Shown: in pieces, positions 1-64,000 of the stretch
Layout: each line of letters opens with the position of its first letter
Numbering within the stretch: position 1 is the first letter of the stretch
Assembly (NCBI RefSeq): GCF_028743515.2
Contig: NZ_CP117969.2
Coordinates: 989,001 to 1,053,000, forward strand
Origin: Imtechella halotolerans
GTDB taxonomy: Bacteria > Bacteroidota > Bacteroidia > Flavobacteriales > Flavobacteriaceae
Direction of reading: 5' to 3'
DNA length: 64,000 nucleotides
Notes under the pieces: generated by a model
Databases searched by the model: none
The model's input: the letters and a program-made list of their open reading frames with translations, nothing else
Told to the model about the DNA's origin: nothing
Program-made: the position numbers and the translations under genes

Positions 1-455
1 TTAAAGGGATTAAACTTGACAAAGCTAATTTTTCATTTGTTTGTGCTGATTTGAGCAACATTTCTGATTATGTAAAGCAAATTGACACTCCCACATTTAA
101 AATTTTAAAAAGAGCACTTCCAGGCCCTTATACCTTCATATTACCAGGAAACAATAATCTTCCCAAGGAATTCAAAAAGAAGAAAACAGTGGGTATCCGT
201 GTTCCTGATAATACCATCGCACAGTTGTTGGTCAAAGAACTCGGAAATCCTATTGTATCCACATCCATACATGATGAAGATGATTTATTAGAATATACCA
301 CGGATCCAGAACTTATTTTCGAAAAATGGGGAAATTTGGTGGATATGGTAATTGATGGAGGGTATGGCGATAATGTAGCATCAACTGTTATTGATCTCTC
401 TGAAGGAGAACCTGTAGTTGTAAGGGAGGGAAAAGGCGATATTTCTATTCTTTAA
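1..455 (+). CDS. Sua5/YciO/YrdC family protein, YciO-like (5' truncated)
   Basis: The reading frame is open from base 3, so the true start lies left of the window. A TTG at 51 is only an internal codon: the frame before it reads on as family-like sequence (VCADLSNISDY). Visible motifs are PGPYTFILPG, KKTVGIRVPDN, PIVSTSIHD and the C-terminal PVVVREGKGD. These fit the YciO branch better than TsaC. The fold binds nucleotides and double-stranded RNA. In TsaC/Sua5 it makes threonylcarbamoyl-AMP for the t6A tRNA modification; the exact role of YciO-type proteins is less certain. About two thirds of a typical protein of around 205 residues is present. Confidence 0.85.
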   Translation, partial: KGIKLDKANFSFVCADLSNISDYVKQIDTPTFKILKRALPGPYTFILPGNNNLPKEFKKKKTVGIRVPDNTIAQLLVKELGNPIVSTSIHDEDDLLEYTTDPELIFEKWGNLVDMVIDGGYGDNVASTVIDLSEGEPVVVREGKGDISIL

Positions 456-600
456 CTTACAGTCCCGTATATTTCTGTTTAGCTTCCAATCCATAGCCTC
501 TTTTTCACCTAAGGAACTATATTTGGTTAGTCAGTTATTTAAATAGAAAAATTAGACTAAACATTCTTTTTACCAGTTTCGGAATTCTAGTTTAGACAAC

Positions 601-641
601 AATAAAAAAATCCCCCGCCAATTGCGAGGGATTTTTTTATT
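601..641. terminator. Bidirectional rho-independent terminator
   Basis: Two 14-base arms (601-614 and 628-641) are perfect reverse complements. A run of seven A on the left and seven T on the right makes it work in either direction. It lies between the convergent YciO-like and OmpA-like genes. Confidence 0.85.
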
Positions 642-658
642 GTTATCGTATGTAATAC

Positions 659-1519
659 CTAGTTTATTTTAGGATCTTTCATACCTTCTTCAATCATTGT
701 ATAGAATTGATCGATTTTTGGTAATACAACAATACGTGTTCTGCGGTTTTTAGCTCTTTCTTGAGCAGTATCATTTCCAACTACAGGAACATATTGACTT
801 CTACCAGCAGCAGTCATACGCTTAGGATCTACTTTGAAATCATCTTGTAAAATACGTACCACAGCAGTAGCTCTTAATACACTTAAATCCCAGTTATCTT
901 TAATACTTGCAGTACGGATAGGCACGTTATCAGTGTGTCCTTCAACCATAAATTCAAAGTCAGGCTTGTTTTTAACTACAGTAGCCACTTTACCTAATAC
1001 CTCTTTAGCTTTGTTAGTTACCGTATAGCTTCCACTGCTGAACAATAGTTTGTCAGAAATAGACACGTATACAACTCCTTTTTCTACGCTAATTTCGATA
1101 TCTTGATCATCCAAGTTACCTAACACTCCTTTAAGACTTTGTACCAATGCAAGATTTACAGAATCTCTGCGGGTTACAGCATCTTGTAAACGACGGATAG
1201 TAAGGTCTTTTTCACGTAGGCTTTCTAATGATTTCTCAAGGTTTTCAGCACCTTTTTGAGTAAGGGTAGTTAGATTACCCATATTATTAATTAACTCTTG
1301 GTTATTTGCTCTTAAGATATCATTTTGCTCCTTAAGACTCTCTGCTCTAGCAGAAAGAGAAGCACGCTCCTCAAGACAAGAATTAAGCTTTACAGTTGCG
1401 GTGTTTAATAGGTCTTGTGTCTCTTTGTGTTGGGCTTCCAAATCAGAGTATTTCTTTTGAGAAACACAAGAAGTTAGCGTAATGGCAGCTACAGATGCCA
1501 GCATAACAATTTTTTTCAT
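659..1519 (-). CDS. OmpA-family lipoprotein
   Basis: 286 residues. A lipoprotein signal peptide (LTSC, Cys18) is followed by a helical, probably coiled-coil region (about 25-120) rich in Glu, Leu and Lys. The C-terminal peptidoglycan-binding OmpA domain covers about 145-275, with VEGHTDNVPI and a C-terminal RRTRIVV strand. The protein should be anchored in the outer membrane and hold peptidoglycan non-covalently, like Pal-type proteins. The ATG at 1519 puts the lipobox at the usual distance. It ends at the bidirectional terminator at 601-641 and is monocistronic or at the end of the HsdR_N-like/glycosyltransferase run. Confidence 0.9.
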   Translation of the reverse strand: MKKIVMLASVAAITLTSCVSQKKYSDLEAQHKETQDLLNTATVKLNSCLEERASLSARAESLKEQNDILRANNQELINNMGNLTTLTQKGAENLEKSLESLREKDLTIRRLQDAVTRRDSVNLALVQSLKGVLGNLDDQDIEISVEKGVVYVSISDKLLFSSGSYTVTNKAKEVLGKVATVVKNKPDFEFMVEGHTDNVPIRTASIKDNWDLSVLRATAVVRILQDDFKVDPKRMTAAGRSQYVPVVGNDTAQERAKNRRTRIVVLPKIDQFYTMIEEGMKDPKIN

Positions 1520-1587
1520 AAAAGTTGTGAATTAGATTTGTTTGTTTAGTAATTTTCATCAAAAAGCATGCCATCTAAAACAAAAAG

Positions 1588-2577
1588 TTACAAATCCGAA
1601 AATTTTCTTCGCTTCATAACAAAATAATTCCAAACAATTGAAAAATGGCGGAAATATTGATTTTGCCTAGGCTGACACCTTTTTTTATAAATCAGCGCTA
1701 AGTTACGATAAAAACTGAAATGGGCTCTTAAAATTGCCTTAAAATGAGCGGTTTCCCCCTTTGTAAGAAACCTAATACCTGCAACTCCATCCAACATCAT
1801 TCTAAAAAATATGATTGGGATTAATTGTCTTGTAGGAAGATTTTTTAATAGGAGATAAAGTCCGTTTCGAAAATTAAGAAATGACTTTTCAGGACTACCT
1901 TGGCTAAGGGTTGCCCCACCCACATGATACACTGTGGAAAGCCCGCAATAATATACGCTATATCCAGAGTTTTGTATTCTCCAGCATAAATCAATTTCTT
2001 CCTGGTGTGCAAAAAAATCGATGTCAAATCCTCCCAGAGAATTAAAAACATCCGCTTTTACAAATAAACAGGCACCAGTGGCCCAAAATACAGGAATGCT
2101 ATCATTGTATTGCCCATAGTCCTCTTCTAGAGTGTCAAATATTCTTCCACGGCAATACGGATATCCAAACTTATCTATAAATCCTCCAGCGGCCCCAGCA
2201 TACTCAAAATGTGTTTTATTTTTAAAATCTTTTATTTTGGGTTGTATTGCAGCTATACTGGAATTGGAGTTGAACAGTTTAACAATAGGATGTAACCAAC
2301 CATCAGTCACCTCCACATCTGAATTTAACAGGCAGTAAACTTCTTCCTTTACTTGTTTTAGGGCGTCATTATATCCTTGAGCGTATCCTCCATTTTCTTT
2401 GTTTTCTATGATTTTAATGGTTGGAAAATGTTCCTTAAGATACGGTATGGAAGTGTCTGTTGAAGCATTGTCAGCGACATATATAGAAGCCTCCGAGGAA
2501 AACTCGATGACAGAGGGTAAAAATTGTTCAAGCAGTTTTTTCCCATTCCAGTTAAGTATGACAACGGCTATTTTCAT
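1588..2577 (-). CDS. Family 2 glycosyltransferase
   Basis: 329 residues with a GT-A fold. The N-terminal VVILNWNGKKLLE, the NASTDTS nucleotide-binding stretch, the GYAQGYNDAL segment and the DXD-like NSDVEV motif (about 89-94) mark a GT2 enzyme of the rhamnosyl/dTDP-sugar transferase kind. A conserved EIDLCWRIQ segment supplies the likely catalytic acidic residues. It probably transfers a sugar from a nucleotide donor to an envelope glycan; donor and acceptor cannot be read from sequence. It starts 9 bases after the HsdR_N-like gene and is likely cotranscribed with it. Confidence 0.9.
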   Translation of the reverse strand: MKIAVVILNWNGKKLLEQFLPSVIEFSSEASIYVADNASTDTSIPYLKEHFPTIKIIENKENGGYAQGYNDALKQVKEEVYCLLNSDVEVTDGWLHPIVKLFNSNSSIAAIQPKIKDFKNKTHFEYAGAAGGFIDKFGYPYCRGRIFDTLEEDYGQYNDSIPVFWATGACLFVKADVFNSLGGFDIDFFAHQEEIDLCWRIQNSGYSVYYCGLSTVYHVGGATLSQGSPEKSFLNFRNGLYLLLKNLPTRQLIPIIFFRMMLDGVAGIRFLTKGETAHFKAILRAHFSFYRNLALIYKKRCQPRQNQYFRHFSIVWNYFVMKRRKFSDL

Positions 2578-2586
2578 GTGTAATGG

Positions 2587-3039
2587 TTATTTAACTATAG
2601 AGTAATCAGGTAATGTTTTTAAAAATCGATACTGCTGGGCCTGAAAATCAACCATACAGTAATAATGTGAGATGCCATTGGTAACCATAAGTATAGTCGC
2701 GTTTAAGGTCATATTATAGCGGGCTATCTGATCAAAAGTAGCTTGCGAAATAGAAACAGTTGGTGCCTTGCATTCTACCACCAAAAAAATGCTTCCATCC
2801 GGTCTATACACCACCACGTCATATCGTTTATTTAAGCCGTTTACTTTTAATTCCTTTTCTACATTAATCAGTGATTTTGGATAGTTTTTTTCATGTAGTA
2901 AATATTGAACTACGTGTTGACGCACCCATTCTTCTGGTTGAAGAACCACAAATTTTTTGCGAATCTCATCAAAGATATGCGTTTTATTTTCGCTATTTTT
3001 GAATCGAAAGTGATATGTGGGAAAATTTAAAAACTGCAT
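2587..3039 (-). CDS. Stand-alone HsdR_N-like (restriction endonuclease fold) protein
   Basis: 150 residues from the ATG at 3039, which begins MQFLNFPTYHFRF; nine upstream codons are also open, but the shorter form starts where the family normally starts. The core holds KRYDVVVY and VECKAP (about 109-114), the D...E-x-K signature of the type I restriction R-subunit N-terminal nuclease fold. No helicase, HsdM or HsdS gene is nearby, so this is not a restriction system. Small proteins of this kind are widespread in Bacteroidota next to holA, as here, where holA diverges from it. Function unknown; metal-dependent DNA or RNA cleavage is inferred from the fold only. Confidence 0.8.
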   Translation of the reverse strand: MQFLNFPTYHFRFKNSENKTHIFDEIRKKFVVLQPEEWVRQHVVQYLLHEKNYPKSLINVEKELKVNGLNKRYDVVVYRPDGSIFLVVECKAPTVSISQATFDQIARYNMTLNATILMVTNGISHYYCMVDFQAQQYRFLKTLPDYSIVK

Positions 3040-3124
3040 AGTGCAAATATGCAAAATTACTCTCACTCTCTAAGGATTTGACTTTATTTTCATAGAACAA
3101 ATCCCTAAAGATTCAACATGATTT

Positions 3125-4129
3125 ATGGAAGAAATTAAAAAGCTGATAGCAGAAATACAGAAAGGAAATATTCAACCCGTCTATTTTTTAATGGGAGATG
3201 AACCCTATTATATAGATAGATTTTCAGAATATATTGCTACCACCATTCTAACAGAAGAAGAAAGGGGATTTAACCAAATGGTTTTATATGGTCGTGATGT
3301 GTCAGTGATGGACATAATAAGTAATGCAAAGCGATATCCAATGATGGCTGATAAACAGGTTATTATTGTAAAAGAAGCTCAAGACCTTTCAAGGACCATT
3401 GATGATTTAGCCACCTATGTCGAACAGCCACAACCCACTACAGTTTTAGTGATCTGTTATAAGTATAAGACATTAGACAAACGTAAAAAGCTGTATAAGG
3501 CATTGCAAAAAAAGGGAGTACTTTTTGAAAGCAAAAAAATGTACGAGAATCAAGCAGGTGAGTGGATTCGCAAGCGACTGGCCTCTAATGGATATACCAT
3601 TACCCCTAAAGCGGCTCAAATGTTAGTGGAATTTTTAGGTATTGAGTTAAGTAAGATTGACAACGAATTACAAAAATTACAACTTATCATACCAACAGGT
3701 AGTCAAATAACACCTGAGATCATAGAAGAAAATATTGGTATTAGTAAGGATTTTAACAATTTTGAGCTCAAAAAGGCCGTTGCCGAACGTGATGTAGTGA
3801 GAGCTACTCGAATCATTACCTATTTTGGTCAAAATCCAAAAGATAACCCAATAGTTGTAACCATGGGGATACTTTTCTCCTTTTTCCAGCAATTATTACA
3901 ATATCATGGCTTAACCGATCATAGCCCGAAGCATGTAGCTTCATCACTGAAAATAAATCCCTATTTTGTAGGTGAAATACAAACGGCAGCTAGAAACTAT
4001 CCCATGAAAAGAGTGAGTGGTATCATTGCCTCATTACGTGAAATTGACATGAAAAGTAAGGGAGTAGGTGCTGCTAATCTATCTCAAGCAGATTTACTTA
4101 AAGAAATGCTCATAAAAGTTATGGCGTAA
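3125..4129 (+). CDS. holA: DNA polymerase III subunit delta
   Basis: 334 residues, the usual length. The N-terminus reads PVYFLMGDEPYYIDR, the typical HolA opening in which the P-loop of clamp-loader relatives is degenerate. The end, GVGAANLSQADLLKEML, matches the C-terminal collar region. The protein opens the beta sliding clamp inside the clamp-loader complex during replication. The ATG at 3125 puts the conserved opening at about residue 18. It diverges from the HsdR_N-like gene across about 85 bases, and its terminator at 4130-4157 is shared with the convergent DoxX gene. Confidence 0.92.
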   Translation: MEEIKKLIAEIQKGNIQPVYFLMGDEPYYIDRFSEYIATTILTEEERGFNQMVLYGRDVSVMDIISNAKRYPMMADKQVIIVKEAQDLSRTIDDLATYVEQPQPTTVLVICYKYKTLDKRKKLYKALQKKGVLFESKKMYENQAGEWIRKRLASNGYTITPKAAQMLVEFLGIELSKIDNELQKLQLIIPTGSQITPEIIEENIGISKDFNNFELKKAVAERDVVRATRIITYFGQNPKDNPIVVTMGILFSFFQQLLQYHGLTDHSPKHVASSLKINPYFVGEIQTAARNYPMKRVSGIIASLREIDMKSKGVGAANLSQADLLKEMLIKVMA

Positions 4130-4157
4130 AAAAAGCGGCAATTTTAAGCCGCTTTTT
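4130..4157. terminator. Bidirectional terminator between holA and doxX-like gene
   Basis: Ten-base arms 4130-4139 and 4148-4157 (AAAAAGCGGC / GCCGCTTTTT) pair perfectly around an 8-base loop and carry A and T tracts on both sides. Confidence 0.9.
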
Positions 4158-4159
4158 AG

Positions 4160-4549
4160 TTATTTGTTTTTTTGTAGGACACCATCTAAACTGAATTTAC
4201 CCCCACCTAATAGGGCAATAGATGTAAACATGATTAGGTACAATAACGACATTTCCTTTTGGGACAAAGGATCTCCAGCATGTGCCACAAAAGCAGCTAC
4301 AAACATTGTAATTGCCGGAAAGATTGCCATTAATCGGGTTTTAAAACCTACAATAATAATGATCGGGATAATAAATTCTCCCAGCGCAGTAAGTCCCAAT
4401 GAAATAGTGGGCCCCAAGCCTAAGAAATTCATAAATTGAATCTCTTCTCCTGAAAATAACTTCATAAATTTTCCGTAACCATGTGTTAACATGAGTGCAG
4501 AAGTGCCAACTCTAAGAAGGGCAAGACCTAAATGATAAGGTGTATTCAT
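4160..4549 (-). CDS. DoxX-family membrane protein
   Basis: 129 residues with four predicted membrane helices. LGLALLRVGTSALMLTHGYGK opens helix 1, and a GEFIIPIIIIVGFKTR loop and an HAGDPLSQKEM stretch lie further on, as in DoxX/DoxD proteins. Members are inner-membrane proteins, some linked to quinone or thiol redox chemistry, but this branch has no assigned activity. Single gene flanked by terminators on both sides (4130-4157 and 4588-4616). Confidence 0.85.
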   Translation of the reverse strand: MNTPYHLGLALLRVGTSALMLTHGYGKFMKLFSGEEIQFMNFLGLGPTISLGLTALGEFIIPIIIIVGFKTRLMAIFPAITMFVAAFVAHAGDPLSQKEMSLLYLIMFTSIALLGGGKFSLDGVLQKNK

Positions 4550-4587
4550 CGCTTTTTTTTTGTGAAAATAAGTAAATTATAGGATAA

Positions 4588-4616
4588 AAAAAATCTTGCT
4601 AATAGCAAGATTTTTT
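4588..4616 (-). terminator. Rho-independent terminator after the first E1 dehydrogenase gene
   Basis: Arms 4588-4600 and 4604-4616 pair perfectly around an AAT loop, with the poly-A run giving a U tract on the minus transcript. It lies 20 bases past the stop at 4637. Confidence 0.85.
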
Positions 4617-4636
4617 AGTACTGTATAACTAATTGA

Positions 4637-7048
4637 TTACATGAACTTAGGGAAATCTGAAGGCGAAGCCTCATGCATTATTTGATACACTTTTTCAAAA
4701 ATATCTTCTGCATTCGGTTTTGAGAAATAATCTCCATCCGTCCCATAAGCAGGACGGTGTGGTTGTGCAGCTAGTGTCTGTGGAGCACTATCCAAGAACT
4801 CATAAGCTCCTTGTTTTTCTACAATTTCTTGTAATATATAGGCTGAGGCCCCTCCTGGAACATCTTCATCGATTACCAGAAGACGATTCGTCTTAGCTAC
4901 ACTCTTTACAATATCGTGATTAAGATCAAATGGAATCAAAGACTGAACATCAATAACTTCAGCATCAATTCCAACTTCCATGAGCTCCTTTGCAACTTGC
5001 TCAACGATACGAAGGGTAGAACCATACGATACCAAGGTAATATCAGACCCTTCTTTCACGGTTTCAACAACACCTATAGGAGTACGGATTTCACTCAGAT
5101 TTTCAGGCATTTTTTCTTTAAGTCTATACCCATTTAAACACTCAACTACCAGTGCTGGTTGATCTCCTTGCAGTAGGGTATTGTAAAATCCAGCAGCTTT
5201 TGTCATATTTCTAGGTACAAGAACATAAATCCCTTTTAATAGATTTATAATTCCTCCCATCTGTGATCCGGCATGCCAGATTCCTTCAAGACGGTGTCCA
5301 CGTGTTCTTACAATTAAAGGTGCCTTTTGTTTTCCGGCCGTGCGATAATGTAGTGTTGCTAAATCATCACTCATTATTTGTAAGGCATATAGAATATAGT
5401 CAAGATATTGAATTTCAGCAATGGGGCGCAGACCTCTCATCGCCATTCCAATTCCTTGTCCTAGGATAGTGGCTTCACGGATACCAGCATCGGCCACACG
5501 AAACTCACCATATTTTTCTTGCAGACCTTCAAGACCTTGGTTAACATCTCCAATGTTCCCACTATCTTCCCCAAAAATCAATACTTCAGGATAGTTAGCA
5601 AAAAGAGCATCAAAATTATCGCGAAGCACAACACGTCCGTCAACCACTTCGCTTTGGTCCGAATAGATAGGCTTTACCTCCTTGATGTGTAAAGGATTCA
5701 ACGCAGATTCACTGTAAAGGTGAGAACTATATCTAGGTTGAATACTTTGGTATTGCTGCTTTATCCAACTCTTTAATTGATGTACTGCAGTGATATCTTC
5801 TCGTAATGTATATCTAAGTGTTTTACGGGCTGCAGACATAATATCCTTACGAGTAGGCTCATCTATCGCAATTAAGTCGTTTTTAATTTTATTAATGAAC
5901 ACTTTGTTGCTACTGTCATCAATGATCGATTGTAATAGCGTTACAAGAGTATTTTTTTCTTGTTTTATAGGAGTAATAAATGCATCCCATGCATTTTTCT
6001 TTCCTTCACGAACTTGCTTTTTTGCGTTTTTATCTATTTCTGAAAGTTCATCTTCAGTAGCGATGCCATTTTCGATAATCCAAGCACGGAATTTTACATT
6101 ACAATCATGTTCACTTTCCCATTGTAAACGTTCCTTGCTCTTGTAACGTTCATGTGACCCCGAAGTAGAATGTCCTTGAGGCTGTGTTAGTTCAAGAACA
6201 TGAACCAACACTGGGATATGTTGTTCACGAGCAATTTTTCCTGCCTTTTCAAAAGTGTCCATTAAGGCTGGATAATCCCACCCTTCAACAGTTATGATTT
6301 CATATCCGGCTTGATTTTCATCACGTTGGAAGCCTTTAAGAATTTCAGAAATATTTTCTTTGGTTGTTTGGTATTTGGCATGTACTGAGATTCCATACTC
6401 ATCATCCCAAACACACATCACCATTGGTACTTGCAATACGCCAGCTGCATTAATGGTCTCAAAAAATAGACCTTCACTGGTACTTGCGTTTCCTATAGTG
6501 CCCCATGCTACTTCATTACCGTTATTTGAAAAGTTCTCGGCCTGAATGCCCGACACATTTCTATAGATTTTTGAGGCTTGAGCTAATCCCAGAAGACGAG
6601 GCATTTGTCCGGCAGTAGGAGAAATGTCACCACTACTATTTTTTTGTTGTGTTAGATTTACCCAATTTCCGTTTTCATCAAGACTATGAGTTGCAAAATG
6701 TCCCCCCATTTGGCGGCCAGCACTCATTGGATCGTGAGCGATATCAGTATGCGCGTATAAACCTGCAAAAAATTGTTCAATAGTCAATTTGTCAATAGCC
6801 ATCATGAAGGTTTGATCACGATAATAACCACTGCGAAAATCTCCATTACGGAATGCACGTGCCATAGCCAATTGAGGCAATTCTTTCCCATCTCCAAAAA
6901 TTCCGAATTTAGCCTTACCGGTAAGTACTTCTCTTCGGCCTAATAAACTACATTCACGACTAATAACGGCGATTGAATAATCGTGTAATACTTGCTCTTT
7001 GAAATCTTGAAATGAAATAGACTCTGACACAACTGATTTTGATTGCAT
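4637..7048 (-). CDS. Fused alpha/beta E1 component of a 2-oxoacid dehydrogenase (803 aa)
   Basis: E1-alpha-like part about 20-340, linker, and E1-beta-like part about 470-800 (FGEDSGNIGDVNQGL, ADAGIREATILGQGIGMAMRG, and DEDVPGGASAYILQE near the end). It should decarboxylate a branched-chain or other 2-oxoacid with thiamine diphosphate and pass the acyl group to a lipoyl E2; no E2 or E3 gene is in the window. The usual GDG...NN cofactor motif is changed: GNASTSEG (186-193) and WDDEYG (214-219). Compared with ordinary E1-alpha, Asp and Asn appear exchanged, so Mg2+ could still be held. Start chosen at the ATG at 7048, because an upstream in-frame ATG at 7075 falls inside the -7 box. A second, shorter fusion is at 52233-54239. 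Confidence 0.85.
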   Translation of the reverse strand: MQSKSVVSESISFQDFKEQVLHDYSIAVISRECSLLGRREVLTGKAKFGIFGDGKELPQLAMARAFRNGDFRSGYYRDQTFMMAIDKLTIEQFFAGLYAHTDIAHDPMSAGRQMGGHFATHSLDENGNWVNLTQQKNSSGDISPTAGQMPRLLGLAQASKIYRNVSGIQAENFSNNGNEVAWGTIGNASTSEGLFFETINAAGVLQVPMVMCVWDDEYGISVHAKYQTTKENISEILKGFQRDENQAGYEIITVEGWDYPALMDTFEKAGKIAREQHIPVLVHVLELTQPQGHSTSGSHERYKSKERLQWESEHDCNVKFRAWIIENGIATEDELSEIDKNAKKQVREGKKNAWDAFITPIKQEKNTLVTLLQSIIDDSSNKVFINKIKNDLIAIDEPTRKDIMSAARKTLRYTLREDITAVHQLKSWIKQQYQSIQPRYSSHLYSESALNPLHIKEVKPIYSDQSEVVDGRVVLRDNFDALFANYPEVLIFGEDSGNIGDVNQGLEGLQEKYGEFRVADAGIREATILGQGIGMAMRGLRPIAEIQYLDYILYALQIMSDDLATLHYRTAGKQKAPLIVRTRGHRLEGIWHAGSQMGGIINLLKGIYVLVPRNMTKAAGFYNTLLQGDQPALVVECLNGYRLKEKMPENLSEIRTPIGVVETVKEGSDITLVSYGSTLRIVEQVAKELMEVGIDAEVIDVQSLIPFDLNHDIVKSVAKTNRLLVIDEDVPGGASAYILQEIVEKQGAYEFLDSAPQTLAAQPHRPAYGTDGDYFSKPNAEDIFEKVYQIMHEASPSDFPKFM

Positions 7049-7072
7049 GTATAAATGGTTTTTGAACAGAAA

Positions 7073-7103
7073 CAAAAGTAATGAAAAGAAGTGGTTTTTA
7101 CAA
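7073..7103 (-). promoter_or_regulatory. Bacteroidota-type promoter of the first E1 gene
   Basis: On the minus strand TACTTTTG (7080-7073) matches the TAnnTTTG -7 box, with TTG (7103-7101) 20 bases upstream as the -33 box. Transcription would begin near 7066 and give a short leader before the ATG at 7048. Confidence 0.65.
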
Positions 7104-7225
7104 TCTTAATCCACAATAAAATATTGATAATAGTGTAGTCTTTTCGATATTTTACTAAGAATAATTCAAAAAAAACTCAAAAATTAGATTTTGATTAAAT
7201 ACTTTTCAATGCCCTGATAAGTCCA

Positions 7226-10036
7226 TTAGAACCATTTACGTGTAAATAAGCCTAATAAGGTCCTTGGACTTAGTGTTACAATAAATCGGATTTTTTCTGC
7301 ATAACGCGCATCATCAACTTCCCATCCATTATTTGAATACATAGGAAAATAAAGCTCAAAGTAGTCTGTAACAAGGTTGAGTCGAATTCCGGCATCATAC
7401 ACAAATTGGGAATCATTTTGAGAGTTTTTTAATAAACCTGCATCACCGTATATCTCGATCCACTTCCATAAATTAGTACTTCCATTTACAGTTGCCATCC
7501 AATCATTTGCTAGAGGGTTATCAAGTTTTGATTTAAAACCTCCTTCTGAAATAATAATTTGTTGACTATAAATTCCGCTATTTTCAGATCGACCCAAATA
7601 TTGTAAATCGAATAGGTAATCCGTAGGCCTATCTAAAGCAAAACTGAAAAAATCAGAATTTGTATTATTATGCAGGAACTTTCCATAAAAGAACCGCAGG
7701 TTTAATTGGCGATTATTTTGAAAAAGCTTTCTGTACTCCAGGGTAAAGGCTAGTTTGGAAAACTTTTGAGATAGCTGAAAATCTCCTGAATAGGATAAAA
7801 AATTCTCCACGGTATTTTGAGTACTCACAAATCGAGTATTAAATACACTGTAATTAGGCTCTTCAGTGGTACTAGTTTCATCAACTTCTCTAAAAACATT
7901 TACATTCCTAAATAGAAGAATCGATCGTTTGTTTGAACGGTAATCATCTGGTCTAAAGGTAAATCGCACGGCTGGGGTAATAGTGGAATAGGAATACCCA
8001 GGTTTGTAGTGAAAATAGGAGCCGGAAAGAGAGAAGGTATTTAGGTAATTCCTACTATCTCGTCTATAATGTCTGTAAAGCAACGACCCAGCACCAACCA
8101 ATTTCCCTGAATTTAGACCATAAGAAGGACGAATGTCATAAATAAATGGTTTTTCCAGGAAAGATTTATTATAAAATCTAGCTCCTGGGGTGATCCCATC
8201 ATAATAGTTATAATACACAATAGGTATATGAAATAGTTGGTTGTAATAAGGATTTTCAACATCCTTAAAGGCTCTAATTTGAAGTGGTCTATGGTTAAAT
8301 ATAATACCATTAAGAGATTTCCAGTTATCACGTTGATTATACTCTGGAATTATTTTATCGTAATTTAAGACTAACTTATTTGGATGTGTGTTGGGAAGTG
8401 AAATAGTTTGTTGCTTGGGTATATTAGTGTACCAATTTTTGGCTTGTATGCTGTCATTCTTCAAGGTAAATAAAGAAATGGGCACATTGGCATGGGTCTT
8501 ATTCTTAATGGTTACATAAATGGAGTCCTGTGAACGGGTGATTTTAGAAATTTTAAAATCTATTTTTTTTCGTGTATTTGCATAGGTGTCAAAAAACCAA
8601 GAAATATCCTTTTCTGCCTTTTCTTCAAAGCTAGATCTAAAATCATCTACTGTGATTTTTTTTAAGGTATAGTTTTGATAAAAATCCTTCAACACACTAT
8701 CCACGGTAGGTGATTCTAAATAATTCCGCACATACATCAATCCCGCACCTGCCTTATATTTATTAGCAATTTTCGCATTAAATTTCACTAATGAATCTTG
8801 TGGCATACTAAGGGGTTGATCAATATTTTTGCGTGCCATAAGCATAAACAAATATGGATATTGATCATTATAGTCCATTTGAGCAAAATTATAACTTCGT
8901 ATTCCCCAGAGTTTAGACAAGTTACCAGTAAATTTCATATCAGGGTAATAGGTCTCTACATAGATCTGAATCAAATACATTTGCATTGCATCCAGAATCC
9001 ATCGCTCTTTGCGTAAATCTATATCGAAATTATTTTCAAGGTATTGGGTCAGCGTTGTTTTTAAGAGTTTCATTTCATATTGAAAATTCTCAGGGAACGG
9101 TCTTATAAATGATGGTAGCTGATTAATTCCATATAGAGGATATTTTTTATAGTCTGTTTCTGTAATCAATAATTGTTTATGCGGGTAGCTTCCTAACTGT
9201 TGTTTTAGAAATTCAAGAACTCTTTTAATGGCTACAACTTTAGAAGTCTCGTCAAAATTTTTAGCTTCCAAATCTGTAGTAAATAAAACCTCCTGATTTC
9301 CTATTGTAGTAAAAGAAGGGTTCTTTCTTAAAATTATTACAGCTTCTTTCCTGTGGTGATAAGTAAGTCGACTATGTGTATAATCGCCAAATTGAGTGAC
9401 TTCAATGGAATCCTGATCACTATAGAGTTGTAAATAGGAAGGGTGGTTAAAGGTAACTTTAAGTGCTGATGGAGGTGTGTATAAATCATCTAAGTCCAGA
9501 TGACTATATAAATGCCACTGACCATCATAAACAGCCGGTACTAAATGCCAGTTCTTAAGGTAATAATTACCCTCCTCATTAAACCCATACCTGGTAAAAC
9601 GTTCATGAGGTATTTTTACTGCATACGAAATGCGTAGGGTGTAGGATTGACCTGGATGAATTGGGAAATTCAATTGTACCTGCAATAGATCCTTTGATTT
9701 TAAACGCTTCCAACTTAGTAGTGCATTATTAGCATCCGAAAAACCTATAATTTTTGTATGCCCTCGTTCATTATCTTTAGCGAACAATAATGATTTATCA
9801 AACTCTTCAGAAAACCGTTGGGCAAGCGGGGTGTTTTTATTCGAAAATGCATTGTTCCAATCCTGAATATATAACTGGTTTAGTGCCTCTTTTGATGAAT
9901 TAAAAAAAGTGATTTCTTGTTGTACGTTAATGATATGCTCCTCTGGAATAAGAGTGGCTGTAATATGGTTTTTATGTTGGGCAAAAAGAGGTGCCACAAC
10001 GCATAAAAATACGGCTATTACTAAGGTAGGCTTCAA
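7226..10036 (-). CDS. M1-aminopeptidase-like pseudoenzyme with C-terminal outer-membrane barrel
   Basis: 936 residues with a Sec signal peptide (about 1-19, cut after FAQ). Residues 20-480 follow the M1 layout: beta-rich N-terminal domain, then a gluzincin-like segment. LYGINQLPSF (301-310) sits where GxMEN belongs, and the helix at about 324-335 sits where HEXXH belongs but holds TLTQY. The matching WLxEG segment reads WILDAMQMY (346-354). No HEXXH occurs anywhere, so zinc and catalysis should be lost. From about 590 the sequence alternates like beta strands and ends in Phe (TRKWF), as outer-membrane barrels do. Start is TTG at 10036; no in-frame ATG lies close upstream. Likely outer-membrane protein with a periplasmic binding domain; role unknown. 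Confidence 0.75.
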   Translation of the reverse strand: MKPTLVIAVFLCVVAPLFAQHKNHITATLIPEEHIINVQQEITFFNSSKEALNQLYIQDWNNAFSNKNTPLAQRFSEEFDKSLLFAKDNERGHTKIIGFSDANNALLSWKRLKSKDLLQVQLNFPIHPGQSYTLRISYAVKIPHERFTRYGFNEEGNYYLKNWHLVPAVYDGQWHLYSHLDLDDLYTPPSALKVTFNHPSYLQLYSDQDSIEVTQFGDYTHSRLTYHHRKEAVIILRKNPSFTTIGNQEVLFTTDLEAKNFDETSKVVAIKRVLEFLKQQLGSYPHKQLLITETDYKKYPLYGINQLPSFIRPFPENFQYEMKLLKTTLTQYLENNFDIDLRKERWILDAMQMYLIQIYVETYYPDMKFTGNLSKLWGIRSYNFAQMDYNDQYPYLFMLMARKNIDQPLSMPQDSLVKFNAKIANKYKAGAGLMYVRNYLESPTVDSVLKDFYQNYTLKKITVDDFRSSFEEKAEKDISWFFDTYANTRKKIDFKISKITRSQDSIYVTIKNKTHANVPISLFTLKNDSIQAKNWYTNIPKQQTISLPNTHPNKLVLNYDKIIPEYNQRDNWKSLNGIIFNHRPLQIRAFKDVENPYYNQLFHIPIVYYNYYDGITPGARFYNKSFLEKPFIYDIRPSYGLNSGKLVGAGSLLYRHYRRDSRNYLNTFSLSGSYFHYKPGYSYSTITPAVRFTFRPDDYRSNKRSILLFRNVNVFREVDETSTTEEPNYSVFNTRFVSTQNTVENFLSYSGDFQLSQKFSKLAFTLEYRKLFQNNRQLNLRFFYGKFLHNNTNSDFFSFALDRPTDYLFDLQYLGRSENSGIYSQQIIISEGGFKSKLDNPLANDWMATVNGSTNLWKWIEIYGDAGLLKNSQNDSQFVYDAGIRLNLVTDYFELYFPMYSNNGWEVDDARYAEKIRFIVTLSPRTLLGLFTRKWF

Positions 10037-10140
10037 AAATGTATATAGATTTTATGACTTGTAAAGAGGTATTACCAACTCATTTCTTGTGAAAGATAAA
10101 AAATATAGTGCATTGCCCAACAAGAATATGCTAAAAAATA

Positions 10141-10172
10141 AAAAATATCCAGTCTATTAATAGACTGGATAT
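10141..10172 (-). terminator. 28-bp perfect palindrome acting as terminator of the LOG-family gene
   Basis: Bases 10145-10172 form a perfect 28-base palindrome. On the minus transcript it is followed at once by a U-rich tract from 10144 down. It lies 10 bases past the stop at 10183. Confidence 0.8.
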
Positions 10173-10182
10173 AGTCATACCC

Positions 10183-10872
10183 TTAAAAATTGGGGCTTAA
10201 ATTGTATTTCTTATAAAAGCTGTCTAGTACATCAATTACTTCCTCTTCTGTGTCAACAATCTTAATTAAATCTAAATCCCCAGGACTTACATTATGATAC
10301 TTTTCAAGTAATGTTGCCTTTATCCAATCGAATAAACCTCCCCAAAAATCCTTTCCAACTAGTATAATTGGGAATTTTGCAATCTTATTGGTTTGGATAA
10401 GTGTAATGGCTTCAAAAAGTTCATCCAAGGTTCCAAATCCACCTGGCATTACCACAAACCCTTGTGAGTATTTTACAAACATTACCTTACGTACAAAAAA
10501 GTAATCAAAATTTAAGTTTTTATCGTGGTCTATATAGGGATTATCATGCTGTTCAAATGGCAACTCAATGTTTAGGCCTACAGAAGTTCCTCCTCCTAAA
10601 TGGGCTCCTTTATTACCAGCTTCCATAATTCCAGGGCCGCCACCAGTTATTACGCCATAGCCAGCTTCCACAATTTTTTTGGCAATTCTTTCAGCTAACT
10701 TATAATATTCATGATCTGGTTTTGTTCTTGCGGAACCAAAAATAGAAACGCAAGGGCCAATGGCACTCATTTTTTCAAATCCATTCACAAATTCTCCCAT
10801 GATTTTAAAAATCGCCCAGGAGTCGTTGGTTTTTATTTCATTCCAACCTTTAGTATGCGGTTCTTTTCTCAT
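10183..10872 (-). CDS. LOG/TIGR00730 family Rossmann protein
   Basis: 229 residues. The lysine-decarboxylase-like motif PGGFGTLDELFE and the GGGPGIMEAGNKGA stretch identify the LOG family, known as cytokinin riboside 5'-monophosphate phosphoribohydrolases (nucleotide-base cleavage). In bacteria without cytokinin signalling the natural substrate is likely a nucleoside monophosphate. SIFGSARTKPD near residue 45 is the first Rossmann strand. It starts 22 bases after uvrA on the same strand and is probably cotranscribed with it. Its end is the palindromic terminator at 10141-10172. Confidence 0.88.
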   Translation of the reverse strand: MRKEPHTKGWNEIKTNDSWAIFKIMGEFVNGFEKMSAIGPCVSIFGSARTKPDHEYYKLAERIAKKIVEAGYGVITGGGPGIMEAGNKGAHLGGGTSVGLNIELPFEQHDNPYIDHDKNLNFDYFFVRKVMFVKYSQGFVVMPGGFGTLDELFEAITLIQTNKIAKFPIILVGKDFWGGLFDWIKATLLEKYHNVSPGDLDLIKIVDTEEEVIDVLDSFYKKYNLSPNF

Positions 10873-10894
10873 TATTTATTTTTTTTCAATATAG

Positions 10895-13726
10895 TTATTC
10901 TAATTCCTTTTTCAAAAAACGAGCGGTGTAACTTTTGGGATGTTCTGCCACTTCCTCCGGTGTACCATAGGTGACAATAGTCCCTCCACCTTTTCCTCCT
11001 TCATAACCCACATCTATAATATAGTCTACCATTTTAATTACATCTAGGTTATGTTCGATAATTAAGACAGTATTTCCCTTATCAGTCAATTCATTAAGTA
11101 CTTGCATTAAAACTCGAATATCTTCAAAATGAAGTCCAGTTGTGGGTTCATCGAGTATATAGAAGGTATTTCCTGTATCGCGCTTGGATAATTCAGTGGC
11201 TAGTTTAATACGCTGCGCTTCTCCTCCAGAAAGTGTTGTAGATTGTTGGCCTAAGGTTATATATCCAAGACCCACATCTTGTATGGTCTTAAGTTTTCGA
11301 TAGATTTTAGGAATATTTTCAAAAAATTCCACGGATTCATTAATAGTCATGTTTAGGACATCGGATATTGACTTCCCCTTATAACGAATTTCTAGGGTTT
11401 CTCTGTTAAAGCGTTTTCCTTGACAGGTTTCACATTCAACATAAACATCAGGTAAAAAATTCATTTCAATTACTCTAAGTCCTCCACCTTCACAGGTTTC
11501 ACAACGTCCTCCTTTGACATTAAAACTAAATCGTCCAGCTTTGTAACCACGAATCATGGCTTCTGGTGTTTTGGTAAAAAGCGTTCGTATTTCACTAAAA
11601 ACACCCGTATACGTAGCTGGATTTGATCGTGGTGTACGTCCAATGGGTGATTGATTAATGTCGATCACCTTATCGATATGTTCAAGGCCTTTTATTTCTT
11701 TATAAGGCATTGGCTTCTTCACTGCATTAAAAAAATGCGCATTGAGAATAGGGTAAAGGGTCTCGTTAATTAAGGTTGATTTACCACTTCCTGAAACACC
11801 TGTTACACCTATCATTTTTCCTAAAGGAAATGTAACTGAAACATTCTTAAGGTTATTACCGGTACAACCACTAAGGGATAGCTGATGACCATTTCCTGAA
11901 CGTCTATGAACAGGAACTTCAATTTTGCGAACGCCACTTAAATAATCAGCAGTAAGTGTATGATGTTTTTTTACCTCCTCTGGGGTACCCTGTGAAATAA
12001 TTTCACCACCGTGTCGGCCAGCCTTAGGCCCAATATCAATCACATGATCTGCGCGTTCAATCATATCCTTATCATGCTCTACCACAATCACTGAGTTACC
12101 AATGTCTCGTAATGACTCTAGAGATAAGATGAGTCGCTCGTTATCACGTTGGTGAAGTCCTATACTGGGCTCATCCAAAATGTAAAGCACACCTACCAAT
12201 TGAGAGCCAATTTGAGTAGCAAGCCGAATCCGTTGTGCCTCACCTCCCGAAAGTGATTTTGAGCTTCTATTAAGGGATAAATACTCAAGTCCTACATCTA
12301 ATAAAAATTGAAGACGAGCATTAATCTCTTTTAGAATTTCAGATGCAATTGCCTGTTGTTTTTCAGAAAGATGACCAGGAAGCTCTTTAAACCATTGTAC
12401 TAAATCAGTAATATCACTATGAGCTAATTCAGCTATGTTTTTTTCATTAATTCTATAATACAGAGCCTCTTTTTTTAAGCGAGAACCTTCACACTCCGGA
12501 CATTTATTCTTATCCATAAAGTCTTTGGCCCACCTTTTTATCGACGCAGAATTACTTTCAGAAAATTGATTTGTAATAAAGTTAAGTATTCCTTCAAAAT
12601 CAATTTTATAATCACGAGTTATTCCAAGAGTTTTAGAAGCTATGGAAAATTTTTCATTTCCACCATGTAGGATCATATCTATTGCCTCTTGTGGTATGTC
12701 CTTAATAGCATCAGTTAACTTGAAATCAAATCGTTGAGCGATGATCTCTAATTGTTTAAATATCCATGAATTCTTGTATTCACCAATTGGTGCAATACCC
12801 CCATTTTTAATGGATAGATTAGTATTTGGAAAGATTTTAGAAGTATTTACCTCATACACTTTTCCAAGCCCATTACAATGACTACACATTCCCTTTGGCG
12901 AATTGAACGAAAATGTATTTGGTTCCGGATTTGGATAAGAAATACCAGTTGTAGGGCACATTAAATTTCGACTAAAATATCTGGTTTCGCCTGATTCATA
13001 ATCCAACACCATCAATACATCATCACCATGATACATAGCTGTATTTATGGTTTCCATAAGCCTCTTTTCTGTTTCAGAAGCTTCATCTATTTTTAGACGA
13101 TCAATTACAATCTCAATATCGTGATTCTTATAGCGATCTACACGCATTCCTTTTTCCAGATCTACAAGTTCACCATCTACACGAACCTTTACAAACCCTT
13201 GTTTAGAAATTTGCTCAAATAGTTCACGATAATGCCCTTTCCTTGATTTAATGACTGGAGCCAATACTACTATTCGTTTATCTCTATACTCTTCAAGTAT
13301 TAATTCTTTGATTTGAGAATCACTATAGCTTACCATTTTCTCTCCAGTATTATAACTGTAGGCATCTGCCGCTCTAGCAAAAAGTAGTCTTAGAAAATCA
13401 TAAATTTCTGTAATAGTTCCTACCGTCGATCTAGGTGATTTTGAAGTAGTCTTTTGTTCTATAGCAATTACAGGTGATAGTCCATCAATCTTATCTACAT
13501 CGGGACGTTCCAATCCGCCTAAGAACTGTCTGGCATAAGCAGAAAAAGTTTCTATATACCTGCGTTGTCCTTCAGCATAAATAGTGTCAAAAGCGAGTGA
13601 AGACTTACCGCTTCCAGAAAGTCCCGTTATTACCACTAACTTTTCTCTAGGTATAGTAACATCTATATTTTTAAGATTGTGCACCCGTGCACCTTGCACT
13701 TCTATATTCTCGTCGTATGCACTCAT
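10895..13726 (-). CDS. uvrA: Excinuclease ABC subunit A
   Basis: 943 residues, full length. Two ABC modules: Walker [11 protein letters not shown] (34-43) and TGVSGSGKS in the second half, two SGGEAQRI signatures, and two [12 protein letters not shown] Walker B motifs. The protein finds DNA damage as a dimer with UvrB. The C-terminal zinc finger CETC...CETC is complete. The first finger is incomplete: C257-P-T-T-G replaces the usual CPxCG, while C281-x-x-C284 remains. The ATG at 13726 is chosen over one at 13747 because the latter overlaps a TATTTTTG -7 box at 13745-13752. Confidence 0.97.
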
Positions 13727-13744
13727 AACAATTAAGCAAAAGAG

Positions 13745-13752
13745 CAAAAATA
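13745..13752 (-). promoter_or_regulatory. Putative -7 box of uvrA
   Basis: TATTTTTG on the minus strand fits TAnnTTTG and lies 19 bases before the chosen ATG. No clear -33 TTG is seen at the usual distance, so this is tentative. Confidence 0.4.
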
Positions 13753-13892
13753 CAATTTAGAATGGTAATTATGAAGCGTGTGCCTCTTTAAAAGCAGAAA
13801 TCTATAGGCCAATAATTTATCATAGTGAAATTTCTATTTTTCATTACCGATATTAATAAAATATGTATTTTTCGAGTGGCTAAATTTATCCA

Positions 13893-15020
13893 ATGAAAAA
13901 GGTTACTATTTTTATTTTGATGAGTGTATTTACAACACTTTCCATTCATGGCCAAACATCTACAGTTACGTACGAGAACTTATTTGGAAAAATAAGATTA
14001 AAACGTTCATATACCTATATGGTTACTACTGATAAAATCAGTGAGGATGTGTATTTTGTAAAACGATATTTAAACAATGGAGAATTGGAGCCTATTTTAT
14101 TTGAAGAATTGTATGTAAATGCTCAAGGCATTAAAAATGGATCCTATATAAAATACGAATCTAATGGGTTTAAAAAACAAGAAGGTTCCTATCGCAATGA
14201 TAAAAAAGAAGGAATTTGGACCTATTATGCTGATAATACCCCCATTAGAGAAGGACAGTATGAACAGGACAACAGAGTTGGTCCGTGGAAAAATTATTAC
14301 AACTTCCCGAATTACACTATCTTACAGTATAAGGATGGACAATTATACGGTTCCTTTGAATCAAAACATAAAAATGGGAATCTATCCTATCGGGCGCATT
14401 ATACCAATCAAGGTGAATTAGATGGTGCTAATACTAGCTATTATGAAGACGGAAAAACGATTCGAATACATAGAGATTACTATTTGGGTAAAATACATGG
14501 AATAGAAAAGCAGTATTATCAAAGTGGTCAACTCAAACTGGAAACTAAGTATACCAATGGTGAAATTGACGGAGAACTAAAATCATTTCACGAAAATGGA
14601 CAATTAGCTGCTGTAGTAACTTATCAAAATAACAATATCGTTAACACCTTACTTTATGACGAGAAGGGAATGAGCATTCCTATAGATACAAATAGGACTA
14701 CCGTATATCAGGATAGTGAAAGTATTAAAGAATTCAAAACTAAAGTTCAAAACAAATTGAATCAGTTTATTCAAGTAAATTTCAAATATCCTGGTACGAT
14801 GCAACGTATTGGTGCCGAAGCCAGAGTATTCGTCAACTTTGAAATAAATTCTAGTGGAGATCTTACCATTCTAGGGATGCGTTCGGATCAGCATCCGATG
14901 TTTGTTGAGGCCACAAAACAATTGTTTTCATTATTAAATGAAAAATTTCCATTTACGTATTATAATGTAGAAGAGAAAATAAGATTTACACTTCCTATTT
15001 TATATAATTTAAGCGATTAA
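13893..15020 (+). CDS. Secreted MORN/YwqK-repeat protein with TonB_C-like end
   Basis: 375 residues. Signal peptide about 1-20 (IHGQT). Residues 75-260 hold repeated strands of the form G-x-Y/W-x-x-Y-x-x-G-x-x-x-x-E-G (for example GSYRNDKKEGIWTYY, GQYEQDNRVGPWKNYY, GELKSFHENGQLAAVV), the MORN-like/YwqK pattern. The last 90 residues (ARVFVNFEINSSGDLTILGMR onward) resemble a TonB C-terminal domain. It is predicted to be periplasmic or outer-membrane associated. No toxin partner is adjacent, so the YwqK 'antitoxin' name should not be taken literally. Convergent with ggt, 8 bases apart. Confidence 0.7.
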   Translation: MKKVTIFILMSVFTTLSIHGQTSTVTYENLFGKIRLKRSYTYMVTTDKISEDVYFVKRYLNNGELEPILFEELYVNAQGIKNGSYIKYESNGFKKQEGSYRNDKKEGIWTYYADNTPIREGQYEQDNRVGPWKNYYNFPNYTILQYKDGQLYGSFESKHKNGNLSYRAHYTNQGELDGANTSYYEDGKTIRIHRDYYLGKIHGIEKQYYQSGQLKLETKYTNGEIDGELKSFHENGQLAAVVTYQNNNIVNTLLYDEKGMSIPIDTNRTTVYQDSESIKEFKTKVQNKLNQFIQVNFKYPGTMQRIGAEARVFVNFEINSSGDLTILGMRSDQHPMFVEATKQLFSLLNEKFPFTYYNVEEKIRFTLPILYNLSD

Positions 15021-15028
15021 AATAGCTT

Positions 15029-16717
15029 TTATAAACCAACCGCTTTATCGTCACCTCGTTTATCAGCACCTCCTTCAATTACTCCATCTGTGTGTATTAG
15101 AATAGCGTCTACTTTTCCTATGACAGGCGCATGGGACTCATCGATGAAATATCCTAGATTTTTAAGTGCTTCCATAAGTTCATTAGAAAATCCTTCAGGC
15201 TCCATTCTAAGATCATCAGGTAGCCATTGATGATGAAACCTAGGTGCGTTAACAGCCTCTTGCATACTCATATTAAACTCATATACATTAAGTATCGTTT
15301 GTAAAACAGAAGTAATAATAGTAGAACCGCCAGGAGTACCAACAACCATCCATAATTTTCCATCTTTTTCAACAATGGTAGGCGTCATACTACTCAACAT
15401 TCGTTTTCCTGCCTCTATGCTATTGGCTTTCGAGCCCACTAGTCCGAACATATTTGGCTCTCCTGCCTTCACACTAAAATCATCCATTTCATTGTTGAGA
15501 AAAAAGCCAAGTTCATCATTATACAACTTAGATCCGTATGCACCATTAATGGTCGTAGTAACCGATACCGCATTTCCAAAGGTATCTACTATAGAATAAT
15601 GAGTGGTTTCATCACTTTCAGTTATTTTAATGTCTCCATGAGAAACCTCAGTAGAAGGGGTGGCCTTTTCAAAACTAAAGTTATGCATGCGTTTTTTTAG
15701 ATACGCTTCTTCTAGTAAGGCATCTACAGGATTATCCACAAAGTCAGGATCACCTAAAAAATGATTTCTATCTGCATAAGCTCTTCTTTCTGCTTCTGTA
15801 ATTAATTGCACTGTTTTAAGTTGATTATGACCATATTTCGATAGGTCATAGGGCTCAATCATTTTCATAATCTGAGCTAGTGTTACTCCACCACTACTGG
15901 GAGGTGACATTGAAATAACTCGTAAGTCTTTGTAGGAAAAACTAATTGGTGTTCTCCATTTGGCTTCATAAGATGCCAGGTCTTCTTCTGTAATATATCC
16001 ACCTTTTTCCTGTAGAAATTGGGCAAGTTTTTTAGCTGTTTCTCCTTTATAGAATTCATCCCTACCATTTTTTTGAATCTGTCTAAAGGTATGAGCCAGC
16101 GCTGGATAACGTATAGTATCACCTTCTTTAAAAGGAGTAGCAAATAGAGTAGTGGCACCACTTACCTGAACTATAAGTTCTCTGTATTGGCCTAGTCTTT
16201 CAGCTTGTTTAGCGGTTACAACAACCCCTTTTTCCGCCAACTCAATAACAGGCTCCAAGAGTTCTTCCATGGGAAGACTTCCGTATTTTTCATGAACAGC
16301 AAAAACACCGGCAATTGTACCAGGAACACCTACAGCAGTAGCACCTAAGGTACTTTTCCCTGGTATTACATTTCCTAAAGAATCCAAATACATATCTCTA
16401 TGTGCAGCCATTGGGGCTTTTTCTCTATAATCAATGGCCCCGGTTTCACCAGTTGATTTTCGAAACACCATAAAGCCTCCACCTCCAATATTTCCTGCAT
16501 ATGGAAAAGAAACGGCAAGAGCTAACTCAGTAGCGACCATAGCGTCAAATGCATTTCCTCCTTTAGCCATGATGTCTATACCAATACGAGAAGCTTCTTC
16601 TCTGGCTGAGACAACCATTGCTTTTTCCGACGTGGTTCCAGTAGGTAGTAGTATAGTTTGTTCTGTTTTGCAGGCATATAAGGTTATTGCAACAACTAGA
16701 AGGAATTTTTTAATCAT
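15029..16717 (-). CDS. ggt: Gamma-glutamyltransferase (lipoprotein)
   Basis: 562 residues. A lipobox-like LYAC (Cys16) suggests membrane anchoring in the periplasm. The autoprocessing site TTHYS lies at 371-375 with Thr372 as the expected N-terminal nucleophile of the small subunit. GNIGGGGFMV (75-84) and the late SSMTPTIV and GTPGGSTI motifs are typical. The enzyme cleaves and transfers gamma-glutamyl groups of glutathione and related peptides. The gene follows the AcpH-like gene by 15 bases on the same strand. Confidence 0.93.
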   Translation of the reverse strand: MIKKFLLVVAITLYACKTEQTILLPTGTTSEKAMVVSAREEASRIGIDIMAKGGNAFDAMVATELALAVSFPYAGNIGGGGFMVFRKSTGETGAIDYREKAPMAAHRDMYLDSLGNVIPGKSTLGATAVGVPGTIAGVFAVHEKYGSLPMEELLEPVIELAEKGVVVTAKQAERLGQYRELIVQVSGATTLFATPFKEGDTIRYPALAHTFRQIQKNGRDEFYKGETAKKLAQFLQEKGGYITEEDLASYEAKWRTPISFSYKDLRVISMSPPSSGGVTLAQIMKMIEPYDLSKYGHNQLKTVQLITEAERRAYADRNHFLGDPDFVDNPVDALLEEAYLKKRMHNFSFEKATPSTEVSHGDIKITESDETTHYSIVDTFGNAVSVTTTINGAYGSKLYNDELGFFLNNEMDDFSVKAGEPNMFGLVGSKANSIEAGKRMLSSMTPTIVEKDGKLWMVVGTPGGSTIITSVLQTILNVYEFNMSMQEAVNAPRFHHQWLPDDLRMEPEGFSNELMEALKNLGYFIDESHAPVIGKVDAILIHTDGVIEGGADKRGDDKAVGL

Positions 16718-16732
16718 GGTATTATAATTTGC

Positions 16733-17335
16733 TTACTTTTTTAGTTCCATTTCCAAGGCCATTAATCTTTCTTGGCAATGAAGTTGTATTTCTGAAAAAA
16801 ATAGGTTGAATTCATTTTGAAAATCTGAATAGTATTGAGTCAGTTCTTCCATCGCCCAATCCATATGTATTGGATGTTTTACTCGCTTACTCATCTGAAA
16901 TAAAATATGTTCTATACCTTCTTTACTAGCATAACTTAGGAGCCAATTTTCTCGTAACATTGGAGGGATCATATGTCGAATCCGCAAGGGAAGAATGTCA
17001 TAATGGGTATGTAACAATTGGTAAAACCTTTCTACATAATCCGCCAAAGGCTCCTGGGAGTACTCAGTCCAGTTTTTTGCTAAAAAGTGATCGTAGAACA
17101 CATCAATTATAACACTGCTATAGTGACTGAAACGAGCATGTAATTTTCGAGTACTAAGTTTAACTATAGGGTGGCTATCTGTAAAGGTGTCTATAGATCT
17201 ATGTAGTAAAATACCCTTCTGAATATTTCTAGGGTAGGTTTCATATCGCTTTCCTTTAATACCATCGGCAATAAAGTTTCCAATCTGAACCATTTCATCG
17301 TTGCCCGAAAGATAAATGTGTGCTAAAAAATTCAT
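16733..17335 (-). CDS. ACP phosphodiesterase-like (DUF479) protein
   Basis: 200 residues, mostly helical. The opening MNFLAHIYLSGNDEMVQIGNFIADGIKG and LHRSIDTFTDSHP follow the AcpH/DUF479 family (HD-like fold). AcpH removes the 4'-phosphopantetheine arm from acyl carrier protein in gamma-proteobacteria; in Bacteroidota the activity is not proven. First gene of a pair with ggt and divergent from the glmM-like gene, with about 70 bases between them. Confidence 0.85.
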   Translation of the reverse strand: MNFLAHIYLSGNDEMVQIGNFIADGIKGKRYETYPRNIQKGILLHRSIDTFTDSHPIVKLSTRKLHARFSHYSSVIIDVFYDHFLAKNWTEYSQEPLADYVERFYQLLHTHYDILPLRIRHMIPPMLRENWLLSYASKEGIEHILFQMSKRVKHPIHMDWAMEELTQYYSDFQNEFNLFFSEIQLHCQERLMALEMELKK

Positions 17336-17357
17336 CGGTTTAAAAATACAAAATCCA

Positions 17358-17387
17358 TTTGGTTAAAAAGTAGGAATTGTATCTTTG
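17358..17387 (+). promoter_or_regulatory. Bacteroidota-type promoter of the glmM-like gene
   Basis: TTTG (17358-17361), an 18-base spacer and TATCTTTG (17380-17387) match the -33/-7 consensus of the Bacteroidota primary sigma factor. The ATG at 17405 lies 17 bases after the -7 box. Confidence 0.7.
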
Positions 17388-17404
17388 TTACAAATACAAT
17401 AAAG

Positions 17405-18793
17405 ATGACATTAATTAAATCAATTTCAGGAATACGAGGAACTATTGGAGGTGTAGTAGGGGATAATTTAACCCCAGTTGATGCTGTAAAATTTGCGGCG
17501 GCCTATGGTACTTGGTTAAAACAACAATATAGTAAAGAACGGCTAACCGTAGTAATTGGAAGGGATGCTAGAATTTCGGGTGAGATGATTCAAAATCTTG
17601 TAACCTCAACCTTAGTAGGTTTAGGAATAGATATTATTGATCTTGGATTAAGTACTACACCGACTGTTGAAGTAGCCGTTCCTTTAGAAAAAGCTGATGG
17701 AGGAATCATTCTCACGGCTAGTCATAACCCAAAACAATGGAATGCCTTAAAACTACTAAATGCCAAAGGTGAATTTCTAAGTGGAGAAGATGGGGCAGAA
17801 ATATTAAAAATTGCAGAGAGTGATGCTTTTACTTTTGCCGAAGTGGATCATTTAGGGACTATTTTAAACAATGATGCCTATATAGATATTCATATCGATG
17901 AAGTTTTAGACTTACCACTTGTAAATGTGGAACAAATTCGCCAATCTAAGTTTAAGGTGGTGGTAGACGGTGTAAATTCAACGGGGGGTATTGCCATTCC
18001 TAAACTTTTAAAAGAATTAGGAGTTGAAGTAATAGAATTATACTGTACCCCAGACGGACATTTCGCTCATAATCCTGAACCATTGAAGGAGCATTTACAA
18101 GATATTAGTGCCCTAGTGGTACAAGAAAAGGCTGATTTTGGGATTGTTGTAGATCCAGATGTGGATCGATTGGCATTTATTTGTGAGGATGGAGAAATGT
18201 TCGGAGAAGAGTACACTTTAGTAGCATGTGCAGATTATGTACTTGAAAAAAATCCAGGAAATACAGTATCTAATATGTCTTCCAGTAGAGCATTACGGGA
18301 TATTACAGAAAAACATGGTGGCACCTATGAAGCTTCTGCTGTTGGTGAAGTAAATGTGGTCGCCTTAATGAAAACGAATGAAGCCATCATAGGAGGTGAA
18401 GGTAATGGAGGTATCATATACCCTGAACTCCATTATGGAAGAGACGCACTGGTTGGAGTAGCCTTGTTCTTGTCATTATTAGCTGAGCGTAAAGTGTCAG
18501 TTCGTCAATTACGTGACAGTTATCCTAGTTATTTTATGAGTAAAAATAAAATTGAATTAACACCTCAAATAGATGTGGATGCCATTCTTAAGGAAATGAC
18601 CACCCGTTATGAAAATGAAAATATAAGCACTGTCGATGGTGTTAAAATAGACTTTCCTGACAATTGGGTACATTTGCGAAAATCAAATACAGAACCAATT
18701 ATCCGTATTTATACAGAAGCATTTTCTCAAACGGAGGCTGATGCATTGGCAAATCGAATAATCGAAGAAATAAAAGAAATAGCGGGTATATAA
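17405..18793 (+). CDS. glmM: Phosphoglucosamine mutase / alpha-D-phosphohexomutase
   Basis: 462 residues with the four-domain phosphohexomutase fold. Phosphoserine site TASHNPKQWNALK (Ser106), Mg2+ loop DPDVDRLAF, sugar-binding GEGNGG and phosphate-binding RKSNTEPIIRIY near the C-terminus. It interconverts hexosamine 6- and 1-phosphates for UDP-GlcNAc synthesis. GlmM is the best fit by length and by the start IKSISGIRGTIGG. A phosphomannomutase role cannot be excluded. Carries its own promoter and terminator. Confidence 0.88.
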   Translation: MTLIKSISGIRGTIGGVVGDNLTPVDAVKFAAAYGTWLKQQYSKERLTVVIGRDARISGEMIQNLVTSTLVGLGIDIIDLGLSTTPTVEVAVPLEKADGGIILTASHNPKQWNALKLLNAKGEFLSGEDGAEILKIAESDAFTFAEVDHLGTILNNDAYIDIHIDEVLDLPLVNVEQIRQSKFKVVVDGVNSTGGIAIPKLLKELGVEVIELYCTPDGHFAHNPEPLKEHLQDISALVVQEKADFGIVVDPDVDRLAFICEDGEMFGEEYTLVACADYVLEKNPGNTVSNMSSSRALRDITEKHGGTYEASAVGEVNVVALMKTNEAIIGGEGNGGIIYPELHYGRDALVGVALFLSLLAERKVSVRQLRDSYPSYFMSKNKIELTPQIDVDAILKEMTTRYENENISTVDGVKIDFPDNWVHLRKSNTEPIIRIYTEAFSQTEADALANRIIEEIKEIAGI

Positions 18794-18794
18794 A

Positions 18795-18817
18795 AAGAGC
18801 GGTCATTGACCGCTCTT
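18795..18817 (+). terminator. Terminator-like hairpin after the glmM-like gene
   Basis: Arms 18795-18805 and 18807-18817 (AAGAGCGGTCA / TGACCGCTCTT) are perfect complements immediately after the stop. The T tract is short. Confidence 0.75.
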
Positions 18818-19167
18818 CCTCATTTTTATGATTCCTATTAGCAACGGTATCCATAGTAAACATTCCACCTAAATCCATTTTGATACCATTTGTAATAAAC
18901 CTAGTGTATAAGATCTAGGTACTACATACAAATTTCGGTAAGCTGTGAAATAAGAGTCTATTTGCCATCCTTAATTTTAAAAGAGACTTTCCAATAGCCT
19001 ACTATCGCTGTTTGGAGCAATTCAGATTTCTTAATTGGTATATAATCTATTTAGGCATTTGTTAGAAACTACTTGTAAAGGCATTTGCTTCTATTTAAAA
19101 ATGGGGCAAATGCCCTATTTTATGGTGTACACCATTTAAGTAATATTGCTCTTACAACAATTCAAAT
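18818..19167. other. 350-base gene-free stretch before the secreted-protein cluster
   Basis: No coding frame could be supported here. Two structures are visible near the right end: an inverted repeat (19080-19088 / 19106-19114, GGCATTTGC / GCAAATGCC) and a 14-bp perfect palindrome (19122-19135). No TAnnTTTG box was found, so the promoter of the gene at 19168 is not identified. Confidence 0.5.
19122..19135. promoter_or_regulatory. 14-bp perfect palindrome, possible operator
   Basis: ATGGTGTACACCAT is its own reverse complement and lies 33 bases before the ATG of the secreted protein at 19168. A dimeric regulator site is a possibility only; there is no second copy in the immediate surroundings. 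Confidence 0.3.
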
Positions 19168-20145
19168 ATGAAAATGATGAACACAAAAACATTCATTATA
19201 GCGGCTCTTTTTATAGGCATTTTAAAAGTTGATGCTCAAATTTTAGGAGAATTCAAACCTGGAAAAGCTGGTCCTAAAAGTTTGGAAAGACCAAAATTTG
19301 ATAATAAAAATGTATATATCGCAGACTTTGCAGTACACTATCAAGTATACAGTGAAGAATCCGCAGCTAAAAAAGGTGGACAAGGAATATTTGGTGCTGT
19401 AATGGGGTCTGCCAAGGCCTCTCTTGCAGTAGGTTTAGATATATCCCAACAAACGCTTCAAAATATTACCAATGAAGCCTATGAAAAGTTTGTTTTGGAG
19501 TTAAAAGATAATGGATTTACTGTGTTGGATGGGGAACAGGCAAACAATACAGAGTTTTATAAAGGTCATAAGTACAGTACCAATTTAAGTATGACTCCTT
19601 CAAGCACTATGGAAGGTGCAGTCACAGTACATCCACAAAACGTGGGATTTTTTTATAGTGAAAAGGGTCTAAATGCAAACACTACAAAACTATCAAAAGA
19701 ACTAAATGATGCCGCTGTTGTTCGAATCGATTTGTACATCGTGTTTGTAGAGACAAAAGGCTCTAACAAGAGTGGAATTGGTGCAAATGTGGTGGCCAAA
19801 ACAAATTTGGTGCTATCAGATAATAATACAATAGCACATTTTATTGTTGGAAGAAATAAAATTGGAGGTTCTCCTCTGGGTGAATATCAAGGAGTTTTAA
19901 AGAAGGAATTGGACATTGATGGGGTTATAAAGGAAGAAAAAATAACCAATTATGTAGCATCAGATTATGACAATTGGGGTACAAGTACGGCATTTGGAAC
20001 CGTATATTCCGCAAATAATAAATCCGTATCTAAAGCTGCCATTGTTCCTACAGATGAAGAAAAATACCAGCAAGGAGTAGAATTGGCCATTTACACATTT
20101 TTATCCCACCATATTCGTGAATTTAAAGCCAAATTTTTCGAATAA
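19168..20145 (+). CDS. Secreted protein of unknown function
   Basis: 325 residues. Signal peptide about 1-24 ending VDAQ, then a mature chain rich in Gly, Lys and Asn. A stretch VYIADFAVHYQVY is followed by a glycine/alanine-rich segment (about 75-95, GGQGIFGAVMGSAKASLAVG) that could be an amphipathic or membrane-contacting loop. I do not recognise the family. It has its own leader region and leads the accessory cluster running to 28.9 kb. The next gene starts about 90 bases later, so shared transcription is possible but not shown. Confidence 0.7.
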   Translation: MKMMNTKTFIIAALFIGILKVDAQILGEFKPGKAGPKSLERPKFDNKNVYIADFAVHYQVYSEESAAKKGGQGIFGAVMGSAKASLAVGLDISQQTLQNITNEAYEKFVLELKDNGFTVLDGEQANNTEFYKGHKYSTNLSMTPSSTMEGAVTVHPQNVGFFYSEKGLNANTTKLSKELNDAAVVRIDLYIVFVETKGSNKSGIGANVVAKTNLVLSDNNTIAHFIVGRNKIGGSPLGEYQGVLKKELDIDGVIKEEKITNYVASDYDNWGTSTAFGTVYSANNKSVSKAAIVPTDEEKYQQGVELAIYTFLSHHIREFKAKFFE

Positions 20146-20238
20146 GTATGCTTCTTGGGCACTATAATTAGTCATGCAATTAACTTATAATTCCATTTGA
20201 TACTTCAAAAACAAGGTATCACGAATCCTATTTTACTC

Positions 20239-20886
20239 ATGAAACTATTTTCATCCATCGTCAAAGGACAGGTAAACCATTTCCAAAAATGGGATATACT
20301 TCTCTTTATGATATTGACTATACTATCTGTGATAAATGGACAAACGACCGTATTTTATCTCATTTATTTTTTTTGGTGGAATGAATTTATTCGATTGGTT
20401 GTGGACAAATTATGGTATAAGAAAAAAATGTCAGTGGTTAATGAAGCTGGGCATTTAACAGATTTTTCTACATCGTTATTTTTGATGGGAATTTATTGGG
20501 TGTTTATTGTTGTATTTTTTGGTTTTATGGCAGGTTCCAAAAATGCAGAGATTATGAAGGTCAATATGATGGTGTTGTTTTTTCATAATTGGTTTTTTAA
20601 CCTAAATCTCATTTTCCTAGTTCTCCAACGAATTTATCAACATAAAACACAGCAGCAACTGAACGTGTATTTCAGTGCATTCAATCCCAATACAATTGTA
20701 ATACACATATCCATCATTCTTGGAGGAATTAGTATGTTTTTTATAGTAAAAAGTAATCCAAAAATATTCACTCCTGAAAACCCTTGGGGTTCTGTACTTA
20801 TTATTTTGCCCTTTTTAATGTTGAGAATGGGATTGCATTATCTGACAACCTCCGGTAGTACGAATAACAAACACATCAGTCCGTAA
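20239..20886 (+). CDS. Multi-pass membrane protein of unknown function (DUF6498-like)
   Basis: 215 residues from the ATG at 20239; a TTG at 20197 is also in frame but adds a polar stretch that does not look like protein of this family. Six hydrophobic segments are seen. The helix pair around TVFYLIYFFWWNEFIRL recalls the bacterial DUF6498 group, an assignment made by eye. No catalytic motif is visible. It ends one base before the next ATG (20888), which indicates one transcript with the secreted proteins behind it. Confidence 0.65.
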   Translation: MKLFSSIVKGQVNHFQKWDILLFMILTILSVINGQTTVFYLIYFFWWNEFIRLVVDKLWYKKKMSVVNEAGHLTDFSTSLFLMGIYWVFIVVFFGFMAGSKNAEIMKVNMMVLFFHNWFFNLNLIFLVLQRIYQHKTQQQLNVYFSAFNPNTIVIHISIILGGISMFFIVKSNPKIFTPENPWGSVLIILPFLMLRMGLHYLTTSGSTNNKHISP

Positions 20887-20887
20887 A

Positions 20888-21814
20888 ATGATTTTCAAAA
20901 CCCAACACACAGCGCTACTGTTTTCTCTTTGTATATGCCTTAAGATCAATGCACAGGAAAACACTAGTTCCAGTGATTTTAATGTGCCTAAAAACACTGA
21001 AATACTGTTGGAAATCACAGGAATGTATGATACAGAGAAAAACACATTTACACAAACCCTTGTAAAGGAATATCTCTTCAACAGCAATGGAAAGCTTTTG
21101 AAGTTAACAGAAAATAGTAACGAAAATAGCGGAAATCAATACATCTACCATTACGATTTAGATGGGGAATTATACAAGATGGATTACCATATTGGAAGCA
21201 CTCATGAAGGTATCGTTGGTTCTACAACCTTTACCACCGAAAAAGACCACTATAAAACTACCTACTTACGAAAAGAACTCAACGGTGAAACATCCAAGAG
21301 AATAGAATTTTATAACGAAGCTGGTCAATTGCGAGGAAAAAGTGTCTACAACGCCTTTGGTGAAAGGGAAGTACAAATTGAATTTGACGGTAAAAAGGCC
21401 TATAGGACCAAACTATTTAAGGACAATAAGATAGTCTCTGATGTTATCTATACTACTAGTAACAATGGAAATGTAAGCTCAAGGAAGGAGTACATCCAAC
21501 CAGGCAGAAAACATTCTCTAGAACAACTAACAACCATACGTTACAATTCAAAAGGTGATCCGGTGAAAAAGATAAAATACTATGAATCCAAAGCCGGATT
21601 AAAGCCCAAGGTAAAGAAAACATATCTTTTAGAATACTGGTATGATGACTATCTATGGGTAGCTCGTATGGAGTTTGAAAATGATTCTAAACCCAATACA
21701 GAACATAGTATCACTCTACGTCATATAAAAACAACAAATAACTTATATACCATCAAGAATGAAAAAGTCATTTTGGATTTGATTAAGAAAAAAAACAAGA
21801 ATGTGAAAATTTAG
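20888..21814 (+). CDS. Secreted YD-like repeat protein
   Basis: 308 residues with a signal peptide (about 1-22, LKINAQ). The mature part contains strands of the form Y-x-Y-D-x-x-G and Y-N-x-x-G-x-x-x-K/R (YIYHYDLDGELYKMDY, FYNEAGQLRGKSVY, IRYNSKGDPVKKIKYY), reminiscent of YD/RHS strands but short and degenerate. No toxin tip domain or autoprotease motif is present, so this is not an Rhs toxin. Same pattern as the two genes that follow (12- and 17-base gaps). Function unknown. Confidence 0.7.
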   Translation: MIFKTQHTALLFSLCICLKINAQENTSSSDFNVPKNTEILLEITGMYDTEKNTFTQTLVKEYLFNSNGKLLKLTENSNENSGNQYIYHYDLDGELYKMDYHIGSTHEGIVGSTTFTTEKDHYKTTYLRKELNGETSKRIEFYNEAGQLRGKSVYNAFGEREVQIEFDGKKAYRTKLFKDNKIVSDVIYTTSNNGNVSSRKEYIQPGRKHSLEQLTTIRYNSKGDPVKKIKYYESKAGLKPKVKKTYLLEYWYDDYLWVARMEFENDSKPNTEHSITLRHIKTTNNLYTIKNEKVILDLIKKKNKNVKI

Positions 21815-21826
21815 AAAATTAATAAG

Positions 21827-22729
21827 ATGAAAACAGCAAAACATATTTTGAATTTATTGAGTTTGATCGTTGTAAACCTAGGGTATGCCCAATATTATTT
21901 ACCATACAATCCATCCAATTGGGAATTTATGAATAATGCAAGTTTAGTTGATTTTTCACAGGTAAAGAGTGTCACAACAAAACACTTGACCTTGGATGAA
22001 AATGAAGAATTTCCAGTATATGAAACTTTTATGCTTTGGAACAATTCAAATCAACTGATCGATTACCAATTTGTCAATTACAACAATAGTTATGTCGATT
22101 ATGATATACATTTTAAGTATGTTAATCCCTATGGCACCCAACTAAAATCGGTAATAATTACAAACCCTAATACCAACAACATCATAGAAGAATGGCAGTA
22201 TACGAATGGGGTATTTGATGTAGAAAAAATTAGTGTAAAACGTTATCTACTTAATGTTGAAGAACCCGATGTTTTTGAAATAAAATACACAGGTAATGAT
22301 GATGACTTCCTACAAGAAACGGTGTATACTCCACAAGGAACAATTGAACACGTATTAAAACAGTGGTATTACAAGGCCAATGATGGAGGCCATTATTCGG
22401 TTCAAAAATTATATCTGGATCAAATACTTGACCAAACAGACAGTGTAATGGTGGATTCTAATGGAAAGAAACAGCAACATTTTATTACCAACCTTGGTAT
22501 CACCTCTAAAATCTTATATAACTATAAATCCAGAAAAGTTTTAGTGTTTGGTGAAGAACAGGAGTATCAGGAACTGGAAAGAATCATCAAGGATGGAAAA
22601 GATACTGAACGCTATATATATGAATATGATTCAAAAGGTAATTGGATAATAAAGAAAATATATAAAATAAAGTATGCCAGATGGGAGTATACCGATATAA
22701 TTAGAAGGGAAATAGAATACAAAAGTTAA
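21827..22729 (+). CDS. Secreted YD-like protein, second of three
   Basis: 300 residues. Signal peptide about 1-21 (NLGYAQ). Contains alternating Tyr-rich strands (YETFMLWNNSNQLIDYQFVNY, FKYVNPYGTQLKSV) and a closing YEYDSKGNWIIKKIY, the form common in Bacteroidota RHS-repeat-like secreted proteins. No enzymatic motif was found. It lies 12 bases after the preceding gene and 17 before the next, so the three are almost surely one operon. Confidence 0.7.
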   Translation: MKTAKHILNLLSLIVVNLGYAQYYLPYNPSNWEFMNNASLVDFSQVKSVTTKHLTLDENEEFPVYETFMLWNNSNQLIDYQFVNYNNSYVDYDIHFKYVNPYGTQLKSVIITNPNTNNIIEEWQYTNGVFDVEKISVKRYLLNVEEPDVFEIKYTGNDDDFLQETVYTPQGTIEHVLKQWYYKANDGGHYSVQKLYLDQILDQTDSVMVDSNGKKQQHFITNLGITSKILYNYKSRKVLVFGEEQEYQELERIIKDGKDTERYIYEYDSKGNWIIKKIYKIKYARWEYTDIIRREIEYKS

Positions 22730-22746
22730 TTGTAACAAGGTACTAA

Positions 22747-24783
22747 ATGAAGGCAATAATTTCGATTCTGCTTATCTTATTTATAAGAATAAATGGGTTT
22801 GCACAACAGTATATAGATATGGTTAATGCACCATTAAATCCGATTGGATATATTGAAAATAGAAATCAATTAAATTTAAAAGGAGATGTTGCCTATCTTC
22901 AATTAGGAAATGAATACTTAAACTTTGACATACACGGAAACCGGATTTTTTTGTTCTATAATTTATTAGACAAAGAAAAGGCACGTCAAACTAAAAGCAC
23001 GTATTTAAAGCTTGACGATCAAAAAAAATTAGTGTATAGAGAGAATTTCTTTTTCGATACCAAAACATTCTATTTTTATAATTCCAATGGAACTATCTCC
23101 AAAACAGAAATCCAAGGTAAATATCCCGCGGTTACCACATTTAGTTACGATATCAAAAAAAGACTTACTAAGAAGACTGAAATAAAAGATAACAAAACCA
23201 TACTTACAGAATTCACCTATTCCATAATAGGAAATGATATTAGTATCCAGGCTAATGAAACAACTACTGAAAATAACCAACGTAAAAGCAGAACTTTTGA
23301 ATATACCTACCGAAATGGTCTTTTAATGAAGTATAAAGAAGATCAATTAGAAGAACTCTATTCCTATACCTTTGATACTAAAGGAAATGTGCTAACCATT
23401 GCTTTTGGGGGATCTCTAGTGGATCGGTATTTTTACTACCATAGTGAATTGAAACAGTGGGATGCATGGAGCTGGAAATACATTAAAAAATCTAACTATT
23501 GGTCACCCTTTTTAACGGTTGGAAACCGTATTGTTAACCCGCTAAATTTTAGTTCAAAAGACGTCGATAATTTTACAGATGTACTTTTCTTTGAACCTAT
23601 TACGTCTACCACATTGGTTGCTGAAAATGTAGTTACATCTAGTGGTTTATCTACAGGAGTATCTGATGGAAAACTATCTGCTTTAAAGGGTAAAAACCTT
23701 ATGTATTCAAGTGTAGACAAAAACATTAAATTCATTGTTGAAGGAACTAATATGACCTCCAATATTAAGCAGGCTTATGTAGGTAAAATGTATCTTATTT
23801 ATAATGCTGATAATTCCTTAACCTATTGGTGTAAAGATTTTGAAAAGGGTAAAAAATTTACTGTTTTTGAGGATTTAGGGAATAACGTTTTACTATGGCT
23901 AAAGAATGAAAAAAATGACCTGTATTTATGGCAGAATGGGAGCTATATAGGAGCATCAGGTCATACTTTAGGAGAAACATTAGATGATGGTTCGAAACTC
24001 ATTTATAAAGACCAAAAGCCTGTATGGATCTTGGAAAACTTTAAGGCAGCCGCACAAAATATATTTTACCAAGCGATTCCCTATGAAAACCAAAAAGGGT
24101 TTAAAAATAACACCAATAAAGGCTTCAATACAGTAGATCCTGTTTTAAATAATTTCGAAAAAGATCAGATAACAGGTTCGTATAATGAAAATGAAACTCT
24201 ATATGTGCGTAAAATAAAAGATACAACTGTTTATTATTACCAGAATGGTAAAAGAATAAATCAACCATTGAATTATTCAATAGTAAAAGAAGGTCAGAGC
24301 CTTAGGTTATATACAACCTATACTAAGGATTATTACAGTGCCTATGCATTGAATGATATGTCACCCGAAAAATTATATCCCTTAACTGATAGAGCAGGGG
24401 TGTTTTACTTGTATGTCAACAAAAATAACGAACACTATACCTTTCAGTATCGAGGAAAAAAGCTGCTTCCAACACAGTATGAGTTATATGTAAGCAAAGG
24501 CGATTATACCGTGCTAAAATTAAAATCAGATAATTCAATTTATTTATTTAAAAGTAATTTAATCAAAGGAGTCACTAGTAATAGTCAAGCCAAGGGTGTA
24601 TTAGTTCATTTTACAGATAACAGGTCTATTTTTGTAGAGAAAGGAGCCCCCACTCAACCCACTTATTGGAAAATAAATAAAGAAAGTGATCAGTATTATT
24701 TGGTGAATAGTTTAGACAACAGAAAATTCACTATTTCTGATTTTGACAAGAGCATTAATTGGGGAATATACACTATCCACTAA
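22747..24783 (+). CDS. Large secreted YD-like protein of unknown function
   Basis: 678 residues. Signal peptide about 1-19 (INGFAQ). Residues 60-230 repeat strands such as FYFYNSNGTISKTEI and YSYTFDTKGNVLTIAF that relate it to the two proteins before it. The rest (about 300-678) is Tyr/Lys/Asn-rich beta-type sequence with recurring xxLYxWQNGxxI and TVYYYQNGKRI elements, as in WG/MORN-type repeats. No conserved catalytic residues can be named. Third and largest member of the secreted set. Confidence 0.7.
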   Translation: MKAIISILLILFIRINGFAQQYIDMVNAPLNPIGYIENRNQLNLKGDVAYLQLGNEYLNFDIHGNRIFLFYNLLDKEKARQTKSTYLKLDDQKKLVYRENFFFDTKTFYFYNSNGTISKTEIQGKYPAVTTFSYDIKKRLTKKTEIKDNKTILTEFTYSIIGNDISIQANETTTENNQRKSRTFEYTYRNGLLMKYKEDQLEELYSYTFDTKGNVLTIAFGGSLVDRYFYYHSELKQWDAWSWKYIKKSNYWSPFLTVGNRIVNPLNFSSKDVDNFTDVLFFEPITSTTLVAENVVTSSGLSTGVSDGKLSALKGKNLMYSSVDKNIKFIVEGTNMTSNIKQAYVGKMYLIYNADNSLTYWCKDFEKGKKFTVFEDLGNNVLLWLKNEKNDLYLWQNGSYIGASGHTLGETLDDGSKLIYKDQKPVWILENFKAAAQNIFYQAIPYENQKGFKNNTNKGFNTVDPVLNNFEKDQITGSYNENETLYVRKIKDTTVYYYQNGKRINQPLNYSIVKEGQSLRLYTTYTKDYYSAYALNDMSPEKLYPLTDRAGVFYLYVNKNNEHYTFQYRGKKLLPTQYELYVSKGDYTVLKLKSDNSIYLFKSNLIKGVTSNSQAKGVLVHFTDNRSIFVEKGAPTQPTYWKINKESDQYYLVNSLDNRKFTISDFDKSINWGIYTIH

Positions 24784-24889
24784 TTTTTTCAGATCAGCCT
24801 ACCCATTCGTATTAGAATTTTAGAGTTTAAGAATATCCCTATTTTAAAACCGTATGCATTTAATAACTAGCCATAAAACTCGTATTGAT

Positions 24890-25930
24890 ATGACTAAGAG
24901 TATCAAAATGGTATTTTTCCTATTTATTGTTGCTACATCCATAAAAGTATGGCCCAATGTATCGCAGCCTGGAGTTTGGAATGCTGGCGGAACCCTTTAT
25001 ACAATGCTCTATCCCAGTGATAGTTTAACATTTAAAAAGGTTCAAATGAAAGAAGAACGTATCTATGTACAACTTTACAAAGGTTATGCAGTAGTAAAAG
25101 GCACGTATTTTCTACAAAACACTACACAAGAAACGCTCAATTTCAAAATGGGCTATCCTCTAAATGGCATTTATTCAGGGGGTGGATGGCATTTGAACCA
25201 AGTAAAAATTGACCTCCTTAGTAAGTTCAAAATAAGATCTAATGATGTTTGGATACACATAATAGAACAGCAAAATGAAGATTACGGAAAAATAAACAGT
25301 TTAAACGAAAATTGGAAAGTATGGCAGATGAATTTTCTTCCTAAGGAAAGTAAGATCCTAAATGTATACTTTATCGTAAATACTAATTATGGGACTGTAG
25401 TTAATGGCTACAATAGTAAACGTACTAACGCATTTATATATTTACTTGAAAGCGGAAATGTGTGGAAAAATCCAATTGATTTGGGTCGTTTTTACATCCA
25501 ACTTATGGACGGATTAACTACAAAAAACGTTCATGGTATTTCTAAAAACTTCGAATTTAAGTTCAACCATGAAAACAGGATATTTTACGGTACCAAATCT
25601 AATTTTATTCCAACAACAAGTGACAATCTTGTAATTACCTACTTTAAGAACATCAATCAATTTGACTATGATAAAAAAGTGGAGGAGGCTGAGGAATTAT
25701 TTACTACTATAGATCAAATGAGTGAATTACCCTTAAATTCACTTAGCTACGAAGAAATACTTACAAATGACCCCTACCATGTGGACAACACCTTTTTAGG
25801 TTATATTCCTTTTGTGTTAACTTCATTTATTACTTATGCTCCATTTGTTATTATAAGTATTGCAATGGTCATTTTCATTTGGGGTTTCATTAAGTGGAAA
25901 AAAATTCTGGTAACTAATAAAGAATTATAA
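24890..25930 (+). CDS. Membrane-anchored periplasmic protein (DUF4424-like)
   Basis: 346 residues from the ATG at 24890, which places a signal-like helix at the N-terminus; the earlier ATG at 24854 adds 12 polar residues. The exposed part (about 25-290) starts with WNAGGTLYTM and has YFLQNTTQETLNFKMGYPL, a pattern of a beta domain that resembles DUF4424-type proteins, by eye only. A second membrane helix (about 300-335) is followed by a Lys-rich cytoplasmic tail. It ends one base before the next gene. Function unknown. Confidence 0.6.
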   Translation: MTKSIKMVFFLFIVATSIKVWPNVSQPGVWNAGGTLYTMLYPSDSLTFKKVQMKEERIYVQLYKGYAVVKGTYFLQNTTQETLNFKMGYPLNGIYSGGGWHLNQVKIDLLSKFKIRSNDVWIHIIEQQNEDYGKINSLNENWKVWQMNFLPKESKILNVYFIVNTNYGTVVNGYNSKRTNAFIYLLESGNVWKNPIDLGRFYIQLMDGLTTKNVHGISKNFEFKFNHENRIFYGTKSNFIPTTSDNLVITYFKNINQFDYDKKVEEAEELFTTIDQMSELPLNSLSYEEILTNDPYHVDNTFLGYIPFVLTSFITYAPFVIISIAMVIFIWGFIKWKKILVTNKEL

Positions 25931-25931
25931 G

Positions 25932-26261
25932 ATGCTCCTTTTAGCTTTATTTTATTGTTTGATTATTGGCCTTTTATGCCTAATAGTGGTATTACTACAA
26001 CAATATTTTATGGTATACAGCAGATTGCAACAATACAAAAAAATGCAAACTTCTGAATTTCAAAGGCAATTGAAAATAAGGGATACAATAAATATAGCTT
26101 TTAAAAAAAATCAATACGTTAGTACGCAACTTAAGCAGCAGTTGACAATAATGGATGAAAAACTTCCTACAGAAGACACACATGAGAAAAAACTAGGAAT
26201 GTTTATTGAAAAACTTAAAAAGTTGCTTCATTCTTCATTACATCTCTTAGAAACAGAATGA
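25932..26261 (+). CDS. Small membrane protein with coiled coil
   Basis: 109 residues. One strong membrane helix at about 2-25 (LLLALFYCLIIGLLCLIVVLL) followed by a Lys/Gln-rich helical region (about 30-108), likely a coiled coil on the cytoplasmic side. No known family recognised. One base separates it from the DUF4424-like gene, so the two are translationally close and probably form a pair in the envelope. Confidence 0.6.
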   Translation: MLLLALFYCLIIGLLCLIVVLLQQYFMVYSRLQQYKKMQTSEFQRQLKIRDTINIAFKKNQYVSTQLKQQLTIMDEKLPTEDTHEKKLGMFIEKLKKLLHSSLHLLETE

Positions 26262-26382
26262 TATGATGTTTAGCCTTACATAAATTTTAATAAATTTAGT
26301 GGCTGTTTGTTAGGGATAATGCATCATAACAATTAGTCCTAAAATAGTATGTAACCAATCCATTCAATAGTTAAGTCAGCAT

Positions 26383-28203
26383 ATGAGAAGATTCATTACG
26401 ATTACATTTATACTGTATACATCACTAAATTTCACCAAAACCTGGGCACAAAACATCGAATTATTTGATAGTATTATACAATCCCTTCAACAAGAAAAAA
26501 AGTACGAACAACAGATAGAAATCCTTAAAACTAGCATCAAAAAAAATTATAATACTAAATCTGAGGAGACTTTAAAGCTAGCTCAATTTGGTTATAAACT
26601 TGCCAAAGAAAACAATGACATAGCAAATAGCGGTAATTTTCTGCGAAATATTGGTCTTTCTTACACAAAGAAGGGTTTAATAGATAGTGCTTCTGTATAT
26701 TACTATAGGGCACTTAAAGAATTGGAGTCCTCCAAAAATACGGAATATCTCGGCTTACTTTATGATGATATGGCTAGAATGTACCGTAAACTAAAACAAT
26801 CTGAAAGAGCCTTGGACTTTTATGAGAAGGCTCTAACATTATATGAAGCAGAAAATAACTTAGAAGGTATTGCTCGAATTTATAATGAAAGTGGAGTAGT
26901 TTACCGTGATGACTTCCAAGATTACAAAACTGCCAAGGAACGCTTCGAAAAATCTTTGAAAATTCAACGTCAAAGAAATGATAGTGTAGGGATTGGCTAT
27001 TCCCTTGAATTCTTAGGGTATAATCAGCTACTTATCAAGGACTTTAAAAATGCGAAACAGTATCTAATGGATGCATTAGCAATTCGCGAAAAGTTAAACG
27101 ATGATTTTGCAATAATGCTGAATTATACAGCTTTAGGAGAATATTATAATCAAACAATGGAACCCCAAAAATCCAATGAATATTTTGAAAAAAGTAATGC
27201 CATAGCCAAGAGAATTAAGTTTGCGGATATACAAAAGTATAATTACGAAAATATAATGCATAATTACGAGCAACTGGGTGATTACCAAATGGCCTACCAA
27301 AGTCTACAAGCATATAACATCCTAAATGATAGTCTATACAATTTTAAGAGATTAAAGGATGTAGAGGAAATTAGTACTAAATACGAAACAGCTGAAAAGG
27401 AAAAACAAATTGCTGAGAAAGAACTTGCATTAAAAATTCGGAATCAGTGGATATTTGGATTAATTGCATTTACTATTATTATTGGTTTAATTGGATTTTT
27501 GTTGTACAAACAACAAATGTTGAAAAATATAGAACAGAAAAAAGACAACGAATTAAAATTAGCCTTAGAAAAAATTGAAAGCCAAAACAAGTTACAGGAA
27601 CAACGATTATCAATATCAAGGGATTTACATGATAATATAGGGGCGCAATTATCCTTTATTGTTTCAGCAATTGACGCTATAAAATATTATGTTGGTGATA
27701 CCAACAATCGTATGATCACCAAACTAGACGATGTTGGAATTTTTGCTAAAGAAACCATTGGGGAACTTCGAGATACTATATGGGCCATGAATAAACCAGA
27801 AATTACAGTGAAAGACTTGAAAAGTCGCATTGCAAACTTTATTGAAAAGGCCAAGCAATTCTATCCAAACGTGCTTATTTCGATGACAATGGACAGTGCT
27901 GCATTGGAAAACACCTCTTTTTCAGGTTTACAGGGCTTAAACATTTTCCGTATCATTCAAGAAGCCACCAACAATGCTCTCAAGTATTCAGAGGCTAACC
28001 ATATAGAAATACAAATCTATAAAGAAGAAAATAGTATTCATTTTCAAATAAGAGATTACGGTATTGGTTTTTTGGAAAACAATGTTGAGGCAGGTAATGG
28101 ATTGTTAAACATGAGAAAGCGGGCTATTGAATTAGGAGATGAACTACAAATACAATCCGATACAAATAAAGGAACAACAGTAATGTTTAAAATAAATGAA
28201 TAG
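26383..28203 (+). CDS. TPR-containing sensor histidine kinase (HisKA_3/NarL-partner type)
   Basis: 606 residues. Signal sequence (about 1-23), tetratricopeptide repeats (about 60-320) facing the periplasm, one membrane helix (about 356-375), coiled coil, then the kinase. Phospho-acceptor His416 is in SRDLHDNIGAQL. The ATPase domain shows the N box EATNNALKYS (527-536), G1 DYGIGF (558-563) and G2 GNGLLNM. TPR domains usually bind proteins, so a protein or peptide ligand is inferred. It overlaps the response-regulator gene by 8 bases and follows the secreted cluster after 121 bases. Confidence 0.92.
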   Translation: MRRFITITFILYTSLNFTKTWAQNIELFDSIIQSLQQEKKYEQQIEILKTSIKKNYNTKSEETLKLAQFGYKLAKENNDIANSGNFLRNIGLSYTKKGLIDSASVYYYRALKELESSKNTEYLGLLYDDMARMYRKLKQSERALDFYEKALTLYEAENNLEGIARIYNESGVVYRDDFQDYKTAKERFEKSLKIQRQRNDSVGIGYSLEFLGYNQLLIKDFKNAKQYLMDALAIREKLNDDFAIMLNYTALGEYYNQTMEPQKSNEYFEKSNAIAKRIKFADIQKYNYENIMHNYEQLGDYQMAYQSLQAYNILNDSLYNFKRLKDVEEISTKYETAEKEKQIAEKELALKIRNQWIFGLIAFTIIIGLIGFLLYKQQMLKNIEQKKDNELKLALEKIESQNKLQEQRLSISRDLHDNIGAQLSFIVSAIDAIKYYVGDTNNRMITKLDDVGIFAKETIGELRDTIWAMNKPEITVKDLKSRIANFIEKAKQFYPNVLISMTMDSAALENTSFSGLQGLNIFRIIQEATNNALKYSEANHIEIQIYKEENSIHFQIRDYGIGFLENNVEAGNGLLNMRKRAIELGDELQIQSDTNKGTTVMFKINE

Positions 28204-28867
28204 AACAATTAGTCAATTGAAAAAAGATATTGCCATTATTGATGACAATAATTTTCTTATAAAAAGCGTACAGGAAAAACTATCATTCTTTGACAATATT
28301 CATATTTCCTTTATTGCAAATAACGGTTTGGAGTGTGTGGAAAAACTTAAAATTGAAATTCAACCGGACCTAATTCTGATGGATATTGATATGCCCAAGC
28401 TAAACGGTATTGAAGCTACCGCCATAGTGAAACAAAAATATCCACAAATTAAAATTATTATACTTACCGTGTTTGACGATGATGAAAACATATTCCATGC
28501 CATACAATCTGGGGCTGATGGGTATCTATTAAAGGACACTACACCTCAGGTGCTTTATGATGCCATTGTTCAAACTTTAGAGGGAGGTGCAGTAATGACT
28601 CCGTCCATTGCCATGAAAGCTCTAAATTTTTTACGTCCTCCAAGAATAGAAAATGGTGGTGAATTGGAAGAAACTATAAAATTAACAAACAGAGAAATAG
28701 AAGTACTTGAACAACTTTCCACCGGAATTCCATATACTACAATTGCAGCAAACCTGTATGTTTCACCATCTACTATAAGAAGGCACATTGAAAACATTTA
28801 CCAAAAACTTCAGGTACATTCGAAAATTGAAGCCATAGAATTGGCAAGAAAAAAAAGACTAATTTGA
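28196..28867 (+). CDS. LuxR/NarL-type response regulator
   Basis: 223 residues. Receiver domain about 11-130 with the acidic pair DD (16-17), phospho-acceptor Asp63 (LILMDIDMP) and Lys113 (LLKDTTP). A LuxR-type helix-turn-helix lies at about 157-220 (LTNREIEVLEQLSTG, then the IRRHIENIYQKL recognition helix). The start overlaps the kinase gene by 8 bases (ATG at 28196), so the two are coupled. The partner is almost certainly the TPR kinase. Targets unknown; the adjacent secreted cluster is a candidate. Confidence 0.93.
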   Translation: MNRTISQLKKDIAIIDDNNFLIKSVQEKLSFFDNIHISFIANNGLECVEKLKIEIQPDLILMDIDMPKLNGIEATAIVKQKYPQIKIIILTVFDDDENIFHAIQSGADGYLLKDTTPQVLYDAIVQTLEGGAVMTPSIAMKALNFLRPPRIENGGELEETIKLTNREIEVLEQLSTGIPYTTIAANLYVSPSTIRRHIENIYQKLQVHSKIEAIELARKKRLI

Positions 28868-28924
28868 TAAAGTAAAATCCAATGGTTTTGTTTTTTTACA
28901 TCATGGATGAAACTCATCAGGAAT

Positions 28925-29824
28925 CTACTTTATAACAGCTGTTGGCGATGGATTTTTGTCTTTATGTTTAAATCGATTATGTGTCCAAAGATAGTACTCT
29001 GGTCTGTTCCGGATTTGGTTCTCTAATAACTCAGTAAAAACATCCGTAATCTCAAAGTCATTGTACGTTTTAGGTGCGTCAGTAATTAAAGTAAAAGTAG
29101 TCTGATAATACCCTCGTTTGACTTTTTGTACGTCAAAAAAGACCACGGGCATATCCAAGGTTTTAGCTAGGGTTTCAGCTCCGGTAAAAACAGGTACTCG
29201 TACACCGAGAAAAGGGCGCCAATATTTTGCATATTTAGCACTAGGGGTTTGATCGCTTGCCAGTCCGTACATACCCAATACACCTTCTTCTTTGTGCTGT
29301 TTAATAGTTGCTGTGGCTTGTTTTCTTGGAATTAGAAAGGCTTGATGACGAGAACGAATCTTTTGTACAAGTCGGTCAAAGTATTTATTTCCTAAAGGAG
29401 CATACACCGCATATCCCTTATGATGTATATGATACCCTAAGGACATCATCCATTCATAACTGGCATAGTGTCCACATACCAATATAACGCTTTTATGGGC
29501 CTTTTCAAAGGGTTCAAATATCTCTGGATTATTAAATACCATATGATTTTTCATCTCCTGTTCACTCATTCCTAATGATTTAATCATTTCTAGAAAAAGA
29601 TCACACATATGCTTATAAAAGGCTTGTTCTATTTTTAGAATGTCAGTTAAAGACTTTTCAGGAAAGGCATATCTAAGGTTTTGCCTAACCATTTTTTTTC
29701 TGTACCCAAAAACTCGGTATACCAGAAAACAAATGCCATCAGAAACTGCATAAAATATTGGAAAAGGAAGTTTAGAGATGATCCATAAAAAAGGATAAGC
29801 AAGAATATATATCAACAATTGCAT
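28925..29824 (-). CDS. Lysophospholipid acyltransferase family protein (LpxL/HtrB type)
   Basis: 299 residues from the ATG at 29824, which opens a membrane-anchoring hydrophobic stretch (about 1-35). The H-x4-D/E-type acyltransferase motif lies in VCGHYASYEW. The protein ends in the PEYYLWTHNRFKHK element typical of LpxL/WaaM members. It should add a secondary acyl chain to lipid A or a related amino-lipid. Longer in-frame starts reach back over the divergent promoter region and are not used. Confidence 0.9.
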   Translation of the reverse strand: MQLLIYILAYPFLWIISKLPFPIFYAVSDGICFLVYRVFGYRKKMVRQNLRYAFPEKSLTDILKIEQAFYKHMCDLFLEMIKSLGMSEQEMKNHMVFNNPEIFEPFEKAHKSVILVCGHYASYEWMMSLGYHIHHKGYAVYAPLGNKYFDRLVQKIRSRHQAFLIPRKQATATIKQHKEEGVLGMYGLASDQTPSAKYAKYWRPFLGVRVPVFTGAETLAKTLDMPVVFFDVQKVKRGYYQTTFTLITDAPKTYNDFEITDVFTELLENQIRNRPEYYLWTHNRFKHKDKNPSPTAVIK

Positions 29825-29840
29825 TGTAAAAATCTTTGGG

Positions 29841-29848
29841 CAAAGATA
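29841..29848 (-). promoter_or_regulatory. Putative -7 box of the acyltransferase gene
   Basis: TATCTTTG on the minus strand, 16 bases before the ATG at 29824. A -33 TTG at a good distance is not evident. It lies two bases from the rhomboid -7 box on the other strand. Confidence 0.45.
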
Positions 29849-29850
29849 GC

Positions 29851-29858
29851 TATATTTG
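29851..29858 (+). promoter_or_regulatory. Putative -7 box of the rhomboid gene
   Basis: TATATTTG matches TAnnTTTG, 21 bases before the ATG at 29880. The TTG at 29856 is part of this box, which argues against its use as a start codon. The -33 region is unclear. Confidence 0.45.
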
Positions 29859-29879
29859 TTAGCAACTTTTGAAAATACT

Positions 29880-30527
29880 ATGAATTTACACATCGCGACT
29901 ATTGTAATTATTGCTGCCAATGTATTGGTCTCCATGAAAGGATTTAATGACTTTTCCTTCTTTGAAAAATATAAATTTCACGTTGGTTCCATTAAAAGGG
30001 GAGAGCAGATTAGAATGTTTTCAAGTGGATTTCTACATGTAGACACTGCTCATTTACTATTTAATATGCTTACTCTTTACTTTTTTGCAAATGTTGTAAT
30101 ACAAGATTTAGGAGCTTTTAAATTCATATTAGTTTATGTCGCTAGTTTAATTATTGGAAGTTTATTTAGTTTGTTTTTTCATAAAAATGAGTATCACTAC
30201 AGTGCCGTAGGTGCTAGTGGTGCTGTTACTGGCATACTTTATTCGGCCATTTTATTATACCCAAATATGAGTTTGTATCTCTTTTTCATTCCAATTCCAA
30301 TTCCAGCTTATATCTTCGGAATTGTGTATTTATTATATTCTATATATGGCATGAAGTCAAGAATTGGGAATATTGGTCATACTGCTCACTTTGGAGGGGC
30401 AGTAGGTGGGTATTTATTGACTTTATTCTTTAATCCTCAGCTGTTATTTACACAGACAGTAATGGTTATCTTACTTTTTATTCCGATTGTTATATTATTT
30501 TTTATGCAAAAAGCCGGAAAAATATAG
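29880..30527 (+). CDS. Rhomboid family intramembrane serine protease
   Basis: 215 residues, six membrane helices. The catalytic Ser is in GASGA (Ser113), the His in HTAHFGG (His170), and a HLLFNM helix at about 58-63 matches the rhomboid loop. It cleaves membrane proteins within the bilayer. The short cytoplasmic N-terminus without extra domains is typical of small bacterial rhomboids. Start ATG 29880. The SIMPL gene follows at 30578. Confidence 0.92.
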   Translation: MNLHIATIVIIAANVLVSMKGFNDFSFFEKYKFHVGSIKRGEQIRMFSSGFLHVDTAHLLFNMLTLYFFANVVIQDLGAFKFILVYVASLIIGSLFSLFFHKNEYHYSAVGASGAVTGILYSAILLYPNMSLYLFFIPIPIPAYIFGIVYLLYSIYGMKSRIGNIGHTAHFGGAVGGYLLTLFFNPQLLFTQTVMVILLFIPIVILFFMQKAGKI

Positions 30528-30577
30528 GTTTTGGCATTGTTGTTGAATGTAAGAAAGAAAATTAAACATTCATCGAC

Positions 30578-31258
30578 ATGAAAAACATTCTATTACTTTT
30601 TGCGATGGCTTCGACTATAGCATCAGCGCAAACCTCTACTATTCAACCTACCGTTTCAGTTTCTGGAGAAGGAATAGTTTCAATTGTACCAGACAGGGTA
30701 ACAGTAACTGTTCGTGTTGAACATCAAGGAAAGACAGCAGAGGAAGTGAAATCACTAAATGACAAAGCTGTGGATGGGGTTATTAAATTTCTAAAAGGCC
30801 AAAAAATTGACGCAAGAGATTACAAAACACAGCATGTTAATCTATCTAAAAATTACGACTACCAAAAGAAAGAATATTATTATGCCGCTAATCAAACATT
30901 AACGGTATTGCTTAAGGATATACGTAAATACGATGCTATCATGCAAGGTCTATTAAATTCAGGTATTAATAGAATAGACAATGTCCAATTTGGATCTTCG
31001 CAAATGGCAGTATATGAAAGCCAGGCCAGAAAAAAAGCTATGGAAGACGCTTTATCTAAGGCTAAGGAATATTCTGAAGTTCTTGGACAAACCATAGGGA
31101 AAGCTATTTCAATTTCAGAATTTGCACAGAGTACAAGTCCTTACCCCGTATTACGCACTATGGCTATGAAGGCTGAAAGCGCAGATGTAGTTGAAACATT
31201 GGCCGCAGGTGAAATGGAAGTAAGCGCCAAAGTAAATGTGGTATTTGAACTCAAGTAA
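30578..31258 (+). CDS. SIMPL-domain (DUF541) periplasmic protein
   Basis: 226 residues with a signal peptide (about 1-18, IASAQ). The mature part opens with TVSVSGEGIVSIVPDRVTV and has the later AMEDALSKAKEYSEVLGQTIGKAISI element, both diagnostic of SIMPL/DUF541. Members are small periplasmic proteins linked to oxidative-stress tolerance in some bacteria; the molecular role is unknown. About 50 bases after the rhomboid gene, so possibly cotranscribed. Ends at the terminator 31279-31313. Confidence 0.9.
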   Translation: MKNILLLFAMASTIASAQTSTIQPTVSVSGEGIVSIVPDRVTVTVRVEHQGKTAEEVKSLNDKAVDGVIKFLKGQKIDARDYKTQHVNLSKNYDYQKKEYYYAANQTLTVLLKDIRKYDAIMQGLLNSGINRIDNVQFGSSQMAVYESQARKKAMEDALSKAKEYSEVLGQTIGKAISISEFAQSTSPYPVLRTMAMKAESADVVETLAAGEMEVSAKVNVVFELK

Positions 31259-31278
31259 AACACTACTTTATAGAAATC

Positions 31279-31313
31279 AAAAAAGGCACTCATTTAATGT
31301 GAGTGCCTTTTTT
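31279..31313. terminator. Bidirectional terminator between SIMPL gene and tRNA-Tyr
   Basis: Arms 31279-31292 and 31300-31313 (AAAAAAGGCACTCA / TGAGTGCCTTTTTT) pair perfectly around 7 bases. Confidence 0.9.
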
Positions 31314-31315
31314 TG

Positions 31316-31398
31316 TGGGGAGAGCAGGATTCGAACCTGCGAAGGTAAAAACCAACAGATTTACAGTCTGTCCTCGTTGGCCGCTTGAGTATCTCCCC
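31316..31398 (-). tRNA. tRNA-Tyr (anticodon GTA)
   Basis: Read on the minus strand, the gene starts GGGGAGA (31398-31392) and ends TCTCCCC plus discriminator A. The acceptor stem pairs fully, the T arm reads GCAGGTTCGAATCCTGC, and a long variable arm is present as expected for Tyr. The anticodon stem-loop CAGACTGTAAATCTG gives GTA (31362-31364). CCA is not encoded. No other tRNA is next to it. Confidence 0.95.
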
Positions 31399-31512
31399 GC
31401 TGCTTTGCGATTGCAGGTGCAAATATAAAATTGTTTTTAGGCTTTGCAACTACTTTTTTGCATTTGTTTTACAGCTTTTTTCTAAATGTTTGTACACTAG
31501 GATTCTAGACTA

Positions 31513-32628
31513 TTAATTTTTTTCAAAAAAATCACGTACAGCTGCCTCTAATTGGGCTCCACGTAGGTCTGTAGCAATAATTCGCTTGTTTTCGTCCAAC
31601 AAAAAGGACTTTGGAATAGCCGTAATGTTGTACATACGAGCAACAGGATCATTCCAAAATTGAATGTTAGAGGCATGAATCCAATCAAGTTTATCATCTA
31701 CTATAGCTTTTTTCCAATCAGCTTCATTACGATCCAATGAAAATCCTACAACATTAAACCCTTTGTCTTTGTACTTTTCATATACAGCTACAATATTTGG
31801 ATTTTCTTCACGACATGGACGGCACCATGCAGCCCAAAAGTCCAATAAAATCAACTTACCTTCAACTTTACTAAGTGTTACCTCTTCTTTAGAGGGAGAA
31901 GGAGCGGTGAAATCGGGTGCAATTACACCAATTGAAGTTGCAGCATTAGCTTCAATAGCCTTTGCTATATTTTTAGCTGTAGAGGTATTTTTGAATTTAG
32001 AAGGAATCTTATTATATAAGTCCTCAATGACATCGGTAGGTTGTGATTGGGCCTGAACTATGCCTTCTAAAAGAAGTACTGATAAATACGAACTAGGGTT
32101 GAGTAGAATGTGTTTGTATTCTAAATTATCTATTTCCTTTTCAAGAGAAATCATTTTATCACGTGCCATTGAAAAAGCAACCGTATCACGAGCATTTGCC
32201 GCTATACTAATTTCGTTTCGAGTTTTATTATAGACTTCAGCAATCTCATTAGATTCTTCGATGAATGCCTGAAATGCTTCATTGGTTACTGTTCCTGAAC
32301 GATGTGTAGCGTATAAACTATCCTTATAGGATGTGATTTTAATGGTCCCTTTTTCAGCAATTACTGGGATGACCCCGGGAGCACCTTCTATATACATAAA
32401 ATGAATTTCAGGTAACTCACTGATTCCCTTAAATATAAATTTGCCATCATTTACTGTGGTTGAATCAACATCTACCGGTTGATTTTCTTGATCTAGTTTA
32501 CGTAGAATGACAGTACTGCCATTATCAATACCTTCAATAGAAGCGTCAATTTTGTATTCATTACCGCTTGTACCACTACAAGCTGTAGTTAGCAGGGCTA
32601 TTGAAAAAATAAAAAAAAATTGTTTCAT
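31513..32628 (-). CDS. TlpA-like thiol-disulfide lipoprotein with DUF4369-like N-terminus
   Basis: 371 residues. Lipobox TTAC (Cys17), an N-terminal beta domain (about 25-110) of the DUF4369 type, a helical linker, and a thioredoxin-like domain from about 240 with WCRPC (Cys269, Cys272) and a cis-Pro near TAIPKSFLL. Such proteins reduce or exchange disulfides of envelope proteins on the periplasmic side. Common in Bacteroidota. Single gene. Confidence 0.92.
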   Translation of the reverse strand: MKQFFFIFSIALLTTACSGTSGNEYKIDASIEGIDNGSTVILRKLDQENQPVDVDSTTVNDGKFIFKGISELPEIHFMYIEGAPGVIPVIAEKGTIKITSYKDSLYATHRSGTVTNEAFQAFIEESNEIAEVYNKTRNEISIAANARDTVAFSMARDKMISLEKEIDNLEYKHILLNPSSYLSVLLLEGIVQAQSQPTDVIEDLYNKIPSKFKNTSTAKNIAKAIEANAATSIGVIAPDFTAPSPSKEEVTLSKVEGKLILLDFWAAWCRPCREENPNIVAVYEKYKDKGFNVVGFSLDRNEADWKKAIVDDKLDWIHASNIQFWNDPVARMYNITAIPKSFLLDENKRIIATDLRGAQLEAAVRDFFEKN

Positions 32629-32701
32629 GAATAAATTTGTTAATTACAATGATGCACAAAAATAGGAGATGGTTTTTAATCAGAAGTGTATTTAACAAAA
32701 A

Positions 32702-32724
32702 AACGCCTCTTTTTAAGAGACGCT
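32702..32724 (-). terminator. Probable terminator of the small outer-membrane protein gene
   Basis: On the minus strand a stem formed by GCGTCTCTT and AAGAGGCGT, with one G-U pair, is followed by seven T. It lies 25 bases past the stop at 32749. Confidence 0.7.
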
Positions 32725-32748
32725 TTTATACTATTGACTATAATTATA

Positions 32749-33222
32749 TTAGAATCTATAGCGTACACCTAGTGCGATGTCAAATCCATCGTAGCTGTTT
32801 GAGCCAAACTCTGGACGGATATCCAATGATAATTGTAGAGGAATGTCGAAATTGTACTCAATACCAACATCTCCCGCAGCGAAAATCACAGTTCCATCAC
32901 CATCATACCCAGGAGTATCATAGCTCCATGACCCTACACCAGCACCTACACCAGCATACCAATTAAAACCACCATCAATGTTCCATACCCATTGGTATAA
33001 ACCTGTAAGCTTAAAGGCATCGTAGTTATTATTACTTCTCCAGCCTAAATCAAGCTCTAATCGGTTGTTCTTGCTCCCTAAAGCGCGTTGGTAAGATATT
33101 TCAGCACCGAACCCATCGCTATCTCCAAGACGGAGACCTAAAGCGTTAGGAGAAATGTCTTGAGCACTCGCGTTTAGAGCAAATCCAATTGCTACAAAAC
33201 ATAATAAAATTACTTTCTTCAT
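32749..33222 (-). CDS. Small outer-membrane beta-barrel protein
   Basis: 157 residues. Signal peptide about 1-20 (NASAQ). The mature chain is nearly all alternating strands (LELDLGW, LTGLYQWVW, FNWYAGVGAGVG, LQLSLDIRPEFG) ending in an aromatic VRYRF, the C-terminal barrel signal. Probably an 8-strand barrel of the OmpX/opacity type; no ligand can be inferred. Single gene with its own terminator. Confidence 0.85.
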   Translation of the reverse strand: MKKVILLCFVAIGFALNASAQDISPNALGLRLGDSDGFGAEISYQRALGSKNNRLELDLGWRSNNNYDAFKLTGLYQWVWNIDGGFNWYAGVGAGVGSWSYDTPGYDGDGTVIFAAGDVGIEYNFDIPLQLSLDIRPEFGSNSYDGFDIALGVRYRF

Positions 33223-33280
33223 AAATAATAGTTTTACATTTATAACGCTAAAATACGTATTAAATTATACAACTAATACT

Positions 33281-36193
33281 ATGAATCTGGAAGAAAATCT
33301 AAAAGTGCTGAGTAACAGTATTGAAGGTAATTTATTTTATGATAATCTTCACAAAGCAATTTATGCTACTGACGCCTCTGTGTATAGAGAGCTCCCCTTA
33401 GCTATTGCCTATCCTAAAAATAGTAAAGATATCAAAGCCTTAATCACATTTGCTAAGGCGCATAAAACATCTTTAATCCCACGTACTGCCGGTACATCAT
33501 TAGCAGGTCAATGTGTAGGAAATGGTATAGTTGTAGATGTATCTAAATATTTCAATCGTATTTTACAATTTGATCAAAAAAATAAGACTATAACTGTTGA
33601 ACCTGGGGTAGTTCGAGATGAATTAAATCTTTTCCTCAAACCTTATGGTCTATTTTTTGGACCCAATACCTCCACTTCAAACCGATGCATGATTGGGGGG
33701 ATGGTCGGAAATAATTCTAGTGGCACAACCTCCATTCAATATGGGGTCACTAGAGATAAGGTTCTTGAGATGCAGGTTTTATTAAGTGATGGAAGTGAGG
33801 TTACCTTTGGTGAATTAAGCCAAAAAGAATTTTCACTAAAGTGCAAACAGCAAAATTTAGAAGGGAATATCTATCGTTTCCTACAAAACACCTTGGGTAA
33901 ACAAGAAGTACAAGCAGCCATCCTATCAAACTTTCCCAAACCTCAAATTCATAGAAGAAATACAGGATATGCTATTGATGTCTTATTAGATATGCAACCA
34001 TTTAGTGAAGAGGGCCCTGCATTTAATATGTGTAAACTATTAGCTGGAAGTGAAGGTACATTAGCATTCACCACAGGGATTACCTTACAACTTGATGAAC
34101 TACCACCCGTACATCGTGTGATGGTAGCTGCCCATTTCACCACTGTGTCAGATTGTTGTAATGCTGTAGCTCCTTTAATGAGACATCCACTTTATAGTTG
34201 TGAGATGATGGATAAAGTGATATTGGATTGTACAAAAAGTAACAAAACCTACGCTCCCAATCGAAGTTTTATAGAAGGTGATCCAGAAGCCATCCTCACC
34301 TTGGAATTATGTGCTTCTGATAAGGACTCTCTTGAAGACTTAAAGAATCACTTATTACACACCTTGCATACAGAAACTAAAAGCTATGCCAATCCTATCC
34401 TTTTCGGAGATGGAATTACGAAAGCTGAGGAATTACGAAAAGCGGGTTTAGGTTTGCTAGGCAACATGATTGGTGATAAAAAGGCCGTGGCCTGCATTGA
34501 AGACACTGCCGTAGCCTTGGATGATCTCGCACCCTATATTACTGAGTTCAGCTCTTTGATGGACTCCTATGGACAAAAAGCTGTTTACTACGCTCATGCT
34601 GGAGCTGGTGAACTACATTTAAGGCCAATTCTAAATTTAAAGAAAAAAGAAGACGTCGAATTATTTAGAAAAATCACCACTGATGTTGCTCTCCTAGTTA
34701 AGAAATACAATGGTTCCATGAGTGGAGAACATGGGGATGGAAGAGTAAGAGCAGAATTTATTGAGCTAATGGTAGGAAAGGAAAATTATGAAACTCTTAG
34801 ACAGTTAAAAAATACTTTTGATGCTAACCATCTACTAAATCCGGGTAAAATCATAGATGCGGAACCTATGGATACCTTTCTAAGATATGTTCCTGATGCT
34901 CCCACTAAGGAGATACCAACCATACTAAATTTTTCAGATTCCCAGGGAATTATACGAGCGGCCGAAAAATGTAATGGAAGTGGTGATTGCAGAAAATCAG
35001 CCGTTTTTAACGGGGTTATGTGTCCAAGCTATCAAGCGACAAAAAATGAAAAAGATACTACTAGAGCCAGAGCCAATGCACTAAGAGAATTTCTTACCAA
35101 TTCGGATAAAGAAAATAAATTTAATCATAAGGAATTAAAGCAAGTTTTTGATTTATGCTTAAGTTGTAAAGCTTGTAGTAGCGAATGTCCAAGTAATGTC
35201 GATGTAGCGAGCTTTAAGGCTGAATTTCTATACCAATATCGTATGGCAAACGGAAGTTCTTTACGTGATAAACTGTTTGCTTACAATTCAAATTTTAACC
35301 GCTTTGCAGCGAAATTTCCATGGCTAGTCAATGGGGTTTTTAAAAATAAAATACTTAGTAGTATATTAAAAAAAGGGGCCGGAATTCATCCATTACGATC
35401 CTTACCCTTAATTTCAACTACTAAATTAAAACACTATGCGAAAAGTGCTAATAACAAAAGCAGTACCGAAAATAAAGTAATTCTTTTTATAGATGAGTTT
35501 AGTTCCTGGCTTGAGGCTGAAATTGCGAAAGATTGTATTGATGTTTTACAAAGGTTAGGCTATTCAGTTCAGTTATATTTCGGTGAGAGTGGAAGAACAC
35601 TTATCTCAAAAGGGTATCTTAAAGAAGCTAAGGTTATTGCCAATACACATATCAAAGATTTAGCTCCATTAGTTTCTCAAGATGTGCCCCTTATAGGAAT
35701 TGAACCATCCGCCATTCTTACCTTTAAAGATGAATACCTACGATTGTGCGACGATTTAGAAACTGCTCATAAAATAGCATCGGCAACTTATATGATTGAA
35801 GAATTTCTAGCATTAGAAATCAGCAAAGGGACCATTACTTCGGCACAATTTACTACCAAACCACAAAAAATTAAATTTCACGGACACTGTCATCAAAAAG
35901 CCTTGTCGCATCAAAAGTACTCATTCGATGTATTAAACATTCCAAAGAATTACTCGGTTACTATTCTTAATACGGGTTGCTGTGGTATGGCTGGGAGTTT
36001 TGGCTATGAGAAGGAGCATTATCAAATAAGCATGCAAATAGGGGAGTTAAAACTCTTCCCTGCAGTAAGATCAGCTTCCTCAGATGTTATTATAGCTGCC
36101 AATGGAACCAGTTGTAGGCATCAAATATTAGACGGAACAAAACGAATTTCCAAACATCCAATAACCATTTTAAAAGAAGCATTATTGGTATAG
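33281..36193 (+). CDS. FAD and Fe-S D-lactate/glycolate dehydrogenase-type fusion
   Basis: 970 residues. FAD-binding PCMH domain about 30-230 (RTAGTSLAGQCVGNGIVVDVS, GGMVGNNSSG), GlcD-type C-terminal domain to about 540 with MSGEHGDGR, a ferredoxin-like pair CNGSGDCRKS and CLSCKACSSECP around 560-640, and a GlcF/CCG part with GHCHQKAL and NTGCCGMAGSFG at the end. It should oxidise a D-2-hydroxyacid such as D-lactate or glycolate and pass electrons to quinone at the membrane. No signal peptide, so cytoplasmic side. The fused D+F layout is known in several bacteria. Confidence 0.92.
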   Translation: MNLEENLKVLSNSIEGNLFYDNLHKAIYATDASVYRELPLAIAYPKNSKDIKALITFAKAHKTSLIPRTAGTSLAGQCVGNGIVVDVSKYFNRILQFDQKNKTITVEPGVVRDELNLFLKPYGLFFGPNTSTSNRCMIGGMVGNNSSGTTSIQYGVTRDKVLEMQVLLSDGSEVTFGELSQKEFSLKCKQQNLEGNIYRFLQNTLGKQEVQAAILSNFPKPQIHRRNTGYAIDVLLDMQPFSEEGPAFNMCKLLAGSEGTLAFTTGITLQLDELPPVHRVMVAAHFTTVSDCCNAVAPLMRHPLYSCEMMDKVILDCTKSNKTYAPNRSFIEGDPEAILTLELCASDKDSLEDLKNHLLHTLHTETKSYANPILFGDGITKAEELRKAGLGLLGNMIGDKKAVACIEDTAVALDDLAPYITEFSSLMDSYGQKAVYYAHAGAGELHLRPILNLKKKEDVELFRKITTDVALLVKKYNGSMSGEHGDGRVRAEFIELMVGKENYETLRQLKNTFDANHLLNPGKIIDAEPMDTFLRYVPDAPTKEIPTILNFSDSQGIIRAAEKCNGSGDCRKSAVFNGVMCPSYQATKNEKDTTRARANALREFLTNSDKENKFNHKELKQVFDLCLSCKACSSECPSNVDVASFKAEFLYQYRMANGSSLRDKLFAYNSNFNRFAAKFPWLVNGVFKNKILSSILKKGAGIHPLRSLPLISTTKLKHYAKSANNKSSTENKVILFIDEFSSWLEAEIAKDCIDVLQRLGYSVQLYFGESGRTLISKGYLKEAKVIANTHIKDLAPLVSQDVPLIGIEPSAILTFKDEYLRLCDDLETAHKIASATYMIEEFLALEISKGTITSAQFTTKPQKIKFHGHCHQKALSHQKYSFDVLNIPKNYSVTILNTGCCGMAGSFGYEKEHYQISMQIGELKLFPAVRSASSDVIIAANGTSCRHQILDGTKRISKHPITILKEALLV

Positions 36194-37030
36194 CTATATA
36201 GATCTGGTACCAGTTATGGTAATAGCGGCTAACAAGTCTTTGTAGTTCATTGATTTAAGTTCTTCATCAACTACAAATGGGATTAGTTTATCTTGTTGAT
36301 AATGGTACAGCTTCCATTTTTTATTGTGATACTCCAATGCGGTTAGATTTTCTACCCAATCACCAGAGTTAAGATAAAGACAGGTTCCATGGCGGTTCAC
36401 TTTTCGGAGTAATTGTGGTTGATGAATATGTCCACATATTACATATTTATACCCATTTTCAATCGCCAAATCAGAAGCTGCTTTTTCAAAATCATTAATG
36501 AATTTTACTGCCTTTTTTACGCTCTTTTTAATTTTATGGGAAAGAGAATATTTTTCTCTTCCGGTCGCTGTAAGTACTCTATTAATCATTCTGTTAAAGT
36601 AGATTAAAAGGTCGTAGCCCCAGCCGCCTAACTTAGCAATCCACTTCGCATGCTGAATGGAAGCATCAAATACATCTCCATGAAAAAACCATGCTTTTTT
36701 ACCATCTAGATTCAAAATAAGCTTATCTACTATGGCAATATTGCCCATTCGTACCTCGCTAAATTTACGGAGCATTTCATCATGATTTCCAGTGATATAA
36801 ACAATTTCAGTACCTTTAGTAGAAAGGTCTATGATCTTTTTAATTACTTTTAGATGTGATTTTGGAAAATATCGTTTTCTGAATTGCCAAATATCTATAA
36901 TGTCACCATTAAGAATTAATTTTTCAGGTTGAATGCTATTAAGGTAAGATAGTAATTCTTGCGCATGGCAACCATAGGTACCTAAATGTACATCTGAAAT
37001 TACAGCGATATCTACTTTACGTTTCTTCAA
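36194..37030 (-). CDS. UDP-2,3-diacylglucosamine hydrolase-like metallophosphoesterase
   Basis: 278 residues from a TTG at 37030. The calcineurin-type metal motifs are ISDVHLG (Asp13, His15), NGDIID (Asp43), GNHDE and GHIH. LpxH-type enzymes remove UMP from UDP-diacylglucosamine in lipid A synthesis; this 280-residue form is the LpxH2-like kind common in Bacteroidota. No ATG is in frame before the motif; an upstream TTG at 37084 would add 18 hydrophobic residues, while the TTG at 37030 yields MKKRKVDIAVISD, where homologues start. Ends one base from the preceding gene's stop (convergent). Confidence 0.87.
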   Translation of the reverse strand: MKKRKVDIAVISDVHLGTYGCHAQELLSYLNSIQPEKLILNGDIIDIWQFRKRYFPKSHLKVIKKIIDLSTKGTEIVYITGNHDEMLRKFSEVRMGNIAIVDKLILNLDGKKAWFFHGDVFDASIQHAKWIAKLGGWGYDLLIYFNRMINRVLTATGREKYSLSHKIKKSVKKAVKFINDFEKAASDLAIENGYKYVICGHIHQPQLLRKVNRHGTCLYLNSGDWVENLTALEYHNKKWKLYHYQQDKLIPFVVDEELKSMNYKDLLAAITITGTRSI

Positions 37031-37244
37031 TGAAATTTTAAAGCAAATAAAAGGTAGTAATGTTATTAGGATATTAAGGCTCAATTATTTGTATTTAATG
37101 ATTGTATTAAATAATTGTAAAGGAGACCTACTTATTTTTAATTCACAACTACTTCAAAATGTGATTTATTAGTAATTCATTAGCATATACAACGGCGAAT
37201 CCTTATTTTCGCCTTGAGTTTTCAATTATTAATACCCTGAATGT

Positions 37245-38306
37245 ATGGCAGGAAATTCCTTTGGAACCCTATTTAAATTAAGTACTTTTGGAGAATCCCA
37301 TGGAGAAGCACTTGGTGGCGTTATTGATGGATGCCCCGCAGGAATCTCAATAGATTTAAATGCGATTCAGTTTGAAATGGATCGCAGAAAGCCTGGACAA
37401 TCGGCAATTGTTACCCAGCGTAAAGAACCGGATGAAGTACGTTTTCTTTCTGGTATATTCGAAGGAAAAACAACAGGTGTTCCGATAGGGTTTATAATTG
37501 AAAATACCAATCAAAAATCTCACGACTATTCCCATATTAAAGACAGCTACCGTCCCAGTCATGCTGATTATGTGTATGAAAAGAAGTATGGACATCGCGA
37601 TTATCGAGGTGGCGGACGAAGTTCTGCAAGAGAGACCGCAAGTAGAGTAGTAGCTGGTGCTATTGCAAAACAATTCCTAAAAGATATAAGTTTTCAAGCC
37701 TATGTTTCAGCGGTAGGTCCAATTGAAGTAAAGACGCCTTACCAAGATCTTGATTTTTCTGAGATAGAGAAAAATGCTGTTCGTTGTCCAGATCCGAAAA
37801 AAGCAGCCGAAATGGAAGCGTATATCAAAGACATTCGCAAGGAAGGGGACACTGTTGGTGGAGTAGTAACTTGCGTAATTCAAAATGTACCGATTGGGCT
37901 AGGGGAGCCTGCATTTGATAAACTTCACGCTGAATTAGGCAAAGCTATGCTTTCTATTAATGCTGTAAAAGGTTTTGAATATGGCAGTGGATTTGCAGGA
38001 GCTCGCATGAAAGGTAGTCAGCATAATGATTTATACAATCCGGATGGAAGTACACAAACAAATCATTCTGGAGGTATTCAAGGCGGTATAAGTAATGGAA
38101 TGGATATTTATTTTACCGTTGCATTTAAGCCGGTTGCTACCATAATGCAATCACAACCTACGATCGATAAAGATGGAAATATAGTAGAAATGCATGGGAA
38201 AGGAAGACATGATCCATGTGTAGTTCCAAGAGCGGTACCTATAGTAGAGGCTATGGCAGCCCTCGTAATTGCTGATTATCTCCTAATTCAAAAAGCGTAT
38301 AAATAA
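37245..38306 (+). CDS. aroC: Chorismate synthase
   Basis: 353 residues, full length. Opens with [20 protein letters not shown]. Signatures [19 protein letters not shown] and the later [18 protein letters not shown] are present. It makes chorismate from EPSP with reduced FMN. ATG at 37245 is the family start. It is followed 27 bases later by the symporter gene and probably shares a transcript with it. Confidence 0.97.
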
Positions 38307-38333
38307 CACCAACTTAAAAAACCAACACACCCA

Positions 38334-39614
38334 ATGAAAAAACTAGCATTGCACTGGCAAATACTTCTCGGAATGGCTCTCGGGGTAGTGTTTGCACTTA
38401 TTATGTCTCAATTTGATTTTGGGAAGCAATTTGTTTCTGATTGGATTAAGCCTTTTGGAAACATCTTTATAAATGCACTTAAACTAATTGCTGTACCTCT
38501 AATTTTAGCTTCTTTAATAAAAGGAGTGTCTGATTTAAAAGACATCTCCAAGTTGTCTCAAATGGGAGGACGTACGATAGGAATTTATTTAATAACCACC
38601 GTCATTGCAGTATCTATTGGATTGGCTGTAGTAAACATTGTTCAACCGGGAAAGACCATTTCAGAGCAAACACGTAATGAGCTAATGGAGAATTATAAGG
38701 GTGATGCCGATTCCCGAATTTCTCAAGCAGAAAAGCAACGTGAGGCTGGTCCATTACAAGCCTTAGAAGATCTGGTTCCAAGTAACATTTTTAAAGCAGC
38801 TAGTGACAATGGGAATATGTTACAAGTGATCTTTTTTGCCATATTCTTTGGAATTGGACTTATTTTGATTCCTGAGGCACAGTCACAACCTGTAAAGGCC
38901 TTTTTTGATGGGTTTAATGAAGTCATACTTAAGCTAATTGACCTAATAATGCTAGCAGCTCCTTATGGTGTTTTTGCTTTATTGGCGGCCTTGGTGGTAG
39001 AGGCACCTAGTGCTGATTTGTTTAAAGCCTTGGGAATGTATGCCATTAGTGTTCTTATTGGATTGGCATTAATGATGGCGGTATACGCAACAATCGTATA
39101 TATTTTTACAAAAAAGACACCAAAATTCTTCTTTAATGGAATTGCTCCTGCTCAATTATTAGGATTTTCAACTAGCTCTAGTGCAGCAACCCTACCAGTT
39201 ACTATGGAACGTGTAGAAGATCATCTAGGAGTAGAAGAAGAGGTGACTAGTTTTGTTCTACCAATCGGTGCAACCATTAACATGGATGGCACCAGTTTAT
39301 ATCAAGCCGTTGCGGCAGTATTTATTGCACAAGCCTTTGGAATGGATCTTAGTTTTGCGGCGCAATTAGGTATTATTGCCACCGCTACTTTAGCATCCAT
39401 CGGTAGTGCGGCAGTTCCTGGCGCTGGTATGGTCATGCTTGTAATTGTTTTGGCACAAGCAGGGATTCCAGAAGCTGGTTTAGCATTAATTTTCGCTGTA
39501 GACAGGCCTTTAGATATGTGTCGTACAACAGTTAATATAACTGGAGATGCCGCTGTTTCAATGGTAGTTGCAAAATCGGTAGGTAAACTTGGAGATCCAA
39601 AAGTAGAGGAGTAG
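38334..39614 (+). CDS. Dicarboxylate/amino acid:cation symporter (DAACS family)
   Basis: 426 residues, about eight membrane helices plus two re-entrant loops. The signatures are GFSTSSSAATLPVTM in the first hairpin and NMDGTSLYQAVAAVFIAQ and DRPLDMCRTTVNITGDA later, as in GltP/GltT. It takes up glutamate, aspartate or C4-dicarboxylates with Na+ or H+; the substrate is not resolved from motifs. Likely cotranscribed with aroC and with the DUF1704 gene 19 bases downstream. Confidence 0.93.
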   Translation: MKKLALHWQILLGMALGVVFALIMSQFDFGKQFVSDWIKPFGNIFINALKLIAVPLILASLIKGVSDLKDISKLSQMGGRTIGIYLITTVIAVSIGLAVVNIVQPGKTISEQTRNELMENYKGDADSRISQAEKQREAGPLQALEDLVPSNIFKAASDNGNMLQVIFFAIFFGIGLILIPEAQSQPVKAFFDGFNEVILKLIDLIMLAAPYGVFALLAALVVEAPSADLFKALGMYAISVLIGLALMMAVYATIVYIFTKKTPKFFFNGIAPAQLLGFSTSSSAATLPVTMERVEDHLGVEEEVTSFVLPIGATINMDGTSLYQAVAAVFIAQAFGMDLSFAAQLGIIATATLASIGSAAVPGAGMVMLVIVLAQAGIPEAGLALIFAVDRPLDMCRTTVNITGDAAVSMVVAKSVGKLGDPKVEE

Positions 39615-39633
39615 ATATTAGGCTATATAAGTT

Positions 39634-40785
39634 GTGAACGTACTGAAAAACACTCACCCTCAGGTGTATGCTGTAGACAAAAGCCTTCATAAATTACTGA
39701 AGGATATTGAATTATTGGCATACTTGAATCCAAATAATATTGAACAAGAGAAGAAAAGGTTTTTTGCTTCTAAATATACCATCGAACCTGTTTTTACGTA
39801 CACAAAACCTAAGTTTGATGCCTATAAATTACAACGAAAACTATTTTCTCACCGATTAAGTCTTATTTCAGATGAAGCTATAAGAGCACTTTATGAAGAA
39901 ATAATTTACTATTACTCGGGTATGGTTCAATGTATTCATACCATTGGGGATGGAGAAAAATTTTATTATAATAGCTTTAAGGTTTTTGGAACACCTACCG
40001 ATAAAGACGTGGACAACGCCAGGTTTATTTTACATTTTAAGGATGTCACTGATCCCGATGCCATAAAAATTCATAATGCGGCCGCCGCACAGGCCTATTT
40101 TGAGAGCTTTTCGGAACATTATAATTTTCCTATAACCATTCTTCAATCTACACGAATTGCTTCTGATGCGATGGTTAAAAATAGTGAAAAGACATTACTG
40201 TTAAAAAAGAATGGCCATTTTAGTAATAATCAACTTAAAATATTAGCCCATCACGAAATTGGTGTACACTTACTGACCTCCTATAATGCAGCTGAACAAC
40301 CTCTTAAAATTTTCTCTAACGGTTTTCCAAGAAACGTAGAGACCCAAGAAGGACTCGCTGTGTTTAGTGAATATATGGCTGGGGCTTTAACATTGAAACG
40401 ACTTAAAACACTAGCTTATAGAGTTCTAGCTGTAGACAGCTTACGTAAAGGATATCGATTTATGGAGACCTTCAAATTACTTCATTTTGATTACCAATTA
40501 AATAAAGATGATGCCTTTACTATTTCCATGCGAGTACACAGAGGCGGAGGGTTTACTAAGGATTATTTATACCTTACAGGTTTGCAAAAAATATTCAATC
40601 ATTACAATGAAGGTAATTCATTAGATACCTTGTTAACCGGAAAGGTCACTCTGCAACATAAGGCAGTAATTGAATCTATGATGACACAGGGTATTGTAGT
40701 ACCTTCACTTCATAAAAACATGGCCTATAAAACCAATAGTAATACCAATACCACCGTAGATTTTATCCTAAAAAACTTACGATAA
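39634..40785 (+). CDS. DUF1704/MATCAP-like metallopeptidase, QEGLA-motif protein
   Basis: 383 residues, GTG start at 39634. An HExxxH site (HEIGVH, 207-212) is followed by QEGLAVFSEYMAG (238-250), the pair that defines the DUF1704 family. Relatives in animals remove C-terminal tyrosine from tubulin; bacterial members are described as flavohemoglobin-expression-modulating proteins. The substrate here is unknown. No signal peptide, so cytoplasmic. Convergent with the DUF4139 gene, one base between the stops. Confidence 0.85.
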   Translation: MNVLKNTHPQVYAVDKSLHKLLKDIELLAYLNPNNIEQEKKRFFASKYTIEPVFTYTKPKFDAYKLQRKLFSHRLSLISDEAIRALYEEIIYYYSGMVQCIHTIGDGEKFYYNSFKVFGTPTDKDVDNARFILHFKDVTDPDAIKIHNAAAAQAYFESFSEHYNFPITILQSTRIASDAMVKNSEKTLLLKKNGHFSNNQLKILAHHEIGVHLLTSYNAAEQPLKIFSNGFPRNVETQEGLAVFSEYMAGALTLKRLKTLAYRVLAVDSLRKGYRFMETFKLLHFDYQLNKDDAFTISMRVHRGGGFTKDYLYLTGLQKIFNHYNEGNSLDTLLTGKVTLQHKAVIESMMTQGIVVPSLHKNMAYKTNSNTNTTVDFILKNLR

Positions 40786-40786
40786 T

Positions 40787-42805
40787 TTATAGATTAACGT
40801 TTCTTCCTTTAGGGTATTTTACGGTATAACTGACTTTCTTGGTAGCTGACTGCTTGGAAGCAAGATGTACCTTCCATGTCACGATTCCTGTTTTTGAATC
40901 ATGATCTCCCTCAGGATATAAAGCGTCTTCAACTTTAATTTCTTTATTTTGAGATATTGGAATACGGTCTAATAGTGTAATTGAGATATCATTATTTTTA
41001 TTATTCTTTAGGGTAATCTCATAGTTTTTATCAAGAATCCGTGTGTTACCAGTAAAATTCTTTCCTTTAAAACTATTAATTTGTTTACGTTCCACAACAA
41101 TAGCAGGATCCGCACCTAAGGATACCACCAAAGCCTCTTCAATAGAATATGGATCTATGAAGGTCTTACCAGAATGACTACCTTCAAAATATATATTTGC
41201 CTCTCCAGGGAGTAAATCATATTGTTCCCAATCCATAACTTTTGCCGTTAAAAAAACACTCCTATTAAGGACAGGAACACTTACGTATTCATAGGTGGCT
41301 TGAATAGTAAAATTATTAATCTCCAGTACCGTAACATCTGTAATTGATGGAATGCTATACTTTTTTAAAATTCTGAATTCTTTATTGGTTAAACTTTCCA
41401 CTGCAAGCATCTTACGTGTGGTGATGACAATAGCACCATTAGAGGCCCTAGTTCCATATAATGAAGTAGCATTGCTACCTTTTAGTGTTTCCAATGACTG
41501 AATTTCTTCTTGATTAAGATGTGAGATATCATCCATTGGAACTCCATCCACTATATAGATAGGTTTTGCTTCAGCCACCATATTTTGCTGTTTGATTTTT
41601 AATCCTGGAGTACTTCCACTAAGGTCTTTAGCATATCCCATAACTACTACTTCCTCTAAGCGTTGAGAATCTTCTTCTAATTTAACATTCATCTGGCTTG
41701 CATAAATAGGAAGCTGGGTAGTTTTAAATCCCAGATAGGAAAAGGATAATTCGCGCCCTTCGCTAATTGATAAACGGTAATTTCCGTCAAAATCAGTGGT
41801 AGTTCCTATACGTGTACCATCGATTAAAACATTAACACCTGGCAGGGGAGCCCCAGACTCATCAACTACTTGTCCACTAACCGAACGTACCATAGGGTTA
41901 TATTTGTAAGAGGTTGTCTGAGTATTTTTTGTGACGGGTCTAGGCGCATTTGGATTTATAAAATCTAGGTAGAGAGGTGTAAGCTCTGGCCTTGTATTAT
42001 TTTCAGTAGGATCAGCGGTAGATAAGGTAATGGCTACCTGATCCCAATCAATACCTGTCTGTTGATAAATATGCGCTTTATAAACAAGAGAAAGTGGAGT
42101 TGTAGTACTGCTAGCTTTCAAATCATACACAGGAAACCATCCAGCTCCCGATACTAAATAATTAAGTTGAAGATTTACCGTTGTTGCAGTAGGAGTATCC
42201 AGTTTAAGCTTTATTTCCCCACGTTGCTCTTTTGTTTGGTTTTGTACTTTATTAAGTTCTTTCCTGAGATCAGAAAGTTTTTCATTTAATTCTCTCGCAT
42301 TTGTATTGAGGTCATACAGCTCGGTATGAATTGCAGCCATTCGTTCACGGTAGTGTTTTGCATAGGCTGAAATAGCCGCGACAGTGATACCCTGTTGATT
42401 GTTATGAATGCTTTTATTTGACTGTAAAAGTATTTGTTCCTCTTCAAGGCTTTTAATAGTACTTCTAACGATGGCAATTTCTCGTTCTGTTTTTTTATAA
42501 ATGGACTCTAACGAAGCAACTTTACCGGTAGCCTCTTTCTTTTCCATATAATTTGTAGAAAAGGTTACTGAAAGTATGGAAGCTGTTTTTAACCCGCTTA
42601 CCTGAATACTATTTTCATTAATAAGGGGAGATAATTCTGTAAAAACTATTTCATTAATACCCGGTTGCAATGTAACTGTAGCCTCACGTGTAATTTGCGC
42701 ACCACTTAGATATACAATCACATTTTTAATAGAAGAAGGGGTTTTACGCTCATTTGAGTAGCCCACTACCGAGAATAAAACAAAAAGGAAGTATATAAAT
42801 CTCAT
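40787..42805 (-). CDS. MuiA-like DUF4139 protein with nested CPD/SusC-plug module
   Basis: 672 residues. Signal peptide about 1-16. N-terminal DUF4140-like part (27-200; YLSGAQITREATVTLQPG) with a coiled coil, then a DUF4139 beta domain starting at about 210 (LNYLVSGAGWFPVYDLKAS). This domain is interrupted at 308-376 by a carboxypeptidase-regulatory-like domain (SGQVVDESGAPLPGVNVL) with the EEVVVMGYA linker (384-392), and at 413-465 by a TonB-receptor plug-like fragment (PIYIVDGVPM, GTRASNGAIVITT). DUF4139 then resumes to the C-terminus. No barrel follows. Probably periplasmic or outer-membrane associated; function unknown. Confidence 0.85.
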   Translation of the reverse strand: MRFIYFLFVLFSVVGYSNERKTPSSIKNVIVYLSGAQITREATVTLQPGINEIVFTELSPLINENSIQVSGLKTASILSVTFSTNYMEKKEATGKVASLESIYKKTEREIAIVRSTIKSLEEEQILLQSNKSIHNNQQGITVAAISAYAKHYRERMAAIHTELYDLNTNARELNEKLSDLRKELNKVQNQTKEQRGEIKLKLDTPTATTVNLQLNYLVSGAGWFPVYDLKASSTTTPLSLVYKAHIYQQTGIDWDQVAITLSTADPTENNTRPELTPLYLDFINPNAPRPVTKNTQTTSYKYNPMVRSVSGQVVDESGAPLPGVNVLIDGTRIGTTTDFDGNYRLSISEGRELSFSYLGFKTTQLPIYASQMNVKLEEDSQRLEEVVVMGYAKDLSGSTPGLKIKQQNMVAEAKPIYIVDGVPMDDISHLNQEEIQSLETLKGSNATSLYGTRASNGAIVITTRKMLAVESLTNKEFRILKKYSIPSITDVTVLEINNFTIQATYEYVSVPVLNRSVFLTAKVMDWEQYDLLPGEANIYFEGSHSGKTFIDPYSIEEALVVSLGADPAIVVERKQINSFKGKNFTGNTRILDKNYEITLKNNKNNDISITLLDRIPISQNKEIKVEDALYPEGDHDSKTGIVTWKVHLASKQSATKKVSYTVKYPKGRNVNL

Positions 42806-42889
42806 ATAACCAGTTTTTATACTTCCTAAATGTAATCTAATTTTTCAAAAATCAGTCGATTTTTTTGTTAATAACCAATGAAGAAAAGT

Positions 42890-43021
42890 TTATTCTTTTT
42901 TAGTACCACTATTCATCATGTTATAAACAACGGCCACTATGATTACGCAAACCACGGCAAAAACACCAATCATAAAGGCGCCATTTTCCCAAGAAACTAA
43001 AGAAATGTTAGATAAAATCAT
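42890..43021 (-). CDS. 43-residue single-helix membrane miniprotein
   Basis: A short frame with ATG at 43021. It encodes a polar N-terminus MILSNISLVSWENGAF, one strong membrane helix (about 17-35, MIGVFAVVCVIIVAVVYN) and a basic/acidic tail ending TKKE. The stop-to-next-start distances allow an independent gene. Amino-acid composition fits a real small membrane protein; no family name is known to me. Only sequence-level support. Confidence 0.55.
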   Translation of the reverse strand: MILSNISLVSWENGAFMIGVFAVVCVIIVAVVYNMMNSGTKKE

Positions 43022-43105
43022 ATGTATTATTTTGGTAGTTAGTGATTTTTAAAAATACTATTCTTTTACTATTTATCCATATGATTTTTATCATACGTGA
43101 AAGAA

Positions 43106-43522
43106 TTATCCTAAAAACTTACTCATGACTTCAGTGGTAGGCACCATACAGCTATCCATTTTCCCATACCATTTATATCTATTTTTTGCAATAAAGTCAT
43201 AACCTCGGTCACGAAGTGATACAGGGAATACACTTAAAATCATCTGTAATAAACGATATTTACCCCCCATTTCCTTTGCAATTTCTAAGGCAGCATCAGA
43301 TTTAACAAAATAGGCCACTCCGGGTACAATCAGAACGATGGAATCAACACTGGTCTGTTGTAAATGACGTTCATTCATTAACTGCTTTGCGATATCACTC
43401 TGCAAAGAGGCAAACCTAAAAATATCATTAGCATCTTTTTCAATAATACGTTGTACCCAAGTGTTACACAAATTGCATACACCATCAAACAGTATAATTT
43501 TTTTTCCTTGAGCGATCATCAT
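43106..43522 (-). CDS. DCC-family thiol-disulfide oxidoreductase-like protein (DUF393)
   Basis: 138 residues. The family signature DGVCNLCN (Asp13, Cys16, Cys19) is at the N-terminus, followed by FRFASLQSDIAKQL and a SDAALEIAKEMGG helix. A thioredoxin-like fold is expected; the biological partner is unknown. It starts 6 bases after mutS2 ends and is on the same strand, so cotranscription is likely. Confidence 0.9.
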   Translation of the reverse strand: MMIAQGKKIILFDGVCNLCNTWVQRIIEKDANDIFRFASLQSDIAKQLMNERHLQQTSVDSIVLIVPGVAYFVKSDAALEIAKEMGGKYRLLQMILSVFPVSLRDRGYDFIAKNRYKWYGKMDSCMVPTTEVMSKFLG

Positions 43523-43528
43523 AAAATG

Positions 43529-45700
43529 TTATTTTTTAGCTTCAACGAGTTCTAATTGATCCAAACCTACACTAGTGGTAAACAACCCATAATTCACTAA
43601 TGCTTTGTTCTTTTCAATCGTATCAATAGTTCCAACTGCTTTTCCATCCAATAAGCGTACACGATCACCCACTTTAAGAATTACCTTAGGCTTTGCTTTT
43701 TCCTGAATATGTTGCTTCTTCTTTTCTTTCTTTTTTTCTTCCCGGATGACTTCAACCTTTTTAATGACCTCTTGTTCTACCTCTTGTTTTTTCTGACGTT
43801 CAACCTTTTTTTCTTGGCTTGATTTCTTCTTTCTTTTAGAGTTTTCTGTTTCCACTATTCGAAGAAATTCGGATACCAACGGGCGTTTCTTTTTATCTTC
43901 AAAATAGCGCTCTGCAATATCATTAATTTTGTTTCCCAGATAGATCATTCTTTGATTATGATCGTAAAGCTCTTGATAATTTGTCAGTTTGTTTTTAATA
44001 CGCTCATTAAGTTCCTCTAGTCGTTTAGCTTCAATACGCGCCTTACTTTCTTCATCTTTTAATGCGTCAGCTGTTTTCTCCATCTTACTTCTTTCCTTCT
44101 GTAACTTAGCTATAGTGGCATCAAAACGTACTTTCCCTTTTTCTATTTTTTTCTTAGCTCGATTGATAAGACCATATGGGATCCCATTTTTTTGTGCAAC
44201 TTCAAAAGTAAATGAACTACCAGCTTCACCTATAATAAGTTTAAAAATAGGCTCCAATGTTTTATTATCGAAAAGCATATTTGCATTACTGGCATATGGC
44301 AATTCGTTAGCCAGCATTTTTAAATTGGAGTAATGCGTTGTAATCACACCAAAAGCCTCTCGATGATAAAATTCTTCAAGGAAGGTTTCAGCCAGTGCAC
44401 CACCTAGCTCTGGATCACTACCCGTACCGAATTCATCAATTAGAAAAAGAGTCTTGTCATTACATTTCTTGAGAAAGTAATTCATGTTTTTCAATCGATA
44501 GCTATAAGTACTCAAATGATTCTCAATGGATTGATTATCTCCTATATCAGTAAGAATTCGATCAAATAAGCACATTTCACTTCGAGGATGTACAGGAACC
44601 AACATTCCACTCTGAAGCATTAATTGCAAAAGACCTATCGTTTTTAATGTGATACTTTTTCCTCCTGCATTTGGACCTGATATTACAATAATTCTATTAT
44701 CCTTTTGTAAGCTAATAGATTGAGGATACGTTTTTTGACCTTTCCGCTTATTGGAAATAAATAGAAGAGGGTGGTAGGCCTCTTTTAGATTAAGAATTCG
44801 TTCATCGGAAACAGTAGGCAATACAGCATTTAGTTGTTCTGCATAGCGAGCTTTGGCAGCAGTAACATCCATGGTTGCCAAATACGATTGATAGTCCGTA
44901 AGAAGCAAGGCAAATGGTCGAAGAAAATTAGTGAGACTTCTCAGTATCCGGTTAATTTCTTCCTTCTCATCAAACAGTAGATTAGAAAGGTCTCTTGAAT
45001 ACTGTTCTGTAGCCTGTGGCTCTATATATACGATACTACCTGTTTTAGAGCTCCCTAGTGCAGTACCCTTAACTTTTCTTCTATACATGGCTTTAACGGC
45101 CAAAACACGACGATTCTCGACAACAGATTCTCGAATATCATCAAGATATCCAGCCGTGTGAGAACTACTAAGAGCGGAACTAAAACTTTGATTGATTTTA
45201 CTTTTTACGGCATTTATTTGCTGTCTAATAGAAAACAACTGAGGAGAGGCATCATCCTTTATCTCTCCAAATTTATCAATAACACTATCTATTTTTTGAT
45301 TGATTACCTCTGTATATTCAACCTTTGCAGCTATTGCTTGTAAATTAGGGTAATACTCATGAAATTTTTTAAAAAATAAAATATGCGTATTTACGGTATT
45401 TGAGATGCTATTAATCTTTCTAAATCCACTGAGTTCTATTAAGGAATCCTCGATGGCCAGGAGTTTGATTTCTTGACTAATGGATTCAAAACCATGATTA
45501 GGTATACGGTTGTTGTTATCAAATGAAGAAAGATACTCACTTGTTTGGAGTAAGGCGGCCATCATTTGATCCTTGTCAACAAAAGGTTTTAAACCAAGGG
45601 CTGTTGCTTTTCCCAATTCTGTTGAACATCGATCCGTAATATGTTCTAATACGGTTGAAAATTCTAAATCTTGTAATGTTTTCGAGTGAATTTTATTCAT
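43529..45700 (-). CDS. MutS2-family ATPase lacking the Smr domain
   Basis: 723 residues from the ATG at 45700. MutS-type clamp and ATPase: Walker A SGPNAGGKSITLKTIG and Walker B TLFLIDEFGTGSDPELGGALAE. A long Lys/Glu-rich coiled coil (about 500-660) ends in a KOW-like KVGDRVRLLDGKAVGTIDTI segment. Standard MutS2 proteins add a C-terminal Smr nuclease domain with HGxR; none is present here. MutS2 is linked to recombination suppression and to rescue of collided ribosomes. An earlier ATG at 45733 adds a non-conserved stretch. Confidence 0.9.
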   Translation of the reverse strand: MNKIHSKTLQDLEFSTVLEHITDRCSTELGKATALGLKPFVDKDQMMAALLQTSEYLSSFDNNNRIPNHGFESISQEIKLLAIEDSLIELSGFRKINSISNTVNTHILFFKKFHEYYPNLQAIAAKVEYTEVINQKIDSVIDKFGEIKDDASPQLFSIRQQINAVKSKINQSFSSALSSSHTAGYLDDIRESVVENRRVLAVKAMYRRKVKGTALGSSKTGSIVYIEPQATEQYSRDLSNLLFDEKEEINRILRSLTNFLRPFALLLTDYQSYLATMDVTAAKARYAEQLNAVLPTVSDERILNLKEAYHPLLFISNKRKGQKTYPQSISLQKDNRIIVISGPNAGGKSITLKTIGLLQLMLQSGMLVPVHPRSEMCLFDRILTDIGDNQSIENHLSTYSYRLKNMNYFLKKCNDKTLFLIDEFGTGSDPELGGALAETFLEEFYHREAFGVITTHYSNLKMLANELPYASNANMLFDNKTLEPIFKLIIGEAGSSFTFEVAQKNGIPYGLINRAKKKIEKGKVRFDATIAKLQKERSKMEKTADALKDEESKARIEAKRLEELNERIKNKLTNYQELYDHNQRMIYLGNKINDIAERYFEDKKKRPLVSEFLRIVETENSKRKKKSSQEKKVERQKKQEVEQEVIKKVEVIREEKKKEKKKQHIQEKAKPKVILKVGDRVRLLDGKAVGTIDTIEKNKALVNYGLFTTSVGLDQLELVEAKK

Positions 45701-45768
45701 AGTATTGTTGGCCCTTGTGAGAAGCCAGCACAAAAATAATTAATTCTATAAAATCAGTGCAGTCCGTA

Positions 45769-47265
45769 TTATAAATACACAGAAACTGTTAGAAAAATGA
45801 TCGTAGTTATGGTTAGAATAATAACTAAAGGCATTACAAATTTCAACCATTTATCATAGCCTACCTTAACTATAGCCAAAGATGCCAATATAAGACCTGT
45901 AGGATTAATAAAGGCAAAAAGACCCATTCCGTATTGATAGGCATTCACCACTACTTCACGACCTACACCAACGGTATCGGCAAGCGGAGACATAACAGGC
46001 ATTGTAAGCACTGCCATCCCTGAAGATGACGGGATAAAAAATGATAAACCGCTGTATATAAATAATAAAATATTCGCAAATAGACCTTTGTTCATTCCTT
46101 CCGTCATAGTGCTGGCATGATAAAGCATAGTGTCACTAATAAGGCCGTCATTCATTATCACAGAAACTCCTCTAGCAATCCCAATAATCAAGGCGACTCC
46201 TAACAAATCTCCTGCTCCCTTGACAAAGGTATCCACAAAAGTCACCTCATTAATTCTGGCCAATAATCCTATCAGAATTGCACCCACAAGAAATACTGCC
46301 GTCATTTCAACAAACCACCATTCTAATTGAGAAACTCCATAAATCATTACTACAAAGCACATCATAAAAACAAAAAGTATGAGTCTTAAACGTGCAGTTA
46401 GTTTATGGGTTGTATTTGTGTCTATAGGAGGAAAAAGTGCTTCAATTTGAAACCTTGACTCATAAATTATTGATTTAGCAGGATCATTTTTGACCCTTTG
46501 AGCATACCGGATGATATAAACGATACAGATAAGGGTACCTATAACCAACATTAAAAATCTACCATCCAACCCAGTGGTCCAATTAATTCCTGCAGCATCA
46601 CTTGCGATGATGGTACTAAATGGATTTACCGTGGAAAACATCGTGCCGATGGAAGAACCAATATATATAGATGCCAAAGCTACCATAGCATCGTATTTTG
46701 CAGCTAAAAAAATAGGAATAAGTATAGGGTAGAAGGCAATGGTTTCTTCTGCCAGACCAAAAGTGGTCCCCCCCAATGCTATTAATGTAGTTATTAAAAT
46801 AATAAGTATGTACTCCCTGCCTTTTAGCGTTTTAGCTAACCATGAAATACCTGCATCAAAAGCACCACTTGCGTTCATAATACCAATTAATCCCCCAATA
46901 ATTAAAACTAAAAAAATAATATCAGCAGATTCTATAATTCCTTTAATAGGAGAGGTGATAAACTCAGAAATCCCTTGTGGATGTGAGTCCAATGTTTGAT
47001 ACGTGTTAGGAATACTTATGGGTTTCCAAATATCTCCATCAGTAAATTTTTGGAGTGGAATTTTAATGTTTAATTTATCTAAAGTTTCCTGACTAGCTAT
47101 TAAAGTCTCACTGGTTTCTAAACTTGTTTTGGTAAAACTATTAGTTTCTTTGTTATACGTAAGTGTGTCATACTTTCCAGCAGGGACAACCCAAGTCAAT
47201 ACAGCAACTAGTGCAGCAATTATCAGTAAAATACTTTGAGCAGTAGGGAATTTTAGTTTTTTCAC
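45769..47265 (-). CDS. YfcC/DcuC-type carboxylate carrier
   Basis: 498 residues, about 12 membrane helices, GTG start at 47265. It begins KFPTAQSILLIIAALVAVLTWVVPAGKYD and has a periplasmic loop near 30-90, the standard opening of YfcC proteins. Internal GGTTFGLAEETIAFYPILIP and the late FFIPSSSGMAVLTMPVMSPLAD are carrier-core motifs of the C4-dicarboxylate uptake C group. Likely substrate: C4-dicarboxylates or basic amino acids; not determined. Single gene, divergent from ung. Confidence 0.87.
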   Translation of the reverse strand: MKKLKFPTAQSILLIIAALVAVLTWVVPAGKYDTLTYNKETNSFTKTSLETSETLIASQETLDKLNIKIPLQKFTDGDIWKPISIPNTYQTLDSHPQGISEFITSPIKGIIESADIIFLVLIIGGLIGIMNASGAFDAGISWLAKTLKGREYILIILITTLIALGGTTFGLAEETIAFYPILIPIFLAAKYDAMVALASIYIGSSIGTMFSTVNPFSTIIASDAAGINWTTGLDGRFLMLVIGTLICIVYIIRYAQRVKNDPAKSIIYESRFQIEALFPPIDTNTTHKLTARLRLILFVFMMCFVVMIYGVSQLEWWFVEMTAVFLVGAILIGLLARINEVTFVDTFVKGAGDLLGVALIIGIARGVSVIMNDGLISDTMLYHASTMTEGMNKGLFANILLFIYSGLSFFIPSSSGMAVLTMPVMSPLADTVGVGREVVVNAYQYGMGLFAFINPTGLILASLAIVKVGYDKWLKFVMPLVIILTITTIIFLTVSVYL

Positions 47266-47333
47266 TCCAAAAATGTTTAATAAAAATTAAAGATAATACT
47301 ATTTTAGCTACTCAAAATAGAAAGCAAATAAAA

Positions 47334-47999
47334 ATGGATCTTGCCATTGATCAAAGTTGGAAGCCTTTTCTAGAAAAGGAATTTGAAATGCCTTATTTTC
47401 AAAATCTTATAGATTTTGTAAACCATGAGTATGAACATGAGGTTTGTTATCCACCCCAGGAAAAAATCTTTTCTGCATTTAACCATTGTCAATTTGACCA
47501 TGTAAAAGTGGTGATCATAGGACAAGATCCTTACCATGGACCAGGTCAAGCTAATGGCCTCTGTTTTTCTGTTACTGACGGAATTTCACACCCACCTTCG
47601 CTTATTAATATTTTTAAAGAAATCGAAACTGATTTAGGGACTCCTTATCCTAAAAGTGGAAACCTTGAACGCTGGGCAGAGCAAGGAGTGATGTTGTTAA
47701 ATGCAACCCTAACTGTACGCGCAAATAATGCAGGAAGCCATCAAAAAAAAGGTTGGGAAGTATTTACGGATTCAGTAATAAAAGCTATTTCAACCCACCA
47801 AAATGAGGTAGTATTTTTGCTTTGGGGAGGATTTGCTAAAAAGAAAGCCACTTTAATTGACACCCAAAAACATTACATACTAAGCACTGGTCATCCTTCC
47901 CCTTTAAGTGCCAATCGAGGTCTATGGTTCGGTAACAAGCATTTTAGTCAAACCAACAACTATTTGGCTTCTAAAGGAAAGAGGATCATAAATTGGTAA
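47334..47999 (+). CDS. ung: Uracil-DNA glycosylase
   Basis: 221 residues, normal length. Water-activating motif GQDPYHGPGQANGL (Asp65, Tyr67), an NATLTVRANNAGSH segment and the DNA-intercalation loop HPSPLSANRG (His187). It removes uracil from DNA. It is the only plus-strand gene in the 40.8-52 kb block, and its last 14 bases overlap the convergent solute-binding-like gene. Confidence 0.97.
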   Translation: MDLAIDQSWKPFLEKEFEMPYFQNLIDFVNHEYEHEVCYPPQEKIFSAFNHCQFDHVKVVIIGQDPYHGPGQANGLCFSVTDGISHPPSLINIFKEIETDLGTPYPKSGNLERWAEQGVMLLNATLTVRANNAGSHQKKGWEVFTDSVIKAISTHQNEVVFLLWGGFAKKKATLIDTQKHYILSTGHPSPLSANRGLWFGNKHFSQTNNYLASKGKRIINW

Positions 48000-48837
48000 C
48001 TATTTCTGAGTAAGGTTTCTCAGCTGAAATTAATTTTAAATCTAGCAGCGCTTGTTGTACTTTGGCCACTGAATTCATGGATAATTGTTTTTGACTCCAT
48101 GTAGTTTGCCGCAACCAAATTCTAATATCATCTAATTGTTGTTCATACCTGTTGGCTAGGGTACGATCTATGCTTGGAATACTTTTAAATTCTTGGGTAA
48201 ACCTATTAATTGTACTAAGAACATGTTTTACTGCCGCTTTATTTTCTGCTAAAAAGGAAGAGCGTACAGCAATCACAAAACAAGGCCATGGTGTTGGAAA
48301 ATCACCTAAGTGCTTAAATATTCCTTTATCGACCAAGGGTTTAGTCATAAATCGTTCCCACATAAAATAGAGATTAGCATCCTGAGGTAATTTAGAAACC
48401 GCTCCATCTAAATTATTTATGATTTCAAATGACATTTTGTTGGTATCCCAACCTTTAGATTGCGCATGTACAATTGCCATAAGATGACTTCCACTGCCTT
48501 TACGAGAGATGGCAACGGTAGCATTTTCTAACTCATTACTATTTTTTAGATTCGATTGTGAACCCACATGGATACCCCAAGACAACGGACTTTCAACATA
48601 TGTTTGAACAATACTGCTTGGATTACCATCACAAATATCCTTGATGATTCCTTCTGTTAAAATAACCGCCATGTCGGTCTCATCTTCTCTTAGCATTTGA
48701 CACATTTTACCAGTTCCTTCAGGAACGTCAATCCATTGGAGATCTATTCCTGCAGATTCAAATGCACCTTCTTCATCAGCCAAATGCCATGGAAGATTAA
48801 AATGCTCTGGGACACCAGCAACACGTAATGATTTCAT
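47986..48837 (-). CDS. Cytoplasmic solute-binding-like protein (Ca3427-like PBP fold)
   Basis: 283 residues with no signal peptide. The N-terminus LRVAGVPEHFNLPWHLADEEGAF, the repeated G-x-G-K type loops and the ISRKGSGSHLMAIVHA stretch follow type 2 periplasmic-binding folds like thiamine-pyrimidine-synthase and Ca3427-type proteins. Since it lacks export and ABC partners, it may bind a cytoplasmic small molecule or act as an enzyme. It is last in a run with a nucleoside phosphorylase (22-base gap). Confidence 0.75.
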   Translation of the reverse strand: MKSLRVAGVPEHFNLPWHLADEEGAFESAGIDLQWIDVPEGTGKMCQMLREDETDMAVILTEGIIKDICDGNPSSIVQTYVESPLSWGIHVGSQSNLKNSNELENATVAISRKGSGSHLMAIVHAQSKGWDTNKMSFEIINNLDGAVSKLPQDANLYFMWERFMTKPLVDKGIFKHLGDFPTPWPCFVIAVRSSFLAENKAAVKHVLSTINRFTQEFKSIPSIDRTLANRYEQQLDDIRIWLRQTTWSQKQLSMNSVAKVQQALLDLKLISAEKPYSEIVTNL

Positions 48838-48859
48838 GTGATTTTTGTTTTTTAAGCCA

Positions 48860-49723
48860 TTAGATCTTGTCTAAGGCATATAAAATAAGATTTTCAACAG
48901 CTATATATGGATCTTCACTAAAAGTCCCTAAGGCCCTGTTAGCTATAATGGCATTCATAGACAAGGCATTGTGCCCTAATAGTCTGGACAATCCATAAAT
49001 GGCTGCTGTTTCCATTTCAAAATTAGAAATGCGATGTTCCTTAAAGGTAAAATTATCCATTTTAGAATTCAATTCAGCATCTTGAATAGCCAACCGTAGT
49101 ACCCTGCCTTGAGGACCATAAAATCCTCCTGCCGTGGCAGTTATACCTTTAAAAATTGACGATGAGTATAAACGGTTTTGCAATTCAATACTCCCAGAAA
49201 TCACATAAGGACGACCCTTTCTGGAATCCCAATTTGTATGGCTAATAAAGGCATCTTCAATATCCGTTTGAGAAACGGGATCTAATTCATAAGAACGCAG
49301 CATATTATCTAGTCCTAAGCCATGGGTTGACATCACAATACTATCGACCGGGATATCGGGCTGCAATGCCCCAGAAGTTCCTAGACGAACAATATTTAAA
49401 GAGCTTAATTTATCCTTTACAGTACGAGTCTTAAGATCAATATTAACCAAGGCGTCCAATTCATTTACAACAATGTCAATATTATCAGGACCAATTCCAG
49501 TTGACATAACTGAAATACGTTTTCCTTTGTAAGTACCGGTCTGTGTCTTAAATTCTCTTTTCTGCTTAGTTACTTCAATAGAATCAAAGTATTTGGTGAT
49601 TTTGGTAACCCTATCTTGGTCACCCACAAAAATAATATCAGAAGCAATATCCTGAGGTAATAAATTCAAATGATATACACTCCCGTCAGGGTTAAGTATA
49701 AGCTCAGATGCTTGTATAGCCAT
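48860..49723 (-). CDS. Nucleoside phosphorylase
   Basis: 287 residues. The PNP/UDP-type fold is shown by FVGDQDRVTKI, MSTGIGPDNIDIV, VRLGTSGALQPDIPVDSIV and the late FEMETAAIYGLSRLLGHNALSMNAI (Glu-Met-Glu ribose site). It cleaves purine or uridine nucleosides with phosphate; uridine phosphorylase-like features (GTSG, no His) favour a hexameric type, but the base specificity is not certain. Two bases separate it from the DUF1835 gene upstream, so one operon. Confidence 0.9.
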   Translation of the reverse strand: MAIQASELILNPDGSVYHLNLLPQDIASDIIFVGDQDRVTKITKYFDSIEVTKQKREFKTQTGTYKGKRISVMSTGIGPDNIDIVVNELDALVNIDLKTRTVKDKLSSLNIVRLGTSGALQPDIPVDSIVMSTHGLGLDNMLRSYELDPVSQTDIEDAFISHTNWDSRKGRPYVISGSIELQNRLYSSSIFKGITATAGGFYGPQGRVLRLAIQDAELNSKMDNFTFKEHRISNFEMETAAIYGLSRLLGHNALSMNAIIANRALGTFSEDPYIAVENLILYALDKI

Positions 49724-49725
49724 AA

Positions 49726-50646
49726 TTATAATTTCAGTAATTTTCCAGTATCCTCATGATAGAGGTATCCATATTTTAGGCTTCCGCCTAAGTATTCATT
49801 TTCATTGCGCAATGCGCCATAGTAATTGGTAGTTTTCTGTAACACGTGTTTGCCTTCTTCAGACAATTTCACAGGATTTAGTGAAGTAAATAAGGGCTTA
49901 AGAGTATCCAGAATTTTGTAGTACTGCAAATCTCCAAAGCCAAAAATATCTTGCTTTTTTAATAGTTGGCCAACAAGTTGATCTTTATCCCATTTTTTCT
50001 TTTCCGAAGCTACCTGCAAAGTCATATTTTCCACTGCATTAAGTCCGTTAGAAACATACGGAAAACGAGTAATATGGGCATGAATTGCTTCTGGTAAATA
50101 TTCAAATTGAGAGGAATTAAAATGGGAAAAAGTTTCTAGTCGCAGTGGACTATCACTACAGTAGAGTTGCCAAATATAATCCGCATATTCAATATCATCT
50201 TGTGAAAGTTCAATTCGATGTTTATATTGTTCTTTCAACTTCTCTGGGGTTAATTCCGCAAGCCCTATCAGGCGATCTCCACTGTTGTGAACAAGTGAAA
50301 CACGAGCTCCTTTTCTGTGTGTTTTTAACCAGCTAATGACCGCAATCATGTTTATCTGACAAAACAAGTCATGATCAAACCAAAGGGTAATCTCTTCTTG
50401 TTTTTTTTCATTACATAGTCTTCTGTATTCTTTTAAAGTAGCCTCAATAAAGTTGCTTTTGGTCACCTTATACTGAGATTTTAAAAAATCGAAACGTGTT
50501 TTCCAGAAATTCTCACTACCTACATCAGTAGTGGTTTTCCCTTCACATAACATTTCTCTCCAGGTTATAATTTCACCATTAATAGATGTTGTCCGGAGTA
50601 AACCGGTTAAAGCATCTCCATTGGTAATATGCAAAGATTGTCGCAT
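49726..50646 (-). CDS. DUF1835-domain protein
   Basis: 306 residues. Starts LHITNGDALTGLLRTTSINGEIITWREMLCEG, the DUF1835 opening, and continues with LWFDHDLFCQINMIAVISWL. No enzymatic role is established. The DHD region could be a nuclease or phosphatase-like site; this is a guess. First of the three-gene run with nucleoside phosphorylase and the PBP-like protein, which points to nucleotide or cofactor salvage. Confidence 0.85.
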   Translation of the reverse strand: MRQSLHITNGDALTGLLRTTSINGEIITWREMLCEGKTTTDVGSENFWKTRFDFLKSQYKVTKSNFIEATLKEYRRLCNEKKQEEITLWFDHDLFCQINMIAVISWLKTHRKGARVSLVHNSGDRLIGLAELTPEKLKEQYKHRIELSQDDIEYADYIWQLYCSDSPLRLETFSHFNSSQFEYLPEAIHAHITRFPYVSNGLNAVENMTLQVASEKKKWDKDQLVGQLLKKQDIFGFGDLQYYKILDTLKPLFTSLNPVKLSEEGKHVLQKTTNYYGALRNENEYLGGSLKYGYLYHEDTGKLLKL

Positions 50647-50730
50647 GATACTATTTTAGTTTTGGTTGGGTCGGAAAAGTAAAATTATATAAAACTAAGG
50701 TAAAAAAACAGATGTTTAACACTTTTATTA

Positions 50731-51060
50731 TCACCCACCTACACGCTTAACCTTAAATCCTCTTGCCTGGAGCAGTTTCATTATTTTATCTCGGTAGTCC
50801 CCCTGAATTATAATAGTTTCATCTTTAACACTACCACCAACACTTAAAGCCGTTTTCAATTCTTTTGCTAATTTCTTAAAATCAGCATCAGCTCCTGTAT
50901 AACCTGCAATTATCGTATGAGGTTTTCCATTTCTTTTCTCATACTTACACAGCAAAGGTTCATCTTGCATCCATAAAGCTTCTTGAGAATCTTCTGAAAC
51001 TTCAGGTTCAGTAGGAATATGATCAGGAAAAAGTTTCTTTAATTGATCTTGTAAATCCAT
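50731..51060 (-). CDS. yciH: SUI1/YciH-type translation factor
   Basis: 109 residues with the eIF1/SUI1 domain at the C-terminal half: KPHTIIAGYTGADADFKKLAKELK, SVGGSVKDETIIIQGDYRDKIMKLLQARGFK. Bacterial YciH resembles archaeal and eukaryal eIF1 and can check start-codon fidelity. A hairpin at 51076-51097 separates it from the oxygenase gene upstream. Confidence 0.92.
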   Translation of the reverse strand: MDLQDQLKKLFPDHIPTEPEVSEDSQEALWMQDEPLLCKYEKRNGKPHTIIAGYTGADADFKKLAKELKTALSVGGSVKDETIIIQGDYRDKIMKLLQARGFKVKRVGG

Positions 51061-51075
51061 GTCTAAACATACTTT

Positions 51076-51097
51076 AGGGTGCTACAAATAGCACCCT
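51076..51097. terminator. Hairpin between the oxygenase and yciH genes
   Basis: Nine-base arms 51076-51084 and 51089-51097 (AGGGTGCTA / TAGCACCCT) around a 4-base loop. No real U tract follows, so it may be a weak terminator or a transcript-stabilising hairpin. Confidence 0.5.
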
Positions 51098-51106
51098 TAT
51101 TAAGAA

Positions 51107-52057
51107 TTATTTTTTAATCAAACCAAGATCCACTAAGCGTTCATGTAAAAATTCACCAGCAGTAATATCATCATACAATTTCGGATGCTGATCATCTATG
51201 CAATTTTCAAGACAGTTTAGCGGCATATCACTTACAGGATGCATAAAGAAAGGAATAGAATAACGAGAAGTACCCCAAAGTTCGCGTGGTGGATTGACTA
51301 CCTGATGTATCGTGGATTTAAGTCTATTATTGGTATGACGAGAAAGCATATCACCTACATTAATCATTAATTCATCTGGTTCAGCGATGGCATCTATCCA
51401 TTCTCCTTTGTGATTCTGAACTTGCAACCCCTTTCCTTGAGCACCCATTAGCAAAGTGATTAAATTGATATCACCATGTGCTGCAGCACGAACTGCATTT
51501 TTAGGCTCTTCAGTAATAGGAGGGTAGTGAATAGGACGTAAAATGGAATTTCCATTTTTGATATACTTATCAAAGTATATTTCCTCAAGATTCAAGTGCA
51601 AGGCTAAAGCCCTCAAGACATATTTCGCAGTCTTTTCTAACATTTGATAGGTCTCTTTACCCACCTCATTAAAACTAGGCAATTCTTCAACTACCACATT
51701 AGGAGGATATTCAGCTTCAAGTTTAGGATCATCTTCAACATATTGACCAAAATGCCAAAACTCTTTTAAATCACCTTCCTTTTTTCCTTTGGCATGTTCT
51801 TTTCCAAAGGAAGTATAACCACGTTGACCACCTATGCCTTCAATTTCATACTTTTCTTTTACTTCTACAGGTAAATCAAAAAACTTTTTAATCTCACTGT
51901 ACAGGTTAGAAACTAATTCATCTGATAAAAAATGACCCTTAAGAGCTACAAAACCTATTTGCTCATATGCATCACCTATTTCTCTTATAAATTTTTCCTT
52001 TCGTTGGGGATCTTCTGACAAAAAATCGCGTAAATCTACACTTGGAATCGCATTCAT
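51107..52057 (-). CDS. Isopenicillin-N-synthase-like 2OG-Fe(II) oxygenase
   Basis: 316 residues. Metal motif HGD in AAHGDINLITLLMGAQGKGLQ (2OG-Fe oxygenase H-x-D), second His in KSTIHQVVNP and the R-x-S of SRYSIPFF. The N-terminal IPSVDLRDFL and DAYEQIGFVALKGH are typical of the IPNS/DIOX_N superfamily. It uses 2-oxoglutarate or an amino-acid-derived substrate; no NRPS or beta-lactam gene is present, so the natural substrate is unknown and 'isopenicillin' should not be taken literally. Divergent from the second E1 gene. Confidence 0.9.
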   Translation of the reverse strand: MNAIPSVDLRDFLSEDPQRKEKFIREIGDAYEQIGFVALKGHFLSDELVSNLYSEIKKFFDLPVEVKEKYEIEGIGGQRGYTSFGKEHAKGKKEGDLKEFWHFGQYVEDDPKLEAEYPPNVVVEELPSFNEVGKETYQMLEKTAKYVLRALALHLNLEEIYFDKYIKNGNSILRPIHYPPITEEPKNAVRAAAHGDINLITLLMGAQGKGLQVQNHKGEWIDAIAEPDELMINVGDMLSRHTNNRLKSTIHQVVNPPRELWGTSRYSIPFFMHPVSDMPLNCLENCIDDQHPKLYDDITAGEFLHERLVDLGLIKK

Positions 52058-52068
52058 ACTATTGTCAA

Positions 52069-52168
52069 TTTTAAATTGTTAATAACTTAATTGTGTTAAA
52101 ACACTTGTAAAAACAAATGTAAATAAATATTTACCAGTCCTAAATATATAGTTATTAACAATTTAAAA
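52069..52168. repeat. 19-bp perfect inverted repeat across the divergent promoter region
   Basis: Arms 52069-52087 and 52150-52168 are exact reverse complements, separated by 62 bases that contain the oxygenase -7 box. Each arm contains TTATTAACA/TGTTAATAA, one base from the DnaA consensus TTATNCACA. Possible operator pair, loop or replication-linked element; function not shown. Confidence 0.8.
52114..52121 (-). promoter_or_regulatory. Putative -7 box of the oxygenase gene
   Basis: TACATTTG on the minus strand fits TAnnTTTG. It lies 56 bases before the ATG at 52057, so the left repeat arm (52069-52087) would be in the leader. Confidence 0.5.
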
Positions 52169-52205
52169 AAATATAACTTTAAGGAGGTTAAGTGTTATTT
52201 TTTTC

Positions 52206-52213
52206 TACATTTG
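52206..52213 (+). promoter_or_regulatory. Putative -7 box of the second E1 gene
   Basis: TACATTTG matches TAnnTTTG and lies 19 bases before the ATG at 52233. It makes the GTG at 52215, which adds 6 residues, an unlikely start. No clear -33 box at the usual distance. Confidence 0.5.
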
Positions 52214-52232
52214 AGTGACTAATCTAACACCT

Positions 52233-54239
52233 ATGAACACTACCATAGACCTACACACTCCCTTAGTTTTTGATCACAAAAACCATACTGACGTTCAATT
52301 ACTTACGCTCTACAAAACGATGTTACTTCCACGTCTAATCGAAGAAAAGATGTTAATACTTCTTCGACAGGGAAAAATATCTAAATGGTTTAGTGGAATA
52401 GGGCAGGAAGCCATTTCTGTTGGAATCACGAATGCTTTGGAATCAGATGAGTATATTTTACCTATGCATCGGAATTTGGGTGTATTTACCACTCGTAAAA
52501 TTCCCCTACATAGGTTATTTGCGCAATGGCAGGGTAAATTAAGTGGATTTACAAAAGGAAGAGACCGTAGCTTTCATTTTGGGACTCAAGAGTACCATAT
52601 TATAGGTATGATTTCTCATCTCGGACCTCAATTAGGAGTAGCTGATGGTATTGCCCTTGCCAACAAGTTAAAGAAAAATGGTAAGGTGACAGCTGTTTTT
52701 ACTGGTGAAGGAGCTACTAGTGAAGGCGATTTTCACGAGGCTCTAAATATAGCTGCCGTATGGGATCTACCTGTATTATTCTGTGTGGAAAACAATGGAT
52801 ATGGCCTTTCAACACCGACCAATGAGCAATATCGTTGTCAGGATATAGTGGACAAAGGAATTGGATACGGGATTGAAGCTCATATTATTGATGGAAATAA
52901 TATAATTGAAGTATACTCAAGAGTAAGTGAATTGGTAGCGGATATTCGTAAAAATCCTAGGCCCATTCTATTGGAATTTAAAACTTTCCGCATGCGTGGT
53001 CACGAAGAGGCGAGTGGTACAAAATACGTGCCTCAGGAATTGATGGACGCTTGGGCTTTAAAAGACCCTTTAAGAAATTATCAAGAATTTCTACTAAAAG
53101 AAGGGATCCTATCCGAGTCCTACGATTTGGAACTTCATGAACAAATCAAAGCTGAAATTGATACTCATTTACAACTTGCGTTTGAAGAAGAGGCTATTGA
53201 TGCACATGAAAGTAACGAATTAAATGATGTATACCATCCTTTTAATTACGAAGAATTTACGGCTGATTCAGAAAAAGAAAATATTCGACTAATTGATGCC
53301 ATTTCACAAGGCCTACGTCAATCTATGAAGCGTCATGAAAACTTGGTGATCATGGGGCAAGATATTGCTCAGTATGGTGGTGTTTTCAAAATAACGGAGG
53401 GATTTGTTTCCCAATTCGGCAACGACAGGGTTCGCAATACACCTATTTGTGAATCAGGAATTGTATCCACAGCGATGGGATTATCTATAAATGGTATGAA
53501 AGCTGTGGTTGAAATGCAATTTGCAGATTTTGTTTCTTCAGGATTTAACCCTATTGTAAATTACTTGGCTAAAATCCATTATCGCTGGAATGAGAAAGCG
53601 GATGTTGTAGTACGCATGCCTTGTGGAGCTGGGGTGCAAGCAGGACCTTTTCATTCACAGACAAATGAAGCTTGGTTTACAAAGACTCCAGGTCTTAAAG
53701 TGGTGTATCCAGCCTTTCCTTATGATGCTAAAGGATTATTAGCTACTTCAATAAATGATCCTAATCCCGTGCTATTTTTTGAGCACAAGGCTTTATATAG
53801 AAGTATTTATCAGGAAGTACCTAAAGACTATTATACCTTACCTTTAGGGAAGGCTGCTTTACTATCAGAGGGTAATCAAATAACTATTATCACCTATGGA
53901 GCTGGAGTTCATTGGGCTCTAGATACACTAAAGAAATTTCAAGATATAAAGGCCGATTTGATTGATCTTAGGACATTGCAACCTCTTGACACAGAAACTG
54001 TTTTTACTTCTGTACGAAAAACAGGTAAAGCTATTATTTTGCATGAAGACAGTTTATTTGGAGGAATAGGAAGTGATCTATCTGCACTTATTATGGAACA
54101 GTGTTTTGAACATTTAGATGGACCAGTGATTCGTGTTGGAAGCTTGGAAACTCCCATACCTTTTACTAAAAATCTGGAAGACCAATACCTGCCAAAGCAT
54201 CGATTTGAAACTGCACTGCAAAAATTAATGAATTACTAA
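52233..54239 (+). CDS. Second fused alpha/beta E1 dehydrogenase (668 aa)
   Basis: E1-alpha-like part about 20-330 with thiamine motif FTGEGATSEGDFHEALNIAAVWD (157 onward) and ENNGYGLSTP; E1-beta-like part about 355-665 with GQDIAQYGGVFKITEGF and FHSQTNEAWFTKTPG. Here the first motif is GEG instead of GDG, with the second NN kept (187-188). The length is near the sum of separate alpha and beta subunits without the inserted linker of the 803-residue protein. It should make a 2-oxoacid dehydrogenase, possibly for branched-chain acids. No E2/E3 gene adjacent. Confidence 0.88.
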   Translation: MNTTIDLHTPLVFDHKNHTDVQLLTLYKTMLLPRLIEEKMLILLRQGKISKWFSGIGQEAISVGITNALESDEYILPMHRNLGVFTTRKIPLHRLFAQWQGKLSGFTKGRDRSFHFGTQEYHIIGMISHLGPQLGVADGIALANKLKKNGKVTAVFTGEGATSEGDFHEALNIAAVWDLPVLFCVENNGYGLSTPTNEQYRCQDIVDKGIGYGIEAHIIDGNNIIEVYSRVSELVADIRKNPRPILLEFKTFRMRGHEEASGTKYVPQELMDAWALKDPLRNYQEFLLKEGILSESYDLELHEQIKAEIDTHLQLAFEEEAIDAHESNELNDVYHPFNYEEFTADSEKENIRLIDAISQGLRQSMKRHENLVIMGQDIAQYGGVFKITEGFVSQFGNDRVRNTPICESGIVSTAMGLSINGMKAVVEMQFADFVSSGFNPIVNYLAKIHYRWNEKADVVVRMPCGAGVQAGPFHSQTNEAWFTKTPGLKVVYPAFPYDAKGLLATSINDPNPVLFFEHKALYRSIYQEVPKDYYTLPLGKAALLSEGNQITIITYGAGVHWALDTLKKFQDIKADLIDLRTLQPLDTETVFTSVRKTGKAIILHEDSLFGGIGSDLSALIMEQCFEHLDGPVIRVGSLETPIPFTKNLEDQYLPKHRFETALQKLMNY

Positions 54240-54347
54240 TGTTTTCGACATAGATTCCTAAGGAAACTGATAGTTATCATAATAAAAGCGCATTTTTTTG
54301 GGTATCTTTAATACATCATCTAAGGTCTCATTAATTGCAATTTTATT

Positions 54348-55199
54348 ATGAAACGTATTTTATTACCCACCGATTTCTCTGAAAACTCATGGAATGCCAT
54401 TCAATACGCCATGGAGTTATATAAAGAAGATGTATGTACATTCTACCTTTTGAATGCGTATACACCTATGCTTATTGAGCCAGTGAATCCTATGGGTTCA
54501 ACAGCGGTAACTAAAGCCATGTTAGATGTAGTGCAAAAAAATGCAGAAGAAGGATTGGCCAATATGCTGAAAAGAATTCAAGAGACCTATGTAAATACAA
54601 AGCATCATTTTGAAACCATATGTACGTATGAATTCTTTTTGAATGCTGTTATTGAAGCACTTAAAAAGTATGAGATTTCACTTATAGTGATGGGAACCAA
54701 AGGTGCAAGTGGTCTTAAGGAAGTCTTTATTGGAAGTAATACAGCAGCTGTCATGGCAAAAACTCATTGTACTGTTTTGGTTATTCCAGAACATGCTGTA
54801 TATACACCTCCTAGAGAGATAGCTTTTGTAACTGATTATGATCATTATTATGAAAGTGAAGAGATTTATGAATTATTTCATATCGTATTAAAGAATGATT
54901 CCACATTGAGTGTAATGCATTCATTAGATGCTTATGAAGAATTAAACGAAGAGCAAAAAGAAATCAAGCTGTTTTTAGGGAAAGTCCTCAAGGATATACG
55001 TCATGACTTCTACACCCTTACTAACGTGTCACTTTTAATGGCTACTAGACTTTTTATTGAAAGTAGAAAGATTGATATGCTTTGTATGACAGCTAAGCAA
55101 CATAACTTCTTTGAGCGCATTTTTGGTAAACCAAGAGTAGAGGAGATTAGTTTTTATATTAAAATACCATTTTTAGTATTAAATGAGGTAAAAAAATAA
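54348..55199 (+). CDS. Tandem universal stress protein (UspA family)
   Basis: 283 residues with two Usp domains. Domain 1 (about 1-150) has LLPTDFSENSWNAIQYA and the ATP-type loop MGTKGASGLKEVFIGSNTA (G-x2-G-x9-G). Domain 2 (about 155-283) is diverged and lacks the nucleotide loop. Such proteins respond to stress and bind ATP or AMP. Paralogue of the gene at 58243. Confidence 0.92.
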   Translation: MKRILLPTDFSENSWNAIQYAMELYKEDVCTFYLLNAYTPMLIEPVNPMGSTAVTKAMLDVVQKNAEEGLANMLKRIQETYVNTKHHFETICTYEFFLNAVIEALKKYEISLIVMGTKGASGLKEVFIGSNTAAVMAKTHCTVLVIPEHAVYTPPREIAFVTDYDHYYESEEIYELFHIVLKNDSTLSVMHSLDAYEELNEEQKEIKLFLGKVLKDIRHDFYTLTNVSLLMATRLFIESRKIDMLCMTAKQHNFFERIFGKPRVEEISFYIKIPFLVLNEVKK

Positions 55200-55269
55200 G
55201 ATTCCTTAGTTTCGTACCTCACATATATTATAGTTATGTTAAAGGTTTTCTAAAAAAAATGCAAAAAAG

Positions 55270-55277
55270 TATTTTTG
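55270..55277 (+). promoter_or_regulatory. Putative -7 box of the metalloprotease gene
   Basis: TATTTTTG matches the -7 consensus, 19 bases before the ATG at 55297; no clear -33 box. Confidence 0.4.
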
Positions 55278-55296
55278 AAGAAACTAAACCATAACT

Positions 55297-57762
55297 ATGA
55301 AAAAAATTCTCATCACCTTGGCTTTGAGTGTATTGCTTTATCCGCCAACGCTTGAAGCTCAAAACAAATCTAAAAAATCAAAAAAACAACCTGAACTTAC
55401 TACACAGGCACCTAAAAAACAATCAAAATTTAAGACATATCGAGAAGTTATACCTTCTAATGCAGTGACCGATCAAGGACTTTTTAAGGTACATAAGGTG
55501 GATGCTAAGTATTATTTTGAAGTTCCGAATTCTTTGCTAAACAAAGATATGCTGCTAGTGAGTAGATACGCTAAACTCCCTGCTGATCTTGGAGGAGGAT
55601 ATGTAAATGCAGGCTCAAAAACAAATGAACAGTTAATTGTATGGGAACGATTTCAAGATAAAATACTCATTAAAGTAAAGAATTATTCTGCTGTATCAAA
55701 TGATTCACTACCGATCCATCTTTCAGTTAAATCTAATAATTATGAGCCTACACTATTTGCGTTTGATATCGCCACATTTTCTCCAGATTCAAGTGCTACG
55801 GTGATTGATGTTACCAAATTTTACGGTACAGATGTTAAGGCCATAAGTGGACTTTCTGCCTCCATGCGAACTACCTATAAAGTGAGAAACTTGGATGATT
55901 CCCGCAGTTTTATTACATCAATGAAAAGCTTTCCACAAAATATTGAAGTAATACAAGATTTCACTTTTAATGCGACCAGTCCTCCAAGTAATGCAGATAC
56001 TGAGACAATAAGCATCCAAATGAATCAATCCATGATTCTTTTACCTGAAAATCCAATGACCCCCCGTTTTTATGACCCCCGCGTTGGATGGTTTACAGTA
56101 AGCCATTTTGATTATGGAAGTGAAGAACTAAAAAGCGATCAAAAAACTTTCATTCGCCGTTGGAGACTTGAACCTAAAGATCCTGAGGCATATGCTAGAG
56201 GCGAATTAGTAGAGCCAATAAAGCCGATTGTCTATTATTTAGACCCAGCGACACCGCATAAATTGAGAAAGTATATCAAACAAGGAATAGAAGATTGGCA
56301 AAAACCATTTGAAACTGCTGGCTTTAAAAATGCAATTATAGCCAAAGATCCTCCTACGAAAGAAGAAGACCCGGATTTTAGCCCAGAAGACATTCGTTAC
56401 TCTGTTGTGCGCTATGTTGCCAGTACCACTCGTAATGCAATGGGACCAAGTGTATCTGACCCTCGAACAGGGGAAATTATTGAAAGTGATATTATATGGT
56501 ATCACAATCATTTAAGGTCTTACAGAAACAGATATATGTTAGAGACTGGGGCAGCCAATCCTTCGGCACGCACTTTACAAACTTCAGACGAAGAAATAGG
56601 GGAAATGATGCGTATGGTAATTGCCCATGAAGTAGGCCATGCCTTAGGGTTTCCTCACAATATGGCAGGTAGCTTTGCATACCCAGTTGATTCATATAGA
56701 AATGGGGAGTTTACGCAAGAATTTGGTATTGCAGCAAGTATAATGGATTATGCCCGTTATAACTACATTGCACAACCAGGAGACAAAAATATCCGTTTTA
56801 TACGTCAAATGGGACCCTATGATCACTATGCAACGAATTGGGGATACAGAATTATTCCTAACGCTAAATCACCAGAGGAAGAGCTTAAAACCCTTGACAA
56901 ATGGATTGTTGAAAAGGCAAATGACCCTAAATATCGTTTTGGGGGATCTTCAAGGTTTGACCCATCTTCTCAAACAGAATCTATTGGAAATGATCCAGTA
57001 ATGGCTAGCACATATGGATTAAAAAACCTTAAATATGTAGCTGAAAATCTTCCTAAATGGACCTCCGACGTGACAAATAACTATGATGATTTAGATGAGT
57101 TATATGGTGAATTATTGAGTGTGTATGGAAGATTTGTTGGACATGTAGTGACTAATATCGGAGGTGTTTATTCGATTACTAAGACTCCATCTCAAGGTGG
57201 ACTTGTGTATACTCCTGTAGATAAAGAAGTTCAAAAGAAGTCAATGCAGTGGTTACACAGTAATGCATTCACCACTCCTGATTGGCTAATTTCAAACGAA
57301 ATACTTCAAAACATTGATGCTGCGGGATATACAGAGACCATTAGAAATTTACAATCACGTCCTTTAAATTCAATATTAAATTTCGAAACTATTGGAAGAC
57401 TTATTGATGCTGAAGCACTAACTACTAATAGTTATAAAGCAATGGAAATGCTTAGTGATGTTAGAAAAGGAATATGGAAAGAGGCAATGCAATCACAAAA
57501 GGTTGACGTATATAGAAGAAACTTACAACGTGCCTACATTGACCGAATGGGATATCTTATGACTGCAGAGCTTTCACAAGGAAGGGGAGTACAGTACTAT
57601 TACAATGTAAATCAATCTGATGTAAGAGCTTTAGTTCGTGCAGAACTCAAAGCGCTACAGCGTCAATTAACCACAGCGAAGGGGCAGACCGCTGACACGC
57701 TTACAAAGTATCATTACGAAGATTGTATTGAAAGAATCAATCAACTATTAGAACCTAAATAA
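55297..57762 (+). CDS. Secreted zinc metalloprotease, DUF5117/DUF4953-type metzincin-like
   Basis: 821 residues. Signal peptide about 1-21 (LEAQ), Lys-rich linker, beta domain of the DUF5117/5118 kind (about 45-300), then a metzincin-like site HEVGHALGFPH (444-454), a zinc-binding HExxHxxGxxH, with SIMDYARYNY as the Met-turn. It probably degrades peptides or proteins in the periplasm or outside. The C-terminal part (about 570-821) is helical. Common in Flavobacteriia. Ends at terminator 57766-57792. Confidence 0.9.
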   Translation: MKKILITLALSVLLYPPTLEAQNKSKKSKKQPELTTQAPKKQSKFKTYREVIPSNAVTDQGLFKVHKVDAKYYFEVPNSLLNKDMLLVSRYAKLPADLGGGYVNAGSKTNEQLIVWERFQDKILIKVKNYSAVSNDSLPIHLSVKSNNYEPTLFAFDIATFSPDSSATVIDVTKFYGTDVKAISGLSASMRTTYKVRNLDDSRSFITSMKSFPQNIEVIQDFTFNATSPPSNADTETISIQMNQSMILLPENPMTPRFYDPRVGWFTVSHFDYGSEELKSDQKTFIRRWRLEPKDPEAYARGELVEPIKPIVYYLDPATPHKLRKYIKQGIEDWQKPFETAGFKNAIIAKDPPTKEEDPDFSPEDIRYSVVRYVASTTRNAMGPSVSDPRTGEIIESDIIWYHNHLRSYRNRYMLETGAANPSARTLQTSDEEIGEMMRMVIAHEVGHALGFPHNMAGSFAYPVDSYRNGEFTQEFGIAASIMDYARYNYIAQPGDKNIRFIRQMGPYDHYATNWGYRIIPNAKSPEEELKTLDKWIVEKANDPKYRFGGSSRFDPSSQTESIGNDPVMASTYGLKNLKYVAENLPKWTSDVTNNYDDLDELYGELLSVYGRFVGHVVTNIGGVYSITKTPSQGGLVYTPVDKEVQKKSMQWLHSNAFTTPDWLISNEILQNIDAAGYTETIRNLQSRPLNSILNFETIGRLIDAEALTTNSYKAMEMLSDVRKGIWKEAMQSQKVDVYRRNLQRAYIDRMGYLMTAELSQGRGVQYYYNVNQSDVRALVRAELKALQRQLTTAKGQTADTLTKYHYEDCIERINQLLEPK

Positions 57763-57765
57763 TAG

Positions 57766-57792
57766 AAAAGGAGCTTAATAGCTCCTTTTTTT
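57766..57792. terminator. Bidirectional terminator between protease and trxA genes
   Basis: Ten-base arms 57766-57775 and 57780-57789 (AAAAGGAGCT / AGCTCCTTTT) followed by more T. It overlaps the end of trxA by two bases. Confidence 0.85.
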
Positions 57793-58096
57793 ATACGTAT
57801 TGTTTCAGTAATTTAACCAAATCATTCGTTTGTACCACACCAGATTGTCTCCACAATTGCTTACCATCCTTGAATATCATCAAAGTAGGAACCCCTCTAA
57901 CTTGATATTGGGAAGCCAATGCTTGATTTTTATCTACATCTATTTTAAGTATAGATACAGAATCTCCTAGGGTTGCCTTGGTCTCTTGAAGAATAGGGGA
58001 CATCATTTTACATGGTCCGCACCATTCAGCATAAAAATCTATAAGCACTGGTTTATTGCTCTGTATCAATGATTGAAAATTGCTCATTTTATTCAT
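57791..58096 (-). CDS. trxA: Thioredoxin
   Basis: 101 residues with one thioredoxin domain. Active site WCGPCK (Cys26, Cys29) and cis-Pro in VRGVPTLMIFKDG. The core is standard, with no signal peptide, so it acts in the cytoplasm. A second Met at position 4 (58087) is an equal start candidate. A TAAGTTTG -7 box lies at 58110-58117. Convergent with the protease gene. Confidence 0.94.
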   Translation of the reverse strand: MNKMSNFQSLIQSNKPVLIDFYAEWCGPCKMMSPILQETKATLGDSVSILKIDVDKNQALASQYQVRGVPTLMIFKDGKQLWRQSGVVQTNDLVKLLKQYV

Positions 58097-58109
58097 TATT
58101 AATTAGTTG

Positions 58110-58117
58110 CAAACTTA
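58110..58117 (-). promoter_or_regulatory. Putative -7 box of trxA
   Basis: TAAGTTTG on the minus strand, 13 bases before the ATG at 58096. The leader would be only a few bases, which favours the second Met at 58087. Confidence 0.4.
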
Positions 58118-58242
58118 TTGAAAATCGATCTAAAAATCTGTAACCTAAGTTACGATAGAGCAGTGATTAATTGTCGAAAAAAATGTATTTTTAAGGATTG
58201 AAAATCAATAACCATTATTGCTCTCTGTAAGAAGACAAACAC

Positions 58243-59091
58243 ATGAAAACCATTTTATTACCAACTGATTTTTCGGAAAACTCATGGAATGCAATCGTAT
58301 ATGCATTGGAAATGCATAAAGACGAACCTTGCCACTTTTTTGTTTTCAATTCATATGCTCCGCATATGTCAGCTCCAAGTACAGCGGTATCATCAGCACG
58401 TGCTTCTGAGGTTATTCAGGAAATTGCCAAAAAGGAGTCAGCTCAGGGGCTGGAAACCATCATGAAAAGAATAAAGGAATACGATACGAATCCAACTCAT
58501 ACCTTTGAAATCATATCTAGTTATGATTATATCGTATCTTCAATAATTTCAGCCATTGAGAAATACAAAGTAGATATGGTTGTGATGGGAACCAAAGGAG
58601 CAAGTGGGTTAAAAGAAGTGATGATTGGTAGTACAACGGCCAACATTATTGAAAAAGTAAAGTGTCCCGTAATCGCAGTACCTGAAAACGCTGTTTTTAA
58701 AGGACTAAATGAAATAGCTTTTGCCACAGACTTTTCATTTTACTACAATGAAGATAATATAAATCTAATTAAATACTACGCTAAAAAACAAGAAGCTACT
58801 ATACGAGTTGTGCATGTTTTAACTGCAAGTAAACTTAGTCCTGAAAAAGAAAAGGTGAGGGAATATCTGGATGGTTTATTAAATGGGGTACCTAAACATT
58901 ATCATTATCTAACAGATGTCTCAGTTGATGTAGGAATGAGAGTTTTTTCGCAAAGTAGAGAAATCGATTTATTGTGTATGGTAAACAAACAACGTTCATT
59001 TTTTGAAAGACTGTTTCTTAAATCTAGTATAGGTGAAGTAAGTTTTCATACACAAACACCGTTATTAGTGCTACACAAAAAGAATAATTAA
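58243..59091 (+). CDS. Tandem universal stress protein, second paralogue
   Basis: 282 residues, same two-domain plan as the protein at 54348, with the same LLPTDFSENSWNAI opening and MGTKGASGLKEVMIGSTTA loop. Domain 2 is again diverged (FERLFLKSSIGEVSFH near the end). Its separation from the paralogue by a protease and trxA suggests an old duplication. Ends at terminator 59097-59121. Confidence 0.92.
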   Translation: MKTILLPTDFSENSWNAIVYALEMHKDEPCHFFVFNSYAPHMSAPSTAVSSARASEVIQEIAKKESAQGLETIMKRIKEYDTNPTHTFEIISSYDYIVSSIISAIEKYKVDMVVMGTKGASGLKEVMIGSTTANIIEKVKCPVIAVPENAVFKGLNEIAFATDFSFYYNEDNINLIKYYAKKQEATIRVVHVLTASKLSPEKEKVREYLDGLLNGVPKHYHYLTDVSVDVGMRVFSQSREIDLLCMVNKQRSFFERLFLKSSIGEVSFHTQTPLLVLHKKNN

Positions 59092-59096
59092 AAAAG

Positions 59097-59121
59097 AAAA
59101 AGCGGTTAATAACCGCTTTTT
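59097..59121. terminator. Bidirectional terminator after the second Usp gene
   Basis: Arms 59097-59107 and 59111-59121 (AAAAAGCGGTT / AACCGCTTTTT) are perfect complements around AAT. Confidence 0.9.
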
Positions 59122-59154
59122 ATATATACTTATAGTAATATTATGTCAAATAGA

Positions 59155-59433
59155 CTAGGCTTTTAAATACCTGCGATCCATCCAAAATGTACCAAATGGA
59201 ATTATGGAACACGCTAAAATAATGGCCAATGTCTTGTTGTTCCAATTATTTTGTTTTTGAAGGCTAAAAGCCATCATAACATAAAGTACAAACAAAACAC
59301 CATGGGCCATACCAATAAATTTGTTAGGCGCTGGATTTTCAAAATAATACTTTAAAGGCATAGTTACGCCAAGAATTAGTAAAAAGGAAATTCCTTCAAG
59401 AATACTGATAATACGGAAATTGCTATTATTCAT
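59155..59433 (-). CDS. DUF3817-family small membrane protein
   Basis: 92 residues from ATG 59433 (longer starts run through a TATTTTTG -7 box at 59456-59463). Three membrane helices with FRIISILEGISFLLILGVTMPLKY and NKFIGMAHGVLFVLYVMM, the DUF3817 pattern. Function unknown; single gene flanked by the Usp terminator. Confidence 0.88.
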   Translation of the reverse strand: MNNSNFRIISILEGISFLLILGVTMPLKYYFENPAPNKFIGMAHGVLFVLYVMMAFSLQKQNNWNNKTLAIILACSIIPFGTFWMDRRYLKA

Positions 59434-59455
59434 AGATAGAGAATTAAGAGTAGGG

Positions 59456-59463
59456 CAAAAATA
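59456..59463 (-). promoter_or_regulatory. Putative -7 box of the DUF3817 gene
   Basis: TATTTTTG on the minus strand, 22 bases before the ATG at 59433. No -33 TTG found. Confidence 0.4.
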
Positions 59464-59499
59464 CAATTAACACCTATACTATAAAGGAATGGGAATTGT

Positions 59500-59540
59500 T
59501 AAAATAGGTTAATTAACAGCTTTCAAAAAAACCTATTTTA
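59500..59540. repeat. 11-bp inverted repeat in the DUF3817/DUF4251 gap
   Basis: Arms 59500-59510 and 59530-59540 (TAAAATAGGTT / AACCTATTTTA) with a 19-base spacer. A second, 9-bp repeat (TCGCGTATA at 59678-59686, TATACGCGA at 59712-59720) lies near the DUF4251 stop. Neither has a terminator-like form. The 272-base gap holds no supported gene. Confidence 0.45.
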
Positions 59541-59738
59541 CATAATGTAAATTATAGTTCATTTATAATATTTCAATACTTTGTTGGATTAACTAATTAA
59601 AGAATCGTTACCATACAACACTATATGAAAAGAAAGAAATATGACGAACTACTTCATTGTAATAACTTCTCCATAATTCGCGTATACGGTTAATCCATCA
59701 ACAAAAAAAAATATACGCGATTCTCAGCGATTAGGATT

Positions 59739-60302
59739 TTATTCTTCTATAGGTGTCATTCTACCTGTATACCTTATCGATAAGCGTTGAGAACTTAAAA
59801 CTGTGATATAAGCAGTATTATTCGGAAACAAATCTATACGTACCTGGTAATTTTCTGTTGGATTTTCTTTATCACGAGCTGAAAACTGTAGTTGATAACT
59901 ATCCTTTTTACCTGGTGTATATTGAACTTTCTCAGCTTTTCCTTCAATTTCTATACCATTGCCTGAACCGTATTGTCCTCCCATTTGTCGCTCACCAAAA
60001 TAAGGCAAATAGGCTGATATGCTGTCATTCATTACTTTAAAATAATTAGAATTCCCAATAAGGTTGATCCGAGATGCACTACTTCCTGGAGGTAATAAAC
60101 CAGCATTGGCAATACTTGACATTGCATTGGTAAATTGAGGTTCTGCCCATTCTGATTCAATCATGAATGTACGATTAGTAATCATTTCATTAAATTGTTG
60201 CAATTGAGCCTGGGTAGCCACTTCTTTACTAGATGAACAAGATACCACAGCCAACAATATCCATATAGGTATTGCAAATCGTAATAAATGTGATGCTTTC
60301 AT
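59739..60302 (-). CDS. DUF4251-family lipoprotein
   Basis: 187 residues. Lipobox VVSC (Cys22), then a single beta-rich domain (about 40-185) with NRTFMIESEWAEPQF and GNSNYFKVMNDSISAYLPYFGER, the DUF4251 pattern. The family is restricted mostly to Bacteroidota; function unknown. Likely anchored to the outer membrane. Confidence 0.9.
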   Translation of the reverse strand: MKASHLLRFAIPIWILLAVVSCSSSKEVATQAQLQQFNEMITNRTFMIESEWAEPQFTNAMSSIANAGLLPPGSSASRINLIGNSNYFKVMNDSISAYLPYFGERQMGGQYGSGNGIEIEGKAEKVQYTPGKKDSYQLQFSARDKENPTENYQVRIDLFPNNTAYITVLSSQRLSIRYTGRMTPIEE

Positions 60303-60395
60303 TATATTGCTATTTAAATTAAACTATGGTTTACTAATTTTACTACTTAAAATTAAGAAAAAGGTAGTAAATTTTAATTATAGAATTGTTAAACC

Positions 60396-61496
60396 TTAAT
60401 AGGTAATCCTCCTTTTACGAGCTTCTATGTTCCAAGTGGTATTTACATTGTGCAGTTCGACTACGTGTAATTCCTCGTATAAGTTTACTGTTGGACATAT
60501 ATGGTAAGGAATACCATATAGTACATCTCCAACTTGAAGGCTATCCCAGTTTTCAACCTTCAGAACACCATGTTCTTCGCTTTGAGAGATAAATTCGTAA
60601 TCCATAAGGTTCAAAAATTGGATTCTTTTATCAATGGAATTTTCAGAGGCGACTGCTTTATGTCCCATATCTACTGTGATAATTCCTTTTGTTGGTTTTG
60701 AAATAATTCTTGTGAAAACAACAACTGCAGCTTTGAATGGTTGTTCTGAAAGTATCTTTTCATAACCGGCATCCCAAAAAACACAAGTTCCGGGGCTACA
60801 AACTCTATCTTTTTCTAGTAAATGAGTAGAAAAAGAAGGTGTCCCTCCGGCTATTATTTCAACCTTAGGATAGTCATTTTTTATTTGTTTCCAAATTTCT
60901 TTAATAGCCCTCCACCCTTCTAAAATATTGCTTTTTCGGTCCTCAAAATCAGCATTTCTATGCTGTCCATCATATACATGTAACCCTCTAAAATAAAGAT
61001 TTTTAGACTCCTTTATTTCATGTAACAATTCATCATTTATAAGCTCGGGTACTATTCCACTCCTATGCATTCCATTATTCACATCAAGGTAGAAACCTAG
61101 TAAGCGATTGGCAGCTTTAGCGTTTAATTCCTGTAGTGATTGTACATTGTCAATAAGGGTAAAAAAATGAGTGTTAGTATACCCCTTTCGTAGAGCCAAA
61201 AATCGATCTATTTTTGGGCCTACCAATTGATGCGAAATAAGTACTTCTTTAGCTCCTGATTGTGCCGCCAACTCTGCTTCTGCTATAGTAGCAGCCTTAA
61301 ACCGTGTAATTCCTTTTGCAATCATTTCTGAAATCACCTTACCACTCTTATTGGTTTTCACATGAGGCATCAGTCTCGAGGGATCCATACCAACCATTTC
61401 CAATAAAGTATTTAGATTAAAGTCTAACCTATCCTTATATAATAAAAGTGAAGGAGAATCTATAGCAGACTCATTTGCAATTTCATACCATTCCAT
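60396..61496 (-). CDS. D-threonine-aldolase-like PLP enzyme (D-TA family)
   Basis: 366 residues, alanine-racemase N-terminal barrel. PLP-binding Lys in MPHVKTNKSGKV, the GGTPSF loop and the late metal site of the D-TA type (GIPYHICPTVNLYEELHVV, His plus Cys) are visible. It should cleave D-3-hydroxyamino acids to an aldehyde and glycine with PLP and a divalent metal. Third in a run with the secreted protein and DUF4403 gene (22-base gap). Confidence 0.88.
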   Translation of the reverse strand: MEWYEIANESAIDSPSLLLYKDRLDFNLNTLLEMVGMDPSRLMPHVKTNKSGKVISEMIAKGITRFKAATIAEAELAAQSGAKEVLISHQLVGPKIDRFLALRKGYTNTHFFTLIDNVQSLQELNAKAANRLLGFYLDVNNGMHRSGIVPELINDELLHEIKESKNLYFRGLHVYDGQHRNADFEDRKSNILEGWRAIKEIWKQIKNDYPKVEIIAGGTPSFSTHLLEKDRVCSPGTCVFWDAGYEKILSEQPFKAAVVVFTRIISKPTKGIITVDMGHKAVASENSIDKRIQFLNLMDYEFISQSEEHGVLKVENWDSLQVGDVLYGIPYHICPTVNLYEELHVVELHNVNTTWNIEARKRRITY

Positions 61497-61518
61497 ACAA
61501 TACTCTCTTTATAGGTGC

Positions 61519-62910
61519 CTACAATCCATTTACTTTAACTTCCAACATACCATCTACGGTAATAAAGGCTAACATTGCCTGTGGAGTTAATTGTACTTTT
61601 TTAAATGCTAATTCACCTAGTTTCCCATTGATATATACTCCTTCGGTAGGTGAATAATTAGTAATATACTTCTTAATATTTTCTTTACCTTCTTCTAAAT
61701 TGGGAGCTATGGAATACCGACATTGTTCTTGTAATTGCTTTAAAATATAATTACTAGCCATCCAATTTGCAGATTTAGTTAACACATTCTTAGTATCCAG
61801 TACATAATCTAGTTGATCAAAGAAGACCTCTTGAGTAACCTCGTTATATTGTGGATATCCAGATAAATAAATGGTTCCAGCAATACTGCCTTGTAAATCT
61901 AATGCAATGATCATTTTATTGCTTTTCTGCCAAATTTTCACATTGGAAACCGTCACTTTCTTACTTCCAGAACTAAAGGTATATCCATTAAAATTCTTAG
62001 TCATAATACGAGAAGCATCCTCATAGGTAGAAACAGCTACAATAGTAGCCGTAACACGTTCAGGCATTTCTTTTACAGGCTTGAGAATGATTTTATTTCT
62101 ATCAAATTTTCGTTTAGGTTCATAACCTACCACAGTTTCCAATACACACTTCAAGCCCATCTGAAAGGAAATATTGCTTTTAGTAAGCTTGGCGTCAGTA
62201 GTGTACAATTCTGCTGGTACTACACGAAGCCAACTTTCATAAGTATCACTCATTTGAAAAGGAGTTGAAATCTGTTCAAGAGCATCTAATACAGAAGGTT
62301 TGAAATCAAGTGAAGTGGCAATAGCAGAATCAATATTATCTTCAATAACCGATTTAAAAAGTGCAATAGCTGGAGATACTACACTAGTAACAGGTACTTT
62401 CTGACCAAACAATGTCATGGTAGGATGTTCCTTCCACACCAATGATTTCAACGCTGTTTGTGTTTTTAAATTCCAATTCGACAATCCAACATTACTAACT
62501 AACGTTACGGTCCCATTCAAATCAAAATCACGAATATTATAGAGTGCAACACCCATAGCCGTTGTACCCAAACGATATTGAATATGAGCTTTAAGAGGAA
62601 ATACCGTTTTGAGTTTACCATTATCATAGGTAATTTCTATCGGAGCTTGCTTCCATACCTTTAATCTTATATTGTCATCTTCAAAATCATCATCTTCATA
62701 AATAAGGCCTTGTAAGGAAGTATTTGTTACTTTTTCAAGGTCTTTTAGTTGTATGGAAACAGGAATGCTGATGTAGGAATGCGGATATTCAAAAGGTGTG
62801 ATAGTGCCTGTAGAATCCGGTTCCGGAGCGAGGGTGGCTATTTTTTGTGATCCTGAGCAACCACTTAAGATGATCAGTAGTGTTAAAATTCCAAAAAAAG
62901 ATAGCTTCAT
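61519..62910 (-). CDS. DUF4403-family lipoprotein
   Basis: 463 residues. Lipobox LSGC (Cys18). The mature chain is rich in beta strands (SYISIPVSIQLKDLEKVTNTSLQG, LNGTVTLVSNVGLSNW, then a second repeat of the same topology), as in DUF4403/BPI-like lipid-binding folds. Lipid or surfactant binding in the periplasm is possible but not shown. Cotranscribed with its neighbours. Confidence 0.88.
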   Translation of the reverse strand: MKLSFFGILTLLIILSGCSGSQKIATLAPEPDSTGTITPFEYPHSYISIPVSIQLKDLEKVTNTSLQGLIYEDDDFEDDNIRLKVWKQAPIEITYDNGKLKTVFPLKAHIQYRLGTTAMGVALYNIRDFDLNGTVTLVSNVGLSNWNLKTQTALKSLVWKEHPTMTLFGQKVPVTSVVSPAIALFKSVIEDNIDSAIATSLDFKPSVLDALEQISTPFQMSDTYESWLRVVPAELYTTDAKLTKSNISFQMGLKCVLETVVGYEPKRKFDRNKIILKPVKEMPERVTATIVAVSTYEDASRIMTKNFNGYTFSSGSKKVTVSNVKIWQKSNKMIIALDLQGSIAGTIYLSGYPQYNEVTQEVFFDQLDYVLDTKNVLTKSANWMASNYILKQLQEQCRYSIAPNLEEGKENIKKYITNYSPTEGVYINGKLGELAFKKVQLTPQAMLAFITVDGMLEVKVNGL

Positions 62911-62930
62911 AAAAAACCTTGAATTAAGGA

Positions 62931-63548
62931 CTAATCTTTTACCACTATCATATTAGCTCTATACCCGGTAGCCAACATCCATTGTTTGCCGGATATGAGC
63001 TTACCCGTGTCGTCATACACACGCAGTTCAGCTGTATTTGGTCCGGATGATCCCTGGTTAAGCGCTTCAAATTCAATAGTATTAAAACCAGGTTTCAACT
63101 CCACTTCAATACCTTTGAAGGAAGCATCTAAGAAAACATCTCCTGCAACCAATTGTTCGTTGACATAGACATTCACTCTATCTCCATCCACATACTGGTG
63201 ATCCCTGTATACAATTTTAAGCTTAGAAGAATTACTTTTAAAATCGCCTAAGTATTGATTCCCTTTGATAGCAGAATAATCTTCCCCTTTCTGCATATTA
63301 GCTCCTGGCGTTCGTACATCCCATTTACGTTGAACCAAATCATTAGTTCCAGGAAATTGCAACTCTTTTTTAGGAAGTTCTAAAGGACTTGCCTTGGATT
63401 TATCAGATGGAAGAATTAAAAGACTTGAATTAGCCTTTGGGACAGCAGGAATAACTAAAGGAGTAACTTTTTTACTATCTTGAATCTTTTGCGTATACGC
63501 AGTAAATGTAAAAATAATGGCTAATACCAATGTAAAAGAAATCCTCAT
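62931..63548 (-). CDS. Secreted beta-sandwich protein of unknown function
   Basis: 205 residues. Signal peptide about 1-19. A low-complexity Lys/Ser/Pro-rich region (about 20-75) is followed by a domain with YRDHQYVDGDRVNVYVNEQLV and a FNTIEFEALNQGSSGPNTAEL stretch, typical of flavobacterial secreted proteins without a named function. First gene of the run ending in the D-TA-like enzyme. Confidence 0.75.
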   Translation of the reverse strand: MRISFTLVLAIIFTFTAYTQKIQDSKKVTPLVIPAVPKANSSLLILPSDKSKASPLELPKKELQFPGTNDLVQRKWDVRTPGANMQKGEDYSAIKGNQYLGDFKSNSSKLKIVYRDHQYVDGDRVNVYVNEQLVAGDVFLDASFKGIEVELKPGFNTIEFEALNQGSSGPNTAELRVYDDTGKLISGKQWMLATGYRANMIVVKD

Positions 63549-63646
63549 AGCTATTTCATTTTCCTAGCTAATGTACAAAAATCTTGCCAAAGCACTCAGC
63601 CAATAGAACGTTAAAAGTCAATCTCAAAACAAGTTTAGGTATAAAA

Positions 63647-63668
63647 AAACGCCGCAAAAGCGGCGTTT
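63647..63668 (-). terminator. Terminator of the M28 peptidase gene
   Basis: Arms 63647-63655 and 63660-63668 (AAACGCCGC / GCGGCGTTT) with an AAAA loop. The upstream A tract gives a U run on the minus transcript. Confidence 0.85.
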
Positions 63669-63690
63669 AAGTATCTTTTGAAGAATATTA

Positions 63691-64000
63691 TTAATATTCT
63701 CCTGTACGATTCGCATCACGAGGCTCAGGCCATTTGATCTGCTCTCCAGTTCTTGGGCTAATTGGTAAAACAGCTCTATCTCTCGGGAACGTTTCAGGGT
63801 CTTCACTCGCCATATAGGTTAGAATAGCCGTTAGAATAGCATTGTTACGAACGTCATCAAAAATAATTTTATCATACGTATCGCGGTTTGTGTGCCATGT
63901 ATAATTTCCATATGACCAGTTAAGTGAACTTAATGAAAATCCTGGTGCTCCTGCAGCAACAAATGATGCAAAATCAGAGCCTCCTGTACCTGGAATGCCA
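63691..64000 (-). CDS. M28-family peptidase, C-terminal fragment
   Basis: The last 103 codons of a minus-strand gene whose start is right of the window. The fragment reads GIPGTGGSDFASFVAAGAPGFSLS, then TWHTNRDTYDKI with the His that binds zinc in M28/PSMA-type peptidases, and ends RDANRTGEY. The family removes N-terminal residues or C-terminal glutamate with two zinc ions. The signal peptide and metal ligands 1-4 are outside the window, so export cannot be judged. Its terminator is at 63647-63668. Confidence 0.85.
   Translation of the reverse strand, partial: GIPGTGGSDFASFVAAGAPGFSLSSLNWSYGNYTWHTNRDTYDKIIFDDVRNNAILTAILTYMASEDPETFPRDRAVLPISPRTGEQIKWPEPRDANRTGEY

Follow-up and report, generated by a model that had tools for sequence, protein, structure and literature searches.

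Positions 40787-42805 (-) of the window (a 64,000-nucleotide stretch of the Imtechella halotolerans genome) encode a 672-residue protein. Its domain matches assign it to the MuiA-type DUF4140/DUF4139 proteins, with a module derived from SusC/RagA receptors interrupting the DUF4139 domain. Such an insert is usual for the MuiA/DUF4139 protein in the host family, the Flavobacteriaceae. The insert is tentatively read as a TonB-docking module that comes from SusC-type receptors and now sits in a loop of a soluble periplasmic protein made of DUF4140, a coiled coil and DUF4139; we give this reading nearly an even chance of being right. It is supported by the nature of the module parts, the lack of a recognised barrel domain, the single insertion site, the separate clustering of the insert CPDs, the purifying selection on the insert and the conservation of the Ton box. 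At the level of titles and abstract openings, no paper on a SusC-derived insert in a MuiA/DUF4139 protein was found.

Domain organisation

The open reading frame is uninterrupted over its 672 codons (Table 1). PF13600 recognises DUF4140 at 78.7 bits against a curated cut-off of 27, and DUF4139 is covered by a single PF13598 match stretched over residues 212-666 (2.8e-56, 190.9 against 31.8 bits, Pfam). TIGR02231 (MuiA, NCBIfam) matches in two stretches, with 286.3 bits for a cut-off of 112.6. The likeness to the MuiA family thus extends over the whole protein, both of its domains being over cut-off. No lipobox was seen on reading the window protein, and a lipobox-like pattern occurs in five of 191 homologue frames; a periplasmic location is probable.

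Table 1. Features of the MuiA-type protein and of its insert (positions in the window).
Feature	Position	Strand	Basis
MuiA/DUF4139-family protein with SusC-derived insert, 672 aa	40787..42805	(-)	ORF and Pfam/NCBIfam
Probable Sec signal peptide, residues about 1-17	42755..42805	(-)	Sequence reading, no prediction tool
DUF4140, residues 29-124	42434..42721	(-)	Pfam PF13600, 4.9e-22
Coiled-coil-like helical stretch, residues about 91-200	42206..42535	(-)	Weak coiled-coil-type family matches below cut-off; helices in low-confidence model
DUF4139 first part, residues 212 to about 285	41951..42172	(-)	PF13598 spanning match; split point from alignments
CPD / SusC NTE domain, residues 308-376	41678..41884	(-)	PF13715, 5.1e-20; model fold match
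Ton box LEEVVVMGY, residues 383-391	41633..41659	(-)	Motif, position after NTE, DNA read, conservation
N-terminal plug subdomain remnant, residues 392-412	41570..41632	(-)	Alignment with SusC genes
SusC plug C-terminal half, residues 413-465, including SusC signature 434-464	41411..41569	(-)	PF07715, TIGR04057
DUF4139 second part, residues about 473-666	40808..41389	(-)	PF13598 spanning match; split point from alignments

The inserted domains lie within the spanning DUF4139 match, as the preliminary description had proposed. An NTE is recognised by PF13715 (CarbopepD_reg_2) at residues 309-388 with 71.7 against 32.2 bits, and PF07715 matches a plug at residues 413-458 (1.6e-5, 25.8 bits for a cut-off of 23.9). 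The latter match spans profile positions 56-107 of 107 only, so that no complete plug is present: the fragment first described at 413-465 does resemble a plug, in its C-terminal half alone. TIGR04056 (SusC/RagA) reaches 162.8 bits (1.2e-47), under its whole-protein cut-off of 368.25, and TIGR04057 (SusC signature) 41.9 bits (6.2e-11), slightly under its cut-off of 46.2. The PDB chains matched by the sequence are all SusC/RagA or TonB-linked receptors (11 of 11, the best at 3.7e-23). The Pfam scan of the window protein returned no barrel family at E <= 1. Since no barrel was found and the plug is incomplete, the protein is not a SusC transporter, in agreement with what had been proposed.

Compared with SusC/RagA receptors (TIGR04056; PF13715, Ton box, PF07715 and barrel), the NTE, the Ton box and the C-terminal plug half are sequence-related and follow one another in the native order, with a remnant of the early plug preceding the plug half. 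The window protein differs by its missing barrel, by the near absence of the N-terminal plug subdomain and by the position of the module inside another domain. Most of the early plug is gone: LSGSTPGLKI of the window protein aligns with LQGKVAGLQI of SusC genes, and the plug half resumes at residue 413.

A structural model of the insert was built from five sequences. Its best Foldseek match is the NTE of BT3090 (9hfj; TM 0.88 by target length, rmsd 1.3). Block means are mostly 81-89 for the NTE and 34-57 for the poorly modelled plug half. The Ton-box stretch is under 50 and belongs to a disordered segment at insert residues 81-125 (381-425 of the window protein). A whole-protein AlphaFold model from the single sequence has a pLDDT of 36 and says nothing on the packing of DUF4139 across the insert.

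The Ton box

The levan SusC Bt1763 has an experimentally defined Ton box, VDEVVV, which is reported to stand right after the PF13715 NTE and whose deletion or mutation is reported to make growth as poor as in a strain devoid of SusD (PMC7782687). The window protein has the same order, with LEEVVVMGY following the NTE. The motif EEVVVMGYA, initially taken for a plug hallmark, is real and corresponds, by comparison with VDEVVV of Bt1763, to the Ton box. Motif, position, conservation and a pLDDT <50 in the five-sequence model together place this Ton box in a flexible stretch.

Conservation was measured as mean pairwise identity per block, over the 36 homologues used from the window's clade that bear a CPD. 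The identity of the Ton box is 0.71, that of the residues just before it 0.28 and just after it 0.32; the CPD stands at 0.54, the plug half at 0.46 and five core blocks at 0.33-0.56, these blocks being of different lengths. Residue L383 is invariant. Set against all stretches of its own length in the protein, the Ton box is 28th in conservation out of 640 nine-residue windows; among the 643 six-residue windows, residues 383-388 come 10th. Several core stretches are therefore better conserved than the Ton box, which was counted against TonB docking. The Ton box is among the best-conserved stretches of the protein, not the best one, and it is isolated between variable linkers as expected of a binding peptide. 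The conserved hydrophobic strand could be structural instead.

Distribution in related genomes

The family set contained 199 genomes of Flavobacteriaceae, one per genus. Receptor domains occupy the insertion site in 40 of its 45 readable homologues: CPD and half-plug in 25, CPD only in 14, plug only in one (L028) and neither in five. A significant Ton box is present in 41 of the 45. The preliminary description had considered that the insert might be merely normal for the family. It is indeed usual in the protein's own family but is not carried by all DUF4139 homologues, and the presence of receptor-derived domains at one DUF4139 loop in most members sets the host family apart from MuiA proteins at large. 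The collection contains no other genome of the window's genus, and the species has no close relative in the homologue set.

DUF4139 was also found in 31 of 148 genomes of the order, 254 of 395 of the class and 65 of 150 of one further genus, in sets that overlap. The family loci and part of the order, class and genus loci gave 191 distinct proteins, 74 with a CPD (25 of these also with a plug signature), 12 with a plug signature alone and 105 with neither; ten selected proteins scanned with Pfam fall into the same classes. As the proteins from class, order and genus were partly the best-scoring ones and partly chosen by match length, the 191 are not an even sample and no frequency is given for these three groups. 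The family set is nearer to an even sample, since it consists of the 46 genomes out of 199 with the gene, less a single broken frame (L049 of genome G117, split over three frames). Two observations among the 191 were counted against TonB docking. A significant Ton box is missing from 18 of the 74 CPD-bearing homologues, some of which have a weaker version, and it occurs in only one (L183) of the 12 plug-only proteins, nine of which are clear by eye and three (L219, L075, L079) short and doubtful.

In the phylum set, read by eye, DUF4139 was found in 51 of 118 genomes. In one family outside the class (f104), also by eye, two proteins (L292, L297) combine a CPD with a Ton-box-like motif, two (L306, L291) have Ton-box-like loops without CPD and one (L293) has neither. 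A search by back-translated peptides retrieved four receptor-type loci and no MuiA relative. Two adjacent DUF4139 paralogues were seen at L169 (family f36), L177 and L178, at L188, at L240 and at L241; at the last two loci the loop contents differ between the two copies.

Age of the insert and selection

On a tree that joins 72 insert CPDs with 69 receptor CPDs, the two labels need 10 changes, against a mean of 47 after shuffling. A branch with an SH-aLRT support of 95 unites 32 insert CPDs, that of the window included; the alignment has 87 columns and most other forks are weak. The core tree of the 191 proteins (FastTree, with many long branches) places the window protein in a clade of 38 with support 100, comprising 25 proteins with CPD and plug, 11 with CPD only and two without. 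The minimum number of label changes over this tree is 11 for the CPD and 17 for the plug.

Selection was estimated on the 96 CPD-bearing pairs with core identity >= 60%, of which 50 had a usable insert dS. The insert dN/dS (Nei-Gojobori) ranges from 0.09 to 0.46 in these pairs, which are not independent and many of which have dS above 1, and the insert is thus under purifying selection. Core dN/dS is 0.05-0.17. In every pair that yielded both values the insert ratio is the higher one, and this weaker constraint on the insert was counted against TonB docking. The insert is old and selected. Among the receptors fetched from the same genome (30 of 50 Plug matches, 30 of 60 CPD matches), the one nearest to the insert of the window protein has 37% identity with it, so that this insert shows no sign of fresh copying.

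Receptor motifs and cassette exchange in the loop

The loops of the 191 proteins were scanned with position weight matrices made from 27 receptors of the window's genome, and significance was set by shuffles of each loop. The loop sequences are related and the motif counts given here are not independent events. Among the 102 short loops (under 100 aa, none with a CPD), 21 have a Ton box at p<=0.01 and 19 have LQGxVAGVxI, where about one was expected for either motif. As a control, one segment drawn at random from every one of these proteins was scanned as well, with 0 of 102 for both motifs. Of the 21 loops with a Ton box, 12 are from genus g128 (40 loops) and nine from outside it (62 loops). 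The Ton-box excess was counted for TonB docking and the 61 short loops lacking any significant motif against it; the similar frequency of LQGxVAGVxI, another receptor motif, is not what a pure docking account predicts. Where a loop has two or more motifs, their order is native in 52 of 63 cases and permuted in 11, two of which (L237, L238) are false calls inside a CPD.

The loops of genus g128 (L208-L256) are hypervariable: at one and the same site some have the Ton box and others LQGxVAGVxI or IRG. Four of them (L225, L256, L230, L233) share their ends around middles that read LQGRVSGLAL, LQGQVSGVAY, VAIRGAVS or NEVVVTAYG. The comparison comprised 69 pairs with core identity above 80%, including 13 at 95% or more. 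Loop identity is 30-60% in nine of these 13, all from two g128 species groups, and 86-91% in the remaining four. In the pair L219/L217 the cores are 97.9% identical (dN 0.0096, dS 0.25) and the loops 34% (dN 0.59 over alignable codons); at the DNA level the similarity breaks off sharply at either end of the loop. Within genus g128, loops are exchanged between species that share 95-98% core identity.

One case points, by sequence comparison, to the capture of an insert from a receptor gene within g128. Between the plug insert of L218 and a SusC encoded in the same genome (L312, the only receptor of that genome compared at the protein level), identity is 69%, with 68% DNA identity over 263 bases; with the next receptors in the set or the nearest other MuiA plug inserts compared, it is 47-50%. 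L312 is also the top receptor match of six of nine other inserts queried, at 35-54%.

Possible function of the insert

In the TonB-docking reading, the folded NTE and the solid plug half would flank the flexible Ton box, and TonB-ExbBD would grip this peptide by beta-strand addition. Instead of opening a pore, it would thereby recruit or pull the MuiA protein, in the way that TolA acts on TolB. We infer TonB binding from the receptor-like sequence of the insert and, a step further, a use of TonB force on the MuiA protein. Of the functions considered in the preliminary description, an interaction surface for TonB is the one favoured here, at a little less than even probability.

The comparison with TolB would be one of working principle only: a transducer of the TonB/TolA type would hold a soluble protein of the periplasm by a flexible peptide; no TolB family is among the listed Pfam/NCBIfam matches of the window protein. 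The transducer would be TonB instead of TolA, and the peptide is internal in the window protein and N-terminal in TolB. Both the TonB box and the TolB N-terminus are reported to be bound by strand addition (PMC12905483). Recognisable tol-pal loci are reported missing in Bacteroidota, and the CPD of the barrel-less protein PorE has been proposed as a hint of TonB-like force in Bacteroidetes (PMC12204202). PorE, a CPD-bearing outer-membrane lipoprotein, is likewise a barrel-less envelope protein. Its other domains are different, and neither a Ton box nor a plug half is mentioned for it in the part of that account used here (PMC12204202).

A profile search of the window's genome gave three TonB_C matches over cut-off. 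One of them is an odd, secreted-looking protein of 375 aa with MORN_2 repeats, encoded at 13893-15020 (+) of the window, about 26 kb from the MuiA gene. Its TonB_C match is borderline, at 24.2 bits for a cut-off of 24.6 when searched alone and 27.8 bits, over cut-off, in the genome search.

A loop that simply tolerates insertions, with the numerous receptor genes as donors and fragments that come and go by recombination with little function, is an unlikely explanation that nevertheless accounts for part of the data. The loop identities of 0.30-0.60 in nine of the 13 pairs with the closest cores, the non-native motif orders in 11 of 63 loops (two being discounted) and the resemblance of the L218 insert to a receptor of its own genome all speak in its favour. 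It does not sit well with the purifying selection on CPD-bearing inserts, with the separate clustering of insert and receptor CPDs or with a Ton box far better conserved than the adjoining linkers; moreover, the pieces recognised in the loops, by searches aimed at receptor sequences, are all receptor-derived. A scenario that would combine exchange with docking, to which we assign a similarly low probability, is that Bacteroidota use MuiA proteins as soluble TonB clients whose docking loop receives new pieces of resident SusC genes by recombination and in this way tracks changing TonB partners or receptors.

Alternatively, the insert might mimic a plug and bind SusC-type barrels, SusD or the BAM machinery, as a decoy or an assembly factor, rather than TonB. 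Where the plug half has the receptor positions G421, Y450, G451 and G457 (25 proteins), these never vary, and D420 hardly does; forms with a plug but no Ton box also exist. CPD-only forms without plug are nonetheless common (14 of 45 in the family set), which speaks against this possibility, and we hold it to be distinctly improbable. That the insert is a non-functional relic of a gene fusion in the window's genome, an option raised in the preliminary description to which half a plug and the existence of insert-free homologues would lend some colour, is very improbable: it does not look like one, given that insert CPDs largely cluster apart from receptor CPDs, the Ton box is conserved, the frame is intact, CPD and plug recur in 25 and a CPD in 39 of the 45 family homologues, and purifying selection acts on the insert in the usable homologue pairs, drawn from a set without close relatives of the window's species.

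In the parts of the literature used here, TonB has transporters as its native partners in the outer membrane. If the Ton box of this barrel-less protein works, the role of TonB would be extended beyond transport, and the docking reading, if true, would provide a first testable mechanism for the MuiA/DUF4139 family. The NTE travels here with a Ton box and without a transporter, and this would bear on what the NTE does in SusC.

Genomic neighbourhood

The gene for the MuiA protein lies tail to tail with a gene for a MATCAP/QEGLA-type tyrosine carboxypeptidase-like protein (PF08014) at 39634-40785 (+). The neighbours were compared over 17 loci, that of the window and 16 others, among which L048 and L049 end early at contig ends. 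Homologues of the MATCAP/QEGLA gene are near the MuiA gene in 13 loci and those of a DCC1-like gene in 14; a further neighbour in the window, presumably a symporter-like gene, has homologues in 11. Over these 17 loci the comparison gave no functional clue to the MuiA protein. Elsewhere in the window's genome, at about 1554307-1554945, a SusC-like frame (L110/L167) of only 533 aa is found close to a full-length SusC-like gene with a very similar start (L112, at 1559272), and it is possibly a truncated or broken receptor.
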